Translations under genes and position numbers: made by a program
Part shown: piece by piece, positions 1 through 64,000 of the stretch
Layout: each line of letters starts with the position of its first letter
Position numbering within the stretch: position 1 is the first letter of the stretch
The notes under the pieces: model-generated
What the model was told of the DNA's origin: nothing
Database searches by the model: none
What the model saw: only the letters and a program-made list of their open reading frames with translations
Assembly (NCBI GenBank): GCA_021816895.1
Contig: JAKAWW010000001.1
Location: 248,001 to 312,000, forward strand
Source of the DNA: Microcaldota archaeon
GTDB lineage: Archaea; Micrarchaeota; Micrarchaeia; Micrarchaeales; Micrarchaeaceae
Direction of reading: 5' to 3'
DNA: 64,000 nt

Positions 1-390
1 TCGGTATTCCTTGGCATGATGCACTTCCAGGATGAGTACACGTATGATATACACAGGGTGGAAAAGTGCGACATACACTATGCCATGCCTGACGGAGAGG
101 TGCTGCCGTTCTGCACGTTCAACGTATTCCCTGAAGTATACAGGGACAAGATACAGAACCAGTACAGCATACCTTCTTCGGAGTGGCAGAAAAACCACAA
201 CGACTGGTCATACTCAAAGGACAAATACATAAGGAATGTCAAGCAGCTTGAAAGCTCACAGCTGTACAGGCAAACCTACGGCAGGCTCGTCGACTATTTC
301 GCACTTCCTGTAAATGGCGGCAAGGGCGTGAAGAATTTCGCCAACGAAGTATTTGCGGAAGAGCAGAAGGTTGTAGAAACCGTCAAATAA
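1..390 (+). CDS. C-terminal part of tetraether lipid synthase-like radical SAM protein (5' end outside window)
   Basis: The frame is open from base 1 and ends at a TAA at 388-390, so only the last 129 residues are seen. The segment HYAMPDGEVLPFCTFN, preceded by MMHFQDEYTYD, is characteristic of the C-terminal part of the MJ0619-like radical SAM family, which includes the tetraether synthase Tes that joins two archaeal lipid chains. The radical SAM CxxxCxxC motif would lie upstream of the window. Function is inferred from this C-terminal signature only; other members of the same family remain possible. Confidence 0.7.
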   Translation, partial: SVFLGMMHFQDEYTYDIHRVEKCDIHYAMPDGEVLPFCTFNVFPEVYRDKIQNQYSIPSSEWQKNHNDWSYSKDKYIRNVKQLESSQLYRQTYGRLVDYFALPVNGGKGVKNFANEVFAEEQKVVETVK

Positions 391-403
391 ATTGGTGATA
401 TGA

Positions 404-988
404 ATGGACAGGAGAGACGAATTGGCGCAGGCGCAGGCCGAAGAAGGCAGCAAAGGCGAGGAAAGCAAGTACAAGCCCATATACGTAAGGGAGGGCAACA
501 GCGAGTACAGGCTGCCTTATGACATAATAAGGCAGGTCGTATTCTCAAACATAAAGAAGGAGGAGCTTATAGACATGCCACATGCGGCAAGGATGCAGTA
601 CAGGCTAATGCTAATGGATCCTATAATAAAAGCAAGAGTAGATTTTACAAAATCGAAGATAACCATAATATACAATCCAAAAGGTGCAGACAACGCCAAG
701 CCGAAGATGAGCCTTGACGAACTCATTGCGGTGCTAGAGAAGGAAGGCGTGCATGTCGACAGGAGCAGCATTGATGACAAGGATTATGATTACAGGAACT
801 TCTACAACTATGCTTTCAACCCTGCAGAGGTGCGTGAGAGGCCTCCGTATTCATATTCGCATGAAGAATGGAAGAAGATGAAGGTCGGGGTTGAGCAGAA
901 GCGAGCTGAAGTCAGGAAGAAGAAGCTGGAGAAATTCCACGAATGGCAGGAAAGGTATGCAAAGGAGCACGGAATGGCTGCCCAGTAA
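404..988 (+). CDS. Conserved-looking hypothetical protein, charged, 194 aa
   Basis: The gene starts 13 bases after the radical SAM gene, with GGTGAT just ahead of the ATG, so the two are probably co-transcribed. The protein is hydrophilic and has no membrane segment. Residues 75-115 alternate strand- and helix-like stretches (ARVDFTKSKITIIYNP, then LDELIAVLEKEGVHV), reminiscent of a ferredoxin-like or metal-binding-domain fold but without the CxxC metal site. The last 45 residues are a Lys/Glu/Arg-rich helix. I do not recognise the family. Its position beside a lipid synthase may be meaningful but proves nothing. Confidence 0.7.
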   Translation: MDRRDELAQAQAEEGSKGEESKYKPIYVREGNSEYRLPYDIIRQVVFSNIKKEELIDMPHAARMQYRLMLMDPIIKARVDFTKSKITIIYNPKGADNAKPKMSLDELIAVLEKEGVHVDRSSIDDKDYDYRNFYNYAFNPAEVRERPPYSYSHEEWKKMKVGVEQKRAEVRKKKLEKFHEWQERYAKEHGMAAQ

Positions 989-1048
989 AGCAGTAAAGTA
1001 ATGCCCACTTACCTGCCCATATCATCTAGGGCAGCATGCTTAAATGTG

Positions 1049-2731
1049 CTATTGGACAGGAGCATGCTTGCGCCGCTCGGCATAAGGCAGTGAAGCGATG
1101 AGCTGGTCGGCACTAATCTCTGCGCCCACTGTTGGCTCTGCGATGCCGAAATTGCTAAGCACTTCTGGAGAAAGCTCTCCGAACGTGCCAATTGTATTGC
1201 CACCTACGATAATTGCCGCACATCTCCCTTTTATGAAAGAGCTGTCATCGCCTTCAGCAAGCTTGTAGTCAACTCCGAGAACGCCAAGCAGCGCTTCCAC
1301 ATACGCTTTCATCTCTGAAAAGTTGGCCTTCGAATGCTCCGATACCAACGCTACAGCGCCGTTTTCGAACGGCTTCTTGTTGTCCATGCCGAAAACGCTG
1401 CCCGTTTCGAAAAGCCTCTGCGGCAAGGCCTCGTTGGAGGATATGGCCAGATTATTTAGCAGGCACGGCAATATCGATGTTCGCAGCATTGTAAAGGTCT
1501 CAACCTTAGAATATGCAAGCCTTACTATTGAATGCTTGTCGTAATGCCTTAGCATATTGTCGCCATCGACAGTCTCGTTCGTAAGGTAGCCGTTCATGGC
1601 CTCTGTGAACCCCATGCCCACAAGCAACACGGAAAGCCTATTGTAGAATTCAGCGTGCTCGTCAGCTATGCCTATCGAGGTGCCTATCACCGGAGCAGGC
1701 ACGATGTTGTTGTATCCATAGCCTATTGCTATGTCCTCTATCACATCCTGCTGGTTAAGCACGTCGACCCTGTATGGCGGCACATATGCAAGAACATACC
1801 TGCCAAATACCGCACCGTCATAGCCAAGCTTGTTCAGCTGTGTTATGATATCAGCCTGGCTTATTCCAACGCCGAGCGTGCGCTCAGTGTCTATAGGCTT
1901 TATCCTTAGCTCATTATAAGCAAGCTGCGGTGTGGTGGCCTCAGCGCCGTCGCGCTTTATCACGCACGGGTATATATCAAAGCCGGCGTCTATGAACGAG
2001 CAGGCAATCATGTCGAGCGCGTTGTTCACCGCGCTTTCCGAAGTGCCCGTTATATCTACGAGCAGGTTTTTGGTGCTTTCCCTTACCTTGGTGAGATCCG
2101 AGTTGATTATCGGTATAAGCGACATTATGCGGCCTTTGGAATCGGAAAGCTGAGGATACAACCCCGACTTGCCCAGCGTGTAGGCATAGCTTGCACCCTT
2201 AGCATGCTCCTTTAATATTTGCTCGAATGTCATCTCCGCGTTGCCGCCAAGCGGTGCGAACGAGCCTTCCTTTTTCGCATCATAATGGAATGGCGGCTCC
2301 ACTGCGTCGAGGTTGTGAAGGCCCATTGCGACCTTCATCCTTTTCCTGCCGTATGTCTCTGAAAACTTCTCCATGAAATTTATGATATATTTCAGCCTGC
2401 CGCCGCTTAGATCTGCTCCTTTTACAACCATTGCGGCTATTACCGGCCTCACTTTTTTTACTGATTCAGATACAATTACTTCTATCTCAGGGTCATTCTT
2501 CAGCGCATAAGCGCCGTTTTTCGGTGTGAGCTTGCGGTCAAGGTATTTCATGGCCCTTGCAAAGCCGAAGATATCTAGAAGATCAGGCCTGTTCGGCGTT
2601 ATGTCAACATATACTTCGCCTTCTTCTGCCTTCTCAATCTCCATGCCAAGCGCGTCTACTAGCTGCTCCAGCTTCTGCGTGTCAACTCCGAGCACTTCAA
2701 GCATCTTAATGCTGAAATTTACAACAGCCAT
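1049..2731 (-). CDS. pheT: Phenylalanyl-tRNA synthetase beta subunit
   Basis: 560 residues, normal for archaeal PheT. It forms the alpha2-beta2 enzyme that charges tRNA-Phe. The N-terminal part carries the VDITPNRPDLLDIFGFARA signature seen in archaeal/eukaryotic-type beta subunits, followed by the B3/4 and B5 regions and a catalytic-like core at the C-terminus. An in-frame TTG 14 codons upstream lies inside pheS. I chose the internal ATG because GGTG sits 5 bases before it and the gene then follows the pheS stop by 8 bases. It is the last gene of a membrane protein-pheS-pheT transcript. Confidence 0.95.
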   Translation of the reverse strand: MAVVNFSIKMLEVLGVDTQKLEQLVDALGMEIEKAEEGEVYVDITPNRPDLLDIFGFARAMKYLDRKLTPKNGAYALKNDPEIEVIVSESVKKVRPVIAAMVVKGADLSGGRLKYIINFMEKFSETYGRKRMKVAMGLHNLDAVEPPFHYDAKKEGSFAPLGGNAEMTFEQILKEHAKGASYAYTLGKSGLYPQLSDSKGRIMSLIPIINSDLTKVRESTKNLLVDITGTSESAVNNALDMIACSFIDAGFDIYPCVIKRDGAEATTPQLAYNELRIKPIDTERTLGVGISQADIITQLNKLGYDGAVFGRYVLAYVPPYRVDVLNQQDVIEDIAIGYGYNNIVPAPVIGTSIGIADEHAEFYNRLSVLLVGMGFTEAMNGYLTNETVDGDNMLRHYDKHSIVRLAYSKVETFTMLRTSILPCLLNNLAISSNEALPQRLFETGSVFGMDNKKPFENGAVALVSEHSKANFSEMKAYVEALLGVLGVDYKLAEGDDSSFIKGRCAAIIVGGNTIGTFGELSPEVLSNFGIAEPTVGAEISADQLIASLPYAERRKHAPVQ

Positions 2732-2739
2732 AATTGCAC

Positions 2740-4173
2740 CTATCCAATAATCTCTGCCCTCTTCCTGAGCCATCCTATGTTATTCTCGTAAATCTCTGCG
2801 ATCCTCTCTATGCCGAGGCCGCGCATCAGCAATCTTTCCACGCCGCCTCCCCACGCCAGCACGCTCTTGTCAAGGCCCATCGCCTTGGTGATCTCTTTCC
2901 TTATTACCCCGGCGCCGCACAGTTCTATGTTGTCCTTGAAGTGCTCATCGTAATAATAAACTTCAAGCCCGGGCTCTACGAACGGGAAGAACGAAGGCCT
3001 GAATTTCACATCATGGAAGCCGAGCTGGTCATAGAAGCTCTTCAGCGTATCTATGAGATTCGAGAGCGAAAGCTTGCCGCCTATTATTATGCCGTCCATC
3101 TGGTATAGCTCCGAGAGGTGCTTGTAATCTATGCTCTCGTTCCTGAATACCCTGCCTACAGAGAAAAGTTTTACCGGATAGCTAGCGTTTATCGCGTTTG
3201 CGAATTTCCTCATATAGTGCGCTGAAACGCTCGTTGTGTGCGTGCGCAGGAGCGCCTGCTTTGCAAGCTCCTTGCTCCACCTCTCCTTCCAGGCATGCGA
3301 GTGCATGCTCCTTACCCTGCTCAGGGTTTCTATGTCCTCTATATCAATGGTCTTCGGGTTTGAGAGGAAGAACGTGTCCTGCATGTCCCTGGTAGGATGG
3401 TCCTGCGGCGAAAACAGTGCGTCGAAATTCCAGAACGCGCTCTCTATTATGGGCCCTGTAACCTCTGTGAACCCCATGCCAAGCCATATGCCTCTTATTG
3501 TGTCTATGTACTCGTGCAGCGGGTGCGTTCTTGCCGGGTAAAACGCTTCTGTGCTCGCGTTGATATCGTAGGGCTTGAACTCCTTGCCCTTCCAGGCATT
3601 GCTTTTTATGAGCTCCCTCGTAAGTGCGCCGATGCCCTCCTGCTCAGGCGAAAGCTTCATGCCATGGCTTGTTATGCTTACGCGCTTTATCACGCTTCTG
3701 CTCTTTACCATGACAAGGTTGCGCTTCTCAAGCGTTGCAAGATCGCTGCTTCTGGCCCCGTGCGAAGCTGCATTGAGTGATTCCTTCAGCGCATAGCTCG
3801 CATTCAATGCTTTCTTGCCGCTTTCCGTAAGCGAAGCCTTGCCGTTTTTAATTTCAACCCAACCGTTCCTCTTGGCCCATATGAGCCCTATCTCGTTGCT
3901 TATCTCGCGCAAATCCATGCTGCCTTTCCTGGAAAGCACGTTAAGTAGCTCCTCTTCAGGAAACTCCTTGAGGTATCTCCTGCCCTCATCAGTGAGTGCA
4001 ATATCTTGCAGCACCTCTTTTTCTACGCTTATGGCGCCTGCCTTCGCAAGCTCTTCTATGGCCCACCTGAGTGAATCTTCATTCAATCCAAGCCTTTTCA
4101 GCTCTTCAAAGTCCGCGCTGCCTTTCTCTTTCAGAAAATTGAGCAATTTTGCTTCATACTCGTGCAATATCAT
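2740..4173 (-). CDS. pheS: Phenylalanyl-tRNA synthetase alpha subunit
   Basis: 477 residues with the archaeal architecture: winged-helix domains over about residues 1-150, then the class II catalytic core. Motif 2 is seen as VGRVFRNESIDYKHLSE and motif 3 as WGGGVERLLMRGLGI. The start is uncertain. An ATG at 4173 has AGAGGT almost touching it; a further ATG at 4197 lacks a ribosome site; a TTG at 4167 would be correctly spaced from the AGAGGT. I keep 4173. It is transcribed ahead of pheT with 8 bases between. Confidence 0.95.
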   Translation of the reverse strand: MILHEYEAKLLNFLKEKGSADFEELKRLGLNEDSLRWAIEELAKAGAISVEKEVLQDIALTDEGRRYLKEFPEEELLNVLSRKGSMDLREISNEIGLIWAKRNGWVEIKNGKASLTESGKKALNASYALKESLNAASHGARSSDLATLEKRNLVMVKSRSVIKRVSITSHGMKLSPEQEGIGALTRELIKSNAWKGKEFKPYDINASTEAFYPARTHPLHEYIDTIRGIWLGMGFTEVTGPIIESAFWNFDALFSPQDHPTRDMQDTFFLSNPKTIDIEDIETLSRVRSMHSHAWKERWSKELAKQALLRTHTTSVSAHYMRKFANAINASYPVKLFSVGRVFRNESIDYKHLSELYQMDGIIIGGKLSLSNLIDTLKSFYDQLGFHDVKFRPSFFPFVEPGLEVYYYDEHFKDNIELCGAGVIRKEITKAMGLDKSVLAWGGGVERLLMRGLGIERIAEIYENNIGWLRKRAEIIG

Positions 4174-4204
4174 TACCTCTATACATGATGCAGGCATGTG
4201 GGTG

Positions 4205-4966
4205 CTATCTGCCGGCTTTTACATAGATGTAAACTATCAGTCCAAGAATCACAAGGGCTATTATTATATACAATCCATAGCCCAATGCCCTGTTCACGCC
4301 AGAGAAGAAATTCATTACTTCTGTTTCAATGCTTTCCTGCAGTGTGAATGTAAAGGTAAACGTAGAGAGCGGCTCGCCATAAAACCATGAAACCCTGGTA
4401 ATATTGCTGTAGCCTGTCGTGAAGGCAGAAACAGGCGCATCCGGCACAGGGTAAACCGATGTTATGACTGCACCAGAAGGCACTATCAGGGTAAAGGTGG
4501 TATTCGCAGGCAGTACTTCGCCGCTTACTCCGTGCTCGAAGTTGAATATGTTTGTATTGAATGAATACTTGAACGCCCTGGGGCCGGTTTGCTGGACATT
4601 TGTGGCGTTAGCCACATCGTAACTCATGAGCAGGTATGCATAGTTGCCCGTGCCATTCTTGAATATCGCTCCGGGAAGAAACCTGAAGTTGTACACTCCG
4701 CGCACAGGGTTAACAAGATGCTGAACAAGCATTGGCCCCACAAGGCTCTGCCACGTACTGAGCGTAAGGTTGAGCGCAAGCCTGTTGGTTGTATACTGCT
4801 TTACTGAGTCGTTGCTGACCTTTACAGTAAGCACTTCGTTGACATAGGCACTGGTATTCTTGTTGAGCTGGGCCGTGACGTTTAAGTGGGTTACCGTGTA
4901 TGACGCATATGAAAACTGTGTGAGCGCAAGCACTGAAAGAGCAAGCACAAGCAGTGCATACTTCAT
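4205..4966 (-). CDS. Secreted, C-terminally membrane-anchored protein of unknown function
   Basis: 253 residues starting MKYALLVLALSVLAL, a clear signal peptide. A Thr/Asn/Ser-rich ectodomain follows with several NxS/T sites and beta-strand character, then one hydrophobic helix near residues 230-248 and a short KAGR tail. The predicted topology is outside bulk with a single C-terminal anchor. The ATG at 4966 is preferred over a GTG at 4975 because AGGTG lies 6 bases before it. It is 31 bases upstream of pheS and probably the first gene of that operon. No family recognised. Confidence 0.75.
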   Translation of the reverse strand: MKYALLVLALSVLALTQFSYASYTVTHLNVTAQLNKNTSAYVNEVLTVKVSNDSVKQYTTNRLALNLTLSTWQSLVGPMLVQHLVNPVRGVYNFRFLPGAIFKNGTGNYAYLLMSYDVANATNVQQTGPRAFKYSFNTNIFNFEHGVSGEVLPANTTFTLIVPSGAVITSVYPVPDAPVSAFTTGYSNITRVSWFYGEPLSTFTFTFTLQESIETEVMNFFSGVNRALGYGLYIIIALVILGLIVYIYVKAGR

Positions 4967-5049
4967 ACAAGACACCTACATAGAATAGGAAACTTGTTAA
5001 TAAAAATCTTTTGTAGGCGCCTTGCCAATCATTTGGCAAAATAAGCTGA

Positions 5050-5220
5050 TCATTCAAGCTTTCCGGTATCCTTCAAATACTTGATCCAGTTGTCGTATTC
5101 GTCAGCCCATACAATCTGGTACGAGTTGTCATTGAGCTTTATGACAGTCTGCTTCCTGCTGCTTTCATCGTATGCGCTTTTTTTGCCTACGTTGTATAGG
5201 AACCTCTGTATCATGTTCAT
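5050..5220 (-). CDS. Small hypothetical protein, 56 aa
   Basis: A short frame beginning MNMIQRFLYNVGKKSAY and ending DTGKLE. Its ATG overlaps the stop of the upstream gene (ATGA-type overlap at 5217-5220), which argues strongly for translational coupling and that it is real. It is hydrophilic with a Trp-rich centre (IVWADEYDNWIKYL). No recognisable domain. Confidence 0.6.
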   Translation of the reverse strand: MNMIQRFLYNVGKKSAYDESSRKQTVIKLNDNSYQIVWADEYDNWIKYLKDTGKLE

Positions 5221-5525
5221 CTGCTCACCTTTGCGTACTGCATCGGGCTTATAAGCATCCCGTACTTGGCGCCCAGCTTGTCTTTTATGTACTGCTCTAT
5301 GTCGCTGGGCGAGTTGTCATCGAAAAATTTGGCCTTGACCATGAAGCCTGCCTGGCCCTCAGTTACATAAACCTCGGCTACCTCGCTGAATGCTATGAGC
5401 TCCCTGGCTACCTCGTTGGCGTTGGCGTTTACCTTTGGCTTAATGAGGAAGAATTTGTAGTAGTCGCTCTTTTTGCTCACGCCGTGCGGCTTGTTATGTG
5501 CACCATTGTTGTTTTTCCCATCCAT
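5217..5525 (-). CDS. Stand-alone Lrp/AsnC ligand-binding (RAM)-like domain protein
   Basis: 102 residues. After a flexible basic/Asn-rich N-terminus, residues 25-100 read as beta-alpha-beta-beta-alpha-beta (FFLIKPKVNANANEVARELIA, then VAEVYVTEGQAGFMVKAKFF), resembling the RAM ligand-binding domain of Lrp/AsnC regulators without any helix-turn-helix. Such single-domain proteins are known in archaea and can act as effector-binding partners. It overlaps the 56-aa gene downstream by 4 bases. Two full double Lrp regulators occur elsewhere in the window (5891 and 55008). Confidence 0.6.
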   Translation of the reverse strand: MDGKNNNGAHNKPHGVSKKSDYYKFFLIKPKVNANANEVARELIAFSEVAEVYVTEGQAGFMVKAKFFDDNSPSDIEQYIKDKLGAKYGMLISPMQYAKVSR

Positions 5526-5608
5526 CCCATCACTTTTTAGCAGCGCTTAGATTCAAAAAGCAGCAGGCCAACCTGTTGATCCTTCAATGCATAAAGAAGC
5601 ATAAGAAA

Positions 5609-5709
5609 CGTTTGTGGGGTGAACAGAGCCTTTAGGGTGGGTTTCAAAGCGTTAGGAAAAATTCCAGAGGTTTTGTAAGCTCTAGTGTCCATCCATGTCC
5701 CCACAAACG
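5609..5709 (-). ncRNA. Candidate 101-base structured RNA with closing stem and own promoter
   Basis: The ends CGTTTGTGGGG and CCCCACAAACG form a perfect 11-bp terminal stem. A second 7-bp helix (AGAGCTT with AGGCTCT) and an inner GGAA/TTCC hairpin can form inside. On the minus strand a TATA-like CTTTTATATGG is centred about 25 bases before the 5' end of the stem, the normal archaeal promoter spacing. No reading frame covers it. It does not carry the 5S rRNA internal motifs. Identity unknown; expression not shown. Confidence 0.55.
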
Positions 5710-5728
5710 AATATTACTTGTTTTGCGC

Positions 5729-5739
5729 CATATAAAAGG
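5729..5739 (-). promoter_or_regulatory. TATA box for the candidate RNA at 5609-5709
   Basis: The minus strand reads CTTTTATATGG, a good archaeal TATA element centred about 25 bases upstream of the 5' end of the terminal stem. No protein start lies at a matching distance. Confidence 0.5.
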
Positions 5740-5858
5740 GTTTTCAGGCTGTTAAATACGGAATAGAGCCAAAATTATTAAAAAATTGTATAAAAATAAT
5801 AAAACCAGCTAAAATAAATAATGCTATAACAATTCAAAAAAATTTTTATGACGAAAAG

Positions 5859-5868
5859 CTTAAATATT
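5859..5868 (+). promoter_or_regulatory. TATA box of the double Lrp/AsnC regulator gene
   Basis: CTTAAATATT is centred 27 bases before the ATG at 5891, and there is no ribosome site ahead of that ATG, so the transcript is predicted to be leaderless. The 5526-5890 gap otherwise holds the candidate RNA and AT-rich sequence; I see no protein gene in it. Confidence 0.6.
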
Positions 5869-5890
5869 AATTATAGCATTAATCTAATCA

Positions 5891-7309
5891 ATGAGGGAAA
5901 TTCCCACAATAGTGCATGAAGCGCTCAAGCGCCTTCGAGAGCAGAGCAGCGAGAGCCTCGAGATACGCGTCATAAAGGGCGGCTTCTATGTCTACAAGGT
6001 AAAGAACATCTGGAACAGGGCGCGGAAGAAGCAGGTCAAGAAAGGAGAATACTTCGGCAAGATAGAGAGCGACGGAACGTTCAAGCCCGTGCAGAAAAGA
6101 AAGCCAAGAATGCGCATACATTCGCAAGAATCAAAAGGAAGCGCTGAAGCAATTGAAGCATATGCGCCAAGAATGCATGCCAGTTCTGAAAAGTATGAGA
6201 TACCAATACTGAGAGCGCTAAGCATGAATGCGAGAATCTCAATGCGCGCATTGGGCGAGCTGGTAGGCCTTAGCGAAACGGCTGTGAAGCACCAGGTGGC
6301 AAACCTCGAGAGAAAATACAGGATAAGGTATATTCCCGAAATAGACGTCAGAAAGCTGGGCTATCTGCAGTTCTTCGTAACAGTCAAATTTTTGGAAAAT
6401 GTACCAGATATAGATAAAATTAAAAGAGAACTAGAAAATATGCCACATGTACAGCTTGCATTCTTTACAAAAGGAGATTTTGATCTTATAATCTATTTAC
6501 TAGCAAAGGACAATGAGGAGGCAGATAAAGTAACAATTATGATGAGAGTAGCCTTACCATATAAATCTGAGTGGAATGTAATAGCCCTGCTTTATGAAGA
6601 TTATGGATTTATACCAATAAGGGACAAGTTTTTTGAGGCACTAGAAGATAAAACATGGCGAAGAACAAAAGAGAATCCAAAAATGCTGTACGGGCAAATA
6701 GCTCACCGCACTTTTCTTATCCTAAGGGAGCTGAATAAAAATATTGCAGAAGATTTTAGTAAGATCGCAAATAAGTTTAATCTTACAGAGCAAGATGTAA
6801 GATATGAGTACTTAAAACTTAAAGATACTGGTATAATAAGAAGGGCAACAATCTCTATTGATAAATTACCTATTCGGTATATAGGTATGATACTGTCTAA
6901 TTTTATAGATTACAAACAATTTAGAGCAAATAGGCCATTATTACTATCAGATATAATAGAGGACACCGCAAAGCCAACGAATAAATACAGCGCAGTATAT
7001 GATATAGCAAATCCATACGGTATGATATTTTTAATTCCAGTAATAGAAAGTGAGGAATTCCAGAAGATTATAGAAAAGCAAAATAAGTTAAACCTCGGCG
7101 AAAGGTTGAAAACATTAATTGTAACCGATATCTTAGTAGGTAATTTCTGCTTCAGAAAGTTTGATAATGCATACTCAGTACAGCAAAAAATATTGGAAGA
7201 GGAATACGGATACAAGAAAGTTGAAAGAATAAATTACGAACCTAAAGAAAAGCAAAGGGTAAACTACAAATTAGATATTCGTGGATTGCCAATGGAAAAA
7301 GTAGAATAA
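5891..7309 (+). CDS. Double Lrp/AsnC-family regulator with transposase-like N-terminal domain
   Basis: 472 residues. Residues about 20-65 (GGFYVYKVKNIWN, then KKGEYFGKIESDGTF) look like the small N-terminal domain of archaeal IS1634/IS4-type transposases. After a linker there are two winged-HTH plus RAM-like modules: HTH 1 near residues 105-140 (ILRALSMNARISMRALGELV) and a second from about 275 (FLILRELNKNIAEDFSKIAN). A paralogue without the N-terminal domain lies at 55008-56009. Codon use changes near base 6390: the first third uses G/C-ending codons like the core, the rest is AT-rich. The target genes are unknown. Confidence 0.75.
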   Translation: MREIPTIVHEALKRLREQSSESLEIRVIKGGFYVYKVKNIWNRARKKQVKKGEYFGKIESDGTFKPVQKRKPRMRIHSQESKGSAEAIEAYAPRMHASSEKYEIPILRALSMNARISMRALGELVGLSETAVKHQVANLERKYRIRYIPEIDVRKLGYLQFFVTVKFLENVPDIDKIKRELENMPHVQLAFFTKGDFDLIIYLLAKDNEEADKVTIMMRVALPYKSEWNVIALLYEDYGFIPIRDKFFEALEDKTWRRTKENPKMLYGQIAHRTFLILRELNKNIAEDFSKIANKFNLTEQDVRYEYLKLKDTGIIRRATISIDKLPIRYIGMILSNFIDYKQFRANRPLLLSDIIEDTAKPTNKYSAVYDIANPYGMIFLIPVIESEEFQKIIEKQNKLNLGERLKTLIVTDILVGNFCFRKFDNAYSVQQKILEEEYGYKKVERINYEPKEKQRVNYKLDIRGLPMEKVE

Positions 7310-7316
7310 AATAAAA

Positions 7317-7493
7317 TTAGAAGATCAGCTTAGCAATGCCCTTGCTCGTCTTAAATCCTTTCGAGAAGTCATCCCTGAATTTTGCAGTTTCTCCAGCAAT
7401 ATTTATCCTCGGGCAACCATTTGGGCTAGAAACGAATACAATTCTGTTTCTACTTACATAGAGTTTTCCTCTTTCATTTACCATGCTTCCCAT
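7317..7493 (-). CDS. Small paralogous protein B of a tandem pair, 58 aa
   Basis: 58 residues, starting MGSMVNERGKLYV. GGTGAT lies 5 bases before the chosen ATG; an earlier ATG at 7505 overlaps the stop of the upstream copy. The last 32 residues are identical to those of the neighbouring copy at 7505-7681 while the N-terminal half differs. Pattern: short beta strands (KLYVSRNRIVFVSS), CPRINI, then a basic Phe/Lys-rich tail. Family not recognised; it could be a small beta-barrel-like protein. Confidence 0.65.
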   Translation of the reverse strand: MGSMVNERGKLYVSRNRIVFVSSPNGCPRINIAGETAKFRDDFSKGFKTSKGIAKLIF

Positions 7494-7504
7494 CTTTATC
7501 ACCA

Positions 7505-7681
7505 TTAAAATATCAACTTAGCAATGCCCTTGCTCGTCTTAAATCCTTTCGAGAAGTCATCCCTGAACTTTGCCGTTTCTCCTGCAATGTTTATCCTTGG
7601 GCAATCACTGCCACTTGAAACGAATACAATCCTATTGCCATTCACATAAAGCCTTCCTTTTTCGCTTATTCTGCTTCCCAT
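7505..7681 (-). CDS. Small paralogous protein A of a tandem pair, 58 aa
   Basis: 58 residues, starting MGSRISEKGRLYV, first gene of the pair. AGAGTGAT precedes the ATG and a TATA box (TTTTTAAATC on the minus strand) lies at 7730-7739. Equal length and an identical C-terminal half with the copy at 7317 show a recent duplication or gene conversion limited to the 3' half. Function unknown. Confidence 0.65.
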   Translation of the reverse strand: MGSRISEKGRLYVNGNRIVFVSSGSDCPRINIAGETAKFRDDFSKGFKTSKGIAKLIF

Positions 7682-7729
7682 TGCTATCACTCTAATATAA
7701 TCTAAATCACATTTTAGAGTTGTCTGGCA

Positions 7730-7739
7730 AGATTTAAAA
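7730..7739 (-). promoter_or_regulatory. TATA box for the tandem 58-aa gene pair
   Basis: TTTTTAAATC on the minus strand, about 50 bases upstream of the first gene, giving a short leader that includes its ribosome site. Confidence 0.45.
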
Positions 7740-7834
7740 ACCTTGCTCTGTGCTGTTTATCCTTTAATAAACGCCCTTTCTGCGCAAAGATGGCTTGCGC
7801 TAGGTGCATGAAAACAACAAAAACAGAAATGTGA

Positions 7835-10690
7835 GAGAAGTTTGCGTTTTAGGCGTTAGTAATGGTATGCCCGCAGATCGTTGCCTCTCTGCATATACAC
7901 CCATCCTATCAAAGCCATATATTATGGCCGCCCTAGTGCCTCGTTTCGGGTACAGCTTCGTCCTTAGATGCTTTCAGGACTTATCCGTTTGGCGCGTGGC
8001 TACCCAGCAGTGCATTCACAACTGGTACACTAGAGGCGCCGATCCCCTGTTCCTCTCGTATTGAGGGGGTCTTATCCTCTGGCACTAACACTCCCAGTAG
8101 ATATTACCGTACTGTCTCGCGACGTACTGAACTCAGCTCGTGTAGGTTTTTAATGGACGAGCAGTCCAACCCTTGGCCGCTTGTGCACGGCCAGGATAAC
8201 CTAAGCCCATATCGATGTATCAAACCGCCGGGTCGATGGGGACTCTCACCGGCGACGAATCGGTTACCTCCAGAGTAACTTGTTTGACAGCATGGAGCCC
8301 CATTAAAAGGGCTTCCACAGTTCCCTAAGCCCCCGTTTCCGGTCTGCATGCCACGCTTTTCGACATACAGTCAGCCCTGCATTTGCCTTTTTGCTTGACG
8401 GTAGTTTCCCAAGCTACCTAAGCAGAGCATTGGTCACTTTCGTTTCCTTATCGAAAGCAACCGCCCAGTCTAACTACCCACCTGCAGCTGTCCTTGTTCA
8501 GTTAGCTGAAATGCGAATCAAGAGTGGTGTTACATTGTCGCTCCGCCTGTCCCGAAGAACAGGCCTCGACGCTTCCACTTACGCTATGCGTGACCCACAT
8601 TCCAACAACCACAGGCTGTAGTCAAGCTTCATGGAGACTTCATTTCCCACTGAGAGATCGCGGCATATTCACCGCGCAGTAAGTTCACCGGATCGGATGT
8701 TGGGACAGCGGGACAATCGTTACGCCCTTCATGCAAGTCACCTATTAAGTGACGAGGTATTACGCTACCTCAAGAGAGTCAGAGTTACTCCCGCTCTTTG
8801 CCAGCGCTTCTTCCCCTTGAAAAGGGCTTTCACGTACTGGCGGTGAGCAGGCGTCACCCACTGTACTAAGCCTTTCGGCTTTGCGGTGAGTTGTGTTTTT
8901 GGTAAACAGTCGTTGTCCCCTAGTCAGTGACATCTGCATATCCTATACGCAGACATGGCTTCTCGTTACCTTACGCCACCATTTTGCCGATTTCCCTAAC
9001 ATCCGTTAGCTCCGTCACACCTTGGCCTTTTCAGCCAGCAGCACCTTTACTAGTTCTAGGTACGGGCTGGGATGATCGCTGCAGATTCCCTTTTCACTGG
9101 CTCAGGAATTCAGTCCATTAGTTCATTTAGCTGCTTCTCCTCATAACGAGACTCCACAGCCCTTTGCACTTTCTTGCGGACCTATCCCCAAGCGTCAGAA
9201 ATCTGCCTTGTGTTGCCACACCTACATCCCAGGGGCTGGAATATTGACCAGCTTCCCTTTTGGTGGGGAGTTATTGGCACCCACCTTAGGATCGCCTAAA
9301 TCTCCGCTGACGAGCGTTGCGAAGAAACCCGTGTGCTTCCGGTGTATGGGATTCTTACCCATATTTGCTGTTACTAATACCAGGATTTTCTCAACGGCAC
9401 GGTCCACATGTCCTCTCGGACATGCTTCTAGCCGTGCCACACGCCCTCTTACCTGTCTCTCGACACTGGGGTATCGGTACCTAGTTTAGCCCCGTATATC
9501 TTGGGCAAAAAGAACCTCAACTGGTACGCTATTACGCGTTTTTTGAAGGATGGCTGCTTCTGAGCCTACCTCCCAGCTGTCTAAGATTCTCTCTGCCTTC
9601 AGAACACTTAACTAGGATTTCGGGACCTTAGCCCCAGTCACCGTCTTTGCGGTCTCGCGAGGCTAGCTTACCCAGCCCCGCCGACTCCCGGGATCTACGC
9701 AGCATACGCATTCGGAGTTTGACAGTTTGATGGAACCTTTCGGAACCTTTTCAAACAATCGGTAGCTCTACCGCGTATGCAAGCTCCCCCAGGGCTATCC
9801 TAAAGATACTTCAGAGGGGACCCGCTATTGCCATGTTCGAATGGTATATCGCCGCTACCCGCAACTCACCCAACAGGACATGCCATGACAGGTTGCGGAC
9901 CTCCACCAGGCGTTAGCCTAGCTTCGTCCTAGTCGCGCGTAGTTCACAATGGCTTCGGGTCGAATAAGAGTGACTTGGGCATTTTCATACCTCGCGCCTC
10001 ATTGCTTGCGCGCTCTCGCTTTCGCTGCGCCTTTCGGCTCGCCACTCCTATGCACTCCCTGGCTCTTGCTTCAAGAAGAATGGCAAGACACTGCTCCATG
10101 CCCTTCGCTAAGCCCTCTCAAGCTTCGCTTCAGGGCACTTCATTCCTTCCGCGCCTTGCCTTCATGTCACCACCTAGTTTCAGATCTTTTCAATCCCACG
10201 CGTGTGGGTTCTTTTCAGCTTTCGCTCGCGCTACTTGTACGCTATCGGTCTATAGCCAATATTTAGGGTTGGGGTTTAATGCCCCCATATTCGCTCTGCA
10301 TACCTAAGCAGAGCTACTCTCTTGCAGCTTCTCCATCGCACTTAACCTACGAGGCTGTCACTCTCTGTGGCCGCGCTTTCCAGCGCGTTCGGCTCATGTT
10401 CTGGATGAATCACTGCACCACATCTCCACGCCTTTTGCAAAGCAGGATTCGGTACGCCCTCTGCGGCTTTCATTCGCATTACTCGCCGCATCGCTCTCGC
10501 TTTCTTCTCCTGCGGGTACTAAGATATTTCAGTTCCCCGCGTATGTATGCACGCTTGCGCATGCACAATTCGGCAATCCCGGGTTCAAAACCTGACTTGC
10601 GGCTACCCCGGGCTTATCGCAGCTTGCCACGGCCTTCATCACTGCTATAGCCAAGCCATCCCCTAGGTGGTTTGTATTAGCAAACTTCTC
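7835..10690 (-). rRNA. 23S ribosomal RNA (divergent, unlinked)
   Basis: Read on the minus strand, conserved blocks occur in the right order: GAACTGAAATATCTTAGTA near 10530, GACTGGGGCTAAGGTCCCG near 9640, GAGGTAGCGTAATACCTC near 8760, and the sarcin-ricin loop at 8051-8066. The gene ends pair: GTGGGAGAAGTTTGC at 10680-10694 with GCAAACTTCTCTCAC at 7831-7845, the helix-1/processing stem, which sets the approximate ends. The length of about 2.86 kb leaves no room for a large intron. Many normally invariant domain V and VI bases differ, at least one with compensation. No 16S, tRNA or 5S lies beside it. Confidence 0.95.
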
Positions 10691-10842
10691 CCACGTCGAT
10701 CGCGCAAACACGCAATCCCACAAGCATTATAGACAATAGCTTCTAAGCAACGTACTTTCATCAAGCAAAAGCAGCTCTCCAGGTAGCGGCCTATGAAGCT
10801 TGAATGGCCATAATAGCACCAAGCATAATATTGAATAAGCAA

Positions 10843-10852
10843 AGTATAAATA
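10843..10852 (-). promoter_or_regulatory. Likely 23S rRNA promoter (TATA box)
   Basis: The minus strand reads GTATTTATACTTT across this stretch, roughly 150 bases upstream of the 23S processing stem. The 10695-10921 gap has no protein gene, so an independent rRNA promoter is expected here. Confidence 0.5.
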
Positions 10853-10921
10853 CGTTGCGCTAATAGCAGCGCATCGGTTATTGAATGCTGCCCCTGAAAT
10901 CCGAGCGCGAGCGCCTCTATA

Positions 10922-11500
10922 TCATTTAGCCATCAATTCGATATCATTGAGCAGCTCCTCAAATTTGAGATAGCCAGCTGCCGAATTAAAGTGTCCAGCC
11001 CCGTGCACCACTTTAAATTTGGCGCCTGTTTTGTCTGCAACAAACCTGCTCTTGTCCATGCTGACATAAGGATCGTTGTCAGAAGCGTATACTGTGAAAT
11101 TCATGCAATTTGATTTTATCTTATCCCAGTCAAAGTTTTTTTCGACAAAAGTGCTGTTTAGTTCGTCGAATTGCGGTATGCCCAGCCTTGTGGCAAACGG
11201 AGCAACAAGGAATGCAGCGCGTATTCTCATGCTGCTCTGTTCCAGCAATGAGAGTATGAACGCCGGGCCTAGGCTATGGCCGACAAATATGCAATTGCTA
11301 TCCATGTATTCGGCAAATGGCTGGAATGCATCAAGCCAATTTTCAAGGTTTTGATTGCCCCCTGTTGGAAAATCCGGGCATATTGCGCTTATGCCTAATT
11401 TTTCTAGCTCAGATTTAAGCCATGGGAACCAATTCTCTTTAGAATTGCCGTTGGTACCATGTATAATAAAAACTTTTGATATATGTGTGATTTCACTCAT
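10922..11500 (-). CDS. RBBP9/YdeN-type alpha/beta serine hydrolase
   Basis: 192 residues. The start VFIIHGTNGNSKENWFPWL is the oxyanion-side loop of this family, GHSLG near residue 75 holds the nucleophile Ser, the Asp is in ASDNDPYV and the His in GAGHF. This small single-domain serine hydrolase family has poorly known substrates. A second member is at 35218-35796, with lower identity, so the window holds two paralogues. It is transcribed toward the 23S gene from its own start. Confidence 0.85.
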   Translation of the reverse strand: MSEITHISKVFIIHGTNGNSKENWFPWLKSELEKLGISAICPDFPTGGNQNLENWLDAFQPFAEYMDSNCIFVGHSLGPAFILSLLEQSSMRIRAAFLVAPFATRLGIPQFDELNSTFVEKNFDWDKIKSNCMNFTVYASDNDPYVSMDKSRFVADKTGAKFKVVHGAGHFNSAAGYLKFEELLNDIELMAK

Positions 11501-11585
11501 ATTGCTACCAAAACAATGGCTTGATTACCAATAAGAATAATGTTGAAAATTTAAATAACCCTCCGTTTCACCAAGTATAACAAGA

Positions 11586-11624
11586 GCTTGCGTTCAAGCA
11601 AGCAACGATGCCAAATATGGCATC
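11586..11624. repeat. Two adjacent hairpins in the 11.50-11.71 kb gap
   Basis: GCTTGC/GCAAGC (11586-11603) and GATGCCA-AATA-TGGCATC (11607-11624) form back-to-back hairpins between divergent genes. They could be terminator-like or part of a small RNA; nothing else is seen in this gap. Confidence 0.4.
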
Positions 11625-11714
11625 GCATATAACGAGCGCTACGACAATCGCGCGTGCGCAAGCTTTAATAATCTTCCTATTAAATTAAAGATACCAAGCT
11701 AACAGGGGAACATA

Positions 11715-12095
11715 ATGGCAAAGAAGTCGCAGGCAGGCGCGCATGCAAAGGGCAAGTATGCAGCGGAGCTGGAGCGCATAAAGGCACTTAGCGACATAAG
11801 CAGGATAATAAAGAAGAGCGACGTGGAAAGCGTGCTGATAAACGAGATAGAGCGCGATTCGGAATCGGCGCGCACCGCGAATGTGGACAAGCTCCTGAGC
11901 CAGATTACCGAGGAAGACAGGAGGCATCCTGGCGAGAAGGGGCTTGAGGTCATAGAGAGGCTCACGACAGGCGAGGGCGCGGTGAGGCTGTCAAAGACGT
12001 CTCGCTCATCAAAGGCGCGCAAGAAATCCCAAAGCAAAAAGCAAAGCAAAAGGAAGCAAGTGCGCAAGAGCAGCAAAAGGCGCGCAAGGAAATAG
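11715..12095 (+). CDS. Hypothetical protein with highly basic tail
   Basis: 126 residues. Residues 1-85 form a mixed-charge helical domain (ELERIKALSDISRIIKKSD). From about residue 90 on, the chain is almost only Lys, Arg, Ser and Gln, like linker-histone or ribosomal-protein tails. It probably binds nucleic acid, inferred from charge only. AGGGG lies 8 bases before the ATG. It precedes tRNA-Ala on the same strand. Confidence 0.65.
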   Translation: MAKKSQAGAHAKGKYAAELERIKALSDISRIIKKSDVESVLINEIERDSESARTANVDKLLSQITEEDRRHPGEKGLEVIERLTTGEGAVRLSKTSRSSKARKKSQSKKQSKRKQVRKSSKRRARK

Positions 12096-12126
12096 TGCAA
12101 GCAACAAAAGTGCGGAATAGCGCTGC

Positions 12127-12136
12127 ATATTTATAC
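12127..12136 (+). promoter_or_regulatory. TATA box of tRNA-Ala
   Basis: ATATTTATAC is centred about 31 bases before the first base of the tRNA, consistent with an archaeal tRNA promoter. Confidence 0.6.
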
Positions 12137-12162
12137 GTTCTTTTTTAAAATACCAATACAAA

Positions 12163-12274
12163 GGGCTCGTGGCTCAGTAGTAGAGCGTCCGCTTTGCAAG
12201 TAAGCTTCTTGAAAAGAAGCTTAAGCAAGAACCAAAAAAGCGGAAGGTCGCGGGTGCGATCCCCGCCGAGTCCA
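12163..12274 (+). tRNA. tRNA-Ala(TGC) with a 40-base intron
   Basis: The acceptor stem GGGCTCG/CGAGTCC with A73, D arm GCTC/GAGC, anticodon loop TTTGCAA and T arm CGGGT-GCGATC-CCCG all fold. Anticodon TGC is at 12195-12197. The anticodon stem TCCGC/GCGGA is interrupted at the canonical 37/38 site by 12199-12238. The intron has a perfect 10-bp hairpin (TAAGCTTCTT/AAGAAGCTTA, loop GAA) followed by GCAAGAACC. The GCAA can pair with TTGC of the anticodon loop as a bulge-helix-bulge core, but the 3' side is not a canonical three-base bulge. CCA is not encoded. Confidence 0.93.
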
Positions 12275-12309
12275 TAAAACTTCTTGGGAAGAAGTTTTAT
12301 CAAGAAACC
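12274..12309 (+). repeat. Hairpin related to the tRNA introns, directly after tRNA-Ala
   Basis: ATAAAACTTCTT (12274-12285) and AAGAAGTTTTAT (12289-12300) pair perfectly over 12 bp with loop GGG and are followed by CAAGAAACC. This is the same layout as the introns of tRNA-Ala and tRNA-Thr, with compensating stem changes. It may serve as a terminator, or be a third copy of an intron-like element. Confidence 0.6.
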
Positions 12310-12454
12310 GAGGGAAATTTTTGCTGCAAGCCTGCAAGCGGGTCTGGGTGCGCAAGCCTGTTGAAATACGCAGAGCATTACTGATTCTAAACTGTTTAAT
12401 GCAACTTATTTATAAATAAATACGTTTACTAAGTCAAATTAAATATGTGATTGA

Positions 12455-12592
12455 ATGAAAGATCCTGTATGTCAGATGGAAGTTGACAAGAATTCGAAAT
12501 TCAAGAGCGACTATAAGGGCAAGACATTCTACTTCTGCTCCGCGTCTTGCAAGCAGAAGTTTGACAATGAGCCAGAAAATTACGCCAAATGA
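12455..12592 (+). CDS. Small YHS-domain metal-binding protein, 45 aa
   Basis: The frame reads MKDPVCQMEVDKNSKF, then YKGKTFYFCSASCKQKF: a complete YHS domain with the DPVCxM and YFCSxxC cysteines. YHS domains bind soft or transition metals. It lies 123 bases before the P-type ATPase gene, whose own N-terminus is a second YHS domain of the same type. It may deliver metal to that pump. An AT-rich TATA-like stretch lies at 12410-12445. Confidence 0.8.
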   Translation: MKDPVCQMEVDKNSKFKSDYKGKTFYFCSASCKQKFDNEPENYAK

Positions 12593-12715
12593 AGCAGGTA
12601 TTATGCAATATCAATGAAGCCCTATGAAGTAGACCGCAAATAAAGCAATGATTATAAGTACAACAGTTGCAATCTTGAAATGACAAAATGCCCTTTGGGC
12701 TGAGAGGCAAAGGCG

Positions 12716-14788
12716 ATGGCTACCGATCCTGTATGCGGGATGTTTGTAGATGAGAAGACATCCGCACTTACAGGAGAGCGAGAAGGTAAAAAGTATTATT
12801 TCTGCAGTGCGACATGCAAATTGCAATTTGAGAAGCCAGAGCGCGAGCTTAAAAACCTGAAGATCTCCTTGGCCATTTCATGGCCATTGACCATTGCTGT
12901 AGTGATTTTGACCTACCTCGTGTCGTATAGCTATAGCGACTACGTGATGCTGGTTCTTGCAGGCATAGTGCAATTCTATGCCGGCTGGAGGTTCTATGCG
13001 GGCACTATCGATGCTGTCAAGAATAAGTCAGCAAATATGGATACGCTCATAGCAATAGGCACAACGGCAGCATGGGTTTACAGCGCAGCAGTAACCATAC
13101 TGCCTTCTCTTTTCCCTACTAGGGGCGTCTATTTTGATACGTCAACCATAATCATATCGTTAATACTCACCGGAACGTACATGCAGAGAATCGCAGAGGC
13201 GAGGGCGTCTAACGCGGTTTCTGCGCTTGTGGCTTTGCAGCCCAAGGTGGGTCATGTAATAAAAGGCAACCAGACCGTAGATGTTGCAATAGAAAATATC
13301 AAAATAGGCGACATCCTTCTGGTAAAGCCCGGAGAGAAGATACCTACTGATTCGGTAGTATTGGTGGGCGAGAGTTCGGTTGATGAATCGCTGATTACCG
13401 GCGAAAGCATGCCCATCACCAAGAGGGCCGGAGACAGAGTCATAGGCGGCACCGTAAATTCTGCAAGTTCACTAAGGGTCAAGGCTACGAAGGTAGGCGA
13501 AGATACCGCGCTTGCACAGATAATAAGGATAGTCCAAGATGCAGCTTCAAGCAAGGTTCCAATACAGAAGCTTGCCGATAAGGTTTCATCATATTTTGTG
13601 CCCATAGTGGTGCTCGTGGGCATTTTGGCATCCCTATCATGGTACTTTTTTGGAGGCGTGGGCTTAAACACCGCAATCCTAATATTTGTCAGCGTTCTGA
13701 TAATCGCATGCCCCTGCGCTCTTGGGATAGCTACACCGGCTGCATTGCTGGTTTCATCTGGCAGAGCGGCAAAAGCGGGAATACTCGTCAAGAGCGGTGA
13801 AAGCCTGCAAAAGGCAAGCAAAGTTACTACAATTGTGCTGGATAAGACTGGTACGCTTACGAAGGGAAAGCCAGAAGTAACTGATATAGTTGCAGCTGCC
13901 GGCTATGATGAAATAAAGGTTCTAAGGCTTGCTGCAACAGCAGAGATGAATTCAGAGCACGTCATAGGCAAAGCCATTGTCTCGAAGGCGCAGAGCATGA
14001 AGATCAAGGGCGAATTCCCAAAGAAGTTTACTTACATTCAAGGCAGCGGGGTAATCGCATTTGCCAAGAGCGGCGAGAAAATAACTGTTGGCAACAGGGA
14101 CCTGTTTGAAAGCGCGCAGCTTTCAGGCCTTGAAGCAAAGCTGCAAGAACTTGAATCGGAAGGCAAAACAGCGCTCATAATAGGAAAAGATGAAAAGGCA
14201 ATCGGCCTTATAGCAATAGCAGACGCACTCAAAGATGATAGCAAGAAGGCTATAGATTCGTTCAAGAATGCAGGTTACAGCGTATGGCTTGCGACAGGAG
14301 ACAACCCAAAGGTCGCCAATGCAGTCGCAAAGAGCTTGGGCATAGAGCACGTGATATCTCAGGCAAAGCCCAAGGACAAGCTGGATAAGATAGCAGATCT
14401 GCAAAATGAAGGCAATGTTGTCGCCATGATTGGCGACGGCGTTAATGATGCGCCGGCATTGACAAAGGCAGACGTTGGCATAGCTATAGGCGCGGGCACA
14501 GATGTTGCAATACAGGCTGGCGGCATTGTCCTGATAAGGAACAGCATCTACGATGCGTTCGCGGCCCTCCAGCTCGGGAAGAGAACCATGTCGAAGATAA
14601 GGCAGAATCTTTTCTGGGCGTTCGGCTACAATATAATACTGATCCCAATTGCGGCAGGCGCGCTAATACCATTTTTCACAATAAGCGTTTACAGTTATCT
14701 GCCTGTGCTTGCGGCGTTTGCTATGGCTTTCAGCTCTGTCACTGTCGTCTCTAACTCATTGCTTTTGGCGAGATTCAAAGAAGAATGA
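12716..14788 (+). CDS. Heavy-metal (copper-type) P1B ATPase with N-terminal YHS domain
   Basis: 690 residues. Residues 1-42 are a YHS domain (DPVCGMFVD, then YYFCSATC) instead of the usual HMA domain. Transmembrane helices follow, then the actuator motif TGES, the metal-site motif CPC (IACPCALG), the phosphorylation motif DKTGTLT and the hinge [11 protein letters not shown] and the YHS domain suggest export of copper, silver or a similar ion; the direction is inferred. The nucleotide-domain HP dipeptide normally written SEHP reads SEHVIG here, an unusual substitution. The preceding 45-aa YHS gene is a likely partner. Confidence 0.93.
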
Positions 14789-14800
14789 AAATAAAGCGAC

Positions 14801-15373
14801 TCAATACCTTTTCTTGTAGGGCTTGACAAAGAGGTAGAAGCGCTCTTCACCTTCAATCTCGTGCATGATGCGCTCCGCTATGAGCTTCGCTGGATCCTGG
14901 AGCAGCGGTATCCTTGTCGTTATATCAGCAAAGCTCTCGAATCGCTTCTCGCTCCTTGTTTTCAATATGGCTTCAAGGTGCTTTTTGCCAACTCCTGGGA
15001 GCAGCTCCAATGAATGCTCCCTTATGTTCAGCGGGCCAGCGATGTTGAAGAATTCTACAAATTTCTTCTCGTTCTGCTTTACAACGGTTGCAACTATGCC
15101 GGGCATTGAGCTCTTCGCTGTCTGGGTTAGCTCGTCATATGCTATCCTGGACTTTATAAGCAGTATCTTGTCACGCTCGTCCTTGCCTATGTATACGCGC
15201 TCGCCTATGTTGAGCGTGGCATCAGGCTTTGGCGTAACCTCAAGAAGCGTGAACCACTCCTCGCCCATGACCTGCGCCAATGGCTCCGACCTGCTAGAAA
15301 AAGACTTCCCGCTGAGCATGAAGTCCAGCACGTATGCGTACTCCTCCCGCTTTTCGCGCTCTTGGTTTTCCAT
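14801..15373 (-). CDS. DUF655 family protein (OB-fold plus helix-hairpin-helix)
   Basis: 190 residues. The N-terminal half has the tyrosine-rich AYVLDFMLSGKS start and the strand-rich WFTLLEVTPKP and GERVYIGKD region. The C-terminal half has helix-hairpin-helix ELLPGVGKKHLEAIL near residue 123. This archaeal family is typically encoded beside rpoF and is thought to bind RNA. Here rpoF is immediately upstream, with 32 bases between the genes, so they form an operon. Confidence 0.85.
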   Translation of the reverse strand: MENQEREKREEYAYVLDFMLSGKSFSSRSEPLAQVMGEEWFTLLEVTPKPDATLNIGERVYIGKDERDKILLIKSRIAYDELTQTAKSSMPGIVATVVKQNEKKFVEFFNIAGPLNIREHSLELLPGVGKKHLEAILKTRSEKRFESFADITTRIPLLQDPAKLIAERIMHEIEGEERFYLFVKPYKKRY

Positions 15374-15405
15374 TGCTCAGCACCATACAATGCATTGTAA
15401 CACTA

Positions 15406-15735
15406 TTACTTGCCTTTCAGCACAGCAAAGACCTTGTTGACCGTCTCCTCGTCGAGCGTGTTCCTGCAACCGGCAAGCACCTGCTTCAGCAGCATCACGC
15501 TGTTCGGCATGATATCAAGTATCTTGGCTATGCAGTCATCTTTGAGCACTCCTAGCTCGTTGAGCTCCTTCTTGGCCTTTGCGACCTTCTGCTTGTCGTG
15601 GGCGAATTTCTTCGTGTGCTCAAGTGCAAGCTGCTGCTCATAAGTAAGGTCGCCCGCCTTGCTCCTGCTCTCCAGTATCTCAAGCACTTCGTCTATCGTT
15701 GCGCTTCTCTTGCCTGTTACCTCTTTTCCTATCAT
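15406..15735 (-). CDS. rpoF: RNA polymerase subunit F (Rpb4-like)
   Basis: 109 residues starting MIGKEVTGKRSATIDEVLEI and containing LTYEQQLALEHTKKFA and AKILDIMPNSV, the archaeal RpoF pattern. With subunit E it forms the polymerase stalk. An in-frame GTG at 15813 would add 26 residues, but a minus-strand TATA box at about 15816-15826 lies right against it, and homologues begin at MIGKEV, so the internal ATG is chosen. That leaves an untranslated leader of about 60 bases. Followed by the DUF655 gene. Confidence 0.88.
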   Translation of the reverse strand: MIGKEVTGKRSATIDEVLEILESRSKAGDLTYEQQLALEHTKKFAHDKQKVAKAKKELNELGVLKDDCIAKILDIMPNSVMLLKQVLAGCRNTLDEETVNKVFAVLKGK

Positions 15736-15870
15736 GCTACCAGCTCGTTCAAGGCATGCGTCAAAGCAGCCGTCCTTGATATTTTGAATAACCTTATAAT
15801 ACTTGCCCCCCACTTAAATTATAAATGTTAATTATTAAAAGCTTTTATACAAAGAGTGAAAGGTAGTAAA

Positions 15871-16785
15871 ATGGACGCCAAGGCGATGTACGATAAAGTG
15901 CTGGCAGAGGTAAAGAAGCACATCGCTGGTAAGACTGACGTTATAAAGCTCATATTCATAGCAATAGTAGCTGACGGCCACGTGCTCCTCGAGGGCGTTC
16001 CTGGCGTGGCGAAGACAACCATCTCCAAAACGGTGGCAGACGCAATAGACGCAAAATTCGACAGGATACAGGGCACGCCGGATCTAGACATAAGGGACAT
16101 AATAGGCTACGCCTACCTTGATGAAAGCAAGAACATACAGGTCAAGAAAGGGCCCATCTTCACAAACATACTGCTCATAGACGAGCTCAACAGGGCCCCG
16201 CCCAGGACTACTACAGCGCTGCTGGAAGCCCTTGAAGAGAGGCAGGTCACAATGGGCAATTCAACCATGCCACTTGACAGGCCTTTCATAGCACTTGCGA
16301 CGCAGAACCCGCTCAACATCGAGGGCACAACGCAACTGCCGAAGGTGCTCGCCGACAGGTTCCTGATGCGTATAGCTGTAGACTATCCTTCAATGGAAGA
16401 AGAGCAGGAGATGCTGCGCATAAAGGAGCGCGAAGAGAAGATAAAGACAGAAAAGGTGCTTTCGATAAACGACATCATTTCATTGCAGGAGTCTGTCAAC
16501 AGTGTGAAAATATCAGATTCAATGATTGCATACATAACCGCGATAGTCAACGCGACAAGGAACGACATACACGTTGTCATGGGCGGCAGCCCGAGGGCCG
16601 AGATAAGCTTCATGAAGTGCGCCAAGGCGAAGGCGCTCATAGAGGGCAGGAGCGAGGTCATAGCAGATGACATCAAGTTCCTCGCAAAGCCTGTGCTCAG
16701 CCACAGGCTCGTGGTAAGGTCTACCGGCGGCATAGGCGTGAACGGAGTAATAGACGGCATCGTGGCAACAATGCCTGCCCCATAA
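15871..16785 (+). CDS. MoxR-family AAA+ ATPase
   Basis: 304 residues. Walker A is GVPGVAKTT, Walker B is ILLIDELNRAPP, sensor 1 is ALATQNP, followed by the C-terminal lid region. The start at 15871 has AAAGGT ahead of it. MoxR ATPases act as chaperones inserting metal cofactors or activating VWA-domain partners; neither a VWA nor a DUF58 gene is next to it here, so the partner is unknown. It is convergent with nreA, with only 3 bases between the stop codons. Confidence 0.9.
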   Translation: MDAKAMYDKVLAEVKKHIAGKTDVIKLIFIAIVADGHVLLEGVPGVAKTTISKTVADAIDAKFDRIQGTPDLDIRDIIGYAYLDESKNIQVKKGPIFTNILLIDELNRAPPRTTTALLEALEERQVTMGNSTMPLDRPFIALATQNPLNIEGTTQLPKVLADRFLMRIAVDYPSMEEEQEMLRIKEREEKIKTEKVLSINDIISLQESVNSVKISDSMIAYITAIVNATRNDIHVVMGGSPRAEISFMKCAKAKALIEGRSEVIADDIKFLAKPVLSHRLVVRSTGGIGVNGVIDGIVATMPAP

Positions 16786-16788
16786 GCT

Positions 16789-18036
16789 CTATCTTGCAGC
16801 GTATTCTGAAAGCCTTTTCTGCATGAGCATAAGCTTAAGCAATGTGCTATTTAGTATCCATGTCTTCGGGTCTATCGCAAGCCTTGATTTTACCATGTTG
16901 AGCATGTCGTTGAATGTGCTCAGCACTTCCGGCTTGGCCTGCAATGTCTGCCTTACGTGCTCCCTCACGTTCCATACTCCTACTGGCATCAAATACCCTT
17001 CATGCACCTCCCTGAGTATGAGCACAATGGCCTGCTTCTTCATAGCCGACAGTTTCTCCGATACTGCGAGCCTGGCAGCATAGTAGCAGCCCCCTATCTC
17101 GGCATAGGTCTTCCTTCCGGTGAAAGGCTCGTAAGACGAATAAATGGATATGTTGCTGCTGCCCTGGTTCCATATTGTATGCGGGTACCACGCTTCTATT
17201 GACTCGTATTGCCAGTTTCCCGGTATGAAGAATATTAGCCACCTGTTGTCTAGCGCGTTGTTGTAGAATGCATATATCGCGTCAACAGGCTCAAGCTCCT
17301 TTATTGTTTTGAGGTTCTCCTTCGATATGGTGTCATCAACCGCGGTTATGCTCCACCTTGTGGGCACAAAGCGCCTGTTGCCCTTCAGCCCGAACAGGCC
17401 GGCGCTCAGGCCCCGCTGTATCTTAGACACCTCCATGTCCGAATTATATAGCTCCATTATCGCTGTCTTAGCTGTTGCATCGTAATCGAGGCTCAGGCTT
17501 TCAAGCTTCCTGTCGGCCTTGATGTTGTAGAGTTCAAAGCTCTTTATCTCCGCGCTGGGTCCGAAGGGCTGCACCTCGTCCTGCAAAACGAGCTTTGCAA
17601 CAGGCTTCTTCGCAAACTTTACTTCGCTTTCGGCCGAGCGCTCGGCAAGCGCCAGCTCCCTCACAAGCCCCTCCATCCTGCCCGTTTCGACATTGTGCAC
17701 GTTCGTCTTGTACATGCCCCTGACAAGTTTGGAGCGCATGTCCACTATGTCATCAATGCCCATGTATGTCCATCTTTCAGGAGTGGCAAGAAGCGATGTG
17801 TCGCCGAATTCCGGAGGCACCATCGGCCCTATGAACACCTTCGGGTAGCCATAGTTGCCTATGAATATATCTGTAGGCGAGCTGCCCGAAAGCTCCATCC
17901 TCTCTGTGAAAGGAGCGTTCCTGATGTGGTAATAATATCTGAGCAAAGCGGGGTCGCGCATATGCCTATACACGATATCGCTACGCTTGACGTTGCCTAT
18001 TGATTCAAGGTTTTTCAGTATATCGTAGCGCTCCAT
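16789..18036 (-). CDS. NreA-like archaeal DNA repair protein
   Basis: 415 residues. Segments such as GNYGYPKVFIGPM, then SKLVRGMY and NRRFVPTRWSITAVDDTIS are diagnostic of the archaeal Nre family. The N-terminal zinc finger found in many members is absent: the protein starts directly with MERYDILKNLESIG. The C-terminal end QKRLSEYAAR resembles a PCNA-interacting motif, the usual way these proteins attach to PCNA; this is a tentative reading. A 57-residue upstream extension is open but crosses the divergent truD promoter and is rejected. Confidence 0.88.
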   Translation of the reverse strand: MERYDILKNLESIGNVKRSDIVYRHMRDPALLRYYYHIRNAPFTERMELSGSSPTDIFIGNYGYPKVFIGPMVPPEFGDTSLLATPERWTYMGIDDIVDMRSKLVRGMYKTNVHNVETGRMEGLVRELALAERSAESEVKFAKKPVAKLVLQDEVQPFGPSAEIKSFELYNIKADRKLESLSLDYDATAKTAIMELYNSDMEVSKIQRGLSAGLFGLKGNRRFVPTRWSITAVDDTISKENLKTIKELEPVDAIYAFYNNALDNRWLIFFIPGNWQYESIEAWYPHTIWNQGSSNISIYSSYEPFTGRKTYAEIGGCYYAARLAVSEKLSAMKKQAIVLILREVHEGYLMPVGVWNVREHVRQTLQAKPEVLSTFNDMLNMVKSRLAIDPKTWILNSTLLKLMLMQKRLSEYAAR

Positions 18037-18121
18037 GCTTGTATCACAACTAGGTATTGCTATAAAAAATATATAATAACTTTCTTGCAAATATAAAAAG
18101 GCAAAATTGGCAAGTGGAAGA

Positions 18122-19372
18122 ATGCTGACATTGACAAAGTCAAAAAAGGCAAAGGGAACCATAAAGCAGTTTCCCGAGGACTTCATAGTGCAGGAGATCG
18201 CAAGCAACGGTATAGTGCTTGAAACCGGCAGGCGCTATGCCCCCGAAGAGCTAGGCGCGAAGGGCGACGATTCAGGCAAGTTCGCAGTTTTCATAATGCA
18301 GAAGCGCGACTGGAACACCACCCAGGCGCTCAGGGCCATAGCGAAGAAATTCAGGCGCGGGGTTAGGTCGACAGGCTATGCCGGAACAAAGGACAGGTCT
18401 TCTGTTTCAACGCAGCTGTGCAGCATCTACGGCATAAGCCACAGCGCTCTCGATAACATGCATGTCAAGGACATACAGATAAACGGGTCATGGCAGTCAA
18501 GCACAGGGATAAAGCTCGGCATGCTCGGCGGCAACCGGTTCACTATAAAGATACGCGGCACTGGCAAAGAGGGCAACAGCATGATAAGCGCTTCAGCATC
18601 TGAGCTTGACAATTACGGATTATTCCCAAACTATTTCGGCGAACAGAGGTTTGGGGCGAGGGACAACAATCTCCAGATAGGGCTAGCAATGCTAAAGGGC
18701 GATTTTGAAGGCGCGGCGATGCTCTACCTTTCAGATTCAAGCAATGAGCTCAGCGCCGATGCGGTGGAAGCAAGGCAGCGCCTCGCGGAAGAGCGCGATT
18801 TCAAGAAGGCTCTGGAGTATTTCCCGCGCTACCTCAAATACGAAAGGCTTATGATAGAATACCTCTCGCTCTATCCAGGAAACTATGCAAACGCAATAAG
18901 GCGCCTTCCGCGCACGCTTTCGCTGATGTTCGTGCATTCAGTAGAAGATGCGATATTCAACGCTGAGCTGGACAAAAGGCTAGAAGAAGGCGTGATTCAC
19001 GCGGTTGAGGGCGACACCGTGTGTAAGGCAAGCGGCATGTTCTACGACCTCTCAAGCATGTCTTTGCTGGAAAGCAGCAACAGCACCGGAATGCTTCCTG
19101 TTGCAAGCATACTGGGCTACGATTCGAAACCAAACGAATTTGAAAAATCCGCCCTGGAGCAGTACGGGCTGAAGCTTGAAGACTTCAAGATGCCTAGCAT
19201 GCCAGAGCTGAACTGCAAGGGAGCTTACAGGGTGCTCTTTGCCCCTTATAAAGGCCTGGAGCACGCTGAAATTGAGGATGGCAATTCTGCTGTGCTCTCT
19301 TTCTCGTTGCCGCCAGGCTCCTATGCTACCGTGTTCCTCAACGAGTTCATAGAGCACATATCTGCTACATGA
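18122..19372 (+). CDS. truD: tRNA pseudouridine(13) synthase
   Basis: 416 residues. The catalytic Asp motif is [14 protein letters not shown], with further family blocks [13 protein letters not shown] at the N-terminus and NYFGEQRFG. TruD isomerises U13 in tRNAs. I start at the ATG at 18122; an in-frame TTG lies 15 bases upstream. A TATA-like ATAAAAAATATATAATA at 18062-18078 serves this gene, divergent from nreA. The 3' end overlaps dnaJ (convergent) by 8 bases. Confidence 0.93.
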
Positions 19373-20465
19373 ACCAGTGCTTCTTCTTTTCCGAGTCTAT
19401 GTCTGCGAACTTCCTTATAAGCTCTTTCTGCTCCTTCGAGATGTGCTGAGGTATGTCTGCAACAAGCGTTATGATTTCGTCGCCTCGCTTTCCGCTGCGG
19501 AACGAAGGCATGCCTGCTCCTTTCATCGTGACCTTGGTGCCGTTCTGCGTGCCCTCCTCTACGCGTATCTTTTTGCTGCCTTCAAGCGTCGGTGCTTCGA
19601 TCTCTCCTCCTAATATCATTATGTGCAGAGGCACTTTCTGCGTCACATATACGTCATTCCCGTTCCTTTCGAACCTGTCGTTCTCCTCTATTGCGACCTC
19701 AACGTAAAGATCACCGGTGCGGTCTGCTCCATAGTCTCCCATGCCTTTCACGCGCAGCCTCGTGCCATTCTCAATGCCAGGAGGTATCCTGACTTCTATC
19801 TTGTCCTCTTTCTGCACCCTGCCTGCGCCGTTGCAAACCCTGCATGCCTTTTCATAGAGCTTGCCGCTTCCTCTGCACTTGGGGCACGTGCTTACTGTCT
19901 GCATTATGCCGAACGGGGTGCGCCTCGTCTGCCTCACGCTGCCAGTGCCGTTGCACATGTCGCACTTCACTACCCTGCTTCCCGGCTCGTGGCCCGTGCC
20001 ATTGCAGTGCTCGCACATCTTAGAATGCCTTACGCTTATGAGCCTGCTTGTCCCGTGCGCAGCTTCTTCCAATGTGATGCTTGCCCTGGCAAGTATGTCA
20101 TTGCCTGCGTCGTAGCCGCCTTTTGGCGAGAACCCGAATATGTTTTCGAAAATGTCGCCGCCAAAGCCTCCCATGTTGCCGAAGATGTCATTGAAGACGC
20201 TTTCAAAGTCGAAGCCCCTGAATATGTCATCGGGGCTGTATCTCTGGCTGAAGCCTTCTGGGCCGAACGCGTCGTACTGCTTGCGCTTCTCCGGATCGCT
20301 GAGCACGGCGTAAGCCTCGTTTATCTCTTTGAACTTCTCTTCAGCCCCTGGGTCCTTGTTCCTGTCTGGGTGGTACTTAAGCGCCAGGTCCCTGTACGCC
20401 CTTTTTATGTCATCTATGCTCGCGCCCTTGCCTACTCCGAGCACTTCATAGTAATCCTTTGCCAT
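19365..20465 (-). CDS. dnaJ: Chaperone DnaJ (type I)
   Basis: 366 residues: J domain with HPD ([13 protein letters not shown]), G/F-rich linker ([13 protein letters not shown]), four zinc-finger repeats ([32 protein letters not shown]) and the C-terminal substrate domains. It stimulates DnaK. Last gene of the regulator-grpE-dnaK-dnaJ run, 13 bases after dnaK. Confidence 0.97.
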
Positions 20466-20478
20466 CTCGCTTACCTAC

Positions 20479-22332
20479 TTATTTTTGCACCTTGAAATCA
20501 GCGTCCGTCGCGCCTGCATCCCCGCCGCTTTGGGCGCCCTGGCCATCTCCTATATCAGAGCCTGCGCCTCCGCCCTGGCCTGCAGCACTGCCCTTGTATA
20601 TTGAGCCGCCAACCTCTTCAAGCGCGCTTTTGAGCTCTTCAGTCTTGGCCTTTATCTTTTCAAAGTCGTCGCCCTTGATCAACTCATCAAGCTCCTTCTT
20701 CGCGTTCTCCACCTTTTCCTTTATGTCTGAAGGGATCTTGTCCTTGTACTCTTCGAGCGTGCGCTCCGCCGTATATACCATCGATTCCGCGCCGTTCCTT
20801 ATCTCTATCTGTTCCCTTATTTTTTTGTCCTCCTCTTCGAAGCGCTTTGCATCTTCCATCTTCTTGTCAATCTCTTCCTTGCTCATCTTGTGCGGCGCAA
20901 CTATATCCATGCTTTGCGCTTTGCCGGTAGCCTTGTCCTTTGCGGTAACGTGCAGTATGCCATTGGAATCTATATCGAAAGTGACTTCCACTTGCGGTAC
21001 GCCTCTCCTTGAAGGAGGTATTCCTGTGAGCGTAAACCTGCCAAGGTCTATGTTATCCTTTGCGAGCGGCCTCTCGCCCTGAACTACGTGTATGTCAACG
21101 CTGGTCTGGAAATCCTCCGCTGTCGTGAATATCTGCGATTTTTTTATCGGTATTGTGGTATTGCGCTCTATCAAAGGTGTCGAAACGCCGCCAAGCGTCT
21201 CTATGCCCAGCGTGAGCGGCGTCACATCAAGGAGCACAATGTCCTTCACTTCACCGGTCAGCACGCCAGCCTGTATCGCAGCGCCAAGTGCTACTGCTTC
21301 CATAGGATCAACGCCGCGCTCTATCTTCTTGCCAAGCAGCTGCTCAACATACCTCTGCACTATAGGCATTCGCGTGGGCCCGCCTATGAGTATGACCTTG
21401 TCAAGCTGGTTCGGCTCTAGCTTGGCGTCTTTAAGTGCTTGCGTGATGGGCTTTGCCGTCCTCTCTACTATGGGCAGCACAAGGCTCTCGAGCTTTGCCC
21501 TGGTAAGCGTGTAGTTGAAATGTATTGGCGTGCCTTTCTTGTCTTGGGCTATGAAAGGCAGGTTTATGTCAGTTGACAGCACCGTGGAGAGCTCTATCTT
21601 GGCCTTTTCGCCTGCTTCCCTGAGCCTCTGCATGGCCTGAGTATCCGCGCTAACATCAATGCCGTATTTTGATTTTACCTCGTCTGCAAGGAATTTTACG
21701 ATTGTGTTGTCCATGTCTGTGCCGCCAAGCTGCGTGTCCCCGTTTGTTGACTTGACTTCGAATACGCCCTTGCCGAATTCCATAATCGTGACGTCAAGGG
21801 TGCCGCCTCCAAAATCGTATACAAGTATCTTCATCTCCCTGTCCGATTTGTCCAGCCCGTATGCAAGGCACGCAGCAGTGGGCTCGTTTACAAGCCTTAC
21901 TACCTCCAGGCCTGCTATCTCTCCCGCGTCTTTTGTTGCCTGCCTCTGGTTGTCGTTGAAATATGCAGGCACTGTTATTACCGCTTTGGACACTTCTTCG
22001 CCAAGGTATGCTTCGGCATCGTGTTTTATCTTCTGCAGAAGCATGGCTGAAAGCTCCTGAGGCTTGTACTCCTTTTCGTATATCTTGTACCTGTAGTCAG
22101 TGCCCATCTTCCTTTTGAATGCTGTTACTGTGCCGTCCGGGTTTGCCACCGCTTGCCTCCTTGCGGGCTCTCCTACAAGCCTCTGTCCGTCTTTTGTAAA
22201 TGCAACATAGCTTGGAAACGCCTTTCCGTAAAGGGTCGTGCCCTCCCCGCTTGGTATTATGATCGGCCTGCCGCCTTCAAGGACTGCAGCTGCACTGTTG
22301 CTCGTACCTAAATCTATTCCTATTATCTTCAT
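20479..22332 (-). CDS. dnaK: Chaperone DnaK (Hsp70)
   Basis: 617 residues: ATPase domain starting [17 protein letters not shown] with [13 protein letters not shown], substrate-binding domain, helical lid and a Gly/Asp-rich tail. GGTGAT lies 5 bases before the chosen ATG; an in-frame upstream start adds four residues. Archaeal hsp70 systems are thought to be bacterial acquisitions; here the whole DnaK/DnaJ/GrpE machine is kept together. Confidence 0.97.
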
Positions 22333-22375
22333 TCCTATCACCATAATTTTCTATTGTTGTTTAAGCATGAATAAG

Positions 22376-23047
22376 CTACCCATTAAGGCTGGCATCTCCC
22401 TTATTGCTATTTGAGTCGCCGCTGTCGTTGCCTTTTCCACTGTCCTTTTTGGACTTCTTGGATATTATAACGCTTGCCGGCCTTATGAGCTTGCTGTTCA
22501 TCTTATAACCTTTCTTTACCACGTCAAGTATCATGCCGTCGTCGCTGTTGCTTTCCTTTACCATTATTATTTCATGCACATACGGATCAAATTTGCCATC
22601 CGCCTTTATCTCTTCAAGGCCTTCCTTCTTCAGCGTGTCCATCATATTGGAATAAACCATCTCTACCCCCTTTACCACAGCATCTTCTGCATCTGTGCTG
22701 CTGTTTCCACCTGTGTGGGCGCCGCTGTTTATCGCCATTATCGCTAATTCAAATTCATCAAGCACAGGCAGGAGATCCCTTACAAGTTCCACCTTGCCTG
22801 TTTCCTTTGCCGCCTCTATGTCGTTCCTGGCCCTTTTTTTGTAGTTGTCAAATTCTGCTGCAAGCCTTAGCAGCCTCTCCTTCATCTCTGCCGCATTATC
22901 TTCGCCATTTTTTGCTTCTGCTGCATTCTCCTTTTTGTTGTCTGCCTTGCCATCAGCTGCCTGGTGCACTTCCGCATTTTCATTTGCGCTTGGCGCCTTC
23001 TCGTTCTGAGTGCCCTTGCTTTCGTTGTTTTTGCCTTCTCCGCTCAT
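22376..23047 (-). CDS. grpE: Nucleotide exchange factor GrpE
   Basis: 223 residues. The first 70 are low-complexity Glu/Lys/Asn/Ala. Then comes the GrpE dimerisation helix (RLLRLAAEFDNYKKRARND) and head domain (FDPYVHEIIM, then VVKKGYKMNSKLIRPASVII). The C-terminal tail is Lys/Ser/Asp/Gly-rich. The chosen ATG has AGGT at good spacing and follows the regulator stop by 4 bases. Confidence 0.93.
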   Translation of the reverse strand: MSGEGKNNESKGTQNEKAPSANENAEVHQAADGKADNKKENAAEAKNGEDNAAEMKERLLRLAAEFDNYKKRARNDIEAAKETGKVELVRDLLPVLDEFELAIMAINSGAHTGGNSSTDAEDAVVKGVEMVYSNMMDTLKKEGLEEIKADGKFDPYVHEIIMVKESNSDDGMILDVVKKGYKMNSKLIRPASVIISKKSKKDSGKGNDSGDSNSNKGDASLNG

Positions 23048-23051
23048 GAAA

Positions 23052-23447
23052 TTACCTCTTGCTTTTGGGGCTTTTTGCCAGCTGCCTGTCAAGCTCCTTG
23101 GCGAAATCTAGCATGCGCTGCATCTCCCTGTCTATGTCATATTCCATCTCCTCTATGAGCGATGACATGTTCGGCCCCCTGAACATATATTTCCTGCCCT
23201 TTCTCACGACAAGGCCCGCATCTATGAACCTATTGAGATGGTATATCACGGTGCTCCGTGCCACGTTTTCAAACTTGAGCTCAGAGCTTGATATGCTTTT
23301 GTTCTGGTTTGCCGCCTTTATGAACTTCTTTAGCAGGTCCTCTTCAATATCGCTGTCAAGGTCAAGAACGTTGCAGAACCATCTTATTATGCTTTCCGGA
23401 GTGTCGCTGCGCGGCCTCTCCACGCTCCTGATTACTATCTTCCCCAT
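23052..23447 (-). CDS. Winged-helix regulator heading the dnaK operon
   Basis: 131 residues. An acidic N-terminal region is followed by a winged HTH (VARSTVIYHLNRFIDAGLVVRKGRKYMFRG, residues about 60-92) and a long C-terminal helix likely used for dimerisation. As first gene of the grpE-dnaK-dnaJ operon, divergent from hsp20 across a region with an inverted repeat, it is a strong candidate heat-shock regulator. This role is inferred from position; sequence resemblance is only to the general ArsR/PadR-like fold. The transcript is predicted leaderless. Confidence 0.8.
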   Translation of the reverse strand: MGKIVIRSVERPRSDTPESIIRWFCNVLDLDSDIEEDLLKKFIKAANQNKSISSSELKFENVARSTVIYHLNRFIDAGLVVRKGRKYMFRGPNMSSLIEEMEYDIDREMQRMLDFAKELDRQLAKSPKSKR

Positions 23448-23461
23448 GATGATATATTTTG

Positions 23462-23508
23462 TTCAATAAGATTTAAATATCTTTTGTTTTATATAAATAA
23501 TTATTGAA
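23462..23508. promoter_or_regulatory. Divergent heat-shock promoters with inverted-repeat operator candidate
   Basis: TTCAATAA (23462-23469) and TTATTGAA (23501-23508) form an 8-bp inverted repeat. Between them lie a minus-strand TATA (AAGATATTTAAATC) for the dnaK operon and a plus-strand TATA (TTTATATAAATA) for hsp20. A dimer bound here could block both promoters. Confidence 0.55.
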
Positions 23509-23542
23509 AGGTCAAAAAATATTTGACAATAAGGGTGATAGC

Positions 23543-23998
23543 ATGAAAAGCAAGAAAAACGTAATAGTGGCGTCTCCGGGGTGGATAGATGATCCGTTCA
23601 GGGCATTTACCACACTGGTGCGCGAGCCTCTCTTTGAGTACCCTAAAAGGCTCAGGGAGATGCTGAACGAAGGGTACGAGATGCCAAGGGTAGACGTAAT
23701 TGACAAGGGCGCATCGTTCCACGTAAAGGTCGACATGCCTGATGTGGACAAGAAGGACATAAGGCTCAAAGTAACAGACAACACCATAACTGTCAAGGCT
23801 TCGAAGACCGAGCAGAAAGAGGACAGCGGCTCAGGCTACTATGCCCGCGAGAGATCTTCGATAGGCTTCTACCGCGTAGTCGAGATGCCCGAAGCAGTGA
23901 AAGGCAGCACAGCAAAGGCGAAATATGAGAACGGCACGCTCACCATAGACGTGCAAAAAGAGAAACCAAAGGAAGAATCTGAAGTAAAAGTAGAATAA
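23543..23998 (+). CDS. Small heat-shock protein (Hsp20/alpha-crystallin)
   Basis: 151 residues with an alpha-crystallin domain (PRVDVIDKGASFHVKVDMPDVDKKDI at about residues 50-75 region) and the conserved YENGTLTI end motif, then a Lys/Glu-rich tail. GGGTGAT lies directly before the ATG at 23543; an earlier in-frame start at 23504 is too near the TATA box. Divergent from the dnaK operon and probably co-regulated. Confidence 0.93.
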   Translation: MKSKKNVIVASPGWIDDPFRAFTTLVREPLFEYPKRLREMLNEGYEMPRVDVIDKGASFHVKVDMPDVDKKDIRLKVTDNTITVKASKTEQKEDSGSGYYARERSSIGFYRVVEMPEAVKGSTAKAKYENGTLTIDVQKEKPKEESEVKVE

Positions 23999-24069
23999 TT
24001 TGCGTAAACGGCGCGGCACCGTTGATAATGTGCTTCTTTAAGCTCCGGGCCGCGCTGCCCGCGTTTAGT

Positions 24070-24396
24070 TTATGCCTTTCCGCCTCCTTTCAATTCCTGC
24101 TGCATCTTGCGCACACTGAATATCTTGTAATAGTTGTCTATGTCCTTCTTGTCGTGCGCCTTCTGGCTTGTGCTTTCTTCCCTTGGGCTAACTGCCAGGC
24201 CTGATGTTACTGTAAGCCTGGTGCCCTCTACCTCTATTGTCATGTTGTTTATCCTTATGCTTCTTACGGCGCTGGAAGAGTCCTTGCTTGCCGTGCGCAG
24301 CATCTCTGCAACATGAGGCATGCGGTACTGTGCCGTGCTCTGTGGCTGTGCCTCCTTTCTGAGCATATAGTTGTAGTATTCTGTAGTTCCTTCCAT
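24070..24396 (-). CDS. Hypothetical protein, 108 aa
   Basis: Hydrophilic protein starting MEGTTEYYNYMLRKEAQPQ. The centre forms beta strands (VRSIRINNMTIEVEGTRLTV) and the end is basic and Gly-rich. A TATA-like GTTTAAATATCAG on the minus strand lies just upstream at about 24422-24434. Family not recognised. It lies between hsp20 (convergent) and the NFACT gene. Confidence 0.6.
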   Translation of the reverse strand: MEGTTEYYNYMLRKEAQPQSTAQYRMPHVAEMLRTASKDSSSAVRSIRINNMTIEVEGTRLTVTSGLAVSPREESTSQKAHDKKDIDNYYKIFSVRKMQQELKGGGKA

Positions 24397-24465
24397 GTAA
24401 ATCAGGATATAGCGCGCCTACTGATATTTAAACGTTTTGTTTTGTTTAAATTGTCTAAACGCCGT

Positions 24466-25260
24466 TCAAATTTTTGCAGGCCCAGAATGCGCCTTAACGC
24501 TGAAATCCCCTGCCGGCAAATTTCTCATTATATAATCTATGTCAGGGTAATTGAGCGCTTTGCCCACCATCTTTGCGGCATCGGATTTTTTTGCATTGCC
24601 TTGCGATATCGCAACATATGCCACTTTGTGCTCTGCCCTCTCGAAAGTCTTTTTTGGGACAACATTGAGCCTGCTGTTGTCTGTGAAAGCTACAAGTCCC
24701 AGCTCAACGCTCTTGAACCACTTGCGCTCGCCCTTGAGCAGAAAGCTGCCCGTTCCAAGCGAGCCCTTGTTTGTGGATTTGCTCACCTGCTCGCGCTTCA
24801 GCATGTAAACGTCGATGCTGCTCAGCATGCGCTCCCACGCGCTCGAATAGCAGGCCGCGAACTGCGCAGCTTCCTCCTTTGATGCCTCGCCAGCACTTGT
24901 GCCGTTTTTGAGTATCACGGCCGAAGCGCCAAAAATGTCTGCGTGGAAAAACAGATCTTGTTCTTCAAAGTGCCTTGCGTTGAGCAGCTCGTTCTGCTGC
25001 GCGTCACGCCCTCCTATGACAAGAAAACCTTCGCTTGTGAAGAACCAGTGGAATTTTTCGTACCACTCCTTTGCCACAATTTTTACTATTGATTTTTTTT
25101 GATCGGTAAGGCTGTGCTTTTTCAACTCTTCCAGCTTTTTCTCCAGATCCTTTACCGCCTTCTCCGCGCCGGCCTTTTTCATAGCGAGCTTCTTTGCCTT
25201 CTTGTAATAGTTGTCCGCGTTTTGCTGTGCAGAAACAGTAAAGTCAATCTTCGCTTCCAT
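24466..25260 (-). CDS. NFACT-R domain protein (RqcH/Tae2 C-terminal half only)
   Basis: 264 residues. Residues 1-50 are a Lys-rich coiled coil; after that comes the NFACT RNA-binding region (EKFHWFFTSEGFLVIGGRDAQQNE, in part) with DLFFHADIFGASAVILKNG. Full-length archaeal RqcH, which adds or handles C-terminal tails on stalled nascent chains, is around 600-700 residues and carries an NFACT-N and HhH module first; those are missing here and the coiled coil begins at the Met. Eight bases separate it from secE upstream. Confidence 0.85.
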   Translation of the reverse strand: MEAKIDFTVSAQQNADNYYKKAKKLAMKKAGAEKAVKDLEKKLEELKKHSLTDQKKSIVKIVAKEWYEKFHWFFTSEGFLVIGGRDAQQNELLNARHFEEQDLFFHADIFGASAVILKNGTSAGEASKEEAAQFAACYSSAWERMLSSIDVYMLKREQVSKSTNKGSLGTGSFLLKGERKWFKSVELGLVAFTDNSRLNVVPKKTFERAEHKVAYVAISQGNAKKSDAAKMVGKALNYPDIDYIMRNLPAGDFSVKAHSGPAKI

Positions 25261-25268
25261 GCCATTGC

Positions 25269-25466
25269 CTATACAAACACGAATGAGCCGGTAACAAGCA
25301 GCGATATCACTACCGCTATAGCAAGGCCCAGAAAGCCCAGCAGCAGTATCCCTATTATTATGAGCTTAGCGCTTCTGTCGAATTCTTCCGTGGTGGGCTT
25401 GTAGCTCACGCTGAGCACGTGCCTTGAATTGTCTATGAACTGGTTGAACTTTTCCTTCAGGGACAT
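25269..25466 (-). CDS. secE: Preprotein translocase subunit SecE (Sec61 gamma)
   Basis: 65 residues: amphipathic N-terminal helix (FNQFIDNSRHVLSVSYKPT), then one transmembrane helix (IIIGILLLGFLGLAIAVVI). GGTG lies 7 bases before the chosen ATG. In many archaea secE precedes nusG; here it precedes the NFACT-R gene. SecE clamps the SecY channel. Confidence 0.9.
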   Translation of the reverse strand: MSLKEKFNQFIDNSRHVLSVSYKPTTEEFDRSAKLIIIGILLLGFLGLAIAVVISLLVTGSFVFV

Positions 25467-25553
25467 CTTTGCGCACCGCATCGCAAGCTTTTATAAAACT
25501 TGGCGAAACAGCTTTATAAATATATATGTTTTGATGGCATTCCGGTGTGACCG

Positions 25554-26714
25554 ATGGAATTCGACTATATAGAGCTGCATTACGGTGAAATATGGCTCAG
25601 GGGCAAGAACAGGCCAGCTTTCATAAGCATGCTGATGCGCAACGTAAAGCGCGCACTTGATGGCGAGACTTACAGCAGTGTGGTAAATACGGGCGACAGG
25701 CTGCTCGTCAAGCTGAGCGCTGATTCAAGCATAAGCTCAATCCTTTCAAGGCTGGGATACGTGTTCGGGATAAGCTGGTATGCCCCGTCAGCATTGGTAC
25801 GCAGCAGCTTGGCGAGCATAATAAAGAATGCTGACTTGCTTGCCGGAGCTTCAGGCATAAGTTCTCTCAAAATTGTAGCACACCGCAGCGTGAAGAACAC
25901 GCGCTTCGATTCAAAGGCGATTGTTAGCGCATTCCTCAAAAATAGCGGCAAGCTGCATTTCACGCCAGATAAGTATGCAAGCGACAAGCTGTTCATAAAT
26001 GTCACAAAGATCGGCACGCTGGTGCACATAAACAAAATCAAAGGGCTCGGCGGCCTGCCGGTGGGTGTTTCGGGCAAGGCGGTTGTGCTGCTTTCCGGCG
26101 GCATAGACTCGCCAGTGGCAGCGTACATGGCGATGAAACGCGGCATAGATCCGATATATGTGCACATGCACGCGCTGCAAAGCAACGAAGAGGCAAAAGC
26201 CTCGAAGATAGGTAGGCTTGTAGCTATACTGTCAAGCTATTCCGGCAGTCAAAAAGTTTATTACGTGCCATCGCACATATTCCAGTCGCACGTGCTCAAG
26301 GCAGGCAGCAGATACGGAAGGTATGAAACGATAGTGTTCAAAAGGTTCCTCTTCAGGCTTGCGGAGCGCATAGCCTCAAGCGAGCATGCAAGTTCCATAG
26401 TGACCGGCGAAAGCATAGGCCAGGTATCATCGCAAACTATAGAAAACATGAGCGCGTCATCGCATAGCATCGGCACCTTTATACTTAGGCCGCTGATATC
26501 CATGGACAAGGACGAGATAATAGGAATCGCGAAGCGCATAGGCACCTTCGATACCTCAATAATAAAATACAGGGACGTGTGCTCAATAAACGCAATGAAC
26601 CCCAAAACGAAGTCGACCCCTGGCCTTATAGACAAGATATTTTCGGCAGCCAACTTGGAGGAAGCGCTCGATCTTTCCATGGGCAGGGCTTCTATTGTTT
26701 CTGATAGCCAGTAA
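25554..26714 (+). CDS. thiI: tRNA 4-thiouridine synthase ThiI
   Basis: 386 residues: N-terminal ferredoxin-like domain, THUMP domain and a PP-loop ATPase (VLLSGGIDSPVAAYMAMKRG) near residue 180. There is no C-terminal rhodanese domain, as in other archaeal forms; Cys in YRDVCSINAM is a candidate sulfur carrier. It makes s4U in tRNA. The 3' end overlaps the convergent RIO1 gene by 23 bases. Confidence 0.93.
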   Translation: MEFDYIELHYGEIWLRGKNRPAFISMLMRNVKRALDGETYSSVVNTGDRLLVKLSADSSISSILSRLGYVFGISWYAPSALVRSSLASIIKNADLLAGASGISSLKIVAHRSVKNTRFDSKAIVSAFLKNSGKLHFTPDKYASDKLFINVTKIGTLVHINKIKGLGGLPVGVSGKAVVLLSGGIDSPVAAYMAMKRGIDPIYVHMHALQSNEEAKASKIGRLVAILSSYSGSQKVYYVPSHIFQSHVLKAGSRYGRYETIVFKRFLFRLAERIASSEHASSIVTGESIGQVSSQTIENMSASSHSIGTFILRPLISMDKDEIIGIAKRIGTFDTSIIKYRDVCSINAMNPKTKSTPGLIDKIFSAANLEEALDLSMGRASIVSDSQ

Positions 26715-27474
26715 CCTTTTCAAATATTTCTTTCTCTTCTATCCCAAGCGAGTACTGCTTGTTGAAGTACCTGGCAATGTTGCCTATGTCCCTTTCCAGG
26801 AATTCCTGTGCGTTGGGGTGCTTTATCGTAACTGCCTGGCCGAAGTCTATTAGGTATGGCTTGTCTTCATTGACTAATATATTGTATTCGCTCAGATCAG
26901 CGTGCACAAGCCTGAATTTGTACAGGCTCTTCACGTAGCCGATGATCAGGTCGAACATCCCATTAGGGTTGCTCACACGCGTGTCCTTGAGCATCGGTGC
27001 TGCCCTGCCTTCGCTGCTGCCTATGAACTCCATTGCAAGTATCGAGCCGTTCGCCATGTAAGGCTTCGGGACCATAACTCCGGCTGCTTCTGCGATCTTG
27101 AGGTTTCCGTACTCCTTCTTGCACCATGTATTTACAATGAAATACTTGCTGTTCCTGATCCTGCTGAAGCGCTCGTCCCCCACAATGTAATCGATCATGT
27201 TTTTGAACGACGATGTCTCCACGCGGAAGAACTTCAGCACAACATATGCACTGCCGCTTACAGCTTTAGAGCCGCCTGCATCAGCGAGGTATAAATCGGC
27301 TTCCTTTCCCCTCGCTATCGGGAATTCGAGGCGCTGCACAATCCCGGAATTGAAGAACTTGCCCAGGTACACCATGGTGCGTGTGTCGAATATGCCGCCC
27401 TCTACCTTTTCCAGCTCCTTGAGCTGGAACCTGCCTCTTTCGGGCTCCTTCCTCCTGCTTACCCTTCTTGCCAT
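26692..27474 (-). CDS. rio1: RIO1-type serine/threonine kinase
   Basis: 260 residues. The RIO nucleotide loop is ARGKEADLYLA, the catalytic loop LVHADLSEYNILV and the metal motif YLIDFGQAV. RIO1 takes part in small-subunit ribosome maturation. The N-terminus is strongly basic (MARRVSRRKEPERGR). The usual neighbours eIF1A and the KH protein are absent. Confidence 0.94.
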   Translation of the reverse strand: MARRVSRRKEPERGRFQLKELEKVEGGIFDTRTMVYLGKFFNSGIVQRLEFPIARGKEADLYLADAGGSKAVSGSAYVVLKFFRVETSSFKNMIDYIVGDERFSRIRNSKYFIVNTWCKKEYGNLKIAEAAGVMVPKPYMANGSILAMEFIGSSEGRAAPMLKDTRVSNPNGMFDLIIGYVKSLYKFRLVHADLSEYNILVNEDKPYLIDFGQAVTIKHPNAQEFLERDIGNIARYFNKQYSLGIEEKEIFEKVTGYQKQ

Positions 27475-27606
27475 GTGGTGCGCCTGTTGTCAATGCTATT
27501 ATTTTGAGGCAATGTATATATTGCCTCCGCTCACTCTATCGGTGCCCGCATATACTATGCTTTATAAACTTTTCTTTTTATATTATAAATAAATAAGGTG
27601 TAAAAC

Positions 27607-27873
27607 ATGGCAGAGAAAAAGAATGTTGTGGTAATAGACCCAAGCATACAATACACGCGTATGCTGCACTATAGGGAGAAGCATTCCGGGTGGGAGATCT
27701 TCAAGTCCATATATTGGGGCATATACATACTCCTCTTGGGGTTGTTCGTGCTCTCTTCAAGCATCACAGTCGCTTCGTTCTTGGGGTTCGCCCTGATAAC
27801 CTTTGCGCTGTTCTTCATAGTATATGGCTTCAGCGTCTCGCTGCACCTTAAGCTCATGAAGAGATACGCGTAA
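27607..27873 (+). CDS. Small two-helix membrane protein, 88 aa
   Basis: A hydrophilic N-terminal 35 residues are followed by two transmembrane helices (YWGIYILLLGLFVLSSSI and GFALITFALFFIVYGF) and a basic end. AAGGTG precedes the ATG and a TATA-like TTTTTATATTATAAA lies at 27571-27585. Followed by an intrinsic-type hairpin. Family not recognised. Confidence 0.7.
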   Translation: MAEKKNVVVIDPSIQYTRMLHYREKHSGWEIFKSIYWGIYILLLGLFVLSSSITVASFLGFALITFALFFIVYGFSVSLHLKLMKRYA

Positions 27874-27875
27874 CA

Positions 27876-27914
27876 AGCAGCAACTTTATTTTTTTGTTTT
27901 TGCTGCTTTTTTTA
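27876..27914 (+). terminator. Hairpin plus T-run terminator
   Basis: AGCAGCAA (27876-27883) pairs with TTGCTGCT (27900-27907), loop AT-rich, followed by seven Ts. It lies directly after the stop of the 88-aa membrane protein gene. Confidence 0.6.
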
Positions 27915-28000
27915 TGCTGATATTGTAGCGCGGGCATTGTAATTTATAGCTTTTGCCCCCTTATTAATCCTGTTTGTCTTGTAAAGTTTGATGCGATCCT

Positions 28001-29152
28001 ATGGTAAGGAACATATACGAGAGCAAGCGCTACAGGTTGCTGGTCCTCATACCTGTAATGCTATTGCTCATAGGCCTGTACTTCATACCGAAAATACAGC
28101 TAGATTCATCGCTCAGAGGCGGCATACAGGTGCAGATACAGACCAATTCCACGGTCAACGCAAGGCAGCTCACTTCAATAATAGACTCCAAGATACCAGG
28201 AGCGCAGGCGAGCGTTTCGCGATCACCAGGCGGCATATCTGTCACGCTTGCAAGCAACGCCAGCATAAGCAGCGCCGAAGAGCGCGTGATCAGCATATAC
28301 GGCATATACTCTAACTATTCTGCAGCAAGCGTAAACGCGACAATAATCGGGAGCGAGCTGAGCAGCCAGCCATCAAATTCAACACTAAAAGCAATGCTGT
28401 CAAGCGCCCAGGCTGCCGAATCGAAGAACCTTGCCGCGCTATCATCTAACGTATCTGCAGAGCTTGCAGTGCTCAAGCCTTTCCTTGGCGCAAGCCCTAT
28501 AGCATACAATGCAAGCTCCGCGTCTTCTATGCTCAACGCGGCAAAGAACGCTTACGCGAATGCAACATCAGCATATGAAGCAGATACCATAGCATCGTTG
28601 AAAAGCATAGTCCCATTTTCCGTCTATTCGTATGATGCGGTAACCCCCACGCTTGGAGCCTTCTTCCTGAAGCAGCTCGATGACATAGTGATAGCTGCAT
28701 TCATATTCGTCGCGATTGCCGTGTTCTTCATATTCAGGACGCCGATACCATCGCTTGCCGTGATATTCGGCGCAGGCAATGACATACTGGTCGCGCTCGG
28801 AGCAATGGGTGCATTCGGCATACCTCTTGGAGTCGCATCGATAGGCGGGCTCCTTATGCTTATAGGCTATTCAATAGATACGGACATGCTTACATCAATA
28901 AGGATACTCAAGCGCAGCGAAGGCACGCCGACAGAGCGCGCATTCGACACGATGAAGACAGGCATAACAATGACTTCTGCGGCAATAATCTCTTTTGGCA
29001 TTTTGCTTATAGTTTCATACATAGCGTTCATACCCACTTATTTCGAGATATCTGGAGTGGTGCTCTGCGGGCTTTTTGCCGATCTTGCTACGACATGGCT
29101 TGGCAACTTGCCCATAATATTGTGGTATAAAAAGAGGAAGGTGCAGCAATGA
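28001..29152 (+). CDS. secF: Protein-export membrane protein SecF
   Basis: 383 residues: first helix (LVLIPVMLLLIGLYFIP), a long extracytoplasmic P1 domain rich in Ala/Ser, then a five-helix block with GGLLMLIGYSIDTDMLTSIR, the archaeal SecF signature around the proton-relay Asp residues. It overlaps secD by 4 bases. With SecD it uses ion flux to help late protein translocation. Confidence 0.92.
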   Translation: MVRNIYESKRYRLLVLIPVMLLLIGLYFIPKIQLDSSLRGGIQVQIQTNSTVNARQLTSIIDSKIPGAQASVSRSPGGISVTLASNASISSAEERVISIYGIYSNYSAASVNATIIGSELSSQPSNSTLKAMLSSAQAAESKNLAALSSNVSAELAVLKPFLGASPIAYNASSASSMLNAAKNAYANATSAYEADTIASLKSIVPFSVYSYDAVTPTLGAFFLKQLDDIVIAAFIFVAIAVFFIFRTPIPSLAVIFGAGNDILVALGAMGAFGIPLGVASIGGLLMLIGYSIDTDMLTSIRILKRSEGTPTERAFDTMKTGITMTSAAIISFGILLIVSYIAFIPTYFEISGVVLCGLFADLATTWLGNLPIILWYKKRKVQQ

Positions 29153-30729
29153 GCAGCTTAAGAGGCTATCTTGCAGACAGGCGCATACTCACGCTTATCG
29201 TGATAGTCGTAATACTGGCAGCATTGGATGCTTACTTCGGCGTGCACCTTGGCATAGAGTTCGTGGGCGGCACCGAGATACCGGTTACGCTTGAGCATCC
29301 TGTAAACGTAACCACGATGAGCACGCTCGTAAGCGCTTTGCAGCAGCGCGTATCGACTTTCGGCATGAAGGAAGTGACAGTGGAAGGCATTGGCAATTCC
29401 GAAATATACGTAATAGTGCCTAAGATATCGGGCAGCGAGATAAATGCCACAATAAGCATAATAGAGAGCCAGGGCAAGTTCGATGGCATAGTCAACGGCA
29501 AAGAAGCAATCAACGGCACAGACATATTGCACGGCAGCATAGGCACGCTGCCGCCGCAGGTGGTAAACAATACCGTGAGCTGGACAGTGACATTTTACAT
29601 AACCCAAAGCGCTGCCACGAGCTTCGCAAAAGTGGTGTACGGCCAGGGCAACAAGCCCCTCTACATGTTCCTTGACAGGCCGTCAAGCACAATAATCCTT
29701 GTAAACGAGAGCCAGATAAGCAATGCCTCATTGAGCATAAGTGCTTCAAAGGCGCTTTCACTGATGCAGAGCACCCTCGAATGGGGTAACAACACGATAC
29801 CTGTTGTAGGCGTGACTGACACCAATTCGAGCAGGAGCATCGCTGAATCATACCTCAAATCAAACGTCGGAAAGTACCGCACAGTGCTCATCAGCAGCAA
29901 CTTAAACAGGTCATTGATAAGCTTTGCGCGAGGGCTCAACTACACAGTGAAGCTGGAGAGCGCGGCTAACATGACGCCAACATATACGACGCTGAGTGCA
30001 ACACAGACAGTCATAGAAACATGGCCGCTTGTCGGACTGCTTTCGTCCCCCGTGCTAAATCCGTCAATTACCAACGGCTCCATCTCGCAAAGCTATGAAA
30101 TATCCGGAGTGGCGCCTGCAGGCCTTAGCAGCACTCAAAAGCTCGCATACGCAACGCAGCAATCGAAGGACATAGCGAGCATACTCAGCGGCGGCGCTCT
30201 ACCAGTGCCCATAGTGCCTTCAACCCCTGAAGTAGTGCCGCCTACGCTTGGAAGCCGTTTCCTGTACATAAGCGCCATAGCAGGCCTTGCGGCAGTGCTC
30301 TTTGTCTCGCTGTTCATAACCCTGCGCTACAAGAAAGCATTCCTCGTGGCGCCGATACTGCTTACCACTTTCATGGAGCTGTTCATCATCTTTTCCATCA
30401 TAGGACTGATAGGCACGATAGACCTCGCGGCCGTTGCAGGCATGATCGCAGTCGTAGGCACTGGCGTAGATGCGCAGATAATAATAACCGACGAGGTGCT
30501 AATGAAGAAGGGCGACTTCTCCACCAAGAAAGTGCTGGGCAACGCATTCTACATAGTGTGGGTAGACGCCGCGCTCCTCGTAGTGGCAATGCTGCCGCTG
30601 TTCTTCTCTACTTCAATGGTTGACGTAATAGGCTTTTCAGAATCAACCATAATCGGCGCGCTGCTCGGAGTGCTCATAACAAGGCCGGCATACGGAGCCA
30701 TAATAAGCAGGCACTACAACAAGCAGTAG
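29149..30729 (+). CDS. secD: Protein-export membrane protein SecD
   Basis: 526 residues: N-terminal helix, then HLGIEFVGGTEIPV (the conserved G-E-F-x-G-G-T block), a long P1 domain, and six C-terminal helices with GTGVDAQIIITDEVL. Start overlaps the secF stop as ATGA. The gene order secF-secD is clear from both signatures. Confidence 0.92.
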   Translation: MSSLRGYLADRRILTLIVIVVILAALDAYFGVHLGIEFVGGTEIPVTLEHPVNVTTMSTLVSALQQRVSTFGMKEVTVEGIGNSEIYVIVPKISGSEINATISIIESQGKFDGIVNGKEAINGTDILHGSIGTLPPQVVNNTVSWTVTFYITQSAATSFAKVVYGQGNKPLYMFLDRPSSTIILVNESQISNASLSISASKALSLMQSTLEWGNNTIPVVGVTDTNSSRSIAESYLKSNVGKYRTVLISSNLNRSLISFARGLNYTVKLESAANMTPTYTTLSATQTVIETWPLVGLLSSPVLNPSITNGSISQSYEISGVAPAGLSSTQKLAYATQQSKDIASILSGGALPVPIVPSTPEVVPPTLGSRFLYISAIAGLAAVLFVSLFITLRYKKAFLVAPILLTTFMELFIIFSIIGLIGTIDLAAVAGMIAVVGTGVDAQIIITDEVLMKKGDFSTKKVLGNAFYIVWVDAALLVVAMLPLFFSTSMVDVIGFSESTIIGALLGVLITRPAYGAIISRHYNKQ

Positions 30730-30757
30730 TGCTGCCGCAAAAGTGCAAGCGATAAGA

Positions 30758-31402
30758 ATGACTAAATACTGCCCCATATGCAACAGGTCGAGCGACGACG
30801 TGAAGTTCTTCGGTGAGATATGCGCGTATTGCACGATAGACATGCTAAAGAAGAAGATTCCAAGCACGGCGAAGATATACACGTGCAGGTTCTGCGGCAG
30901 GGTGAAAGCGGGCGCAGATTATGAGCGCATAAGCAAGGCCTCCCTGGCAAGGGCGCTGCAAGGCCAGCTCTCCACGAGCGACTGCAAGGTAAGTGTTTCC
31001 GATTTCGACATAGAGCACAGGCGCGCAACCGCGGAGTTTTCATGCTACGAAGGCGAGCTTGCCTTTACAAAAGAGGTAAAGCTCAGCATAGAGCACAAGA
31101 CGTGCCAGACATGCTACAGGCAGCGCTCCGGCTACTACGAAGCGGTAATCCAGCTGAGAGGCAGCAGCGAAGCAGTAGGCAAGGCGCTCGGCAGGCTTGA
31201 AGCATATGTAAGCAGAAACGGCGCGTTCATAGCAAAAGAGGAAGCAGTGAGGAAAGGCTATGACATATATGTGAGCGACAAGCTTGTGGCAAGCGGCTTC
31301 TTCTCATACTACCGGCTAAAGCCGCTAAAATCATACGAGCTTTACGGCCTGAAGCGCGGCAGGAAGGTATACCGCAACATATACGCGGTCTCGCTCGATT
31401 GA
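30758..31402 (+). CDS. NMD3-family ribosome-associated protein (archaeal)
   Basis: 214 residues. Two N-terminal zinc-binding pairs (YCPICNRS and ICAYCT), then YTCRFCGRVKAG and later CQTCYRQRSGYYEAVIQLRG, the latter a hallmark of NMD3. It covers the zinc and eL10/eIF5A-like region but lacks the eukaryotic export tail, as usual in archaea. The role is in large-subunit maturation. The ATG at 30758 is chosen over an upstream in-frame TTG. Starts 28 bases after secD. Confidence 0.85.
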   Translation: MTKYCPICNRSSDDVKFFGEICAYCTIDMLKKKIPSTAKIYTCRFCGRVKAGADYERISKASLARALQGQLSTSDCKVSVSDFDIEHRRATAEFSCYEGELAFTKEVKLSIEHKTCQTCYRQRSGYYEAVIQLRGSSEAVGKALGRLEAYVSRNGAFIAKEEAVRKGYDIYVSDKLVASGFFSYYRLKPLKSYELYGLKRGRKVYRNIYAVSLD

Positions 31403-31409
31403 CCAAGCA

Positions 31410-31895
31410 TCATGCAGATTTTATGTACACGCACTGAACTGAAGGATCAGAAGGGCACGAATTCATGGCGCTTACGTTCACAAGGTAGGTGCCCACCTGC
31501 GCGAGCTCCTCCATGTAGCCGCTCACGTTTACCGGCGTATACGCTGTCACATAGTCCGGACCGGAGCCGGTGCTTATTACGAATATTATCTCATGGCCTA
31601 CTCCGTTGGTCTGCGTTCCTACATAGATGTTGTTTACGTTTGGAGGCACCTGTATGAGCACGAGCTGCTTTGCAGGGAAGCCCTGGGAGCCTACCTGGGT
31701 GCTTATGCTTGCAAGCTTCGCTGCAGCGGCCTGCGCCTGCGTAGAGGAAAGCGTTGACGATGATGATGCTATCTGTATGAACGCCAGTACAACTATGGGC
31801 AGCAGTATTATGAGCCCGAAAGAGAGCGTTATCAGTAGCTCAAGACTAGATTGCGCCTTGCCGTTCCTGCCCGTAATGCCCCTGCTCACGGTCAT
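31410..31895 (-). CDS. Pilin-like protein with class III signal peptide
   Basis: 161 residues. After a basic start, GKAQSSLELLITLSFG is a class III (type IV pilin-like) signal with the QSSLE motif that archaeal prepilin peptidase cuts just before, followed by a hydrophobic helix. The ectodomain is Ser/Thr/Ala-rich and ends with two Cys (SCPSDPSVQC). It overlaps the 3' end of the CBS gene upstream by 4 bases. Confidence 0.85.
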   Translation of the reverse strand: MTVSRGITGRNGKAQSSLELLITLSFGLIILLPIVVLAFIQIASSSSTLSSTQAQAAAAKLASISTQVGSQGFPAKQLVLIQVPPNVNNIYVGTQTNGVGHEIIFVISTGSGPDYVTAYTPVNVSGYMEELAQVGTYLVNVSAMNSCPSDPSVQCVYIKSA

Positions 31896-33034
31896 TGTGC
31901 CTCACGTAGCGTGTTCACCTTCCTAAGCGTAAGATACTTCTCCTTCATCTTTTTTACGTTTTCCTCAAGCTTGTAAAGCGTGTCGTTGAATGTTTTCTCG
32001 AATATGTAGCCTGTAGTATCAATGCTCACGATGCCCCTCTTGCCCATGGATACCCTCGCCTGCAGCTCGTAAAGCTTGCCCTTCTTGCCCTTTATCCTCA
32101 TTGTTATATAATCTATCCTCATGCCGGCAAGCTTTTCCATTTTGGTCGCAAACTGGTTGAGGCCCTCGCGTATCTCGTCTTCGTAATCGTATGTTGCCGA
32201 GTCAAGGCCCGAAATGAAGATACGCTTCTTCTCTATGCGCCTTGTGGCAATTATGTGTTCCAAGACATCAGTTACTGTGAGCACGCCTATGGGCTTGCTG
32301 CCCTTTACTATTATTATAGAAGAGATATTATCTTCTACAAAGTGCCTTACCGCATCAGCTACATTGCTGCCAGCGCTTATGGTTTGCGGATTCTTCTCCA
32401 TTATGCTTCCTATCGGCACGTTCGAAGGCGAATACGATACCGTTTTCATCTCCGGCAGCCTCTCTCCTGTCTTTGTGAAGTTCTTTATTATGTCGTAATG
32501 GGTTATTATGCCCTGCAGGCTGTCATCTTCTCCGATTACCACAAGCCTGTTTACCTTGTTTTCGCGCATAGCCGATTCTGCCTGCGCAAGGCTCGCCTGG
32601 TATGAAAGGGCAAGCACCGGCGTGCTCATGGCCTCTTCGACATGCATGTCCTTCAGTATGCCCAGTGAGAGCAGCATCTTTAGCATTGTCTTCCTTCCGA
32701 GCACTCCTTTTATGCTGTTGCCCTTTATGTACGGCAAAGCCTTGACCCTGCCGCGATAAAAGTAATATATGACATCGTCTATTGATGTGCTGTCGCTGAT
32801 CTTGGGCACGCGCACCGCGAACTTGCCGGCCTTTTCGCCTTTCGAAACGCGCAGCCCCGGCTTGCCCCTGTAGAGCGCCCTGGTGTCTATTATGCCGTAG
32901 TAGCTCTTGTCCTTCTTTATGATTACGGCTTCGTACTTGCCAAGCGAAGGTATCACTTCTGTTATTGGTGTGTTATAATCAAAAGAAGCAGCTTTTGTTA
33001 TCAGTTCGTCAGGTATTTTTTCAATATTAGCCAT
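31892..33034 (-). CDS. Four-CBS-domain protein with HPF/RaiA-like C-terminal domain
   Basis: 380 residues. CBS motifs are seen around SISDSTSIDDVIYYFYRGRVKALPYI-type repeats and twice more as NRLVVIGEDDSLQGIITHYDI-type and SSIIIVKGSKPIGVLTVTDV-type units. Residues about 275-370 (ISGLDSATYDYEDEIREGL, then LYELQARVSM and DTLYKLEENVKKMKEKY) follow the beta-alpha-beta-beta-beta-alpha layout and helix ending of ribosome hibernation factor HPF/RaiA. CBS domains bind adenine nucleotides, so this could be an energy-sensing ribosome dormancy factor. The HPF assignment is by eye. Start at MANIEK. Confidence 0.75.
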   Translation of the reverse strand: MANIEKIPDELITKAASFDYNTPITEVIPSLGKYEAVIIKKDKSYYGIIDTRALYRGKPGLRVSKGEKAGKFAVRVPKISDSTSIDDVIYYFYRGRVKALPYIKGNSIKGVLGRKTMLKMLLSLGILKDMHVEEAMSTPVLALSYQASLAQAESAMRENKVNRLVVIGEDDSLQGIITHYDIIKNFTKTGERLPEMKTVSYSPSNVPIGSIMEKNPQTISAGSNVADAVRHFVEDNISSIIIVKGSKPIGVLTVTDVLEHIIATRRIEKKRIFISGLDSATYDYEDEIREGLNQFATKMEKLAGMRIDYITMRIKGKKGKLYELQARVSMGKRGIVSIDTTGYIFEKTFNDTLYKLEENVKKMKEKYLTLRKVNTLREAQ

Positions 33035-33171
33035 GCCAACCACTAAATGATATGCAGGCAATGCATAAATAGTATTATGCGTAGCCTGTATTTAGCATTA
33101 TAAATATGCTGGCAAAGAATAAAAAGGCTTTTAGTGCGCGCTTGACACATGCAAGATGTTGCCCCTCTTTT

Positions 33172-33387
33172 TCATTGCTCATTTAGCAACTTCCGCATGT
33201 ATGCCATCATCTCATCGAAAGGATCAGATCTCTGGTATATTATTTCTCGCACGTTTGCTTCTATCCTGTTCATTTCGCTTGTGCTATAGCGCCTGCCAAC
33301 CAGCTTTTCTACGTATGCAATCATCTCATCGAAAGGATCAGCTCTTTGGTATATAATCTTTCGCACGTTATCTTCTACAGTATTCAT
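33172..33387 (-). CDS. Small protein made of two near-identical 32-residue repeats
   Basis: 71 residues. Two copies of a unit with EDNVRKIIYQRADPFDEM and EANVREIIYQRSDPFDEM, each ending in AY(V/M)xKL. Both are amphipathic helices, so a coiled or helical-hairpin protein is likely. The DNA repeats too (33203-33240 and 33311-33348). The ATG at 33387 gives exactly two repeats. Unknown function; a nucleic-acid or protein-binding adaptor is possible. Confidence 0.65.
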   Translation of the reverse strand: MNTVEDNVRKIIYQRADPFDEMIAYVEKLVGRRYSTSEMNRIEANVREIIYQRSDPFDEMMAYMRKLLNEQ

Positions 33388-33480
33388 ATTGATTTTGGAT
33401 GTTTTAGCAGCGTGCATACAATAATCAATTTGCTCTTATATAAATTATGTTTGCAAAATATTTAATACTTCTTTTATCAA

Positions 33481-33933
33481 ATGTTGTCCAATAATCCTTA
33501 ACAACTGAGTGATATACACACTATTTTTAATATGTTTGGATTTCAGATTAAAAATGTATTGTAAACAAATGCCTTTAACAGTAGTTCCTTTTCTTTCATT
33601 TATTTGTTTCGGGAAAACGTGTACTCACCAAAACATTCTCGAATACAGAAGACGTAAGCTCTACCAAAGATCGCATATGATATCCAGACGTGTTTTTCCA
33701 ATTTGTTTGGTTTATTTTTCGTATTTCTTTTTGAAGTATGACATTACGATTACGGCCTCTTTTGAGAATTATACCTAACTGCTCACCTACACGTTTGCGT
33801 CTGTGTTTCCCACGCGCACATATAAATTCAATTTCTCTTATTTATGTGCAAATTGGTCGCCAAAAAACCAGTATACACCCCTGGCATTTATGCTTTTCGA
33901 AATTGTGAAACTGCACTAATTGTTGGACAACAT
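33481..33933. mobile_element. Degenerate IS5-type element with terminal inverted repeats
   Basis: ATGTTGTCCAATAAT (33481-33495) and ATTGTTGGACAACAT (33919-33933) are inverted copies with one mismatch, 453 bases end to end. They enclose the C-terminal remains of an IS5-like transposase on the minus strand. An internally deleted insertion sequence, MITE-sized. Solo copies of the end sequence occur at 40946-40956 and 61095-61107. The whole 33.4-34.0 kb gap is explained by it. Confidence 0.65.
33543..33840 (-). pseudogene. IS5-family transposase C-terminal remnant
   Basis: One minus-strand frame reads GEQLGIILKRGRNRNVIL, then QTNWKNTSGYHMRSLVE, LTSSVFENVLVSTRF, and stops at 33596. This matches the IS5 transposase end, typically ...W-K--SGYHRRSLVET---R-K--FG-----R-F, including the catalytic Glu in RSLVE. 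The rest (EKELLLKAFVYNTFLI) continues in another frame to 33543, so there is a frameshift. The N-terminal two thirds are gone. Confidence 0.7.
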
Positions 33934-34002
33934 CATCCAATGCAAAGGCTTAAATATATAGTATGCTATATGCTATTATACAATAACTATAGGTGTTATA
34001 TA

Positions 34003-34224
34003 ATGTCTGAGGAGATAACTACTATACAACTGAGTAAGTCGGTGGTTAAAGCACTGAAGCAGATCAAGAAATACCCCAGGGAGACTTATAATGAGATAAT
34101 CTTAGGCCTTATAGAAAGTGCCAAGGAGTCGAAAGAGTTTGATAAGTTTGTTCAGGAAGCCCAGAAAATCAAGATGAAAGAGTTATGGGGAAACGGTGAT
34201 TACTCGGCGTGGGAGCATGCCTAA
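34003..34224 (+). CDS. Antitoxin-like protein of a MazEF-type pair
   Basis: 73 residues: TTIQLSKSVVKALKQIKKYPRETYNEII resembles short ribbon-helix-helix type antitoxins (strand, then helices) and ends in an acidic/aromatic tail. It is directly followed by a MazF/PemK-like toxin overlapping by 8 bases. A TATA-like CTTAAATATATA at 33950-33961 suits this start. Assignment as antitoxin comes from fold pattern plus context. Confidence 0.72.
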   Translation: MSEEITTIQLSKSVVKALKQIKKYPRETYNEIILGLIESAKESKEFDKFVQEAQKIKMKELWGNGDYSAWEHA

Positions 34225-34531
34225 AGCTGGAGATGTAGTAATAACAAGGGTGCAATTTGCAGATAGCGAAAGCTCAAAGATTAGACCAGCGTTGGTGCTC
34301 TTCGAAGAGCTAGGAAACATAGTCATAGCGGGCATAACTACAAACCTTCAGATGAAAGGAATACGCATCTATACAAACGAGGGAGCAGCCCAGAATAGCA
34401 TAATAAAGTTGAATTATATATTCACAATCACAGATAATGCGATAATAAAAACAGTCTTTCAATTAAGCTCGGAGAAGAAACGCCTTGTTTTTGAGGAATT
34501 CGTAAAGAAGCTCAGTTCATTGAAAGGTTAG
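34217..34531 (+). CDS. MazF/PemK-like toxin (endoribonuclease)
   Basis: 104 residues starting MPKAGDVVITRVQFADSESS and followed by KIRPALVL, the conserved MazF opening (GD-V-V... then K-RP-L-L). MazF toxins cut mRNA at short sites. Start is taken at the ATG at 34217 inside the antitoxin end, giving a translationally coupled pair. Confidence 0.8.
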   Translation: MPKAGDVVITRVQFADSESSKIRPALVLFEELGNIVIAGITTNLQMKGIRIYTNEGAAQNSIIKLNYIFTITDNAIIKTVFQLSSEKKRLVFEEFVKKLSSLKG

Positions 34532-34605
34532 GCGTCATATAGCAAAAGCAATACTATATAATATCTATATCTGTTTTATAATACATAAAGATAGGTGACA
34601 TTAGA

Positions 34606-34923
34606 ATGGCAAAAGTTTTGGTTGTCATTGTAAGTGGCGAAGAAGACAAGATAAACGTGGCATTGAATTTTGCAAGGCGGCAGTCTGAAGCTGGGCATGA
34701 TATGCGTGTCATACTATTTGGTCCAAGCGAAGCAAAGGTGGCCGGTAGCGAAGAGCTTATGAAAAAGTTTGAAGAGCTTGGCGCGATAAAGCCCAAAGCA
34801 TGTATATATGTGGCCAAAGGCGCTTCAGTAGATGAAAAGCTGAGCAAAAGCTTTGAACTGCTGCCAGCAGGCACATATATAACAAAGAGCATAGAAGAAG
34901 GATTCGGAACAATAACCTTCTAG
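34606..34923 (+). CDS. DsrE/DsrF-like family protein
   Basis: 105 residues with the Rossmann-like VLVVIVSGEEDKINVALNFA start, then MRVILFGPSEAKV and a C-terminal half with LPAGTYITKSI. This is the DsrE/TusD-like fold, small sulfur-relay or unknown proteins. The usual relay Cys is not clear: the only Cys is in PKACIYVAKGA. A TATA-like element lies at 34555-34575. Confidence 0.7.
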   Translation: MAKVLVVIVSGEEDKINVALNFARRQSEAGHDMRVILFGPSEAKVAGSEELMKKFEELGAIKPKACIYVAKGASVDEKLSKSFELLPAGTYITKSIEEGFGTITF

Positions 34924-34929
34924 CTAAAA

Positions 34930-35180
34930 AATACCATCAATAAAAGCACTGCGCGGCCGAGAAACAAACTGAAGAGTGCACAGGGAATTGTATAGATGTA
35001 AAAGGCAGTGGGATAGGGGTAGTGGGTGTCCTGGCACACACTGCGGTATACCGTTGGAATGAACACAGATAGTGTAATGCTACCAACGATTGAAACTAAC
35101 CTTGAAACCGTGAGGAACCCCCCAGAATTTATTCGTGGGTGGATGTCAGAGCAAATTCAATATTTAGATAAATATTAAAG
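34930..35180 (+). mobile_element. IS605/TnpB-type right-end (omega-RNA-like) relic
   Basis: There is no protein gene in 34924-35217. The segment GATTGAAACTAACCTTGAAA near 35090, then GTGAGGAACCCCCC, a hairpin and GTGGGTGGATGTCA look like the right end of IS200/IS605 elements, where the TnpB guide RNA is made. The protein-coding part is missing; AATGAACACAG near 35058 fits the gene tail region. Read by pattern memory, not by search. Confidence 0.5.
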
Positions 35181-35217
35181 GTAGTTTGCCAAATAAAATT
35201 AGTAAGAGTGTGGTTAA

Positions 35218-35796
35218 TTGAACAGCAGGGTTTTCATAATACACAGATGGGGAGGCAACCCTAATACAGATTGGTACCAATGGCTTTCAAATGCCCTTAA
35301 AGGCAAAGGTTTTGACGCTTTCGTGCCAATCATGCCAAATCCAGACAAGCCTGTCATAGAAGAGTGGGTGAATGCCATAGGCACGAACGTGGGCAGCATA
35401 GACGAGAGCACCTATTTCGTGGGCCATAGCATAGGCTGCCAAGCCATACTCAGGTTCCTGGAAACAGCAAGCGGTACTGCAGGCGGATTGCTGCTTGTGG
35501 CGCCGTGGCTGCGCCTTAAAGAGGCAGCTTATGAATCGGAAGGAGACAGAGAAGTTGCAAGGCCATGGATTGAAGAGCCTGTCGATTTCGGAAAAATAAA
35601 AGCAAAGGTAAAAGAAATTAGGGTAATAATGGCTACTGGCGACCCATATGTGCCGGTAGAAGATTCTAAAATCTTTGAAGAAAAGCTTGGCGCAGCTGCA
35701 AACATAATGCCGATTAACACCCACTTTACCACAGAAGATGGTTATGCTGAGCTGCATGCTGCGCTTAACGAATTTATGAAACTATGGCATAAGTAA
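35218..35796 (+). CDS. RBBP9/YdeN-type alpha/beta serine hydrolase (second copy)
   Basis: 192 residues. RVFIIHRWGGNPNTDWYQWL opens the fold, GHSIG holds the nucleophile, GDPYVPVED the Asp and NTHFTTEDGY the His. It starts with a TTG at 35218; no ATG lies at the right place. Paralogue of the protein at 10922-11500. Downstream of the IS605-type relic. Confidence 0.83.
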   Translation: MNSRVFIIHRWGGNPNTDWYQWLSNALKGKGFDAFVPIMPNPDKPVIEEWVNAIGTNVGSIDESTYFVGHSIGCQAILRFLETASGTAGGLLLVAPWLRLKEAAYESEGDREVARPWIEEPVDFGKIKAKVKEIRVIMATGDPYVPVEDSKIFEEKLGAAANIMPINTHFTTEDGYAELHAALNEFMKLWHK

Positions 35797-35876
35797 ATAG
35801 TGTAATCTGAACGAACATGCACTGGCCAATATAAAGTTTTAATAATTTAATATATAAATTAAGTAAAGGGGATGCA

Positions 35877-36461
35877 ATGCCTGAAATCACCAGATCTAAT
35901 AGAAATATTTCCATAGCCATCTTGAGAGGCAGCAGAACACCCGAAACAGTCAGCTTGCAGGAGTTGGGGTTTGACGATGGGCAATACAGCGCGGAAAGCA
36001 TCAAAAATGGGAAAGCAAGAATAAAAGAGGTCTTTGAAAACCTTTCAACCAAAGATACCTTTGGAGCTATTGGCAATCCATACATTCTTTGGAATGGGGA
36101 TTACCGCATCATTATCCAATTCAATAAGGAAGGATGCCAGGTGCATACTCCAACAGAAAGCAAAACATATGGCTATGATTACAAAACCGTTGCAAGGCAG
36201 CTTGCCGAGAAAAAAGGATTAGGCAATATCCAAGAGTTGGATCCGAGGGTAATCCTGACAACCAAGTTGGTGGCCTATGAAGACCAAAGATGGGTAACGC
36301 CCCAGAGAGAATTTTTCGTATTCGAGCTACCTAACGAGCCAAACAAGAAAGCTGTACTTCATGTGAGCAACAACCTTCCGTTGGAATTGAAGATCTACAA
36401 TGCGCATGCGTTGAACTTAGGCAAGATTGATGACAGTATAACATATTCATTCTCCCAATGA
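35877..36461 (+). CDS. Hypothetical protein, 194 aa
   Basis: Soluble alpha/beta protein starting MPEITRSNRNISIAILRGS; two parts rich in aromatic residues (FGAIGNPYILWNGDYRIIIQ and WVTPQREFFVFELPNEP). No family recognised. A TATA-like TTTAATAATTTAATATATA lies at 35838-35856, so the gene has its own promoter. The 3' end overlaps the convergent TrpF-like gene by 15 bases. Confidence 0.65.
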   Translation: MPEITRSNRNISIAILRGSRTPETVSLQELGFDDGQYSAESIKNGKARIKEVFENLSTKDTFGAIGNPYILWNGDYRIIIQFNKEGCQVHTPTESKTYGYDYKTVARQLAEKKGLGNIQELDPRVILTTKLVAYEDQRWVTPQREFFVFELPNEPNKKAVLHVSNNLPLELKIYNAHALNLGKIDDSITYSFSQ

Positions 36462-37289
36462 GCTTCGTGTGGCTTCATTCCGCTTAAGGAATACATTGGC
36501 TGATTCATCAAGATATCTCTTTACCTTTTCCAGGTTCAAGACGTCGTTTCCGTACCCTTCGCCCAGCCTGTCGCGAAGGCCGCTCTCGCTGTCTATAGAG
36601 AAGTCCGTGCTTCGTAATGCTTCTCTAAGCCACCGTGCCTTTTCTCCAACGTTTGCTCCAGTAAGCCCCCCAGCAATCACTATTCCAGAGCGCACGCCCC
36701 CATCTCTTAGCGTTTTGTACATCGAAGCTACGCCTTCCTGGTCAAATTCTATCCCTCTGCCATAAGATGAGTCGAGCAGTATGTAATCTACATTCTCGTA
36801 CTCGCCTGCTAGTTTTTCCGCTACCTGGGCATCCGTTAGCCCTCCGGTCACCATCTTTGACATCTGTAATATTATCTTTATATGTGGGAACATGTTATTG
36901 ATCTCCAATATCTGGTGCTTGGTGGGCCATACGCCGTTTATCTGTACGCCGCCAAGCAGGCCTGCCTCATAGATGCCATTGTGCCTGAGCAGCACCGCAA
37001 GCTCATCCACTAGCCTCTCTGGCCATTTCGTGTAGTAGTGTATTGTGGTGAACGCATCCCCCTTCGCCGTGCTGAGTATCGGTGAAAGCATATCCAAATG
37101 AGGCACTCTCATGTTCCCCGCGCTGAGCCCGTAATTCAGGCTGTTGTATGAAGCCTGCAGACCGATCATCAATATGTGCCCGCTTTTAACTGAGAAGCCA
37201 GCCTTTTTGGCTAGCCTGACCACTTCTTTGGCCTCTTCCACAGATGCGACGCCGCTCACTCCCACGTAGTTCTTGCTTATTTGTGGCAT
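36447..37289 (-). CDS. TrpF-like (phosphoribosylanthranilate isomerase-type) TIM-barrel protein
   Basis: 280 residues, longer than the roughly 200 of TrpF. Later strands fit TrpF: YILLDSSYGRG with the acid Asp, IVIAGGLTGANV for the phosphate loop, DSESGLRD at the end. At the first strand, where TrpF has a catalytic Cys in KICG, the sequence reads NYVGVSGVAS, so that Cys is missing. There are no other trp genes here. It may be a relative with another role; residues 40-75 (LMIGLQASYNSLNYGLSAGN) are extra. Confidence 0.65.
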   Translation of the reverse strand: MPQISKNYVGVSGVASVEEAKEVVRLAKKAGFSVKSGHILMIGLQASYNSLNYGLSAGNMRVPHLDMLSPILSTAKGDAFTTIHYYTKWPERLVDELAVLLRHNGIYEAGLLGGVQINGVWPTKHQILEINNMFPHIKIILQMSKMVTGGLTDAQVAEKLAGEYENVDYILLDSSYGRGIEFDQEGVASMYKTLRDGGVRSGIVIAGGLTGANVGEKARWLREALRSTDFSIDSESGLRDRLGEGYGNDVLNLEKVKRYLDESANVFLKRNEATRSSLGE

Positions 37290-37360
37290 ATATTACCTTT
37301 GCATGGAAAATCGTATATAAATCTTTGTGAAATGGACACCAGCATTAAAATAGGATAATG

Positions 37361-37382
37361 GGGCTTCAAGGTGCTTGCTACA
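37361..37382 (+). repeat. Partial copy of dispersed repeat A
   Basis: GGGCTTCAAGGTGCTTGCTA matches the central part of the repeat family at 38621, 40774 and 41898. It sits between two minus-strand genes. Confidence 0.5.
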
Positions 37383-37400
37383 GGTAGCAGCGTTTTAGCA

Positions 37401-37937
37401 TCATACTTCATCTTCAATTTTTTCTATATCGCGCTCAAGCTCGAATATGATTTTCTCAAGGACAAACCTAAAAAACAATATTGTAGCTATACCAGCGATT
37501 ATTATTGCTATGCCTGCTACTCCAACATGGAAAAGCACAAATGCAAATGCTATTGCAGCAGCAGGTGGGTGCTCGCTATAAGTAAGTATCAAAAGCACTA
37601 TTAATACGAATATAACTATTCCCGCAATCACGAACAGCGGCAGTATGCTTGTTGTAAGTCCTCCCATATACCCTACAATTGCAGCAAGCAAATAGCTTTT
37701 TAAAAATTTGCTAGATTTTGCCGCCCTAGAATTTGGCATTATGTACATTATAAATATGCTGCTTGCAAATGATGTAAATATTATTGCAGAAGTGCCAATT
37801 CCATAAAGTAAATCTATCCTGAAGTACCCAAGAAGAAATACCAATATGGCAAGAGTGACTCCAGCAAGAACTGCCGGGATAAGCCTCCTCTTGAGTCTTT
37901 TGCTTGATCTTTCCCTTTTTCTTGAATGCCTCAACAT
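37401..37937 (-). CDS. HPP-family membrane protein
   Basis: 178 residues with a very basic N-terminus (MLRHSRKRERSSKRLKRR), four to five transmembrane helices and the family hallmark SEHPPAAAIAFAFV. HPP proteins are integral membrane proteins; some plant members move nitrite, the archaeal role is unknown. AT-rich codons, unlike the core genes. Confidence 0.75.
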   Translation of the reverse strand: MLRHSRKRERSSKRLKRRLIPAVLAGVTLAILVFLLGYFRIDLLYGIGTSAIIFTSFASSIFIMYIMPNSRAAKSSKFLKSYLLAAIVGYMGGLTTSILPLFVIAGIVIFVLIVLLILTYSEHPPAAAIAFAFVLFHVGVAGIAIIIAGIATILFFRFVLEKIIFELERDIEKIEDEV

Positions 37938-38102
37938 ACAAACATCAATATAGGAAATTACATTTATCTATTTGATTGTTTTATTATAATCAGAACCTGT
38001 TTCTTGGTTGGGTTTTTATACCTTTTGGAAAGCATAAATACCAGTTCATCCAAATAAAATTAGAGAAAATACCGTTCAAATGCTGAAAACTAGAGGTTGG
38101 GT

Positions 38103-38597
38103 ATGCCCAATAGTTTGGCACCAGTTGAACGATATGAGGTGATCGCTGTGGAGGCAGCACGTCAAACCAAATCAGTGAAAGATTCCAATGAGGAACAGCG
38201 CATAGGCCATTTAGCAAGGCCAATTCTTAGAGGCGGCGCCGCACAGTCTCAATTTTCAGATACTGCTGATACCATCTTAGCTAATTTGCTACGCAAAGAA
38301 AAAGTAAAGGGTCTTATGAATAGGATCGATAGATTTGTGGACATGGTAAGAGAACACAGAGTAATTGGCGCTCTTAGCTTACTTAATATAGATCTCCCAA
38401 TTGCATGCCCTGCAGCGATTGGCACTGCTGTTAAACTTTACAACCTAACTCTTACCCCGCAAATGTTGCTGTTCCTTGAAATTGCAGATGCCTTGGCCCT
38501 ATTTGGCATTGAATATATGCTAGTAAACGGCGTTATTGTGGCGTACGATAAAGCCAAACATCGCTTCTTGTCCAAAAGTAGTAATGATATCACATAA
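38103..38597 (+). CDS. Hypothetical protein with hydrophobic C-terminal half
   Basis: 164 residues. The first 90 are polar and helical; residues 95-150 hold two hydrophobic stretches (ACPAAIGTAVKLY and LLFLEIADALALFGIEYML), either membrane segments or a helical core. AGGTTGGGT precedes the ATG. Followed at once by repeat A. Not recognised. Confidence 0.55.
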   Translation: MPNSLAPVERYEVIAVEAARQTKSVKDSNEEQRIGHLARPILRGGAAQSQFSDTADTILANLLRKEKVKGLMNRIDRFVDMVREHRVIGALSLLNIDLPIACPAAIGTAVKLYNLTLTPQMLLFLEIADALALFGIEYMLVNGVIVAYDKAKHRFLSKSSNDIT

Positions 38598-38620
38598 ATG
38601 GATGAGGGCTACTTACTAGC

Positions 38621-38685
38621 GTAGCTCTGAGTAGCTTCAAGGTGCTTACTATACGTCCCCTCGCTTATACGTTGGCAAAGCCCAA
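38621..38685 (+). repeat. Dispersed repeat A, copy 1
   Basis: CTTCAAGGTGCTTACTATAC then GTCCCCTCGCTTAT, near-identical to copies at 40774 and 41898. All three full copies follow the stop codon of a plus-strand gene within about 90 bases and end in a short CCTTT/AAAGG-type hairpin in two of them, so they may act as 3' ends. The gap 38598-39147 also holds an IS605-type relic and no gene. Confidence 0.6.
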
Positions 38686-38929
38686 GGCATTGGCAATGCG
38701 AGTGCCATATCTAATTAGGGCTTGAGCGTGAGTTGAAGAAGCGGGAAGCATGATTGTGTTTCTGCCACCAGAAATGAGTGTTTCAAAAGCGATAAATTTA
38801 TTGAAAGGATCGAGTTCGCATGACTTGTTTCAGTTGCATCCAAAATTCAGGTTGCAATATCAAAGGGGGGCACTTCCGGGGCAGGGGTTATTTTTATCGC
38901 TCTGTCAGCAATGTTGACGACGAAACGGT

Positions 38930-39022
38930 CAGTAGGTATGTAAGGGAGGACAATGATCCAAGACAAAGACATCTTGCATAAACGCAGGCGAAACCCCCAC
39001 GTTTACGTGGGGAAGAGGTCAT
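38930..39022 (+). mobile_element. Second IS605/TnpB-type right-end relic
   Basis: CGAAACCCCCACGTTTACGT then GGGGAAGAGGTCAT: a CCCCCACG/CGTGGGG hairpin followed by GAGGTCAT, the typical right end of IS605-family elements. No tnpB or tnpA frame is left nearby. Confidence 0.5.
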
Positions 39023-39147
39023 AATACTAAGTAAGACTTTTTCATTGTTTGCTTTAACTAGTATGTGTTCTAAAAACACATAGATATTTCAATCATATCA
39101 AAAGCTAAAAGCAAATATTTAAAATTGTTAGAAAGCAATATGGATAC

Positions 39148-39792
39148 ATGAAAACATACCTATCAAGCGTTTACTCTTACAAACTGTCATACAAATGGTG
39201 GAGACTTTCAAGAGCCAGGAGGAAGTCTATAATCTCCGGCATCTCAACAAAGCTCAATCAACTTAAAAAAAGACCGGAGGTCAAAAAGGCAGAGTTTTAT
39301 ACATCATTGCGCCACGATTCCGATTTGATATTCTGGATTATGTCTGCTGAAAATTATGCAGCTGTAGAATTCAGGGCATATGCTGAAAAGCTGCTGGATG
39401 ACAACGCCTCGATAAGATACGGCCTAATCTCATTATACAAGGAAAATCCGAGTCAAACCGCCAAGAAAAGTAATACTGTTTTTTTCGTCGCGTATCCTGT
39501 TAAGAAAAGCGCAGATTGGTATGCGCTCAGCAAGGCAGACAGGAGCGAGATAATGGCTGAGCATATAAATGTCGCAACCTCAAATCCGCACAGCAGGGGC
39601 ATAGTGTCATATACAACGCACTCGTTCGGGCTTGATGACAGCGATTTTGTTGTGATATACGAGTTGCCTTCACTATTAGGCTGGGTTGAGACGGTCGAGT
39701 TGCTGAGGGGTGTAAGGGCAAGGAAATGGATTATAAAAGAAGACCCTGTAATAGTAGGAAGCAATGCCAAGTTTGATTCATTGCTATATTAG
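39148..39792 (+). CDS. Chlorite dismutase/HemQ-family haem protein
   Basis: 214 residues made of two ferredoxin-like halves. The C-terminal half, YPVKKSADWYALSKADRSEI, then SYTTHSFGLDDSDFVVIYE and DPVIVG, follows the Cld/HemQ pattern closely. His in TTHSFG or EHINVA is a candidate haem ligand. Family members decarboxylate coprohaem or bind haem. A HemN-like gene lies 4.2 kb downstream in the same island. A TATA box (AAATATTTAAAATT) at 39113-39126 suggests a leaderless start. Confidence 0.78.
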   Translation: MKTYLSSVYSYKLSYKWWRLSRARRKSIISGISTKLNQLKKRPEVKKAEFYTSLRHDSDLIFWIMSAENYAAVEFRAYAEKLLDDNASIRYGLISLYKENPSQTAKKSNTVFFVAYPVKKSADWYALSKADRSEIMAEHINVATSNPHSRGIVSYTTHSFGLDDSDFVVIYELPSLLGWVETVELLRGVRARKWIIKEDPVIVGSNAKFDSLLY

Positions 39793-39905
39793 GTGTTTTA
39801 TGTCAGAAAGTAAGAACAGCAATAATATTAATTGCTTATGGATCCCCAAGCAAATGATAGGCTTTAAATTTGCTCTTTCATACCTTAAATGCAAAAGGTG
39901 ATTGA

Positions 39906-40772
39906 ATAATCATATTCGCCATTGGACTACTCCTAGCGGCAACGATGATGCTGCTTCTTTCGTTTAGCGACATCTTCTCGAAACCTGTTGCTGATAGGTT
40001 CGGCGCATTTGTGGGCTCATTGTACCTTGGCGTGGCCTTGCTGCCTGCCATAGCATATCTGGCGCTTTCGCCTCCAGCGCAAGTTACGCCGTTGCTTGTC
40101 ATGTTAGCCATAGGTGCTGGCGTCACCCTTGCTTTGGGCTATTTATTTGTGCTCAAATCGCTTGAGACGGAGCAGGCCACGAACACATGGGGGTTGATAA
40201 ACCTAGGCTATCTGTCAATAATCCTGTTCGGAGTGCTGGTTCTGGGAGAGCGTGTTACAGGATTGCAAGCAGTAGCGATAGCTGTAATACTGGTTGGCGC
40301 TATGATGGTAACTATAAACAAGGGCATGAAGTTCAACAGGCAGCTGCTTCCGGCTCTTATTGGCAATCTGTTTTGGGTTGGCTTTAACATCCTGATCATA
40401 TATAGCATCAACGCATATCCTTCGTCGTCTTCTGCCATAATATTCATAGTTTTTGCATCAGGCTTCCTCATATTGCTGCTCTATGGTGTAGTTTCGCAGA
40501 AGATCAAAATAGCTAGAAAGTTGACCATGCGGAAAAATGGAAAGCCGTTTGCCTTGTTCCTTGCGTCTGGTATCCTACTCGGAGCGGGTCAGATAGCTTT
40601 TGCGCTAGTGATACTGCAGCGTTTCGTGGCGCTTGGCGGCGCAGTCTTAGCGATGGAACCAATGGTGGTCTTGATTATTGGGTACGCAATGTACAGAGAG
40701 CACATTACAGCATTCCAAGGAGCAGGCATACTAATTACCGTAGTTGGCGCAGCAATACTAAGCCTGCTCTAG
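39906..40772 (+). CDS. EamA/DMT-family transporter (start codon unclear, perhaps ATA)
   Basis: Ten-helix drug/metabolite transporter; from the first ATG (39945) there are 275 residues. That start cuts helix 1 in half. The open frame reaches back to 39906, where ATAATCATATTCGCCATTGG continues the helix (IIFAIGLLLAATMM), and GGTGAT lies just 5 bases before that ATA. I therefore extend to 39906; an AUA start is an inference. Substrate unknown. The second half repeats the first, as in all EamA proteins. Confidence 0.8.
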   Translation: MIIFAIGLLLAATMMLLLSFSDIFSKPVADRFGAFVGSLYLGVALLPAIAYLALSPPAQVTPLLVMLAIGAGVTLALGYLFVLKSLETEQATNTWGLINLGYLSIILFGVLVLGERVTGLQAVAIAVILVGAMMVTINKGMKFNRQLLPALIGNLFWVGFNILIIYSINAYPSSSSAIIFIVFASGFLILLLYGVVSQKIKIARKLTMRKNGKPFALFLASGILLGAGQIAFALVILQRFVALGGAVLAMEPMVVLIIGYAMYREHITAFQGAGILITVVGAAILSLL

Positions 40773-40773
40773 A

Positions 40774-40840
40774 AAGCCCTGAGCGGCCTCAAGGTGCTTA
40801 CTATATACCCCTCGCTTATCCTTTAGCAAAGGAAATAAGG
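40774..40840 (+). repeat. Dispersed repeat A, copy 2 with tRNA-Thr-end-like core
   Basis: AAGCCCTGAGCGGCCTCAAG then GTGCTTACTATATACCCCTC and CCTTTAGCAAAGG. AAGCCCTGAG matches the 3' end of tRNA-Thr at 53145-53154. It begins 2 bases after the stop of the transporter gene. Confidence 0.6.
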
Positions 40841-40945
40841 GAATGAAAGAGAATGAGCTGCTATTGAAGGTATTTGTTTATAATCCCTTTTTAGTCTAGG
40901 ATTCAAAATGCGCAAAACGGCGCGCATGCTACTCAATTGTCAAGA

Positions 40946-40956
40946 ATTGTTGGACA
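40946..40956 (-). repeat. Solo end of the IS5-type element
   Basis: ATTGTTGGACA equals the outer part of the right inverted repeat at 33919. No partner end is close by. It lies upstream of the gene at 41018. Confidence 0.35.
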
Positions 40957-41017
40957 GCGCCACTCAATCAGAAATATTTATATATGTAAAAAACAATGAT
41001 AATTAGCAGGCGTTGAT

Positions 41018-41809
41018 ATGTTTTCTCAAAAACCGAGAGAGAAAGAAGAGGATTGCACCAATATAAGATTAAAAGATGATCCCCAAGCCATTAGTATTAT
41101 TGAGAGACCAAGATATCTGCATTTTAAATATACTGAAGACAAGAAAACAGTACTAATAACGGATCTAGAAGCGAAAAAACAGTACATGGCAAATGCTGGA
41201 GAATTTTATAAAAATTACACGGTTTATATAGAAAACGATGTAATAGGAGGCATTTGCACTGAAAAGAAGTATCCCATATTAGCAAAGAAAATGGAAAGAC
41301 CATTTGCAGTAAAAGGCCTTAAGGGCGAACAGTATCATGGAAACAAAGGCGATATTCTTATTGATGAAGAAGGCAACAAACGGATTGTGGACGAGGAAAC
41401 TTTTAAGAAAGAATATGGGTATCCTCCTGATAATGAGATTGAGCAATATATATATAAAGGATCTATATTCCCCTATCTAGCGTTGTTTGGAAATGCTTCG
41501 CAAGATAACCTAGATCGGTTATATGCAAATGCGAAAAAAAGAAAACCTGGATTGGATAATGAAAAAGCAGAGATAAAAGCGAGTATAAAATCTCTTGATG
41601 ATGCAGTAAATAAGGTTAAAGAGCTTATGGATTCATATGAAAGTATTGACGTCTTGCCAGCAAAGGAAAACAGGGAATCATTGGTTAATAGCTACAGTAA
41701 GTATTTGGAAAGTCTGTATAAAGGTTTATCTTCTAGCGAGGCTAACGAAAAAGCAGCAGAATTTATTGCGTACCTGCAAATAGAAATAAGTGTCGCGTAC
41801 TTCTGGTAA
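41018..41809 (+). CDS. Hypothetical protein, 263 aa, AT-rich
   Basis: Soluble, Lys/Glu-rich. The first 130 residues are strand-rich (LHFKYTEDKKTVLITDLEAK) and the rest helical with coiled-coil character (KAEIKASIKSLDDAVNKVKE). TATA at about 40977-40985 (TTTATATAT). Codon use is AT-biased, pointing to acquisition. Family unknown. Confidence 0.65.
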   Translation: MFSQKPREKEEDCTNIRLKDDPQAISIIERPRYLHFKYTEDKKTVLITDLEAKKQYMANAGEFYKNYTVYIENDVIGGICTEKKYPILAKKMERPFAVKGLKGEQYHGNKGDILIDEEGNKRIVDEETFKKEYGYPPDNEIEQYIYKGSIFPYLALFGNASQDNLDRLYANAKKRKPGLDNEKAEIKASIKSLDDAVNKVKELMDSYESIDVLPAKENRESLVNSYSKYLESLYKGLSSSEANEKAAEFIAYLQIEISVAYFW

Positions 41810-41860
41810 GAAGCAGGTTGGTAAGGAACTTTACTTGGAGTTGTTTAATTTTATACCTTT

Positions 41861-41962
41861 TCAAATGAAAATAGATTTCTGTAATTATTTTTCTTCGGTA
41901 AGCCCTGAGAGGCTTCAATATGTTTAGTATATGTCCCCTTGCTTATTCCTTTGTAAAGGGGC
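41861..41962 (+). repeat. Repeat C plus dispersed repeat A, copy 3, with tRNA-Thr-end core
   Basis: TCAAATGAAAATAGATTTCT then GTAATTATTTTTCTTCGGTA is shared with 49174-49225. TAAGCCCTGAGAG (41899-41911) equals the tRNA-Thr 3' end at 53143-53155; then repeat A. The 41810-42138 gap holds nothing else I can name. Confidence 0.65.
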
Positions 41963-42138
41963 AATGAAATACTTCTACTAAATAACTGGTATACTACCTA
42001 TCTTGTCACTAGGGACATTGGTGACGCCTTCCAAAATGCCGATCGCAAAATAAAAGGAATTGCAAAGAATTTGGTTCATGCAAAGTTTTATAATAACAGA
42101 ACTCAGTTATTTATTGTAACTATTTATGTTGTGCTAAT

Positions 42139-42885
42139 ATGTCAGAGAAAATAAAGACTAAAAGCTTTGAATTGGCCGCATACATTAGGGGAAATAGGCA
42201 TGCAAAGAAGCTTGTTATAGTTCTGCCAGGTAGATTAGATACAAAGGATTATGCGCACACCGTAGCACATGTTAATTATCTAGCCAGGAAAGGATACCTT
42301 GCAGTTTCCTTTGACCCTCCTGGCACATGGGAAAGCCAAGGTGGATTAAATCTTTACACGACAACGAACTATATCAAAGCAATAAACGAAGTGATTGAAT
42401 ACTTTGGGAATAAGCCAACACTCCTTGTTGGTCACAGCAGAGGCGGAGCAGTCGCAATACTTGCTGGAGCAAAGAATCCAAATGTAAATGGGTTGGTATT
42501 GCTTATGGCTAGCTACGGTTACCCAACACCTCCGAGCAGGGCAGAGATGAAAATTGGTTTTCACATAGAATATAGAGATTACCCAAGCAAGCGCCATGGA
42601 GGCCAAGGTCGCAAAATGTTCAAATTGCCTATGGCATACTTCAGAGATGGAAGAAAGTACGTTCCGCTGCGATACCTGAAAGAATGCTACAAACCAAAGT
42701 TAATGATATTCGGAAAGCGTGACGAATTTAAGCCAATCAGCAAAGCAAAAAACATTTGCAAATCAGTTCCATACCCGAAAACTGTAAAAGAGCTTAACTG
42801 CGGTCATGAATACTGGCACAGCCCACAATTACTCAAAAAAGTGAACGACATAATCGGAAAATTTGTGGATGAATACGGTTTATAA
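42139..42885 (+). CDS. Alpha/beta hydrolase
   Basis: 248 residues. The oxyanion loop IVLPGRLDTKDY, nucleophile elbow GHSRGGA with Ser near residue 103, Asp in GKRDEFKPI and His in NCGHEYW give a full triad. Closest in style to dienelactone hydrolase/small lipases. TATA at 42107-42114 (TTATTTAT-like) suits a leaderless start. AT-rich. Substrate unknown; unlike the two RBBP9-type enzymes. Confidence 0.8.
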   Translation: MSEKIKTKSFELAAYIRGNRHAKKLVIVLPGRLDTKDYAHTVAHVNYLARKGYLAVSFDPPGTWESQGGLNLYTTTNYIKAINEVIEYFGNKPTLLVGHSRGGAVAILAGAKNPNVNGLVLLMASYGYPTPPSRAEMKIGFHIEYRDYPSKRHGGQGRKMFKLPMAYFRDGRKYVPLRYLKECYKPKLMIFGKRDEFKPISKAKNICKSVPYPKTVKELNCGHEYWHSPQLLKKVNDIIGKFVDEYGL

Positions 42886-42973
42886 GAACTTTTATCCATT
42901 AAAACCGTTGTATAAACTAAAACTGTAAAGATTAGCATACCTGCCTAAAATTATAACCAGTAAATCGTTTTAT

Positions 42974-43115
42974 TTAAGTCCTGCGTTATCTTTGGTGGCG
43001 TTTAATTTATAAACCCTTTTTTATAATGGTTCCTTATTGTCCGTAAGAAGTCCTGACGGGCTTGTCTTCATAAAAATGCCGTCCCAAAGGCTAGTTTTCT
43101 ATAGAAAACACCTGT
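42974..43115 (+). repeat. Copy of the tRNA-Thr downstream region plus repeat B
   Basis: TTTAAGTCCTGCGTTATCTT, then GGTTCCTTATTGTCCGTAA and AAGTCCTGA resemble the sequence just beyond the tRNA-Thr 3' end (53081-53157, same order and strand). It is followed by repeat B (AAAAATGCCGTCCCAAAGG, then CTAGTTTTCTATAGAAAACA), also at 48531 and in part at 49209. This fills most of the 42886-43207 gap; no gene seen. Confidence 0.55.
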
Positions 43116-43207
43116 ATGGCACATGAAAGATATTTAAGATATTCTCGAAATGCTCAAATTTCATCGTGACGCTGGTATTGTCAATGATCGCCGTTGCGGC
43201 AAAATTG

Positions 43208-43960
43208 CTAAGTTTGAACTTTATTGCCCGGCTTTTGGCTTTTGCGCCAAAGCATTTCAAAGTAGCTTCTGAAATTTCTTGAGACTTCTCTGCTTTCTAT
43301 CAGTATGTAAGTGGGCTCTTTGGCCCACAGCATCAGTGCCACCTTGCTGTCGTATATGTTTATGGACATGTTTATGTAGAGCGAATCGTCTATAGTCCTT
43401 ATGTCGACCAATTTTTGCTTGCTGTAGTAGGAAAGCCATCCCTTAGATTTGTTCGATATAAGCACGCGCTTCCTTATGCCCCGTTGCACCCTTTTCTCCT
43501 CCCACCTCTTTATGAATTCACCCATGCCGCTGCCCGTGTCGGAAATGCCTATTACGAGCTGCTCGTCGTCTTTCCCGAGCACGCCCAGCATGTCGTTGAA
43601 TATCGTCCTCGCGGCCTTTCTGCCCTCCAACACGAAAACCTTGCTACGCTCCTCCGAAACCCCGCGCATGACGGAAAGCCTTTTCACTGCAGCTTCAGCA
43701 CGTTCCATCTTTTCACTTTCTGCGTCCACAATTCTCGACGGATCAACTGCAGAAAAGTACTTTATCCTGTTTTTTGTATAAAAAGTTACAAATCCCTCTT
43801 CCATAAGGTGCTTAAGGCTGTTGTAGACTACTGAACTGTAAAGTCCTGAGCGCTCCATGATCGAACCTGTCTTCGAATCCCCGAATTTTAAAAGGGTGAT
43901 GTATACCTTGCTTTCGGCAGGGGTGAATCCGAGTTCGGTAAGTGCCTTATCTTCATCCAC
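43208..43960 (-). CDS. TrmB-family transcription regulator
   Basis: 250 residues. N-terminal winged HTH (LGFTPAESKVYITLLKFGDS, then VYNSLKHLMEEGFVTFY), then a coiled linker and a C-terminal effector domain with a phospholipase-D-like fold (EQLVIGISDTGSG). The GTG at 43960 has GAGTGAT before it; the longer upstream frame would run across the divergent promoter. Probably controls the divergent HemN-like gene and itself; the effector is unknown. Confidence 0.82.
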   Translation of the reverse strand: MDEDKALTELGFTPAESKVYITLLKFGDSKTGSIMERSGLYSSVVYNSLKHLMEEGFVTFYTKNRIKYFSAVDPSRIVDAESEKMERAEAAVKRLSVMRGVSEERSKVFVLEGRKAARTIFNDMLGVLGKDDEQLVIGISDTGSGMGEFIKRWEEKRVQRGIRKRVLISNKSKGWLSYYSKQKLVDIRTIDDSLYINMSINIYDSKVALMLWAKEPTYILIESREVSRNFRSYFEMLWRKSQKPGNKVQT

Positions 43961-44021
43961 AAAATCACTCTCTTTAATTGGAGAGCGAATTATATTATAC
44001 AAGAACAGGTATAATAATATT
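43961..44021. promoter_or_regulatory. Divergent promoter region between TrmB and HemN-like genes
   Basis: ATTATATTATAC at 43988-43999 is a plus-strand TATA about 28 bases before the leaderless ATG at 44022. ATAATATTATTATACC on the minus strand (44005-44020) is a candidate for the regulator. Binding of TrmB here would couple both genes. Confidence 0.45.
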
Positions 44022-45338
44022 ATGTTAGAAACCATGGGATTGAGCGAAAAAATAAGGGATTTTGAATTTCAGCCTGAAGTATATACCTACCCGACAACAA
44101 GGTGCTATAAAAAACTGGATGGATTTTCAATTGCGCAGCCAGAATTCACAGAGGAGATCAACGTATACGTACACATACCGTTTTGCAGGCAGATATGTAC
44201 CTTCTGCGGCTATCTCAAGACGCTTAATTCAGACAAAATGCGAAGGGACTATGTATCAGCCCTTATTAGGGAAATCGAAATGTACAAGGAGGTACTTGGA
44301 GCCAAGAGGATCATAACTGTAGACATCGGAGGAGGCACTCCATCTCTGCTACAGTCTGACGAGCTAGGAGAGGTTATCGATGCGTTGAAGGCGGCAAACG
44401 GAAATGTGCTGAGCACTGCAAAGGATGTAAGCATAGAGGCCACGCCTGAATCGGTAGAATACGAAAAATTCAAGGAATTCAGGGATCTTGGAATAAGCCG
44501 TGTGAGCATCGGCGTCGAGTCATTTGTGGATAAGGAAATCAGTCTCTCAGGCAGACACAATAGCGGCAGCGTATCTGCAAACGCGATAAAAATGCTAAAG
44601 GAGATCGGCTTTGGCAATGTTGTTTGCGACCTGATGGCAGGAGTAGAAGGACAGACGATGGAAACATTTTCTGATTCCGTTAACACAATGCTCGATCTTG
44701 GCCCAGATACCGTAGAGGTTTATGCGCTGGGCATTATCCCAGGCACGATGATAGGGAAGCGGAGTGCCGCGAAGCTCATGAGCAACAAGCAGAAATACGA
44801 ATGCTATGAGATAGCGCGCAGAAAATTCATTGCCGCCGGGTACCGCCAAGCGTGCCACAACCGGTATTCAAGATTCGGGGACGGCGGCTATTTGCAGGAG
44901 GACACAGTATTCAGAGGGGCAAGTCTTGTGGGTCTCGGTGCAGGTGCAAGGAGCTACGCGCAAAACATGCACTATAGAAACCCGTTTGATGGGGCAGACG
45001 GAAAGACGGCAATTTACAGGTACATGGACAAAATAAATTCCAACAGTCTCGCGGTGGAAAGCGGTGTCTTCCTTTCCAGCGAGGAAAGGATGCGGAAATA
45101 TGTCATAGGAAATATAGAGTCGCTCGATCTGCACGGATTCAGCAGCCTGTACGGAATAGGATTCGAGACTGCGTTTGGGGAACTTTACGATGAACTGATC
45201 TCGACAGGGTGCGCTGAAGAGAAAGGCGGCAGGCTGAAATTAACACCAAAAGGGCTTCTATTTAGGGACTTGATAGCAAGGCAGTTCTTTTCAGAAGATG
45301 TTGAAGCTGCGGAAAGCGCGTACAGGACGACTATGTGA
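44022..45338 (+). CDS. HemN/HemW-like radical SAM protein
   Basis: 438 residues. CRQICTFCGY gives the CxxxCxxC cluster motif after HIPF, then DIGGGTPSLL, GVESFVDKEI and a C-terminal winged-helix domain (FSSLYGIGFETAFGELYDEL). This is the coproporphyrinogen oxidase-like group; real oxidases and haem chaperones share the fold, so the substrate is open. The insertion FRGASLVGLGAGARSYAQN is typical. The stop is 4 bases before the kinase gene: one transcript. Confidence 0.85.
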   Translation: MLETMGLSEKIRDFEFQPEVYTYPTTRCYKKLDGFSIAQPEFTEEINVYVHIPFCRQICTFCGYLKTLNSDKMRRDYVSALIREIEMYKEVLGAKRIITVDIGGGTPSLLQSDELGEVIDALKAANGNVLSTAKDVSIEATPESVEYEKFKEFRDLGISRVSIGVESFVDKEISLSGRHNSGSVSANAIKMLKEIGFGNVVCDLMAGVEGQTMETFSDSVNTMLDLGPDTVEVYALGIIPGTMIGKRSAAKLMSNKQKYECYEIARRKFIAAGYRQACHNRYSRFGDGGYLQEDTVFRGASLVGLGAGARSYAQNMHYRNPFDGADGKTAIYRYMDKINSNSLAVESGVFLSSEERMRKYVIGNIESLDLHGFSSLYGIGFETAFGELYDELISTGCAEEKGGRLKLTPKGLLFRDLIARQFFSEDVEAAESAYRTTM

Positions 45339-45342
45339 GCAC

Positions 45343-45975
45343 ATGGGCAACAGGACAATAATACTTTTCGGGTTTTCCGGATCAGGAAAATCCACAGTTG
45401 CAAATGCGATAGGAAGCCGGCTCGGGCTTAGGGTAATACATCCTTCGAGCATACTCAGGGATATTATTGAAAACAGGAAGGTTGACACGGCAAACACAGT
45501 ACATAACAAAGGCTTCTGGGAAAGCCCAGAGGGAATGGGGATGTTCTTAGACAGGCTGAGGGAGAAAGTGCCCCCCGACGTTGCAGCTGACAAAATAATC
45601 CTGCGCGAAGCGAAGAAGGGCAGTGTCGTCATAGACAGCTGGAGTCTGCCGTGGCTTGCAAAAAATGGCATAAAGATTTACCTGAAGGCTGATCTCTCTA
45701 CAAGGGCAGAACGCGTGGCTGCTAGAGACCGCATGACGTACAAGCGCGCGTTGCACGCTATAATAATAAAAGACAGGGAAACGAGGAAACTCTTCAGGAG
45801 AGTCTACGGATTTGACATAAGGAGGGATACGCAGGTATTCAACTTCATAATTCCGACTTCGCATAAAAGCAAGAATGAGGTTACTGAAGAAATAATAAAG
45901 CTGATAAATAAACAAACATCGATATTTGACAGCTCGGAAACGGCCCGGAACTTGAGTTTGCTTAAGCACGCTTAA
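45343..45975 (+). CDS. Cytidylate/adenylate kinase-like P-loop protein
   Basis: 210 residues. The P-loop GFSGSGKST is followed by HPSSILRDII (NMP-binding helix) and later DRMTYKRALHAII with YGFDIRRDTQVFNFIIPTS, as in archaeal CMP kinases. The AAREAK part (ILREAKKGSVVIDSWSLPW) fits the Walker B strand. The substrate is uncertain. Starts right behind the radical SAM gene, so the two may act together; no known pathway links them. Confidence 0.75.
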   Translation: MGNRTIILFGFSGSGKSTVANAIGSRLGLRVIHPSSILRDIIENRKVDTANTVHNKGFWESPEGMGMFLDRLREKVPPDVAADKIILREAKKGSVVIDSWSLPWLAKNGIKIYLKADLSTRAERVAARDRMTYKRALHAIIIKDRETRKLFRRVYGFDIRRDTQVFNFIIPTSHKSKNEVTEEIIKLINKQTSIFDSSETARNLSLLKHA

Positions 45976-45995
45976 ACCTGATAGAAAAATCTGTT

Positions 45996-46286
45996 TTAAT
46001 ATCCAAAAATTGAAATCAATTCAAATATTATGGCACTTAAAACCTGCCCAACAAAAATCCAGCCTGACATTGAAGAGATATACCTATCTTTTGACTCCAT
46101 TAGAACATAACTAATTATTGGCCCAATTATCGGTATAGGGAATAATAAAGAGTAGGCTTTATTCCTGTTGGTTGAAGAAAGAATCCACAACATAGCTATG
46201 ATAGAGCCTATCTGGAGGGGAATAGCTGATATTAAAACCCAGATTGGTGTTGCCTTTTTATCCGAAGGCAGATTTGGCTGTTTCAT
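45996..46286 (-). CDS. Small membrane protein, three helices
   Basis: 96 residues: KATPIWVLISAIPLQIGSII, then AYSLLFPIPIIGPIISYVLM and a third C-terminal helix. It starts at ATG 46286, inside or next to the end of the upstream gene (stop at 46291), so it is translationally coupled with it. Not recognised. Confidence 0.65.
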   Translation of the reverse strand: MKQPNLPSDKKATPIWVLISAIPLQIGSIIAMLWILSSTNRNKAYSLLFPIPIIGPIISYVLMESKDRYISSMSGWIFVGQVLSAIIFELISIFGY

Positions 46287-46290
46287 TGCA

Positions 46291-46782
46291 TCATTTTGCA
46301 ATCACTTTGCTACCGAAGATATTCTGCAAGGTAGTTACATAAGTTTCATAAATGTCGCTTTTCTTGTTTTTAACATCTGGGTTTGCGAGCCCGTACTTAA
46401 AAGTCTTGCCATCATTTGCCTTTATTACAATTTGTTTTCTATCAATCTCTACCTGTGCTACGTTTGAATTGTCTATCGCCATATTTTCCGGATTTGACTT
46501 CAATAAATCATCAAGGTTCGCTTGGGACAACTTTTTCGTTGTTTCTTCTATATCATCTTTTGAAATTTTATTTGCTGCACCCCTTCCAAAAACTCCAAAT
46601 ACATAAGCAAAGCCGGCAGAGGCCGCAGTAGTTGACATATTGCTTACATCAACCAGAAGCATTCTTTGATTAGTTAATATCAAACTTCTTCTTTTCGGCG
46701 CTATAATCCCAAATGAAACCAGGTTATCCATATATCCAATAACATTTTCACCTTCCACATAATGCACCTCTCCTGTTTCCAT
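46291..46782 (-). CDS. Hypothetical PH-like domain protein, 163 aa
   Basis: The start METGEVHYVEGENVIGYMDN, then SLILTNQRMLLVDVSN, resembles small bacterial PH-like (bPH) domains, where a strand with LTNxR is common. A helical middle with VFGVFGRGAA may touch the membrane. With the three-helix protein it forms a two-gene unit. The role is unknown. Confidence 0.6.
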   Translation of the reverse strand: METGEVHYVEGENVIGYMDNLVSFGIIAPKRRSLILTNQRMLLVDVSNMSTTAASAGFAYVFGVFGRGAANKISKDDIEETTKKLSQANLDDLLKSNPENMAIDNSNVAQVEIDRKQIVIKANDGKTFKYGLANPDVKNKKSDIYETYVTTLQNIFGSKVIAK

Positions 46783-47028
46783 GGAGCTGGAAAGTATTTA
46801 AAACTTTGTCTATTCTGGCCATTTTTCATTTGATCACGTCTTTCTACCCTCTGCAGGAGACTTACATCGAAAAGAGAGAAAAGTTCCCTGCTGTAGGGAA
46901 TTGTTTTTTTATTCGAAAGATAAGTATTTAAAAATGCAACAACCTATAAGATAATTGTTGGGGAATTGTCCTCCCGCTGTTGACAGGCCTCCAGAAGTTC
47001 TAGGATTAAAGACTATATTAAACTGTCT

Positions 47029-47538
47029 ATATGTGTTGATTATACGAACGACAATCAAGAAGCTAAAACCAAGGAACTTAAGATAAAAGTAGACGATTTA
47101 GCTGCGATGACCTCTCACATTCTGTCGCTTGGCGCGAAATTCGACAAGGAGATAAGCGTAAGAGATACTTACTTCAAGCAGCCGGGGGGAGAGGTTCTAA
47201 AGATATCCGAGACTAGCGAGGGAGATTCTATTGTGCACCTCAGGGCAAGGGAAGGAGGGTTTGATTACCTGCAGGACGAAAAGATAACAGATGCTGCGGC
47301 TAGGAAGAAAGAATTGGAGAAGGAGTTCGGAATCAAGAGCGTTTTGGTAAAAAAGAGGAGGTTTTATAAATTAGGAAATATAATTCTGGATTTCAATATA
47401 ATTGACGATGTTGGCATATTCCTTGTAGTTCTTGGGCCGAACGTGTCCCATGATTTGATAGAAAGTCACTTAGGCATAAAGAACCCTGAATATATAACAG
47501 TCCCGTTCGATGAACTACCAAAGCGAAAACAGCATTAA
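47029..47538 (+). CDS. CYTH-domain protein (class IV adenylate cyclase/thiamine triphosphatase-like), start unclear
   Basis: The signature ELKIKVDDLAA then LGAKFDKEISVRDTYF is the CYTH opening, followed by VHLRAREGG, KKRRFYKLGNIILDFN and DDVGIFLVVLG, i.e. most of the tunnel-fold acidic and basic residues. Homology begins at codon 47071 or earlier, but between the upstream stop (46981) and 47107 there is no ATG, GTG or TTG in frame; the first ATG (47107) would lose the first strand. An AUA start or a lost start is possible. Boundaries at the 5' end are approximate. Confidence 0.7.
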   Translation: MCVDYTNDNQEAKTKELKIKVDDLAAMTSHILSLGAKFDKEISVRDTYFKQPGGEVLKISETSEGDSIVHLRAREGGFDYLQDEKITDAAARKKELEKEFGIKSVLVKKRRFYKLGNIILDFNIIDDVGIFLVVLGPNVSHDLIESHLGIKNPEYITVPFDELPKRKQH

Positions 47539-47853
47539 AAGTTACCTTAGTACTGGTAAGCAACCGCGGTGCTACAATGGAACAGGGGGACAGCCAGACA
47601 GCATGCCCTAAATATCCCTCTTGTGCCGTTCTCTGCCTCTTCGGGCTTCGGCATACGCGCCACTGCCTATAACATAAAGTTTGGATAAACTCTACGATAA
47701 ACTTTTAAGCGGCAATACGCAAATATAAACAAGATTTATGTTTCTCATCATAATCCCATATCTCCAGTTATTCATTTGAATTGAGTGCGTTTAAATGATG
47801 ACTTTACATTTTCGAAAGCTACACGCTATATCCAGAAATGCGAAGCTCTAAGA

Positions 47854-48255
47854 TCAGACCCTTTCTGCAGGCAAGCCTGTTTCCTCGCCAAGAATTTCAA
47901 AATGCCTGAAATCTTTTGTAAGTACTGTCGCCCCTATCTTTAGTGCCTGCGCGGATACAAGTATGTCAATATCATCTACTTTCTTGCCCTTGCTGATGAG
48001 TCTTGCGGCTATTTCCGACGCTTTGACTACATCATCATAAGAGAGAGCCATTGTTTCAATCTGCATGAAGAAAAGCGAAACCTGTATGTAAGAAGACTTT
48101 AAGCCTTTGGCTTCATTATATTTTTCGCCAAGCAAAACCTCGTATGCACACAAGGTGCTTGTATATAACGATTCTGCTTCGCTCATCTTCTCCCTTGCTA
48201 GCTTGTTGCCTTTAAGGAACTCTATCACTGCTGAAGAGTCGAGAAAAAGTTTCAG
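47854..48255 (-). CDS. vapC: VapC-type PIN-domain toxin, probably CTG start
   Basis: 133 residues. The PIN start KLFLDSSAVIEFLKGN, holding the first catalytic Asp, is only reached if translation starts at CTG 48255, which overlaps the antitoxin TGA stop (CTGA). The first GTG inside would delete this Asp. Other acidic residues are in LCAYEVLLGE, DDIDILVSAQAL and LTKDFRHF. PIN toxins cut tRNA or rRNA. Translation is likely coupled to vapB. Confidence 0.85.
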   Translation of the reverse strand: MKLFLDSSAVIEFLKGNKLAREKMSEAESLYTSTLCAYEVLLGEKYNEAKGLKSSYIQVSLFFMQIETMALSYDDVVKASEIAARLISKGKKVDDIDILVSAQALKIGATVLTKDFRHFEILGEETGLPAERV

Positions 48256-48470
48256 ACCCTCACCTTGAAGCGCCTCCTGATCTTAGCTGCATTCATCTGA
48301 AGCGATCGAGCCTCATCGCTACCGATTATCCCAAAAAATCTGTCTATGTCAGTGAGCTTTACACCTTTGACTTTATCAACAAGCTCTAAAACGAGATTGG
48401 TGAAACTTTTGGAACCTTTTATTGAAGCAAGCTTCTTGTACGCATCGTCGCTTAGCATGATAGTCTTCAT
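48252..48470 (-). CDS. vapB: VapB-type antitoxin
   Basis: 72 residues: MKTIMLSDDAYKKLASIKG is the start of the archaeal VapB (DUF217-like) ribbon-helix-helix family, with a basic end (KIRRRFKVRV). It precedes vapC with a 4-base overlap. A TATA-like TATATAGTCTATATATA stretch lies just upstream at 48481-48498 and is itself palindromic, a possible autoregulation site. Confidence 0.85.
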   Translation of the reverse strand: MKTIMLSDDAYKKLASIKGSKSFTNLVLELVDKVKGVKLTDIDRFFGIIGSDEARSLQMNAAKIRRRFKVRV

Positions 48471-48530
48471 AGTATCAATCTATATATAGACTATATACAT
48501 ATTTATTCCTTTCTACGTTGTGTTTTTCTC

Positions 48531-48598
48531 ATAAGGAGAGGCTTGCCACATTAAAAATGCTGTCCCAGAGGCTAGTTTTCGAGAGAAAATACCTTTAA
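48531..48598 (+). repeat. Dispersed repeat B, copy 2
   Basis: GGAGAGGCTTGCCACATTAA then AAATGCTGTCCCAGAGGCTA and a GTTTTC/GAGAAAA hairpin. Close to 43060-43115 and 49209-49250. Confidence 0.6.
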
Positions 48599-48617
48599 AT
48601 ATGGTTGAATGATGGTT

Positions 48618-49139
48618 TTACCCATTCAAAAGCCGAATATGTATTCCGACAACTCCATATTTTTTCTCTTCTCCTTCACTGTAATAGGCTCTTTGCATTT
48701 GAATTTCTTCATCTATGCTTAAACTTTGATCGTGGCCGAATTTTGATTTGTCAAAATTGGAAAACAGCTCGCGAAATGATTTGAAGATAGAAAGTCCCAC
48801 CACTTCAACCTTGATTGTTTCAGTATTCTCGGGCAATTTGTGAAATACTATGATATCGCCCATCTTCACTTTTTGCCTTTTTTCATCATATAAACGTATT
48901 TCTATTGTCTTCTTCCCTGCTTTGATCTTATCGAAAGGCTCAGGGGTAAGTCTCATTTCGTGTGTCGTAATATTATTAATTTCTACAACTTTATTTTTTG
49001 AATATGAATCAAACTTACCATTATTAATAGCCTCTTCAAGCCTTATGAGTTTCTTTTCGCTTACTGGATGGAATATTTTATCAATGCGTTCAATATAACT
49101 TTCCTTATTCATTTTCTTTCGCCTCATCTTTATGCTCAT
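48618..49139 (-). CDS. ASCH-domain protein
   Basis: 173 residues. After 60 polar residues (perhaps a separate helical domain) comes THEMRLTPEPFDKIKAGKKT, EIRLYDEKRQ, then MGDIIVFHK: the ASCH (PUA-like) pattern with the Lys-Glu-Arg surface. ASCH proteins bind RNA or act as amidohydrolases on modified nucleosides. A minus-strand TATA (GTATTTAAAATTC) lies at the distance expected for a leaderless ATG at 49139. AT-rich. Confidence 0.8.
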   Translation of the reverse strand: MSIKMRRKKMNKESYIERIDKIFHPVSEKKLIRLEEAINNGKFDSYSKNKVVEINNITTHEMRLTPEPFDKIKAGKKTIEIRLYDEKRQKVKMGDIIVFHKLPENTETIKVEVVGLSIFKSFRELFSNFDKSKFGHDQSLSIDEEIQMQRAYYSEGEEKKYGVVGIHIRLLNG

Positions 49140-49173
49140 TACAATAGGCTATTGAATTTTAAATACCTATCTC

Positions 49174-49250
49174 TCAAATGAAAATAGATTTCTGTAGTTG
49201 TTTTTCTCATAAGCCCTAAGAGGCTTGCCACATTAAAAATGCTGTCCCAA
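49174..49250 (+). repeat. Repeat C and repeat B with tRNA-Thr-end-like core
   Basis: TCAAATGAAAATAGATTTCT, then TCATAAGCCCTAAGAGGCTT and GCCACATTAAAAATGCTGTC. The core TAAGCCCTAAGAG (49210-49222) differs from the tRNA-Thr end by one base. The 49140-49419 gap holds nothing else that I can assign. Confidence 0.6.
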
Positions 49251-49419
49251 ATGTCTTTATCTATCTGCAAATGTCAGTAATCAAATAAAAATATCTATGC
49301 TTGACAACTTTAAGGCAGCGCTGGTCCAAGCAAAGAAAGCACACTGCAGAACTCCATCAGAACGCAAGACATTTCAGAGAACTGCATCTTGTCGTTTAAC
49401 CTAAGTGATCCTGCAGCCT

Positions 49420-49992
49420 TTAGGCCGCAGAGAGAGCCATCAGTACTGACATGCTATTGTCACATTTATCCCAAGCCGCTTTTAAATGATTGGAACTTAC
49501 TTCCAGACACTTTCCGTTTCTTTTAAGATATGGTAAAAATGGGTCATTAACAATAAATTTATTTATTTTTGTATTGTACTCCGAAACAACAATAGCATGA
49601 GTATCTCCAGTCGGTGCTTTCCAGTTTTTATAATCTTTATACCAGGCATCGGCATCAACGCCGATTATTACAAATATCCCTTTTTTAAGAAAACTTTTCA
49701 ATAGTTTTATATTAGCATTTTTATGTAACTTTATCAAGCCTAATTGCTTTGCCTTTTTCATTCCTGTACTTTCTGGAGATTTGTGATTAGTCCATCTTTC
49801 TAGTACATAATTTTTATCTTTTATTGCTAACATAAGATTTCCATAAGGAACACCTTTAGTAGTTGGCTCAGCCTTTTTATAAATTGCCCGTTGGTTTATT
49901 CGGACCCCATAAGATGCGAATACCATTTCAAAGCAAGCGGCAACACAGGTGCTTCTGTTGAATTGCTTTATATATGGAACTTTACATGCCAT
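49420..49992 (-). CDS. C39-like papain-fold peptidase domain protein
   Basis: 190 residues. VPYIKQFNRSTCVAACFEMVFASYG is the C39-type opening in part, with the active Cys near residue 16; GDTHAIVVSEY supplies the His and FIVNDPF the Asp, in the right order. There is no transporter part or signal peptide, so it acts inside the cell or is free-standing. Substrate unknown. AT-rich codons. Confidence 0.78.
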   Translation of the reverse strand: MACKVPYIKQFNRSTCVAACFEMVFASYGVRINQRAIYKKAEPTTKGVPYGNLMLAIKDKNYVLERWTNHKSPESTGMKKAKQLGLIKLHKNANIKLLKSFLKKGIFVIIGVDADAWYKDYKNWKAPTGDTHAIVVSEYNTKINKFIVNDPFLPYLKRNGKCLEVSSNHLKAAWDKCDNSMSVLMALSAA

Positions 49993-50229
49993 ACAAAACC
50001 CTTTTATTCGTAGGACAATAATACTACTTCTTTTCTTGCGATATTTATTTATTCTGTTCGACGCTATGCCATTCGTTATTCTTGCACTCTATCCCGCTAA
50101 CCATAACTTCACTTTGCTAATAAATTGCCGTATACCAATAAATGCTATTAATTAGCAGGTTTTATTAGCAAAGCTATTGCAATGCTAAAGCATAAATATC
50201 GTATTGTAGAGAAACGAACCGCTTACCGG

Positions 50230-50242
50230 TAAGCCCTGAGAG
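50230..50242 (+). repeat. Attachment-site-like copy of the tRNA-Thr 3' end
   Basis: TAAGCCCTGAGAG is identical to 53143-53155, which is the tRNA-Thr discriminator side and acceptor/T-stem end; GGTAA precedes both in similar form. The two copies bracket the membrane-protein cassette 50347-53004. The 49993-50346 gap holds this copy and AT-rich sequence without a gene. Confidence 0.55.
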
Positions 50243-50346
50243 AGTGCTCTATTCTCGATAAGGAACCCGCCGTTGTTTAGTAATTTAGCAGGCTTTGCTC
50301 ATAAAGTAGCTCATTAAGTTCACTTTGTTAACATTCTTATTACTTT

Positions 50347-50610
50347 ATGAGCAATAATATGAACAGTGTAAGTATGGTGATTATAGACACAAATACTGCT
50401 ATTGCAATCTTAGGGATTGCCGCTGGAATTGTTGTGACTATTATAGCATATTTAGTAAGAAAATTACTCGGTTATGAACATAGAATAACCCAATTAGAAA
50501 CAAAAATCGGGGATTGGGGACAATATTTTAAAATTATTCAAAGTAAAGTTGCTGATGAGATCGCAGTCCCTAAAAAAGCCAGAAGAATGAGAAGGAAGAA
50601 AAACGGGTGA
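50347..50610 (+). CDS. Cassette gene 1: single-helix membrane protein with basic tail
   Basis: 87 residues: a transmembrane helix (TAIAILGIAAGIVVTIIAYL), a short coiled coil (EHRITQLETKIGDW) and a very basic end (KKARRMRRKKNG). The layout resembles small phage or plasmid membrane proteins. Followed by gene 2 with 4 bases between. Unknown family. Confidence 0.65.
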   Translation: MSNNMNSVSMVIIDTNTAIAILGIAAGIVVTIIAYLVRKLLGYEHRITQLETKIGDWGQYFKIIQSKVADEIAVPKKARRMRRKKNG

Positions 50611-50614
50611 GATA

Positions 50615-50902
50615 GTGCCATTACAACTTGATCGTAGCACTGCGGAAGAATTGAATCGAATTTTAATTAATGTTAGGGCGGGCACTGAAACTGCCTCAGA
50701 AAGACGGTTATTGATACGAATAATAAATGCAATAGCACCAGAAGAGATGGAACTTTTTGTAAGAAGGCATGGTATAGCTTCGGTAGACGCACTAAAGAGG
50801 CACGTCAGAGAAAGAGACAATCAAGAACTTATTAATGGTTTGGTAATAATAGGTACAGCATTGCTCACAGCTTACCTATTGTTCAGAAGAAAGCATTCGT
50901 AG
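50615..50902 (+). CDS. Cassette gene 2: tail-anchored small protein
   Basis: 95 residues from a GTG with GGGTGA ahead of it. The first 68 residues are helical and charged (SERRLLIRIINAIAPEEMEL), the last helix (LINGLVIIGTALLTAYLLF) is a C-terminal anchor with RRKHS behind. Unknown family. Confidence 0.65.
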   Translation: MPLQLDRSTAEELNRILINVRAGTETASERRLLIRIINAIAPEEMELFVRRHGIASVDALKRHVRERDNQELINGLVIIGTALLTAYLLFRRKHS

Positions 50903-50936
50903 ATATTGAACATTAAAACTGTATAATAAAAATATT

Positions 50937-51506
50937 TTGAAAGCGATATTAGTGTTAGAAGATTCATCTAAAAAAGACAACGGGGATACTAAGCCATTCA
51001 ACAATTTTGAAAATGTTAAGAAAGATTTAGTGTATGGGTTGTTAAAAACCCTTTATGATGAGTATCCTAATTATGTGCCTTTAAAGAAATTAGCAAAGTA
51101 CCAAAACATTTTGCCAGACTTTTCTGGCATAACTATACCTTCCGTTCGTAGAAATAGCGAAAATTCAAACAGACCTGAATTTTTAGCTGAGGCTGCTTTA
51201 GTTCGGCTTACCCAGTATATAGAAAAGCAAAAGAATTTTGAAAATTATAGAATTACAATTAAGGGAATAGAGCTACTTAATGCGATAGGTTTGAATAAAT
51301 CGTCACATAACCTTGAAGATTCTACCAGATTTTTACTTTCGCTTACTGGGCTTTTAACGATACTAACATTAACTAACATACTCACTTCTCTATATGTGAA
51401 GACCAAAAATATTAATAATACCTTGGAACTTTTTATTGCCTTTTTGTTTTTGAGTATATTAGTTATTATTCTTGCTCTTGTTGTGTACAGCAAAACTAAA
51501 AAGTGA
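50937..51506 (+). CDS. Cassette gene 3: possible HTH domain with two C-terminal membrane helices
   Basis: 189 residues from a TTG. The N-terminal 120 residues are soluble; the end of that part (AAL VRLTQYIEKQ, ITIKGIELLNAIG) looks like a winged-helix element as in YjcQ-like or PadR-like domains. Two membrane helices follow (FLLSLTGLLTILTLTNILTS and a last one). A membrane-bound sensor or regulator is conceivable; not proven. Confidence 0.6.
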   Translation: MKAILVLEDSSKKDNGDTKPFNNFENVKKDLVYGLLKTLYDEYPNYVPLKKLAKYQNILPDFSGITIPSVRRNSENSNRPEFLAEAALVRLTQYIEKQKNFENYRITIKGIELLNAIGLNKSSHNLEDSTRFLLSLTGLLTILTLTNILTSLYVKTKNINNTLELFIAFLFLSILVIILALVVYSKTKK

Positions 51507-51765
51507 GTATATAGGCACCAGGCAAATTATAGGAATTGTTCTCATCATTATAGCAATAGTTATCCTTGTCTTATCGTATAATGCCTACATGGCTGGTTAT
51601 CACAAGACAATAAGCACCTCTAATTTTGCCTTCTTATTCTCTGGCATATTCTGGGATTTAGTGGGCATACTTATAGGTGCAGCATTGATTGCCATAGGGC
51701 TGATTTTAGCGTATCCCAAGGGTGCTAGATGGATTGCTAATAGAAATAATAATGATGGCGTATAA
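51472..51765 (+). CDS. Cassette gene 4: two-helix membrane protein
   Basis: Up to 97 residues; several TTG starts (51472, 51478, 51481) overlap the end of gene 3. Helices: IIGIVLIIIAIVILVLSY and LVGILIGAALIAIGLILAY. Unknown family. Confidence 0.55.
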   Translation: MLLLCTAKLKSEYIGTRQIIGIVLIIIAIVILVLSYNAYMAGYHKTISTSNFAFLFSGIFWDLVGILIGAALIAIGLILAYPKGARWIANRNNNDGV

Positions 51766-51766
51766 T

Positions 51767-52681
51767 ATGATAGATAAAAGACACAACAAAAATTTACAAA
51801 AAAATCAAGAAGATGCCGCAAAACCTTCACATGTAGATAAGCTTTTTCTATTGTTTTTAAGTTTTGTAGTGTTTCTTTCTATTTCAATTGTGTTATATCT
51901 AGCCATAATTGTTGCGCCTAAAATTTTAAATACTGAACTCGGTTCTTTACCCGTAAATACAAATGATATTTATTCAATATTGCTTCAAGGCTTACTTATA
52001 ATTGCTGGCATTGTAGTGAGTTTCTTTTCTTTTGTATTAAATAGATTAATATCAGAACCAGTTAATTTAGCAAAAAGGTTAAAACTTTCTTTATACACAA
52101 AGGTGCTTCTTTACCTTACAATTTCGTTCCTTATAATAATTTTATACGCATCTTTATTACTTTCTATTTTTTATTCAATCAATGGGATGATTTATTATGG
52201 GGAATTAAATAGTTACATAACACAAACAAAAGCAATTCAAATACCAAATCTTTTCAAGCAAAATCTATCAGTCGTGATTATGAATAGTTCATATTTTAAT
52301 AACCCAATTTATAAAAATTATACAGATGACATAAAACAAACATACACTTACTTATTATCTAGTGCAAAAGAATCTGTAGGATATCTGTTTGTAGGATTTG
52401 CAATAGTACTTATTTTAATAATCTTTTATATTTTGGAGCGTTTTGAAGTTTTTGATTTAATTAACGATATTTGGAATAAACGTGGAATCTGGAGTAAAAT
52501 CGGTTTGATGGCTGTATTTTTGTTATTTTCATACCCTATTCTGTATTTTATTAACTCTGTAGGTTTCATATATTATTTGATTACTAGTTTAATTGTTTTT
52601 GTAACTCTTATCATAATCGCTATTTCACTTACAATAAGAGCTAATAAGAAAAATAAGCAAAGTACTAATCCACCCATATGA
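51767..52681 (+). CDS. Cassette gene 5: multi-helix membrane protein
   Basis: 304 residues starting MIDKRHNKNLQKNQ, with about six transmembrane helices (LFLLFLSFVVFLSISIVLYL, ILLQGLLIIAGIVVSFFSFV and others) and an Asn/Tyr/Ser-rich outer loop around residues 145-195. Very AT-rich. The start one base after the stop of gene 4 suggests coupling. It is the largest protein of the cassette. No homologue recognised. Confidence 0.65.
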   Translation: MIDKRHNKNLQKNQEDAAKPSHVDKLFLLFLSFVVFLSISIVLYLAIIVAPKILNTELGSLPVNTNDIYSILLQGLLIIAGIVVSFFSFVLNRLISEPVNLAKRLKLSLYTKVLLYLTISFLIIILYASLLLSIFYSINGMIYYGELNSYITQTKAIQIPNLFKQNLSVVIMNSSYFNNPIYKNYTDDIKQTYTYLLSSAKESVGYLFVGFAIVLILIIFYILERFEVFDLINDIWNKRGIWSKIGLMAVFLLFSYPILYFINSVGFIYYLITSLIVFVTLIIIAISLTIRANKKNKQSTNPPI

Positions 52682-52722
52682 AGCCCTAAGTAATTTTACT
52701 AATCATAAATCTTCTGATAATT

Positions 52723-53004
52723 ATGTCTGGAGGGATAAAAGTAAAACAGCTAATAAGTAGTGTTATAGGTATGATATTCTTTGATTTCCTTATTATTGCA
52801 GTCATTTATTCAGATATATTCATTCAAGCATCAACTAAGGCAATCACAAACTATGGGATTGTTGAACAAATAGCTACGGAATTTAATTCAGTGCCACTTT
52901 ACTTCTTTTTATCTGCAATAGGTCTTATAGCAGGTGTAATTTTTTTCTTTGATTCTTTAAACATAATTCGTTTAGATGAAATAAAAGATATGTTCAAAAG
53001 ATAA
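52723..53004 (+). CDS. Cassette gene 6: two-helix membrane protein
   Basis: 93 residues. Helix 1 is VIGMIFFDFLIIAVIYSDIF, helix 2 FFLSAIGLIAGVIFFF, with a polar end. Last gene of the cassette, 140 bases before tRNA-Thr (opposite strand). Unknown. Confidence 0.6.
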   Translation: MSGGIKVKQLISSVIGMIFFDFLIIAVIYSDIFIQASTKAITNYGIVEQIATEFNSVPLYFFLSAIGLIAGVIFFFDSLNIIRLDEIKDMFKR

Positions 53005-53144
53005 AGAATGGCGAGGTCTTTATTCCTCCACCTCCTCCATTAAGTCCTGTATAAATTCATATAGTGGGGGGGTCCTTTTTCTTTAAGTGCTATGCTATCT
53101 TTGTTTTATAACTTCTTTTATAGGGTTCCTTACTATGGGTAATA

Positions 53145-53252
53145 AGCCCTGAGAGGGGATTGAACCCTCGACCTCCTGTTTTCCTGCTCTTGCTTAAGCT
53201 TCTTTTAGAAGCTTATTACAAGACAGGCGCTCTACCACTGAGCTACCAGGGC
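53145..53252 (-). tRNA. tRNA-Thr(TGT) with a 36-base intron
   Basis: On the minus strand: acceptor GCCCTGG/TCAGGGC with U73, D arm GCTC/GAGC, anticodon stem CCTGT/ACAGG, anticodon TGT at 53218-53220, T arm GAGGG/CCCTC. The intron at 37/38 spans 53181-53216 and contains a perfect 9-bp hairpin (TAAGCTTCT/AGAAGCTTA, loop AAA) then AGCAAGAGCAGG. It is clearly related to the tRNA-Ala intron. Its 3' end is the source of the repeats scattered to the left. CCA is not encoded. Confidence 0.93.
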
Positions 53253-53286
53253 GCAATATGCCAGATAATAAATTAATGATCGCGAT

Positions 53287-53299
53287 AAAAATATAAAGT
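53287..53299 (-). promoter_or_regulatory. TATA box of tRNA-Thr
   Basis: CTTTATATTTTTA on the minus strand, about 40 bases ahead of the tRNA 5' end. Confidence 0.5.
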
Positions 53300-53395
53300 A
53301 TTATTCATACGGCAGAAATAAGAAGCTATCTGGCTGCAAAGCCTAGGCATGCCATCTGGGAAATAGCTTCATATGAAAGCTGCCTGAAATGCTTC

Positions 53396-54568
53396 TTAGT
53401 AGAATCGGTCGCCGTGCCCGTTTTGGCGCCATATACTCCTTCCGATGAGCGCTGGCATTACCAAAGACATTATCACAATGCCCAGGATTGCCACAGAGTA
53501 AAGGTTGCTGCTGATCAGGCCTGCAGAAAGCGCAATCGCGCCTATTGCAACGCCCACCGCGCCCCTGCTTCCGAGAAGCGCCGCAGCGGCCCGCGGCCTG
53601 ACACGCTCAAGCTTGTGCATTGCAACGCCGTAGTCAAGCACCCATCCTATTATTGCGCTTATGGCAATAAGGCAGAAAAGCATCACAATATAAGCATCTT
53701 TTGGGAGCGTGACGCTCAGCCCGGCTATGCTGAAGAACACTGGTATGAAAAAGCTGTTGTTCAGGCGCCTGAATGTCCTCTTCAGGCTGTTGTACAGCTT
53801 CTTTCCCACTATTGCCTCGTGTATGAGTATGCCTGCAAAGAATGCGCCGAGCACATAGGTTATGCCGATGAGCTGCAATATCGAAGCAACGACAAAGCCC
53901 ATTATTATGACAGCGGTGAAGACAAGGTCTTCTCCGCGCTCCATGCTTGAAGCAGAGTTGAAAAACTTCCTTATCTGGGTGGCATGCCTTTTCATAAGCC
54001 TGTCGACTGCAAAGAGGAATACGAAGAACACGATTATGCCTGTCAGAGTAACTGCAACTGCATGGCTGCGGATTGCCAATGCCAGGATTGTAAAGGCGAG
54101 CACGTCAGCTATTACCACGCCCGACAAGAGCCTTATGCCGTCTTCGTGCTCATTCAGCTTGTATTTCAATATGAGCACCGATATTATGGAGATGGAGGGC
54201 ACTCCGATTGCAATGCTTACTATCACCGCGTGCATTGCGGTGAGCTTGAACAGCATCGTTGCAATGGCTACCATTATGACTACCGGTGCAATAAAGCTGG
54301 CAGTTGCGAACTCAAGCCCACTGGAAATGTGCTTCGTAAGCACTTCTGTAGTCACTTCTATGCCTATAAGCAGGATTATGAAGAAAAGCGATATTGTGCT
54401 TATGCCTTCCAGGATTGCGCCCGGCTGTATCACGTTGAGCAGCATGGGCCCGAGAAGCATTCCGGCTACAATATTGCCAACTATGCCTGGTACTTTGAGC
54501 TTTTCGGCTATTTCGCCAAACAGCAAAGACAGCGCAATAAGCAGCAATATCTCTATTACCACTTCCAT
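53396..54568 (-). CDS. CPA2-family (Kef/NapA-type) cation:proton antiporter
   Basis: 390 residues, about 12 membrane helices. LKVPGIVGNIVAGMLLGP and the segment GIVIADVLAFTILALA mark the family; the C-terminal NSR-like motif is LLGSRGAVGVAIGAIAL. There is no RCK/TrkA domain. The ATG at 54568 is chosen: a minus-strand TATA at 54589-54600 puts the transcript start next to it, while the TTG at 54586 would lie upstream of it. Likely exchanges Na+ or K+ for H+. Confidence 0.88.
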   Translation of the reverse strand: MEVVIEILLLIALSLLFGEIAEKLKVPGIVGNIVAGMLLGPMLLNVIQPGAILEGISTISLFFIILLIGIEVTTEVLTKHISSGLEFATASFIAPVVIMVAIATMLFKLTAMHAVIVSIAIGVPSISIISVLILKYKLNEHEDGIRLLSGVVIADVLAFTILALAIRSHAVAVTLTGIIVFFVFLFAVDRLMKRHATQIRKFFNSASSMERGEDLVFTAVIIMGFVVASILQLIGITYVLGAFFAGILIHEAIVGKKLYNSLKRTFRRLNNSFFIPVFFSIAGLSVTLPKDAYIVMLFCLIAISAIIGWVLDYGVAMHKLERVRPRAAAALLGSRGAVGVAIGAIALSAGLISSNLYSVAILGIVIMSLVMPALIGRSIWRQNGHGDRFY

Positions 54569-54588
54569 AATTGGTTTTCTAGCCAAGC

Positions 54589-54600
54589 CTTTTTATCCCT
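54589..54600 (-). promoter_or_regulatory. TATA box of the antiporter gene
   Basis: GGGATAAAAAGG on the minus strand, centred about 26 bases before the leaderless ATG at 54568. Confidence 0.55.
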
Positions 54601-54638
54601 TGCGTGTGGAGAGCGCTAGGTGCACTTAAGAGCGCTAT

Positions 54639-54878
54639 TCACCAATCAAATCCTTCCGCAATAGACTGGCTAGAACCTTGCCCAGCATGCGCCGATGCAT
54701 TCGCACCATGCTTAATCTCCTTCCTGAGTAGCTCCCTGACAAGCCTGGTGCATTCGCCCCTCTCCCTTATCATGCAGTACCTTTTTGCTATTTCTTCGGC
54801 CCCGAAAAGCCCGGATTCGGTTGCCACTGCGAACTCTATGAATTTGACGAACTGCTTGTCCTTCATCGTGTCCTCCAT
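54639..54878 (-). CDS. Hypothetical protein, 79 aa
   Basis: Soluble, helical: MEDTMKDKQFVKFIEFAVAT, then EEIAKRYCMIRERGECTRLV and a Gly/Ser/Ala-rich tail. A short helical-bundle protein; alternative start at the inner Met. A TATA-like CTTAAAAAG element lies near 54900. Not recognised. Confidence 0.6.
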   Translation of the reverse strand: MEDTMKDKQFVKFIEFAVATESGLFGAEEIAKRYCMIRERGECTRLVRELLRKEIKHGANASAHAGQGSSQSIAEGFDW

Positions 54879-55007
54879 GGTTTAGGTTTTGCAATGAAAT
54901 CTTTTTAAGCGGTTTCTCCTGATACGACAAGCAGCGACATGCACAATGCGCGTTTAACCGGTTTTCATGCGATTTTTATACTTTTGTTTCCATAAGAAAG
55001 TGGTGCA

Positions 55008-56009
55008 ATGGTGCTTTCAAAGCCCGAAAAGGCAGTTCTGCGCGAGCTTTGCGAGAATTCGCGCATATCAGCTTCAGAGCTCTCCAGGAAGCTTGGCATA
55101 TCAAGGTATAATGCCGCGCAGCTTGTAGATTCGTTGGAGCAGAAGCTCAAGCTCAGGTACACGCTCGAGCTCGACTACAAGAAGCTCGGCTTCTCAACGA
55201 TGCATGCGCTTTACCTTAGGCTTTCGGAAAAGCCGCGCAGCGAAGCACTGGGAAAAATAATATCGAAGAGCACGCGCATACAGTTCTTTGCAGAGACAAG
55301 CGGCGACTTCGACTGCCTTGCATTTGCAATAGCAAAGGACCCGCTTGAATACTCGCAGCTTGAGGTAGCGCTCCAGGCTTCGCTCATAGACTACGGCGCG
55401 ACAATAAAGTCAGCGGAGGTCACAAAGATGCGCTTCGGCTTCGTGCCGCTTAACAACAAGGTTCTCGAGCTTTCCAGCGTGGAAGAAGCCTACAAGAAGA
55501 TACTTATCGCTCTGAACGAGAATTCCAGGGTGCAGCTCAACGAGATGGGCGCAAAGCTCGGCATAGGCGAAGAAACCCTCAACTATTACGTGAAGAAGCT
55601 TTACGGCGATGGCATGATAAAGCGCTTTACCGCTGTGCCCGGCATCGATGTATACAAGTCAAGCTTCGCCGCTTTCATCAACTACCAGATAAGCAGGGGC
55701 GTGCTTTCAAGGATAGAGAGGGAGCGCCACGAGCTTTATTTTTCAGAGCCCGAAGAGCTGCCCGTGCTCAACAACATACAGGAGATGTGGTCCCTGAGTG
55801 GCGTATCCCAGGCATTCATGATGGGCACGCTCGAAAGCAATGAGCAATCAAGGGAACTGATCAAAAGGCACAACGAGATATACAAGCCTGACAATCCAGA
55901 GGTAAAGTATGCCGAAATAAAGGACGTGCTGGTCGGAACGCTCCCGTTCAGGAACCTGGACATTAAGAAAGACTATGATACCACAGGCTGGCCGCTTGAA
56001 CTCATATAG
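55008..56009 (+). CDS. Double Lrp/AsnC-family regulator
   Basis: 333 residues in two modules. Module 1: HTH (LRELCENSRISASELSRKLG) with a RAM-like domain; module 2 from about residue 155: ILIALNENSRVQLNEMGAKL plus a second domain. Same design as the 472-residue protein at 5891 without its N-terminal transposase-like part; codon use here is uniform and core-like. Probably binds amino acids or related ligands. The 3' end overlaps the convergent transporter gene by 8 bases. Confidence 0.82.
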   Translation: MVLSKPEKAVLRELCENSRISASELSRKLGISRYNAAQLVDSLEQKLKLRYTLELDYKKLGFSTMHALYLRLSEKPRSEALGKIISKSTRIQFFAETSGDFDCLAFAIAKDPLEYSQLEVALQASLIDYGATIKSAEVTKMRFGFVPLNNKVLELSSVEEAYKKILIALNENSRVQLNEMGAKLGIGEETLNYYVKKLYGDGMIKRFTAVPGIDVYKSSFAAFINYQISRGVLSRIERERHELYFSEPEELPVLNNIQEMWSLSGVSQAFMMGTLESNEQSRELIKRHNEIYKPDNPEVKYAEIKDVLVGTLPFRNLDIKKDYDTTGWPLELI

Positions 56010-57273
56010 GCTTCTCCCTTGATATGCCGCTAATATTCGTAAGATTGGCGAGCCTTTCCTCTACAAGCTCGGGCTTCCCTACTCCTATTATTACAGTGTC
56101 GTTTTCCTCGGCGCCCACAATGTCCTTTATGAAGTCAAGCTCATTCTTGCTTATCTCGCCGAAAGGCCTTGAATCCGTGAATATCATATAGCCATCTTGC
56201 CCGCCAAGCCTGCCGTTCTGCTCCATTATGTCATATACACTCTTGCTTGCGGCGAGCTTCACAGCGAGTGCTCTCCCGTTGCCCTTGAGCATCTTGTACA
56301 CGGTAGGGCTTCCGGTGCCTGCAAAGGCTCCGCTAACGTCGAATATGGCATAGCCGCGGGTGCTCTTGTTCTTCGATATATAGTTGCTTCTCTTCGGCGC
56401 GTAGTGCTGCACCAGCAGCCCTGCGGCAACGCCTATCGCTATCACGAAGTAATACCAGTACATTCTTTCCCCGAGGATCACGAAGCTGAGCGCTATTGTG
56501 ATGAAAGGCACCAGTATGTTGGTTGTGCCCACCAGCGTTACGTTGAGCATGCGTATCGAATCCACGAAGGCGAAGGTCAGCGCGACATCGACCACAATGC
56601 CTATGAACGCTATCGCCATGATGTCGCTTGCGCTCATGCCGGCAAGGCTCGCCTGGCCGTATATCAATGCAAGGGGCAGGAATATCGCGAATGCTATCAG
56701 GTTATAGGCGAATATGGAGCTTGTGAGCTCGTAGCTGTACCTCTTTGTAACGGCATTGGTGAACGCGTCCAGGAACGCTCCCACAAGCACTATCCCCACA
56801 AAAGGCAGCACGGCAACAGGCATGCTCAGCGGCGTGCCCTGCAGCATCACAACCGCAAAGCTCGAAAAGCCTATGAGCACTGCGGCAATGTCGTACTTGG
56901 AGATGCGCTCCCTTATTATGAACGGAGCGAGAAGCACTAGCATCAGCGCCCATGTCCTGTATATCACTGCAACGAGCGATGCGCTCACGAAATGAGTAGC
57001 ATAGCTGAATATCAGCGTCAATATTGTGTAATCAAGAACGCCGAATGTAGCCATCACGAGGAACGGTGTCCTTTTTGTAAAGTACTCGAAGCTGCTCCTG
57101 GTCGTGCCCTTGGCGATCGTGACAAATAGCGAGACGATTGTGCCGACAAGCGAAGCGAAGAACATAAGCTTCAGCGGGCTTATGTTGCTGCCCAGCTTGA
57201 ACGCTATCGGCATGCTGGCGCTGAGCACCAGCGCAAGCGCAAGAAGCGCGTAGCCAAAGCTCTTGATCTTCAT
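56002..57273 (-). CDS. EamA/DMT transporter with extra C-terminal soluble domain
   Basis: 423 residues. The first 300 are the ten-helix EamA fold (second half starting around PFVGIVLVGAFLDAFTNAV). Residues about 305-423 are soluble and unusual: YAIFDVSGAFAGTGSPTVYK, then DGYMIFTDSRPFGEI and DTVIIGVGKPELVEERLANL. This part looks like an alpha/beta domain, perhaps nucleotide- or ligand-sensing. Most EamA proteins end with helix ten. Convergent with the Lrp regulator. Confidence 0.85.
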   Translation of the reverse strand: MKIKSFGYALLALALVLSASMPIAFKLGSNISPLKLMFFASLVGTIVSLFVTIAKGTTRSSFEYFTKRTPFLVMATFGVLDYTILTLIFSYATHFVSASLVAVIYRTWALMLVLLAPFIIRERISKYDIAAVLIGFSSFAVVMLQGTPLSMPVAVLPFVGIVLVGAFLDAFTNAVTKRYSYELTSSIFAYNLIAFAIFLPLALIYGQASLAGMSASDIMAIAFIGIVVDVALTFAFVDSIRMLNVTLVGTTNILVPFITIALSFVILGERMYWYYFVIAIGVAAGLLVQHYAPKRSNYISKNKSTRGYAIFDVSGAFAGTGSPTVYKMLKGNGRALAVKLAASKSVYDIMEQNGRLGGQDGYMIFTDSRPFGEISKNELDFIKDIVGAEENDTVIIGVGKPELVEERLANLTNISGISREKPI

Positions 57274-57361
57274 GGTTGCACACTTCCTATTGTTGCGGAA
57301 GCGTTTAAAAAGGTTGTTAAAATCGGCAGAAAATTAAGGCGCATTTGAATTTTTTAAAAAG

Positions 57362-58531
57362 TCATAAAAGCGTTGCCACCCTCTTCAATACGAGGTAAAG
57401 CGCGGCATAAATGGGCAGCTCCATGTCCTGGTTTTCATAAGGCCCGAACTGCTCGCTGTTCATGTGGAATTTGGGCACCTTCGCAGCGTGAATTTTCACC
57501 CTGCCTTCCTTGAATGCTATCGCGTCGTTCATAGGGTCGAATTTGTCAAGCTCCTTCATCGAACCAAGCCTTTTCGCTATGAGCCCGGTGTCGCCGTGTA
57601 TGGTATCGGGAAGCCTTATTATGTGGTGCATGTCTATCGTGACGTTCTTGTCTATGGAGTCGCTCTGCTTCACTGAGAGGCTCTTGAGCACGTTGCTCCA
57701 GAACTCCGCTTTCTTTGTTATGCTTATCACGTCCCAGTTTCCTGATGTTATGCCAGTTATTATGCTAGCGCGCTTCCTTACAAGCATGCTTGCGGTTTTG
57801 CTCTCTATGCCCAGATCGATGAGCGCGCTCGTGCCGCTGTTTATTGCCGATATAACGCCACGGGCAAACCTGCCGCCCCAGCCGTAATCAGTAGGCTTAG
57901 GGCCTCTCAGGCCTACTCCGCGAAGGCCTAGGGTGGAGAAAAGCGCGCTGGCGCTTATGCCGTTGGCGGTTATGTAGTCGCTTATCTCCTTCCTTGCTTC
58001 CTGGCCAAGATTGAAAATCTTCTCGCTGCTCACGTGCACGTGGTAGCCGCGGTTGCCGCTGAAGTTGACCCTCAGCTCATGCTCGGAAAAGCCGAAATCG
58101 GGCACAAGGAAATCCTCTATGAGCTTTATCGTCTCGTTCTTTACCGATTCGAGGCAGTTGTCGCACACCCACGAGCTCCCGTGCTCCAGCTTGCACTTCA
58201 GGTTGAGGTCATCTGCATCTAGGTCAAATACCATCTCTGCTCCAATAAGGTTCTTGCTTTCCATGGGCCGCGCATCGGGTTTTTCGTAATAAGCCTGCGA
58301 ATACGATACGAAAGGCGGGGCTTCCTTTGCAAGATACGCGGAAAGCTGCTCCTCGCTCTTGAAGGCGTAGTGCCTGTATGCGATCTTCTTCTCGAAGTCG
58401 CCGAAGCCGAACTCGCGCTGCTCTATACGGTCAGGAGCAATGTTCTTCGTGCGCGTGTAATATTCAGCGAGCAGCTTCCTGAAGAGCGCCTTGGCCTTTT
58501 CGTCAAGCATTGAATCCATTTCATTTCTCAT
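57362..58531 (-). CDS. priS: DNA primase small (catalytic) subunit PriS
   Basis: 389 residues. The catalytic Asp pair is in MVFDLDADDL, the ligand loop FSGNRGYHVHV, and HHIIRLPDTIHGDTGL is the C-terminal part of the active site; Cys pair CDNCLE belongs to the zinc site. It makes RNA/DNA primers with PriL (not in the window). Upstream, a minus-strand AT-rich promoter stretch. Confidence 0.94.
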   Translation of the reverse strand: MRNEMDSMLDEKAKALFRKLLAEYYTRTKNIAPDRIEQREFGFGDFEKKIAYRHYAFKSEEQLSAYLAKEAPPFVSYSQAYYEKPDARPMESKNLIGAEMVFDLDADDLNLKCKLEHGSSWVCDNCLESVKNETIKLIEDFLVPDFGFSEHELRVNFSGNRGYHVHVSSEKIFNLGQEARKEISDYITANGISASALFSTLGLRGVGLRGPKPTDYGWGGRFARGVISAINSGTSALIDLGIESKTASMLVRKRASIITGITSGNWDVISITKKAEFWSNVLKSLSVKQSDSIDKNVTIDMHHIIRLPDTIHGDTGLIAKRLGSMKELDKFDPMNDAIAFKEGRVKIHAAKVPKFHMNSEQFGPYENQDMELPIYAALYLVLKRVATLL

Positions 58532-58685
58532 TAAATCTATAAAAGGCTTTCAGAGTATCTGGGCAAGCAGTTGCCAATTGCCTAACGAGTGCCTTCTCTC
58601 GGGCACGTTTCTATAGCAAATACGACTAGTGTGCAACATGCTGTAAGACATAAATATCTGGAAATCCTAAGTTTCAGCGTATTGC

Positions 58686-59309
58686 ATGGCTACTACCATT
58701 GACAATGCCCGAATTTATAAAGGGCATGAAGTATCGGATAGGGAGCATGAAGCAAAGCTAGTTGTAAATCTAGCAACGTTTGGCAAGCTGACTGGCAAAG
58801 ATAAGAAGAAGATAGCAGAAGCGTTTGACAAAGCCTTGGTAGATGCTGTAAACATGCAGAAACACGGTAAAAACGTATTCAATTACTCAGAGAGCGAAAA
58901 ACTTGCAGTGATCGCATCCCTTAAAGAACCATTTAACAACTTGATGGAAAAGGGCTGGGCTGGGGTTCATAGCCCAAAAACTTTCGAAAATGCGCTGAGC
59001 AATCTCAATGAAGCAGGCATTGCCATTGTTTACAAGGAATTTGTGCGAGGCACGAAACACAAATACGAAAAGAAACACTTTGCCCTCATGAGCAAAGCAG
59101 GATTTAAAGAGGCTAACTATTTTATTATAGACGTGGATGAATTTACCAAGCAGCTTTCCACAGAGATCCTTAAACTGGATGCTACAGAATTGAAGGATAC
59201 TCTCAAATGGCTTACGCGCTTGTTCAATGACAACGGCATCGCCAATTTTCGCTATATATTAGATAACATACGCAATGAAAAATATGCCTTGCTGCGCAGG
59301 GAAACCTAA
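58686..59309 (+). CDS. Hypothetical protein, 207 aa
   Basis: Soluble and helical, Lys/Glu-rich: TFGKLTGKDKKKIAEAFDKA, SEKLAVIASLKEPFNNLMEK, FEKKHFAL-like, ending MRNEKYALLRRET-like. No HTH or catalytic motif is apparent. Own upstream AT-rich region. AT-content is higher than in priS. Not recognised. Confidence 0.62.
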   Translation: MATTIDNARIYKGHEVSDREHEAKLVVNLATFGKLTGKDKKKIAEAFDKALVDAVNMQKHGKNVFNYSESEKLAVIASLKEPFNNLMEKGWAGVHSPKTFENALSNLNEAGIAIVYKEFVRGTKHKYEKKHFALMSKAGFKEANYFIIDVDEFTKQLSTEILKLDATELKDTLKWLTRLFNDNGIANFRYILDNIRNEKYALLRRET

Positions 59310-59504
59310 AATATTTGTTGCCCACTATATAAGGTTTGGTGGTCAGGTTGCGGAACTTGTAGCTGGCTCTTAAAGGCTTCCCTATCTGGCGGTCCAAAAT
59401 ATTGCGATGCCCTTTTTCGCATTTAACGTTTCAAAGTTCGTCAATTGTTCAACGCCATGGCTATATTTAAACATCTGGCGTGCGCATACCTATGCAACGA
59501 TCAT

Positions 59505-60068
59505 ATGGCTTTCAAGCTTGCCGTAGTGGACTTAGATGGATGCATAATAGACGAGGTCAGCAGCAGGTTCGATTCAAAGCTTGGTGAGCACAAAGGCGCG
59601 CTCAACAGCTCATTCCGCGAAATGGCATTCGTATCGCTTCACGCGCTTCCGCACAGCCGTAAGTTCTATGCCTCATTGCTAAGGGAGGAAGCCCTTGACG
59701 AGGAAATTGTAAAAGCGATGAAGCAGCTGCAAGATGAGGGCACAGAGCTGCACATAGTGACGAAGCACAAGGGCCTTGACAAGGCATGGCTTTCCGACAT
59801 GCTCCAAAGGCACGGGATAGCAATCGGCGCAAACAGCATACACATTGTCAACGGCGACAAGTCCACTACAATAAACAGGCTTAAAGCGGATCTTGTCATA
59901 GACGACCAGCCTGATTCGGTGCTCAACATAGACGGCAATGCAAAGATACTGCTTCTAAGGCGCTCGTACAACAAGGTAAGCATGGCCGTCATAAAGCTCC
60001 TGCGAGGCAGCAAGGTTAGCATTGTAGATCCGAGCGAAATAGCAAGCGTTCTGGGCACTAAACAATAA
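59505..60068 (+). CDS. HAD-like hydrolase
   Basis: 187 residues. Motif I is VVDLDGCIID (the two Asp), Lys or Thr in IVTKHKGLD and the last motif DLVIDDQPDSV. A small cap inserted between gives a short HAD protein. Substrate unknown. The ATG at 59505 has a TATA (TATATTTAAA, 59463-59472) at a good distance; longer in-frame starts lie upstream of it. 31 bases before pth2. Confidence 0.75.
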   Translation: MAFKLAVVDLDGCIIDEVSSRFDSKLGEHKGALNSSFREMAFVSLHALPHSRKFYASLLREEALDEEIVKAMKQLQDEGTELHIVTKHKGLDKAWLSDMLQRHGIAIGANSIHIVNGDKSTTINRLKADLVIDDQPDSVLNIDGNAKILLLRRSYNKVSMAVIKLLRGSKVSIVDPSEIASVLGTKQ

Positions 60069-60099
60069 TGCTTATTATAGTTAGCGCATAAATAAGATT

Positions 60100-60459
60100 A
60101 TGCAAGAAGAAGTGAAGCAGGCCATAATAGTGCGCACCGATATAGAGATGGGGAAGGGCAAGCTCGCAGCGCAGGTCGCGCACGCGTCGCTTATGAGCTA
60201 CTTCGAAGCGGAGCGCGCTGACAAAGCTATAGCAAAGGAATGGCTTGACAATGGCGAGAAAAAGATAGTGCTCAAGGTAGCAAGCGAGGACTCTCTTGTA
60301 AAGCTTTATAACGCTTTCAAGTTCAAGAAGGTGCCATGCGCCCTTGTCAGCGATGCGGGCCTTACGGAACTGCCCCCTGGCACAAAAACCGCACTTGGCA
60401 TAGGGCCGTGGCGCGCCAGCGAAATCGACCAGTTCACCTCGGCGCTCAAGCTGCTCTAG
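60100..60459 (+). CDS. pth2: Peptidyl-tRNA hydrolase, archaeal/eukaryotic type
   Basis: 119 residues. GKGKLAAQVAHASL is the Pth2 opening and VSDAGLTELPPGTKTALGIG the catalytic end block; both are complete. It recycles peptidyl-tRNA. Likely co-transcribed with the HAD gene. Confidence 0.95.
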   Translation: MQEEVKQAIIVRTDIEMGKGKLAAQVAHASLMSYFEAERADKAIAKEWLDNGEKKIVLKVASEDSLVKLYNAFKFKKVPCALVSDAGLTELPPGTKTALGIGPWRASEIDQFTSALKLL

Positions 60460-60593
60460 CAAACAATTTCTGATTTACCATTGCCGGATTTTGGAGCAAA
60501 AGAGTAATCCGTGTTCATAGATCATGCAAAGGTCATATCGTAGCTGCATTGCCATGAATAATATTTCTGGACATTGTTTGGTGGGTTTTCATA

Positions 60594-61028
60594 TTATTTT
60601 TTATAGTTTGGAAAATGCTCAAGCAATGAATGAGCAATCTTCCGTTCCCCTAACAATATATATAATTTTGCAGCTGACTCGTAGATAGAGTTGATAAATT
60701 TTTCATAGTCGCCTTCGTCCTTTCGCAGAACATTGATTATGTCATCCTGCAGGTCATTGTTAATATACAAGTGCTTCCAATGTTCATTATCCAAAATAAA
60801 GGCAACTCCAACTAATTCTCCAGCAGCCATAATTGTTTCCATTACCCTCTTTGGGTGCTCTCCGGACGCATATGCTTTATATGCATTATCCAGATGTTCA
60901 AGCACATTATCAAGAAGCGTAACTGTACGTAGTGGCTCATTATCTTTTGCCCATGCCCTTTCATTAGAAACTTCATCGATCATAGAGGCAATAGAAATAG
61001 ACCTGTCAGCGTTTTTCGTTGCATCCAT
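60594..61028 (-). CDS. Hypothetical helical protein, 144 aa
   Basis: All-helical: VTLLDNVLEHLDNAYKAYAS, VMETIMAAGELVGVAFIL, FINSIYESAAKLYILLGER. A helical-repeat (four-helix bundle or TPR-like) protein, no motif. More AT-rich than its neighbours. Unknown. Confidence 0.6.
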   Translation of the reverse strand: MDATKNADRSISIASMIDEVSNERAWAKDNEPLRTVTLLDNVLEHLDNAYKAYASGEHPKRVMETIMAAGELVGVAFILDNEHWKHLYINNDLQDDIINVLRKDEGDYEKFINSIYESAAKLYILLGERKIAHSLLEHFPNYKK

Positions 61029-61094
61029 TGTATCACTTTTGTAGTGCTATAATGATAAGACGACCAGATATTTATAAGTATTTCAGGCTGTGGC

Positions 61095-61107
61095 TGTCCA
61101 ATAATTA
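61095..61107 (+). repeat. Solo end of the IS5-type element
   Basis: TGTCCAATAATTA matches the left end sequence at 33484-33495 over its first 11 bases. No second end nearby. Confidence 0.3.
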
Positions 61108-61208
61108 ACGCAGTTACGCTATTAAGACCTGCTGCCATGCCGCGATTAATTGTGTTTGCCAGATAAGTTTTTATTTGTGAGCAGCAATATATCCATGGCA
61201 GTGGTAAG

Positions 61209-61934
61209 ATGGACAGCGATGAAGAAAGGGTCAAGACTTACATAGACGGGCTTGACAGCCTGCTCTTTGGGGGCGTGCCCACGGGCAACCAGGTGCTTAT
61301 AGCCGGCGGTCCAGGCACAGGCAAAACCCTGATGAGCTTCGAGATACTCTACAATTGCGCTAAGAACGGCATACCTTCAGCATTTATAGCGCTGGAGGAG
61401 CAGCCCAAGAACGTGATAAAGAACGCAAAGAAGACATTCTCAAAGTTCCCTGACATAGATGATCTAATATCAAAAAACAAGCTTATCGTAGACGGCGAGG
61501 ATCCTGCACTAAGGGTGACAACGCCTTCCGATTCGCAGATGTACTCATTTGGAAATATGCTTTCCGATATAGAGGCCATAACAAAGGAGAACGATGCGAG
61601 GGTAATAGCAATAGATTCTGTGTCAATAATAAAGCTTATGATAGGAGATCCTTTCGCATATCGCAAATCAATGATAGCGCTTGTTTCCTCTTTGAGGAGG
61701 AAGGGCATAACGAGCTTCATCACAGCAGACGTCTCATCGTCAGACAGGGACAAGATAAGGTTTAGCCAGGAGTTCTTCATATTCGATGGCATAGTAGCAC
61801 TATACGCCAACGGCCAAGAGGATCGCAGGGTGCCCACACTTGAAGTGCTCAAGATGCGCGGCAGCAACCACAGCTGGATGCTGTCGCCGTATGAAATAAC
61901 CGAAGCGGGCTTCAGGATATTTACCGGGGAGTAG
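61209..61934 (+). CDS. KaiC-like RecA-fold ATPase, single domain
   Basis: 241 residues. Walker A GGPGTGKT near residue 34, Walker B VIAIDSVS, and the start YIDGLDSLLFGGVPTGN are typical of KaiC/GvpD-like archaeal ATPases, which often serve signalling. It lacks the second KaiC domain. It is followed after 9 bases by the Cys-rich membrane-anchored protein. Confidence 0.88.
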   Translation: MDSDEERVKTYIDGLDSLLFGGVPTGNQVLIAGGPGTGKTLMSFEILYNCAKNGIPSAFIALEEQPKNVIKNAKKTFSKFPDIDDLISKNKLIVDGEDPALRVTTPSDSQMYSFGNMLSDIEAITKENDARVIAIDSVSIIKLMIGDPFAYRKSMIALVSSLRRKGITSFITADVSSSDRDKIRFSQEFFIFDGIVALYANGQEDRRVPTLEVLKMRGSNHSWMLSPYEITEAGFRIFTGE

Positions 61935-61943
61935 GCAGAGCAG

Positions 61944-63005
61944 ATGTTTGGTGGAAATAAAGGCAGCGATACTTCTAATAGCGAAAACCGCAAGGGCTAC
62001 TCCATAGTGCTTACAGAAAGGGACAAGAAGGTATTGTATGTGCTGTTTGCGGTTGTGCTCTTTGCAGTTGCAGCAATACTGCTTGCGGTTTCAAGCCAGA
62101 GGAAAAGCGCCCTGCAGGAATGCAACAGCATATTGCTTTCCCAGTCAAGGTCTAACTGCATCGCCAATCTTGCAGCCCATACTGGCAACGCCACAATATG
62201 CAGTTTCCTGCCAGTTGAAAGCCAAAGATATGCGTGCGTGCTGGGCATAGCCAGCGCCAAGGGCAGCATAGCATTATGCAACTATATCAACAGCACGCAG
62301 TATTACGAAGAGTGCGCGTACAACGTGGCAAACAGCACGTCAAACCTAAGCGCGTGCAGAACGCTCGAAGAGCCGTACAAGTCTGAATGCATTTACAGCT
62401 ATTCAAAGAGCACCAATTTCTCGGATCTTGGCCTCTGCCAGGAGATAAGCAACCCAGCGCTTTCAAGCGAATGCTCCTACTCCTATTATTACCGCAGCGC
62501 GCTCCAATACAGGAACCAGAGCTATTGCAGCTACCTGCCGAATACAGTTAACAGCACGGACATTTCATACCTGCTGCCGCAGAATGCAAACTACTCTATA
62601 GAGGCAGGTCTTGAATTTGCAAGCCTAAATATCACTCCAATGCAGTACTGCTACCTGCAGCTCACCAATGAAACAAGGAACAGTTCGCTCTGCTCCTTCA
62701 CCACGGGCATAGCCAACTACGTGTGCAAAGGCATATTCACAGCGCACAACGCTACAAATGTTACCGTAAACGAATCTGCGGTGTGCAACAGCGTACCGAG
62801 CGCGCTGAAAAGCATATGCGAGTACTCGTACCAGAGCAGCAAGGCGCTCGAAGAGGACAACGTATCGCAATGCCTTGGCATAGGCAACGAGACGTACAAG
62901 GACAACTGCATATACACGCTTGCGTACAGGTACAACCAATCTTCATATTGCGGCTACATAACCAATGCCACGAGCCAGAGCGCCTGCTACAGCGGGGTAA
63001 GATAG
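61944..63005 (+). CDS. Cys-rich extracellular protein with N-terminal anchor
   Basis: 353 residues. A cytoplasmic 28, one transmembrane helix (VLYVLFAVVLFAVAAILLAV), then about 300 outside residues with more than 20 Cys in a regular pattern (C, about 12 residues, C) such as CNSILLSQSRSNC and CLGIGNETYKDNC, plus many NxS/T sites. The pattern suggests stacked helical hairpins tied by disulfides. It sits between KaiC-like and DHH genes, same strand. No family recognised. Confidence 0.75.
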   Translation: MFGGNKGSDTSNSENRKGYSIVLTERDKKVLYVLFAVVLFAVAAILLAVSSQRKSALQECNSILLSQSRSNCIANLAAHTGNATICSFLPVESQRYACVLGIASAKGSIALCNYINSTQYYEECAYNVANSTSNLSACRTLEEPYKSECIYSYSKSTNFSDLGLCQEISNPALSSECSYSYYYRSALQYRNQSYCSYLPNTVNSTDISYLLPQNANYSIEAGLEFASLNITPMQYCYLQLTNETRNSSLCSFTTGIANYVCKGIFTAHNATNVTVNESAVCNSVPSALKSICEYSYQSSKALEEDNVSQCLGIGNETYKDNCIYTLAYRYNQSSYCGYITNATSQSACYSGVR

Positions 63006-63017
63006 GCACTGATTATC

Positions 63018-64000
63018 ATGCCCGGAAAATACAGAGGAGTGCTGTCCTCAATAAAATACGGGGAGAGCGCAGGCGACGACATATGCACCATAATCTCATC
63101 CTCTGTATCATACAGGAAAATGGACGGAGACAGGGCAGAAGTCGGGGACATGGTCGAAGTGAGCGACGAATCGATGCGCGTTGCCGGCTCGCGCCAAGAA
63201 GCAGCGCATGCATATGAGCGCATGCTTTCAAAGATCATAAAGGGCATTTACAGCTCGAAAAACATCAAGATGATATCGGAGCGCTATAACGAAAGCGTGC
63301 TCAAGGCCGCGCTTAAAATGTCCGAAAAGCTTAATGCATCGGCGCATGTGCTCCTTAGCGCGCTAGTATCGGGCGCGCCTATCGTGGTGCGCTTCCACAA
63401 TGACGGCGACGGCGCCAGCGGGGCTACTGCGCTATACAGGGCAGTAACGCACATATGTGCCATAGCAGGGATAGAGCCGCGCATAAGCTGGCGCATGAAC
63501 AGGAGCATTGCCTATTCATTGGAGGACTTCTATTTCGACAAAATGTTCTTCCAGGGCTGCAGGAGCATTGAGAAGCCAGTCGTGATGATAATAGACTTCG
63601 GCACAAACAAGGAAAGCGAGCAGGGCCTTGCCGAAGCAGGCAAGGAATGCAGCATAATAATGCTTGACCACCACATCCCATACAAGGAGTTTGAATCGGT
63701 GCGGCCAAAGGACTACATCAACCCGTGGGATTTTGAAGGGGACTCGAATTTCACAGCTGGCGCTTTGGCCGCGGTATTCGCAGAGCTTATATCAGGCATG
63801 GATCTCAGCATATTCGAAAAATCGTCATTCATAAGCGACTTCAGCAGCTTTGCCGATTTCGTGCATGACATACAGGCAGAGAAGATAGCCGTTGTGCTCG
63901 ACTACCTCACATCTACCAAGCGCAGCGGCAAAAGCGTATCGCCGGGCTACATAGACTCGATCATAAGCAGCGCGGAAGAGCTCGATAGCACATACTCGCA
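63018..64000 (+). CDS. DHH-family phosphoesterase (3' end outside window)
   Basis: At least 327 residues, open to the window end. An N-terminal OB/S1-like strand-rich part (SAGDDICTIISSSVSY) precedes HNDGDGASGA (motif I), VVMIIDFG (motif II) and MLDHH (motif III), the DHH metal motifs. Archaeal relatives are RecJ-like nucleases or nanoRNases. The DHHA1 part would lie beyond the edge. GATT before the ATG gives no strong ribosome site; starts 12 bases after the previous stop. Confidence 0.85.
   Translation, partial: MPGKYRGVLSSIKYGESAGDDICTIISSSVSYRKMDGDRAEVGDMVEVSDESMRVAGSRQEAAHAYERMLSKIIKGIYSSKNIKMISERYNESVLKAALKMSEKLNASAHVLLSALVSGAPIVVRFHNDGDGASGATALYRAVTHICAIAGIEPRISWRMNRSIAYSLEDFYFDKMFFQGCRSIEKPVVMIIDFGTNKESEQGLAEAGKECSIIMLDHHIPYKEFESVRPKDYINPWDFEGDSNFTAGALAAVFAELISGMDLSIFEKSSFISDFSSFADFVHDIQAEKIAVVLDYLTSTKRSGKSVSPGYIDSIISSAEELDSTYS

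Follow-up and report, generated by a model that had tools for sequence, protein, structure and literature searches.

Natural A at the bulged-G position of the sarcin-ricin loop in an order of Micrarchaeota, and its co-variation with EF-1A residue 50

Base G2655 of 23S rRNA (E. coli numbering) is a textbook near-invariant base within the loop that is attacked by ricin and alpha-sarcin. It is the bulged G of the sarcin-ricin loop (SRL), and its donor contacts have been described (PMC9204769). In model duplexes, changing the bulged G to A costs about 6 kcal/mol, and the general fold seems to be kept (PMC8450098). The same paper describes a bulged A in helix 11 of the yeast large subunit, which is flipped out of the base triple. 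For position 2655 of E. coli, PMC4176186 lists only pyrimidines as lethal, so that the motif can tolerate an A; the viability of A2655 in E. coli follows from the "purine requirement" given there. On the side of the elongation factor, eEF1A in the mammalian elongation complex carries, ahead of switch I, a short insertion whose loop 48-53 touches uL14 and whose Ser53 touches SRL nucleotide G4600 (Shao et al. 2016, PMC5119991). Since A4607 is equated there with E. coli A2662, G4600 is the equivalent of G2655. No report of this natural variant appeared in the mostly open-access literature searched, in which the papers on archaeal 23S RNA dealt with other organisms.

The 23S gene and its sarcin-ricin loop

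The window is the whole stretch of DNA that was analysed, 64,000 nucleotides from a Micrarchaeota genome. The features that concern us are the following:

7837..10688, minus strand: full-length 23S rRNA gene (Rfam RF02540, 2269 bits, model positions 1-2987), the sole copy in the genome
8043..8069, minus strand: helix 95 and sarcin-ricin loop, stem ends approximate; a CCCC...GGGG stem flanks the loop, and the homologous stem co-varies in relatives
8051..8062, minus strand: sarcin-ricin 12-mer AATACGAGAGGA, corresponding to E. coli 2654-2665, with one mismatch to canonical
8061, minus strand: A, the equivalent of bulged G2655, with the E. coli numbering counted from the invariant A2654 (8062)
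G000:C1:544921-546180, outside the window: aEF1A gene, encoding R50

Within the full-length archaeal 23S gene, minus-strand positions 8066-8051 read CCTCAATACGAGAGGA. A preliminary description of this DNA had claimed that the base matching G2655 is A and that the rest of the 12-mer is kept. The strand as read and the covariance-model match bear out the first claim, and a base-by-base comparison with the canonical AGTACGAGAGGA bears out the second, only 2655 being different. The gene has the marks of a functional archaeal 23S, namely a full-length covariance-model match in a single intact copy. At the homologous site, it also has the marks of the H95 loop: the 12-mer, the GAGA tetraloop and the C2658-G2663 pair. 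The bulged-G motif lacks its defining G, having the A at 8061. Its pairs U2656-A2665 and A2654-purine/C2666 are retained as judged by sequence, and 2654, 2656, 2665 and 2666 are invariant in the 100 genomes described below. The host genome is closed, with one contig of 928,770 bp, and contains one 23S gene; a second, standard copy was sought in it, and the window's copy was the only match. We consider it quite probable that this gene is a functional 23S rRNA in which a natural A replaces bulged G2655, a judgement made jointly with the co-evolution with EF-1A discussed below.

The surroundings of the gene have some features of their own. Immediately downstream of the 23S gene lie two near-identical small ORFs in tandem (7317-7505 and 7505-7690, minus strand), which encode 62 and 61 amino acids with an identical C-terminal half. 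Elsewhere in the window, two tRNA genes with introns of about 40 bases (12163-12274, plus strand, and 53145-53252, minus strand) are detected by Rfam and missed by ARAGORN at its default settings.

Distribution and history of base 2655

A pattern search across the phylum (301 genomes), followed by extraction of the 23S genes, yielded 100 genomes of the window's order with a readable loop. Base 2655 is A in 78 of them, G in 20 and U in 2. In the window's own family, AATACGAGAGGAAC is read in nearly all genomes. Ca. Micrarchaeum sp. A_DKE, whose genome is complete (NZ_CP060530.1, L265), also has A2655. All 32 of the 23S genes checked from other families of the class have G. The alignment with a covariance model of archaeal LSU and with relatives, proposed earlier as a check, thus finds A2655 to be real. 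The earlier statement that this base is almost never changed holds for the 32 genes of the other families and fails for the order, where 80 of the 100 genomes have a base other than G. The GTPase-associated centre does differ from the textbook case, as had been said, but this is not private to one genome: A2655 marks most of the order and is also present in one bacterial family.

The remainder of the loop is steady. Throughout the 100 genomes, positions 2654, 2656-2663, 2665 and 2666 are invariant and 2664 has changed once, while the stem varies freely. That sole other loop change, G2664 to T in L079 (genome G253), is in a genome that also has A2655. Position 2653 is a G, which can pair with C2667, in 31 of the 32 outgroup 23S genes; each of the order's 100 genomes has a pyrimidine there. 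The pyrimidine may have been a permissive background for the change at 2655. The A matches outside the order (G142, G145 and G147) and odd matches in G044 and G182 show no homology to 23S and are due to chance.

One could ask if the A is a sequencing or assembly error, or if the RNA is edited back to G. Most of the genomes are bins from metagenomes, and in at least one of them (G171, L072) the 23S contig is probably misbinned: the bin is from the other family, yet this contig has 97% identity with the window's 23S. However, dozens of independent assemblies have A2655 in common (all 78 A genomes come from separate assemblies, complete ones included), and the window's genome has a single 23S copy. 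Editing to G is unlikely because it fits neither the U2655 genomes nor the co-variation with an EF-1A partner. For the clade as a whole, the error explanation is refuted, and the chance that error or editing accounts for the pattern is negligible.

About 85,000 species genomes were scanned for the A2655 pattern, and the context was checked match by match. The pattern covers A in a mostly canonical neighbourhood only, so the scan may overlook U/C2655 variants and further lineages, and it may also lack records close to the genome that contains the window. A2655 was found in Micrarchaeota, some of them labelled Marsarchaeota. Elsewhere, A2655 in real 23S is mainly in the bacterial family Ca. Fermentithermobacillaceae (family labels L195, L239, L186, L207 and L248), where the complete genome CP062796.1 has it at both matching 23S loci and three more bins also carry it. 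This is an independent bacterial origin. The members of this family are thermophiles. Their EF-Tu is without the EF-1A insertion, and inspection of it by eye revealed no obvious counterpart change. Among the other results of the scan, a Lachnospiraceae bin has a match in real 23S situated at a contig end, and Caloramator sp. mosi_1 (L279, G305:C1:1125042-1125055) has A2655 in one of its eight SRL copies and G in the other seven. The A2655 contigs in Deltaproteobacteria (L192) and Planctomycetota (L272) bins look misbinned, and most matches outside Micrarchaeota fall outside 23S and are due to chance.

Within the order, base 2655 has changed repeatedly among G, A and, rarely, U. On a 23S tree made with 2655 masked, the base needs at least nine changes; if only G and non-G are distinguished, in the genomes that also have EF1A, the count is eight. 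Genomes with G2655 are nested among A genomes in three places: the clade of G008 (a closed genome of 952 kb), G032 and G264; G232 with G230; and G003. With the direction of change read from the outgroups alone, these apparently reflect reversals to G.

Changes that are repeated and reversible are arms-race-like, and toxins attacking this loop are known. Under an explanation by escape from a ribotoxin or an SRL-cleaving nuclease of the VapC20 type, the change of the bulged G would protect the loop and EF1A would follow. We regard this as improbable. Tuning of loop stability to the habitat (temperature or acid, for example by a protonated A that mimics the donors of G) is more improbable still. 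It would accord with a report (PMC8450098) in which most replacements of the bulged G are in psychrophiles and mesophiles. Against it, the base differs between close relatives inside one family, and U2655 cannot mimic the G donors as a protonated A might. The thermophilic Fermentithermobacillaceae also run opposite to the reported trend.

Co-variation of 2655 with EF-1A

Partners of 2655 were sought among the other 23S columns, EF2, uL14 and EF-1A. No other 23S column tracks 2655 like a compensating base. EF2 (29 proteins) has no strong partner, its best p being 5e-4, and none was seen in uL14. The partner found in EF-1A is residue 50 of aEF1A, within N[R/K]PTFEFAFVMD, in a short loop that precedes switch I. 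The combinations of base and residue in 88 genomes are A-R in 56, G-K in 19, A-K in 10, U-R in 2 and G-L in 1; G2655 with R50 occurs in none of the 88. If the suspect bin G171 is left out, R50 is present in 58 of 67 genomes with A or U and K50 in 19 of 20 with G. The ten A-K genomes are eight from one clade of genus g4, G026 and the probably misbinned G171. Among complete genomes, G000 and A_DKE (G030) are A/R, and G008, G039 and G024 are G/K. The 28 EF1As of other families that were read have K at this residue without exception, and so have the EF1As of other archaea that have been crystallised, for which reason G-K is taken as the ancestral state. In the window's species, R50 has replaced this lysine of the docking loop, the equivalent of eEF1A K51.

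A Pagel-type likelihood test of EF1A-50 against 2655, without G171, gives an LR of 37.7 (p 1.3e-7). The runner-up EF1A columns are residue 77, with an LR of 22.7, and then one with 14.4. Residue 77 has a trend of its own towards K with G2655 and R with A/U2655. In the reverse test, none of the 2571 variable 23S column-letters partners EF1A-50 as well as 2655 does, the next having an LR of 15.5. Base 2655 and EF1A-50 are the reciprocally best pair over all variable 23S and EF1A columns. On the EF1A tree, the two traits need eight and nine changes singly, and the joint state needs only ten. Of the tests, the most conservative uses independent pairs from branches with good support; it has low power and gives four for, none against and one tie, and independent pairs on the EF1A tree give three for, none against and one tie.

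The position of residue 50 can be related to the mammalian complex. It aligns without gaps to eEF1A K51, both being 18 before the R of RGIT, and the numbering of K51 and S53 was confirmed in 5LZS. The published contact to G4600 comes from Ser53, not K51. Since the search for co-variation was blind to structure, its agreement with the contact loop of eEF1A is independent support.

These data can be set against relaxed constraint and drift in the small, fast-evolving genomes of symbionts, with the K/R difference in EF1A coming from shared ancestry or from a near-neutral, charge-conserving exchange. Such a reading would fit the existence of A-K genomes, the small number of independent contrasts and the apparent viability of A2655 in E. 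coli, where pyrimidines are listed as lethal (PMC4176186). It fits poorly with a pair in which each is the other's best partner out of thousands of columns when the phylogeny is modelled, with the place of EF1A-50 in a known contact loop, and with the remaining loop bases, which are not relaxed. We therefore consider drift unlikely, though less so than escape from a toxin.

Proposed compensation and comparison with known loops

The explanation that we prefer, and hold to be quite probable, is that the bulged-G motif has been rewritten naturally and that a side chain of EF1A compensates for it, where the contact and the compensation are what we infer. G2655 would hold the motif together by hydrogen bonds, with its N1 and N2 donating to U2656 and to a phosphate of the backbone. 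Without those donors, A2655 would leave the motif looser, and U presumably would do likewise at a greater cost. Once EF-1A docks on the loop, the guanidinium of R50 might bring in replacement donors or charge, possibly through direct contact with A2655, and activation of the GTPase would thereby be preserved despite A or U at 2655. We propose that an arginine at residue 50 would clash with a G or add nothing to it, and that G-R is never seen for this reason. The tolerance of A-K in one clade implies that compensation is favourable and R is not obligatory. It is also likely, with somewhat less assurance, that base 2655 and EF1A-50 co-evolve in living cells and that both G-K and A/U-R are compatible combinations, each an alternative to the other. 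There would then be a second natural way for the SRL to engage EF-1A, one that includes a pyrimidine of the kind lethal in E. coli.

Nature has in effect run an experiment on which atoms of the loop must be present for GTP hydrolysis to be triggered, in an order that dropped and apparently regained G2655 while one EF-1A residue changed in parallel. A specific pair of base and residue, 23S 2655 and EF-1A 50, can now be named, and it would be a clear example of the joint evolution of an rRNA and a translation factor at an "invariant" site.

The loop described here shares with the canonical sarcin-ricin loop (helix 95 of 23S/28S) its location in 23S, its stem, the 11 other bases of the 12-mer and the GAGA tetraloop; it differs in that the bulged base is A (U in two relatives) rather than G. 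Helix 11 of the S. cerevisiae LSU likewise has A for the bulged G of a sarcin-ricin-like motif (PMC8450098), but that is a separate helix and not the factor-binding loop. In the E. coli G2655 mutants covered by PMC4176186 and the work it cites, the identical base was substituted, and a purine was required and pyrimidines were lethal. Those mutants were made in the laboratory against an unchanged elongation factor, whereas the change in this order is natural, fixed and repeated and extends to U. Finally, mammalian eEF1A has the homologous loop (K51-G52-S53) beside the equivalent of base 2655, and the difference is that in the Micrarchaeota order, A or U at this base goes with a change of the K to R.

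Follow-up and report, generated by a model that had tools for sequence, protein, structure and literature searches.

The locus behind the tRNA-Ala(UGC) gene of this micrarchaeal genome raises the question of why two tRNA introns and a hairpin outside any tRNA body share one layout. The features concerned, all in the window (the whole 64,000-nucleotide stretch of DNA analyzed here), are collected in Table 1. The initial annotation had placed both introns at 37/38, with a common stem-loop layout followed by AGCAAGA, and this was confirmed from the sequence and from Rfam matches: the stem is TAAGCTTCTT-GAA-AAGAAGCTTA in the tRNA-Ala intron and TAAGCTTCT-AAA-AGAAGCTTA in the tRNA-Thr intron, with AGCAAGA following each. 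The third unit was likewise found directly behind tRNA-Ala as described, as a perfect 12-bp stem with the loop GGG followed by CAAGAAACC; the outermost base of this stem is the discriminator base A73 of the tRNA. The tRNA-Thr hairpin pattern matched once in the window, compared with 0.11 matches expected in shuffled sequence (up to three mismatches allowed). By hand, UUUG (32-35) of tRNA-Ala could be paired with CAAA ahead of the 3' bulge AA/A38, and CUUG (32-35) of tRNA-Thr with CAGG; in their position and in the bulge-helix-bulge (BHB) motif at their exon-intron junctions, both are thus archaeal tRNA introns of the BHB type. Because of the introns, ARAGORN reported no tRNA at its default settings.

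Table 1. Features of the tRNA-Ala and tRNA-Thr loci, in positions of the window
Feature	Position	Strand	Basis or remark
tRNA-Ala(UGC) gene with intron, attachment-type tRNA	12163..12274	+	Rfam RF00005, 54.7 bits; relatives
tRNA-Ala(UGC) intron at 37/38, 40 nt	12199..12238	+	
Repeat module in tRNA-Ala intron: AAGCTTCTT GAA AAGAAGCTT AAG C AAGAA C	12202..12232	+	Covariance model R1; copy belonged to its training set
int(C) integrase remnant ESIKLLGKKFYQETEGNFCCKPASGSGC, open frame to 12381	12268..12351	+	Translation; block shared with L045, L055, and L057
Repeat module directly 3' of tRNA-Ala (third unit): AAACTTCTT GGG AAGAAGTTT TAT C AAGAA A	12277..12307	+	Full stem 12274-12300
Mirror tail CAAGAA of third unit	12301..12306	+	Mirror rule
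tRNA-Thr(UGU) gene with intron	53145..53252	-	Rfam RF00005, 59.1 bits
tRNA-Thr(UGU) intron at 37/38, 36 nt	53181..53216	-	
Repeat module in tRNA-Thr intron, 8-bp form: AAGCTTCT AAA AGAAGCTT AAG C AAGAG C	53186..53214	-	

The genome that contains the window (G000), assembled as one contig of 928,770 bases, yielded 37 tRNA matches. Three more of its introns (Thr-CGU, Phe-GAA, and Ile-GAU) have the same layout, with three of the four central BHB pairs as read by hand, making the module common to five introns of this genome. The layout was absent from several of its other introns (those of Met, Tyr, Thr-GGU, and some Leu tRNAs), and four tRNA loci (L034, L035, L036, and L037) carry T-loop introns that lack the module and were missed by ARAGORN. 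The module spans approximately 31 nt and consists of a perfect hairpin, R-A-R-C-Y5, a three-base loop, and R5-G-Y-T-Y, followed by N-A-N-C-R5. Using a covariance model built from 13 copies, it was detected in 34 of 60 relatives, with 38 copies in one of them (G036), and, at the level of the phylum, in 85 of 245 genomes. An exact-pattern scan of 84,980 species returned 81 stretches. Nearly all lie in DPANN records, chiefly of Micrarchaeota but also of Aenigmatarchaeota, Nanoarchaeota, Pacearchaeota, and Diapherotrites, with some labelled Marsarchaeota. Among the few matches elsewhere, one (L293) contains the tRNA-Ala attachment sequence and its record looks misbinned, and another (L285), inside a coding gene, apparently matches by chance. 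The compensated stem changes reported initially proved real across the family: in a gap-free alignment of 46 distinct copies, 96.7% of the stem cells were paired, with 70 double changes, and none of 500 shuffles scored as high. The claim of the initial annotation, one family in several tRNAs with a relative outside any tRNA body, was right.

The tail that follows the hairpin obeys a second rule. After N-A-N-C it is the complement of the 5' arm read in parallel, or the 3' arm read backwards, such that CTTCTT arms go with CAAGAA, CTCTTT with CAGAAA, and CCTTTT with CGAAAA. This mirror rule was followed by 108 of 141 copies not chosen by pattern, compared with a maximum of 60 in 5,000 permutations, and of 70 copies whose arms are asymmetric, 53 fit the parallel version and 1 the antiparallel one. 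In the alignment of 46 copies, from which about 10 opposite-strand readings of the same hairpins had been removed by hand beforehand (a step that slightly favours the tail), four parallel arm-tail positions showed 30 double changes, as high a score being reached in 0 of 500 shuffles; the antiparallel version scored below every shuffle. As predicted beforehand, CTCTTT arms were followed by the tail CAGAAA 24 times, in 17 of 245 genomes and 15 genera, whereas the antiparallel tail CAAAGA followed them in none of the 245. On these three results, antiparallel pairing of the tail, or a pseudoknot, was rejected. We know of no copying process that yields a mirror image, and the tail therefore likely reflects a structural constraint. 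On one strand, the module presents a 5' pyrimidine arm, a purine arm, and a 3' purine third strand, the order that defines class II of intrastrand triplexes (PMC4666352). The third strand would lie antiparallel to the purine arm (A.A-T and G.G-C triplets), as the T-A/C-G correspondence parallel to the 5' arm indicates. As judged from the sequence, one strand could fold as a hairpin with the third strand in its groove, a purine-motif triplex; the opposite strand gives a pyrimidine motif. The clear mirror run amounts to four or five triplets, position 24 covarying only partly with pair 3, and the published search rule for a class II triplex stem is at least six triplets (PMC4666352).

Copies of the module were found in a range of settings. 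In tRNA genes, it lies in 37/38 introns (of Ala, Thr, Phe, Ile, Gly, Arg, and other tRNAs), in T-loop introns of tRNA-Arg, and behind tRNA-Ala; Micrarchaeum A_DKE carries it inside a tRNA-Thr intron (L290). Since copies also lie behind the 16S rRNA 3' end, at stop codons, and in frame in prepilin-type genes, as well as in integrase genes, the intron is one of several settings. The complete genes that end at a module, with names assigned by inspection, include those for uS11, eL37, uS5, ribonucleotide reductase, RpoB'', and thiolase. In the A+T-rich genome G036, arrays of several different mirror-tailed hairpins stand behind stop codons (L154-L173 and L201-L208). The prepilin copies (L182-L185, L233, L265, L276, L386, L388, L391, and L392) lie shortly upstream of QSAMEYLMTYG, use two frames, and are flanked by duplicated KSQSA/QSAME codons. 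Coding constraint on the peptide KLLGKKFYQE was rejected as the origin of the repeat, because L233, L265, and L276 use the other frame and the tRNA copies are untranslated. A T5 run about 18 bases past the stem in the window might suggest that the hairpins are ordinary transcription terminators, or arose by chance in A+T-rich DNA; however, sequence and tail are conserved across phyla, the two tails differ 24 to 0, most copies have no T-run, and some lie within tRNA or protein genes. This explanation is refuted for the family taken as a whole and hardly credible, and the initial suggestion that the element ends transcripts finds no support in its simple form, as the copies in tRNA and protein genes need read-through.

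What, then, is the third unit? The initial annotation had offered it as a step in intron movement, and this part of the proposal found no support. In a DNA search of the 60 relatives, the unit recurred behind tRNA-Ala in many genomes, beside intron-bearing tRNA-Ala genes (L045, L048, and L052) as well as intronless ones (L051, L054, L055, and L057). The window's copy is nearer to the Phe intron of its own genome than to the adjacent Ala intron, and nearer, too, to the Ala intron of a relative, G048 (30 of 31 bases); at that locus (L045) intron module and third unit differ at one of 31 bases. Behind tRNA-Ala in the relatives, the module opens the int(C) part of an SSV-type tyrosine integrase targeting tRNA-Ala. 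A second conserved block, GCAAGCGGGTCTGGGTGCG, lies exactly 59 nt on in the window, L045, L055, L057, and L062 (counted by hand) and encodes ASGSGC, in a frame that leaves the tRNA and runs into a tyrosine recombinase (Pfam Phage_integrase, PF00589). In L057 the frame, before it is lost, extends from the tRNA across the module and into the catalytic domain, and L281 provides a possible start (MNAESIKLL). The window retains 28 int(C) codons before diverging. Because the int(C) frame runs from the tRNA 3' end into a recombinase in the SSV-type arrangement, as seen in the relatives, the third unit is part of an attachment-site scar; read from these frames, it is an attachment-site remnant carrying the repeat and not an intron in transit. 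Inspection of the copies found no conserved BHB flank pairing, at most UCC/GGA in some. A structured RNA behind tRNA-Ala was ruled out by the int(C) frames and PF00589. A spliced BHB intron in the integrase mRNA was considered because 59 nt, not being a multiple of three, breaks one frame, and was rejected because the alternative frame ESIKLLGKKFYQE..ASGSGC is open and a conserved BHB is absent. Farther downstream in the window, a small ORF (12458-12590) has, by eye, a TRASH/YHS-like metal-binding motif and precedes a P-type ATPase-like ORF (12716-14788).

These findings bear on two explanations that involve movement into tRNA genes. Introns might spread among tRNAs by reverse splicing or transposition, with the copy behind tRNA-Ala as an intermediate. 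The similar introns in Ala, Thr, Phe, Ile, Gly, Arg, and other tRNAs are consistent with this, as is the precedent in Thermoproteales (Fujishima 2010, as cited in PMC4090602), but only the 31-nt module is shared, the intron 3' ends differ and each fits its own exon, the third unit is part of an integrase gene and is also found beside intronless tRNA-Ala, and neither G000 nor G036 has a reverse transcriptase; we regard such spreading as very improbable. Alternatively, tRNA introns could have entered with the attP sites of integrating elements that carried the repeat, as has been proposed for Caldiarchaeum tRNA-Thr (PMC3293823). The repeat does lie inside int(C) beside the tRNA-Ala attachment site, and a hybrid locus (L078, G036:C2) joins a tRNA-Ala 3' end, the module, and a tRNA-Thr 3' half with its intron end, suggesting recombination at the hairpin. 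We nevertheless consider this origin quite unlikely, since no integrase accompanies the copies at stop codons, at 16S ends, and in prepilin genes, and members of the same integrase family that target other tRNAs, such as Glu, Val, and Leu, and leave them at the 3' end lack the module. This SSV-type family is large in Micrarchaeota (L094-L123 in the 60 relatives; up to nine matches per genome, in G018), with int(C) reading on in frame from many different tRNAs at their 3' ends; the window's genome holds a copy with one in-frame TGA (G000:C1:37585-38355, L106). In the viral contigs searched, both the integrase and the repeat pattern were absent.

The module also has a preferred orientation. It was in sense orientation in 52 tRNA introns and antisense in 1 (L228), and sense to antisense counts were 21 to 0 at tRNA-Ala ends and 4 to 0 at 16S ends, although the G036 copies and the tRNA-Ala copies are each internally non-independent. 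Among ORFs of at least 80 codons, 24 stop codons lay near the module start compared with 4 at the reverse position; since 8 to 10 of the 24 come from G036, these are not 24 independent events. This bias raises the possibility of a functional RNA boundary element, in which a triple-stranded knob at the transcript level would mark or protect RNA ends or guide an endonuclease (at the tRNA 5' exon, at the 3' ends of tRNA-Ala and 16S rRNA, and between cistrons) and would repeatedly have been made into tRNA introns. Most settings are indeed places where RNA is cut or ends, complete genes end at the module, and uS5 has one both in an Aenigmatarchaeota record (L244) and in a Micrarchaeota genome (L175). 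However, the idea does not sit well with the in-frame copies in prepilin and integrase genes, it is in DNA and not in RNA that purine-motif triplexes are established, and the module is lost or decayed at orthologous sites within one genus and, behind 16S, in many genera. At the latter site, some genera have the full module, others a degenerate hairpin, and the rest none, as in the window's own genome (L304). We therefore hold a boundary element to be unlikely, if less so than either route of movement above. The window's 23S rRNA gene (7837-10688, minus strand) has no adjacent 16S; the 16S 3' end lies at about 780,600 of G000:C1.

Orthologous genes were compared within genus g14. Three stop codons that carry a module in G036 have none in G013, G137, and G223; at uS5, G013 has a module, G137 has it doubled, and G036 lacks it; and behind one RNA polymerase gene, G013 and G223 have a module in decay. 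As read from draft genomes, which limit claims of presence or absence, the module was thus gained and lost between close relatives, tandem doubling included. Collectively, we think it probable, with moderate confidence, that a short dispersed repeat of DPANN archaea is present here in three copies, in each of the two introns and as the third unit, the last having come with an integrating element. We infer the function and the mode of movement of this repeat as follows. Its purine tail, mirroring the 3' arm, would give a hairpin plus a third strand in the groove, and the repeat would be gained, duplicated, and lost along genomes. Transcribed copies would persist where they are harmless, because they are spliced out as tRNA introns, lie just outside the mature RNA or reading frame, or are read in frame as a harmless lysine-rich peptide (KLLGKKFYQE); capture as an intron may occur when the flanks allow a BHB motif to form. 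Of the window's three copies, one is the core of the tRNA-Ala intron and another that of the tRNA-Thr intron, and the third would have arrived with the int(C) end of an SSV-type element whose attachment site was the 3' part of tRNA-Ala and whose remainder has decayed. The mirror rule and the sense bias are not obviously expected of a pure junk repeat and weigh against this account, and the recurrent placement exactly at stop codons and before QSAMEY in prepilin genes may point to site choice or a function. Copy number does not follow the presence of any transposase or reverse transcriptase: in G036, where copies are most numerous, neither a Y1 transposase nor a reverse transcriptase (RVT_1) was found, so both were rejected as movers there, and RVT_1 occurred in 5 of the 60 genomes, G000 not among them.

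The repeat was unreported in the open, nonsubscription literature searched, that on DPANN tRNA introns and Micrarchaeota integrases included. The same small repeat forms the core of tRNA introns and occurs outside them across several DPANN lineages, which bears on the origin of archaeal tRNA introns; because it occurs in both places, intron origin becomes testable by comparing sites with and without it, and the mirror rule provides a strict sequence criterion for locating more copies. REP/BIME-type palindromic repeats are short hairpins behind stop codons that form tandem arrays. The DPANN module resembles them in these respects, as in G036, but differs in its sense bias and mirror tail; with no Y1 transposase in G036 it is not of the IS200/IS605-REP kind, nor, with no RVT_1 in G000 or G036, a retro-mobile intron. 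As in Thermoproteales, for which similar introns in different tRNAs at canonical and noncanonical positions are described (Fujishima 2010, as cited in PMC4090602), similar introns occur here across tRNAs and at both kinds of position; unlike those introns, as that citing account presents them, only a 31-nt core is shared and copies also lie outside tRNAs, and the account has no mention of a mirror tail. In Caldiarchaeum, gain of a tRNA-Thr intron through an integrating element has been proposed, the whole intron coming with attP (PMC3293823). There, as here, a tRNA gene, an intron, and a tyrosine-type integrase meet at one locus, but at the tRNA-Ala locus the repeat lies in int(C) behind the tRNA instead of a whole intron arriving with attP. 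In the SSV-type arrangement, integration into a tRNA gene splits int, with int(C) leaving the tRNA 3' end (PMC3293823). The micrarchaeal family shares the split gene and its reading direction, yet it targets many tRNAs, and its tRNA-Ala types hold the repeat in the N-terminal coding part.

The closest likeness in build is to the TM_ECO/PIT repeats, class II purine-motif intrastrand triplex repeats (Holder 2015, PMC4666352; Hoyne et al. cited there). Both are short dispersed repeats with a pyrimidine arm, loop, purine arm, linker, and purine third strand on one strand, and both have unstable sites and copy numbers that vary between close relatives. TM_ECO has a G/C-rich 37-nt consensus, is always intergenic, and shows no strand bias (PMC4666352), whereas the DPANN module is A/T-rich, varies its arms by covariation, is mostly transcript-sense, forms tRNA introns, touches the ends of RNAs and reading frames, and sits inside genes; its clear triplex run is also shorter than in the known bacterial triplex repeats. 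The repeat is therefore built like these bacterial repeats yet falls outside the TM_ECO definition in composition, intergenic position, and strand bias, and it adds an archaeal, transcript-sense group to triplex-type repeats.
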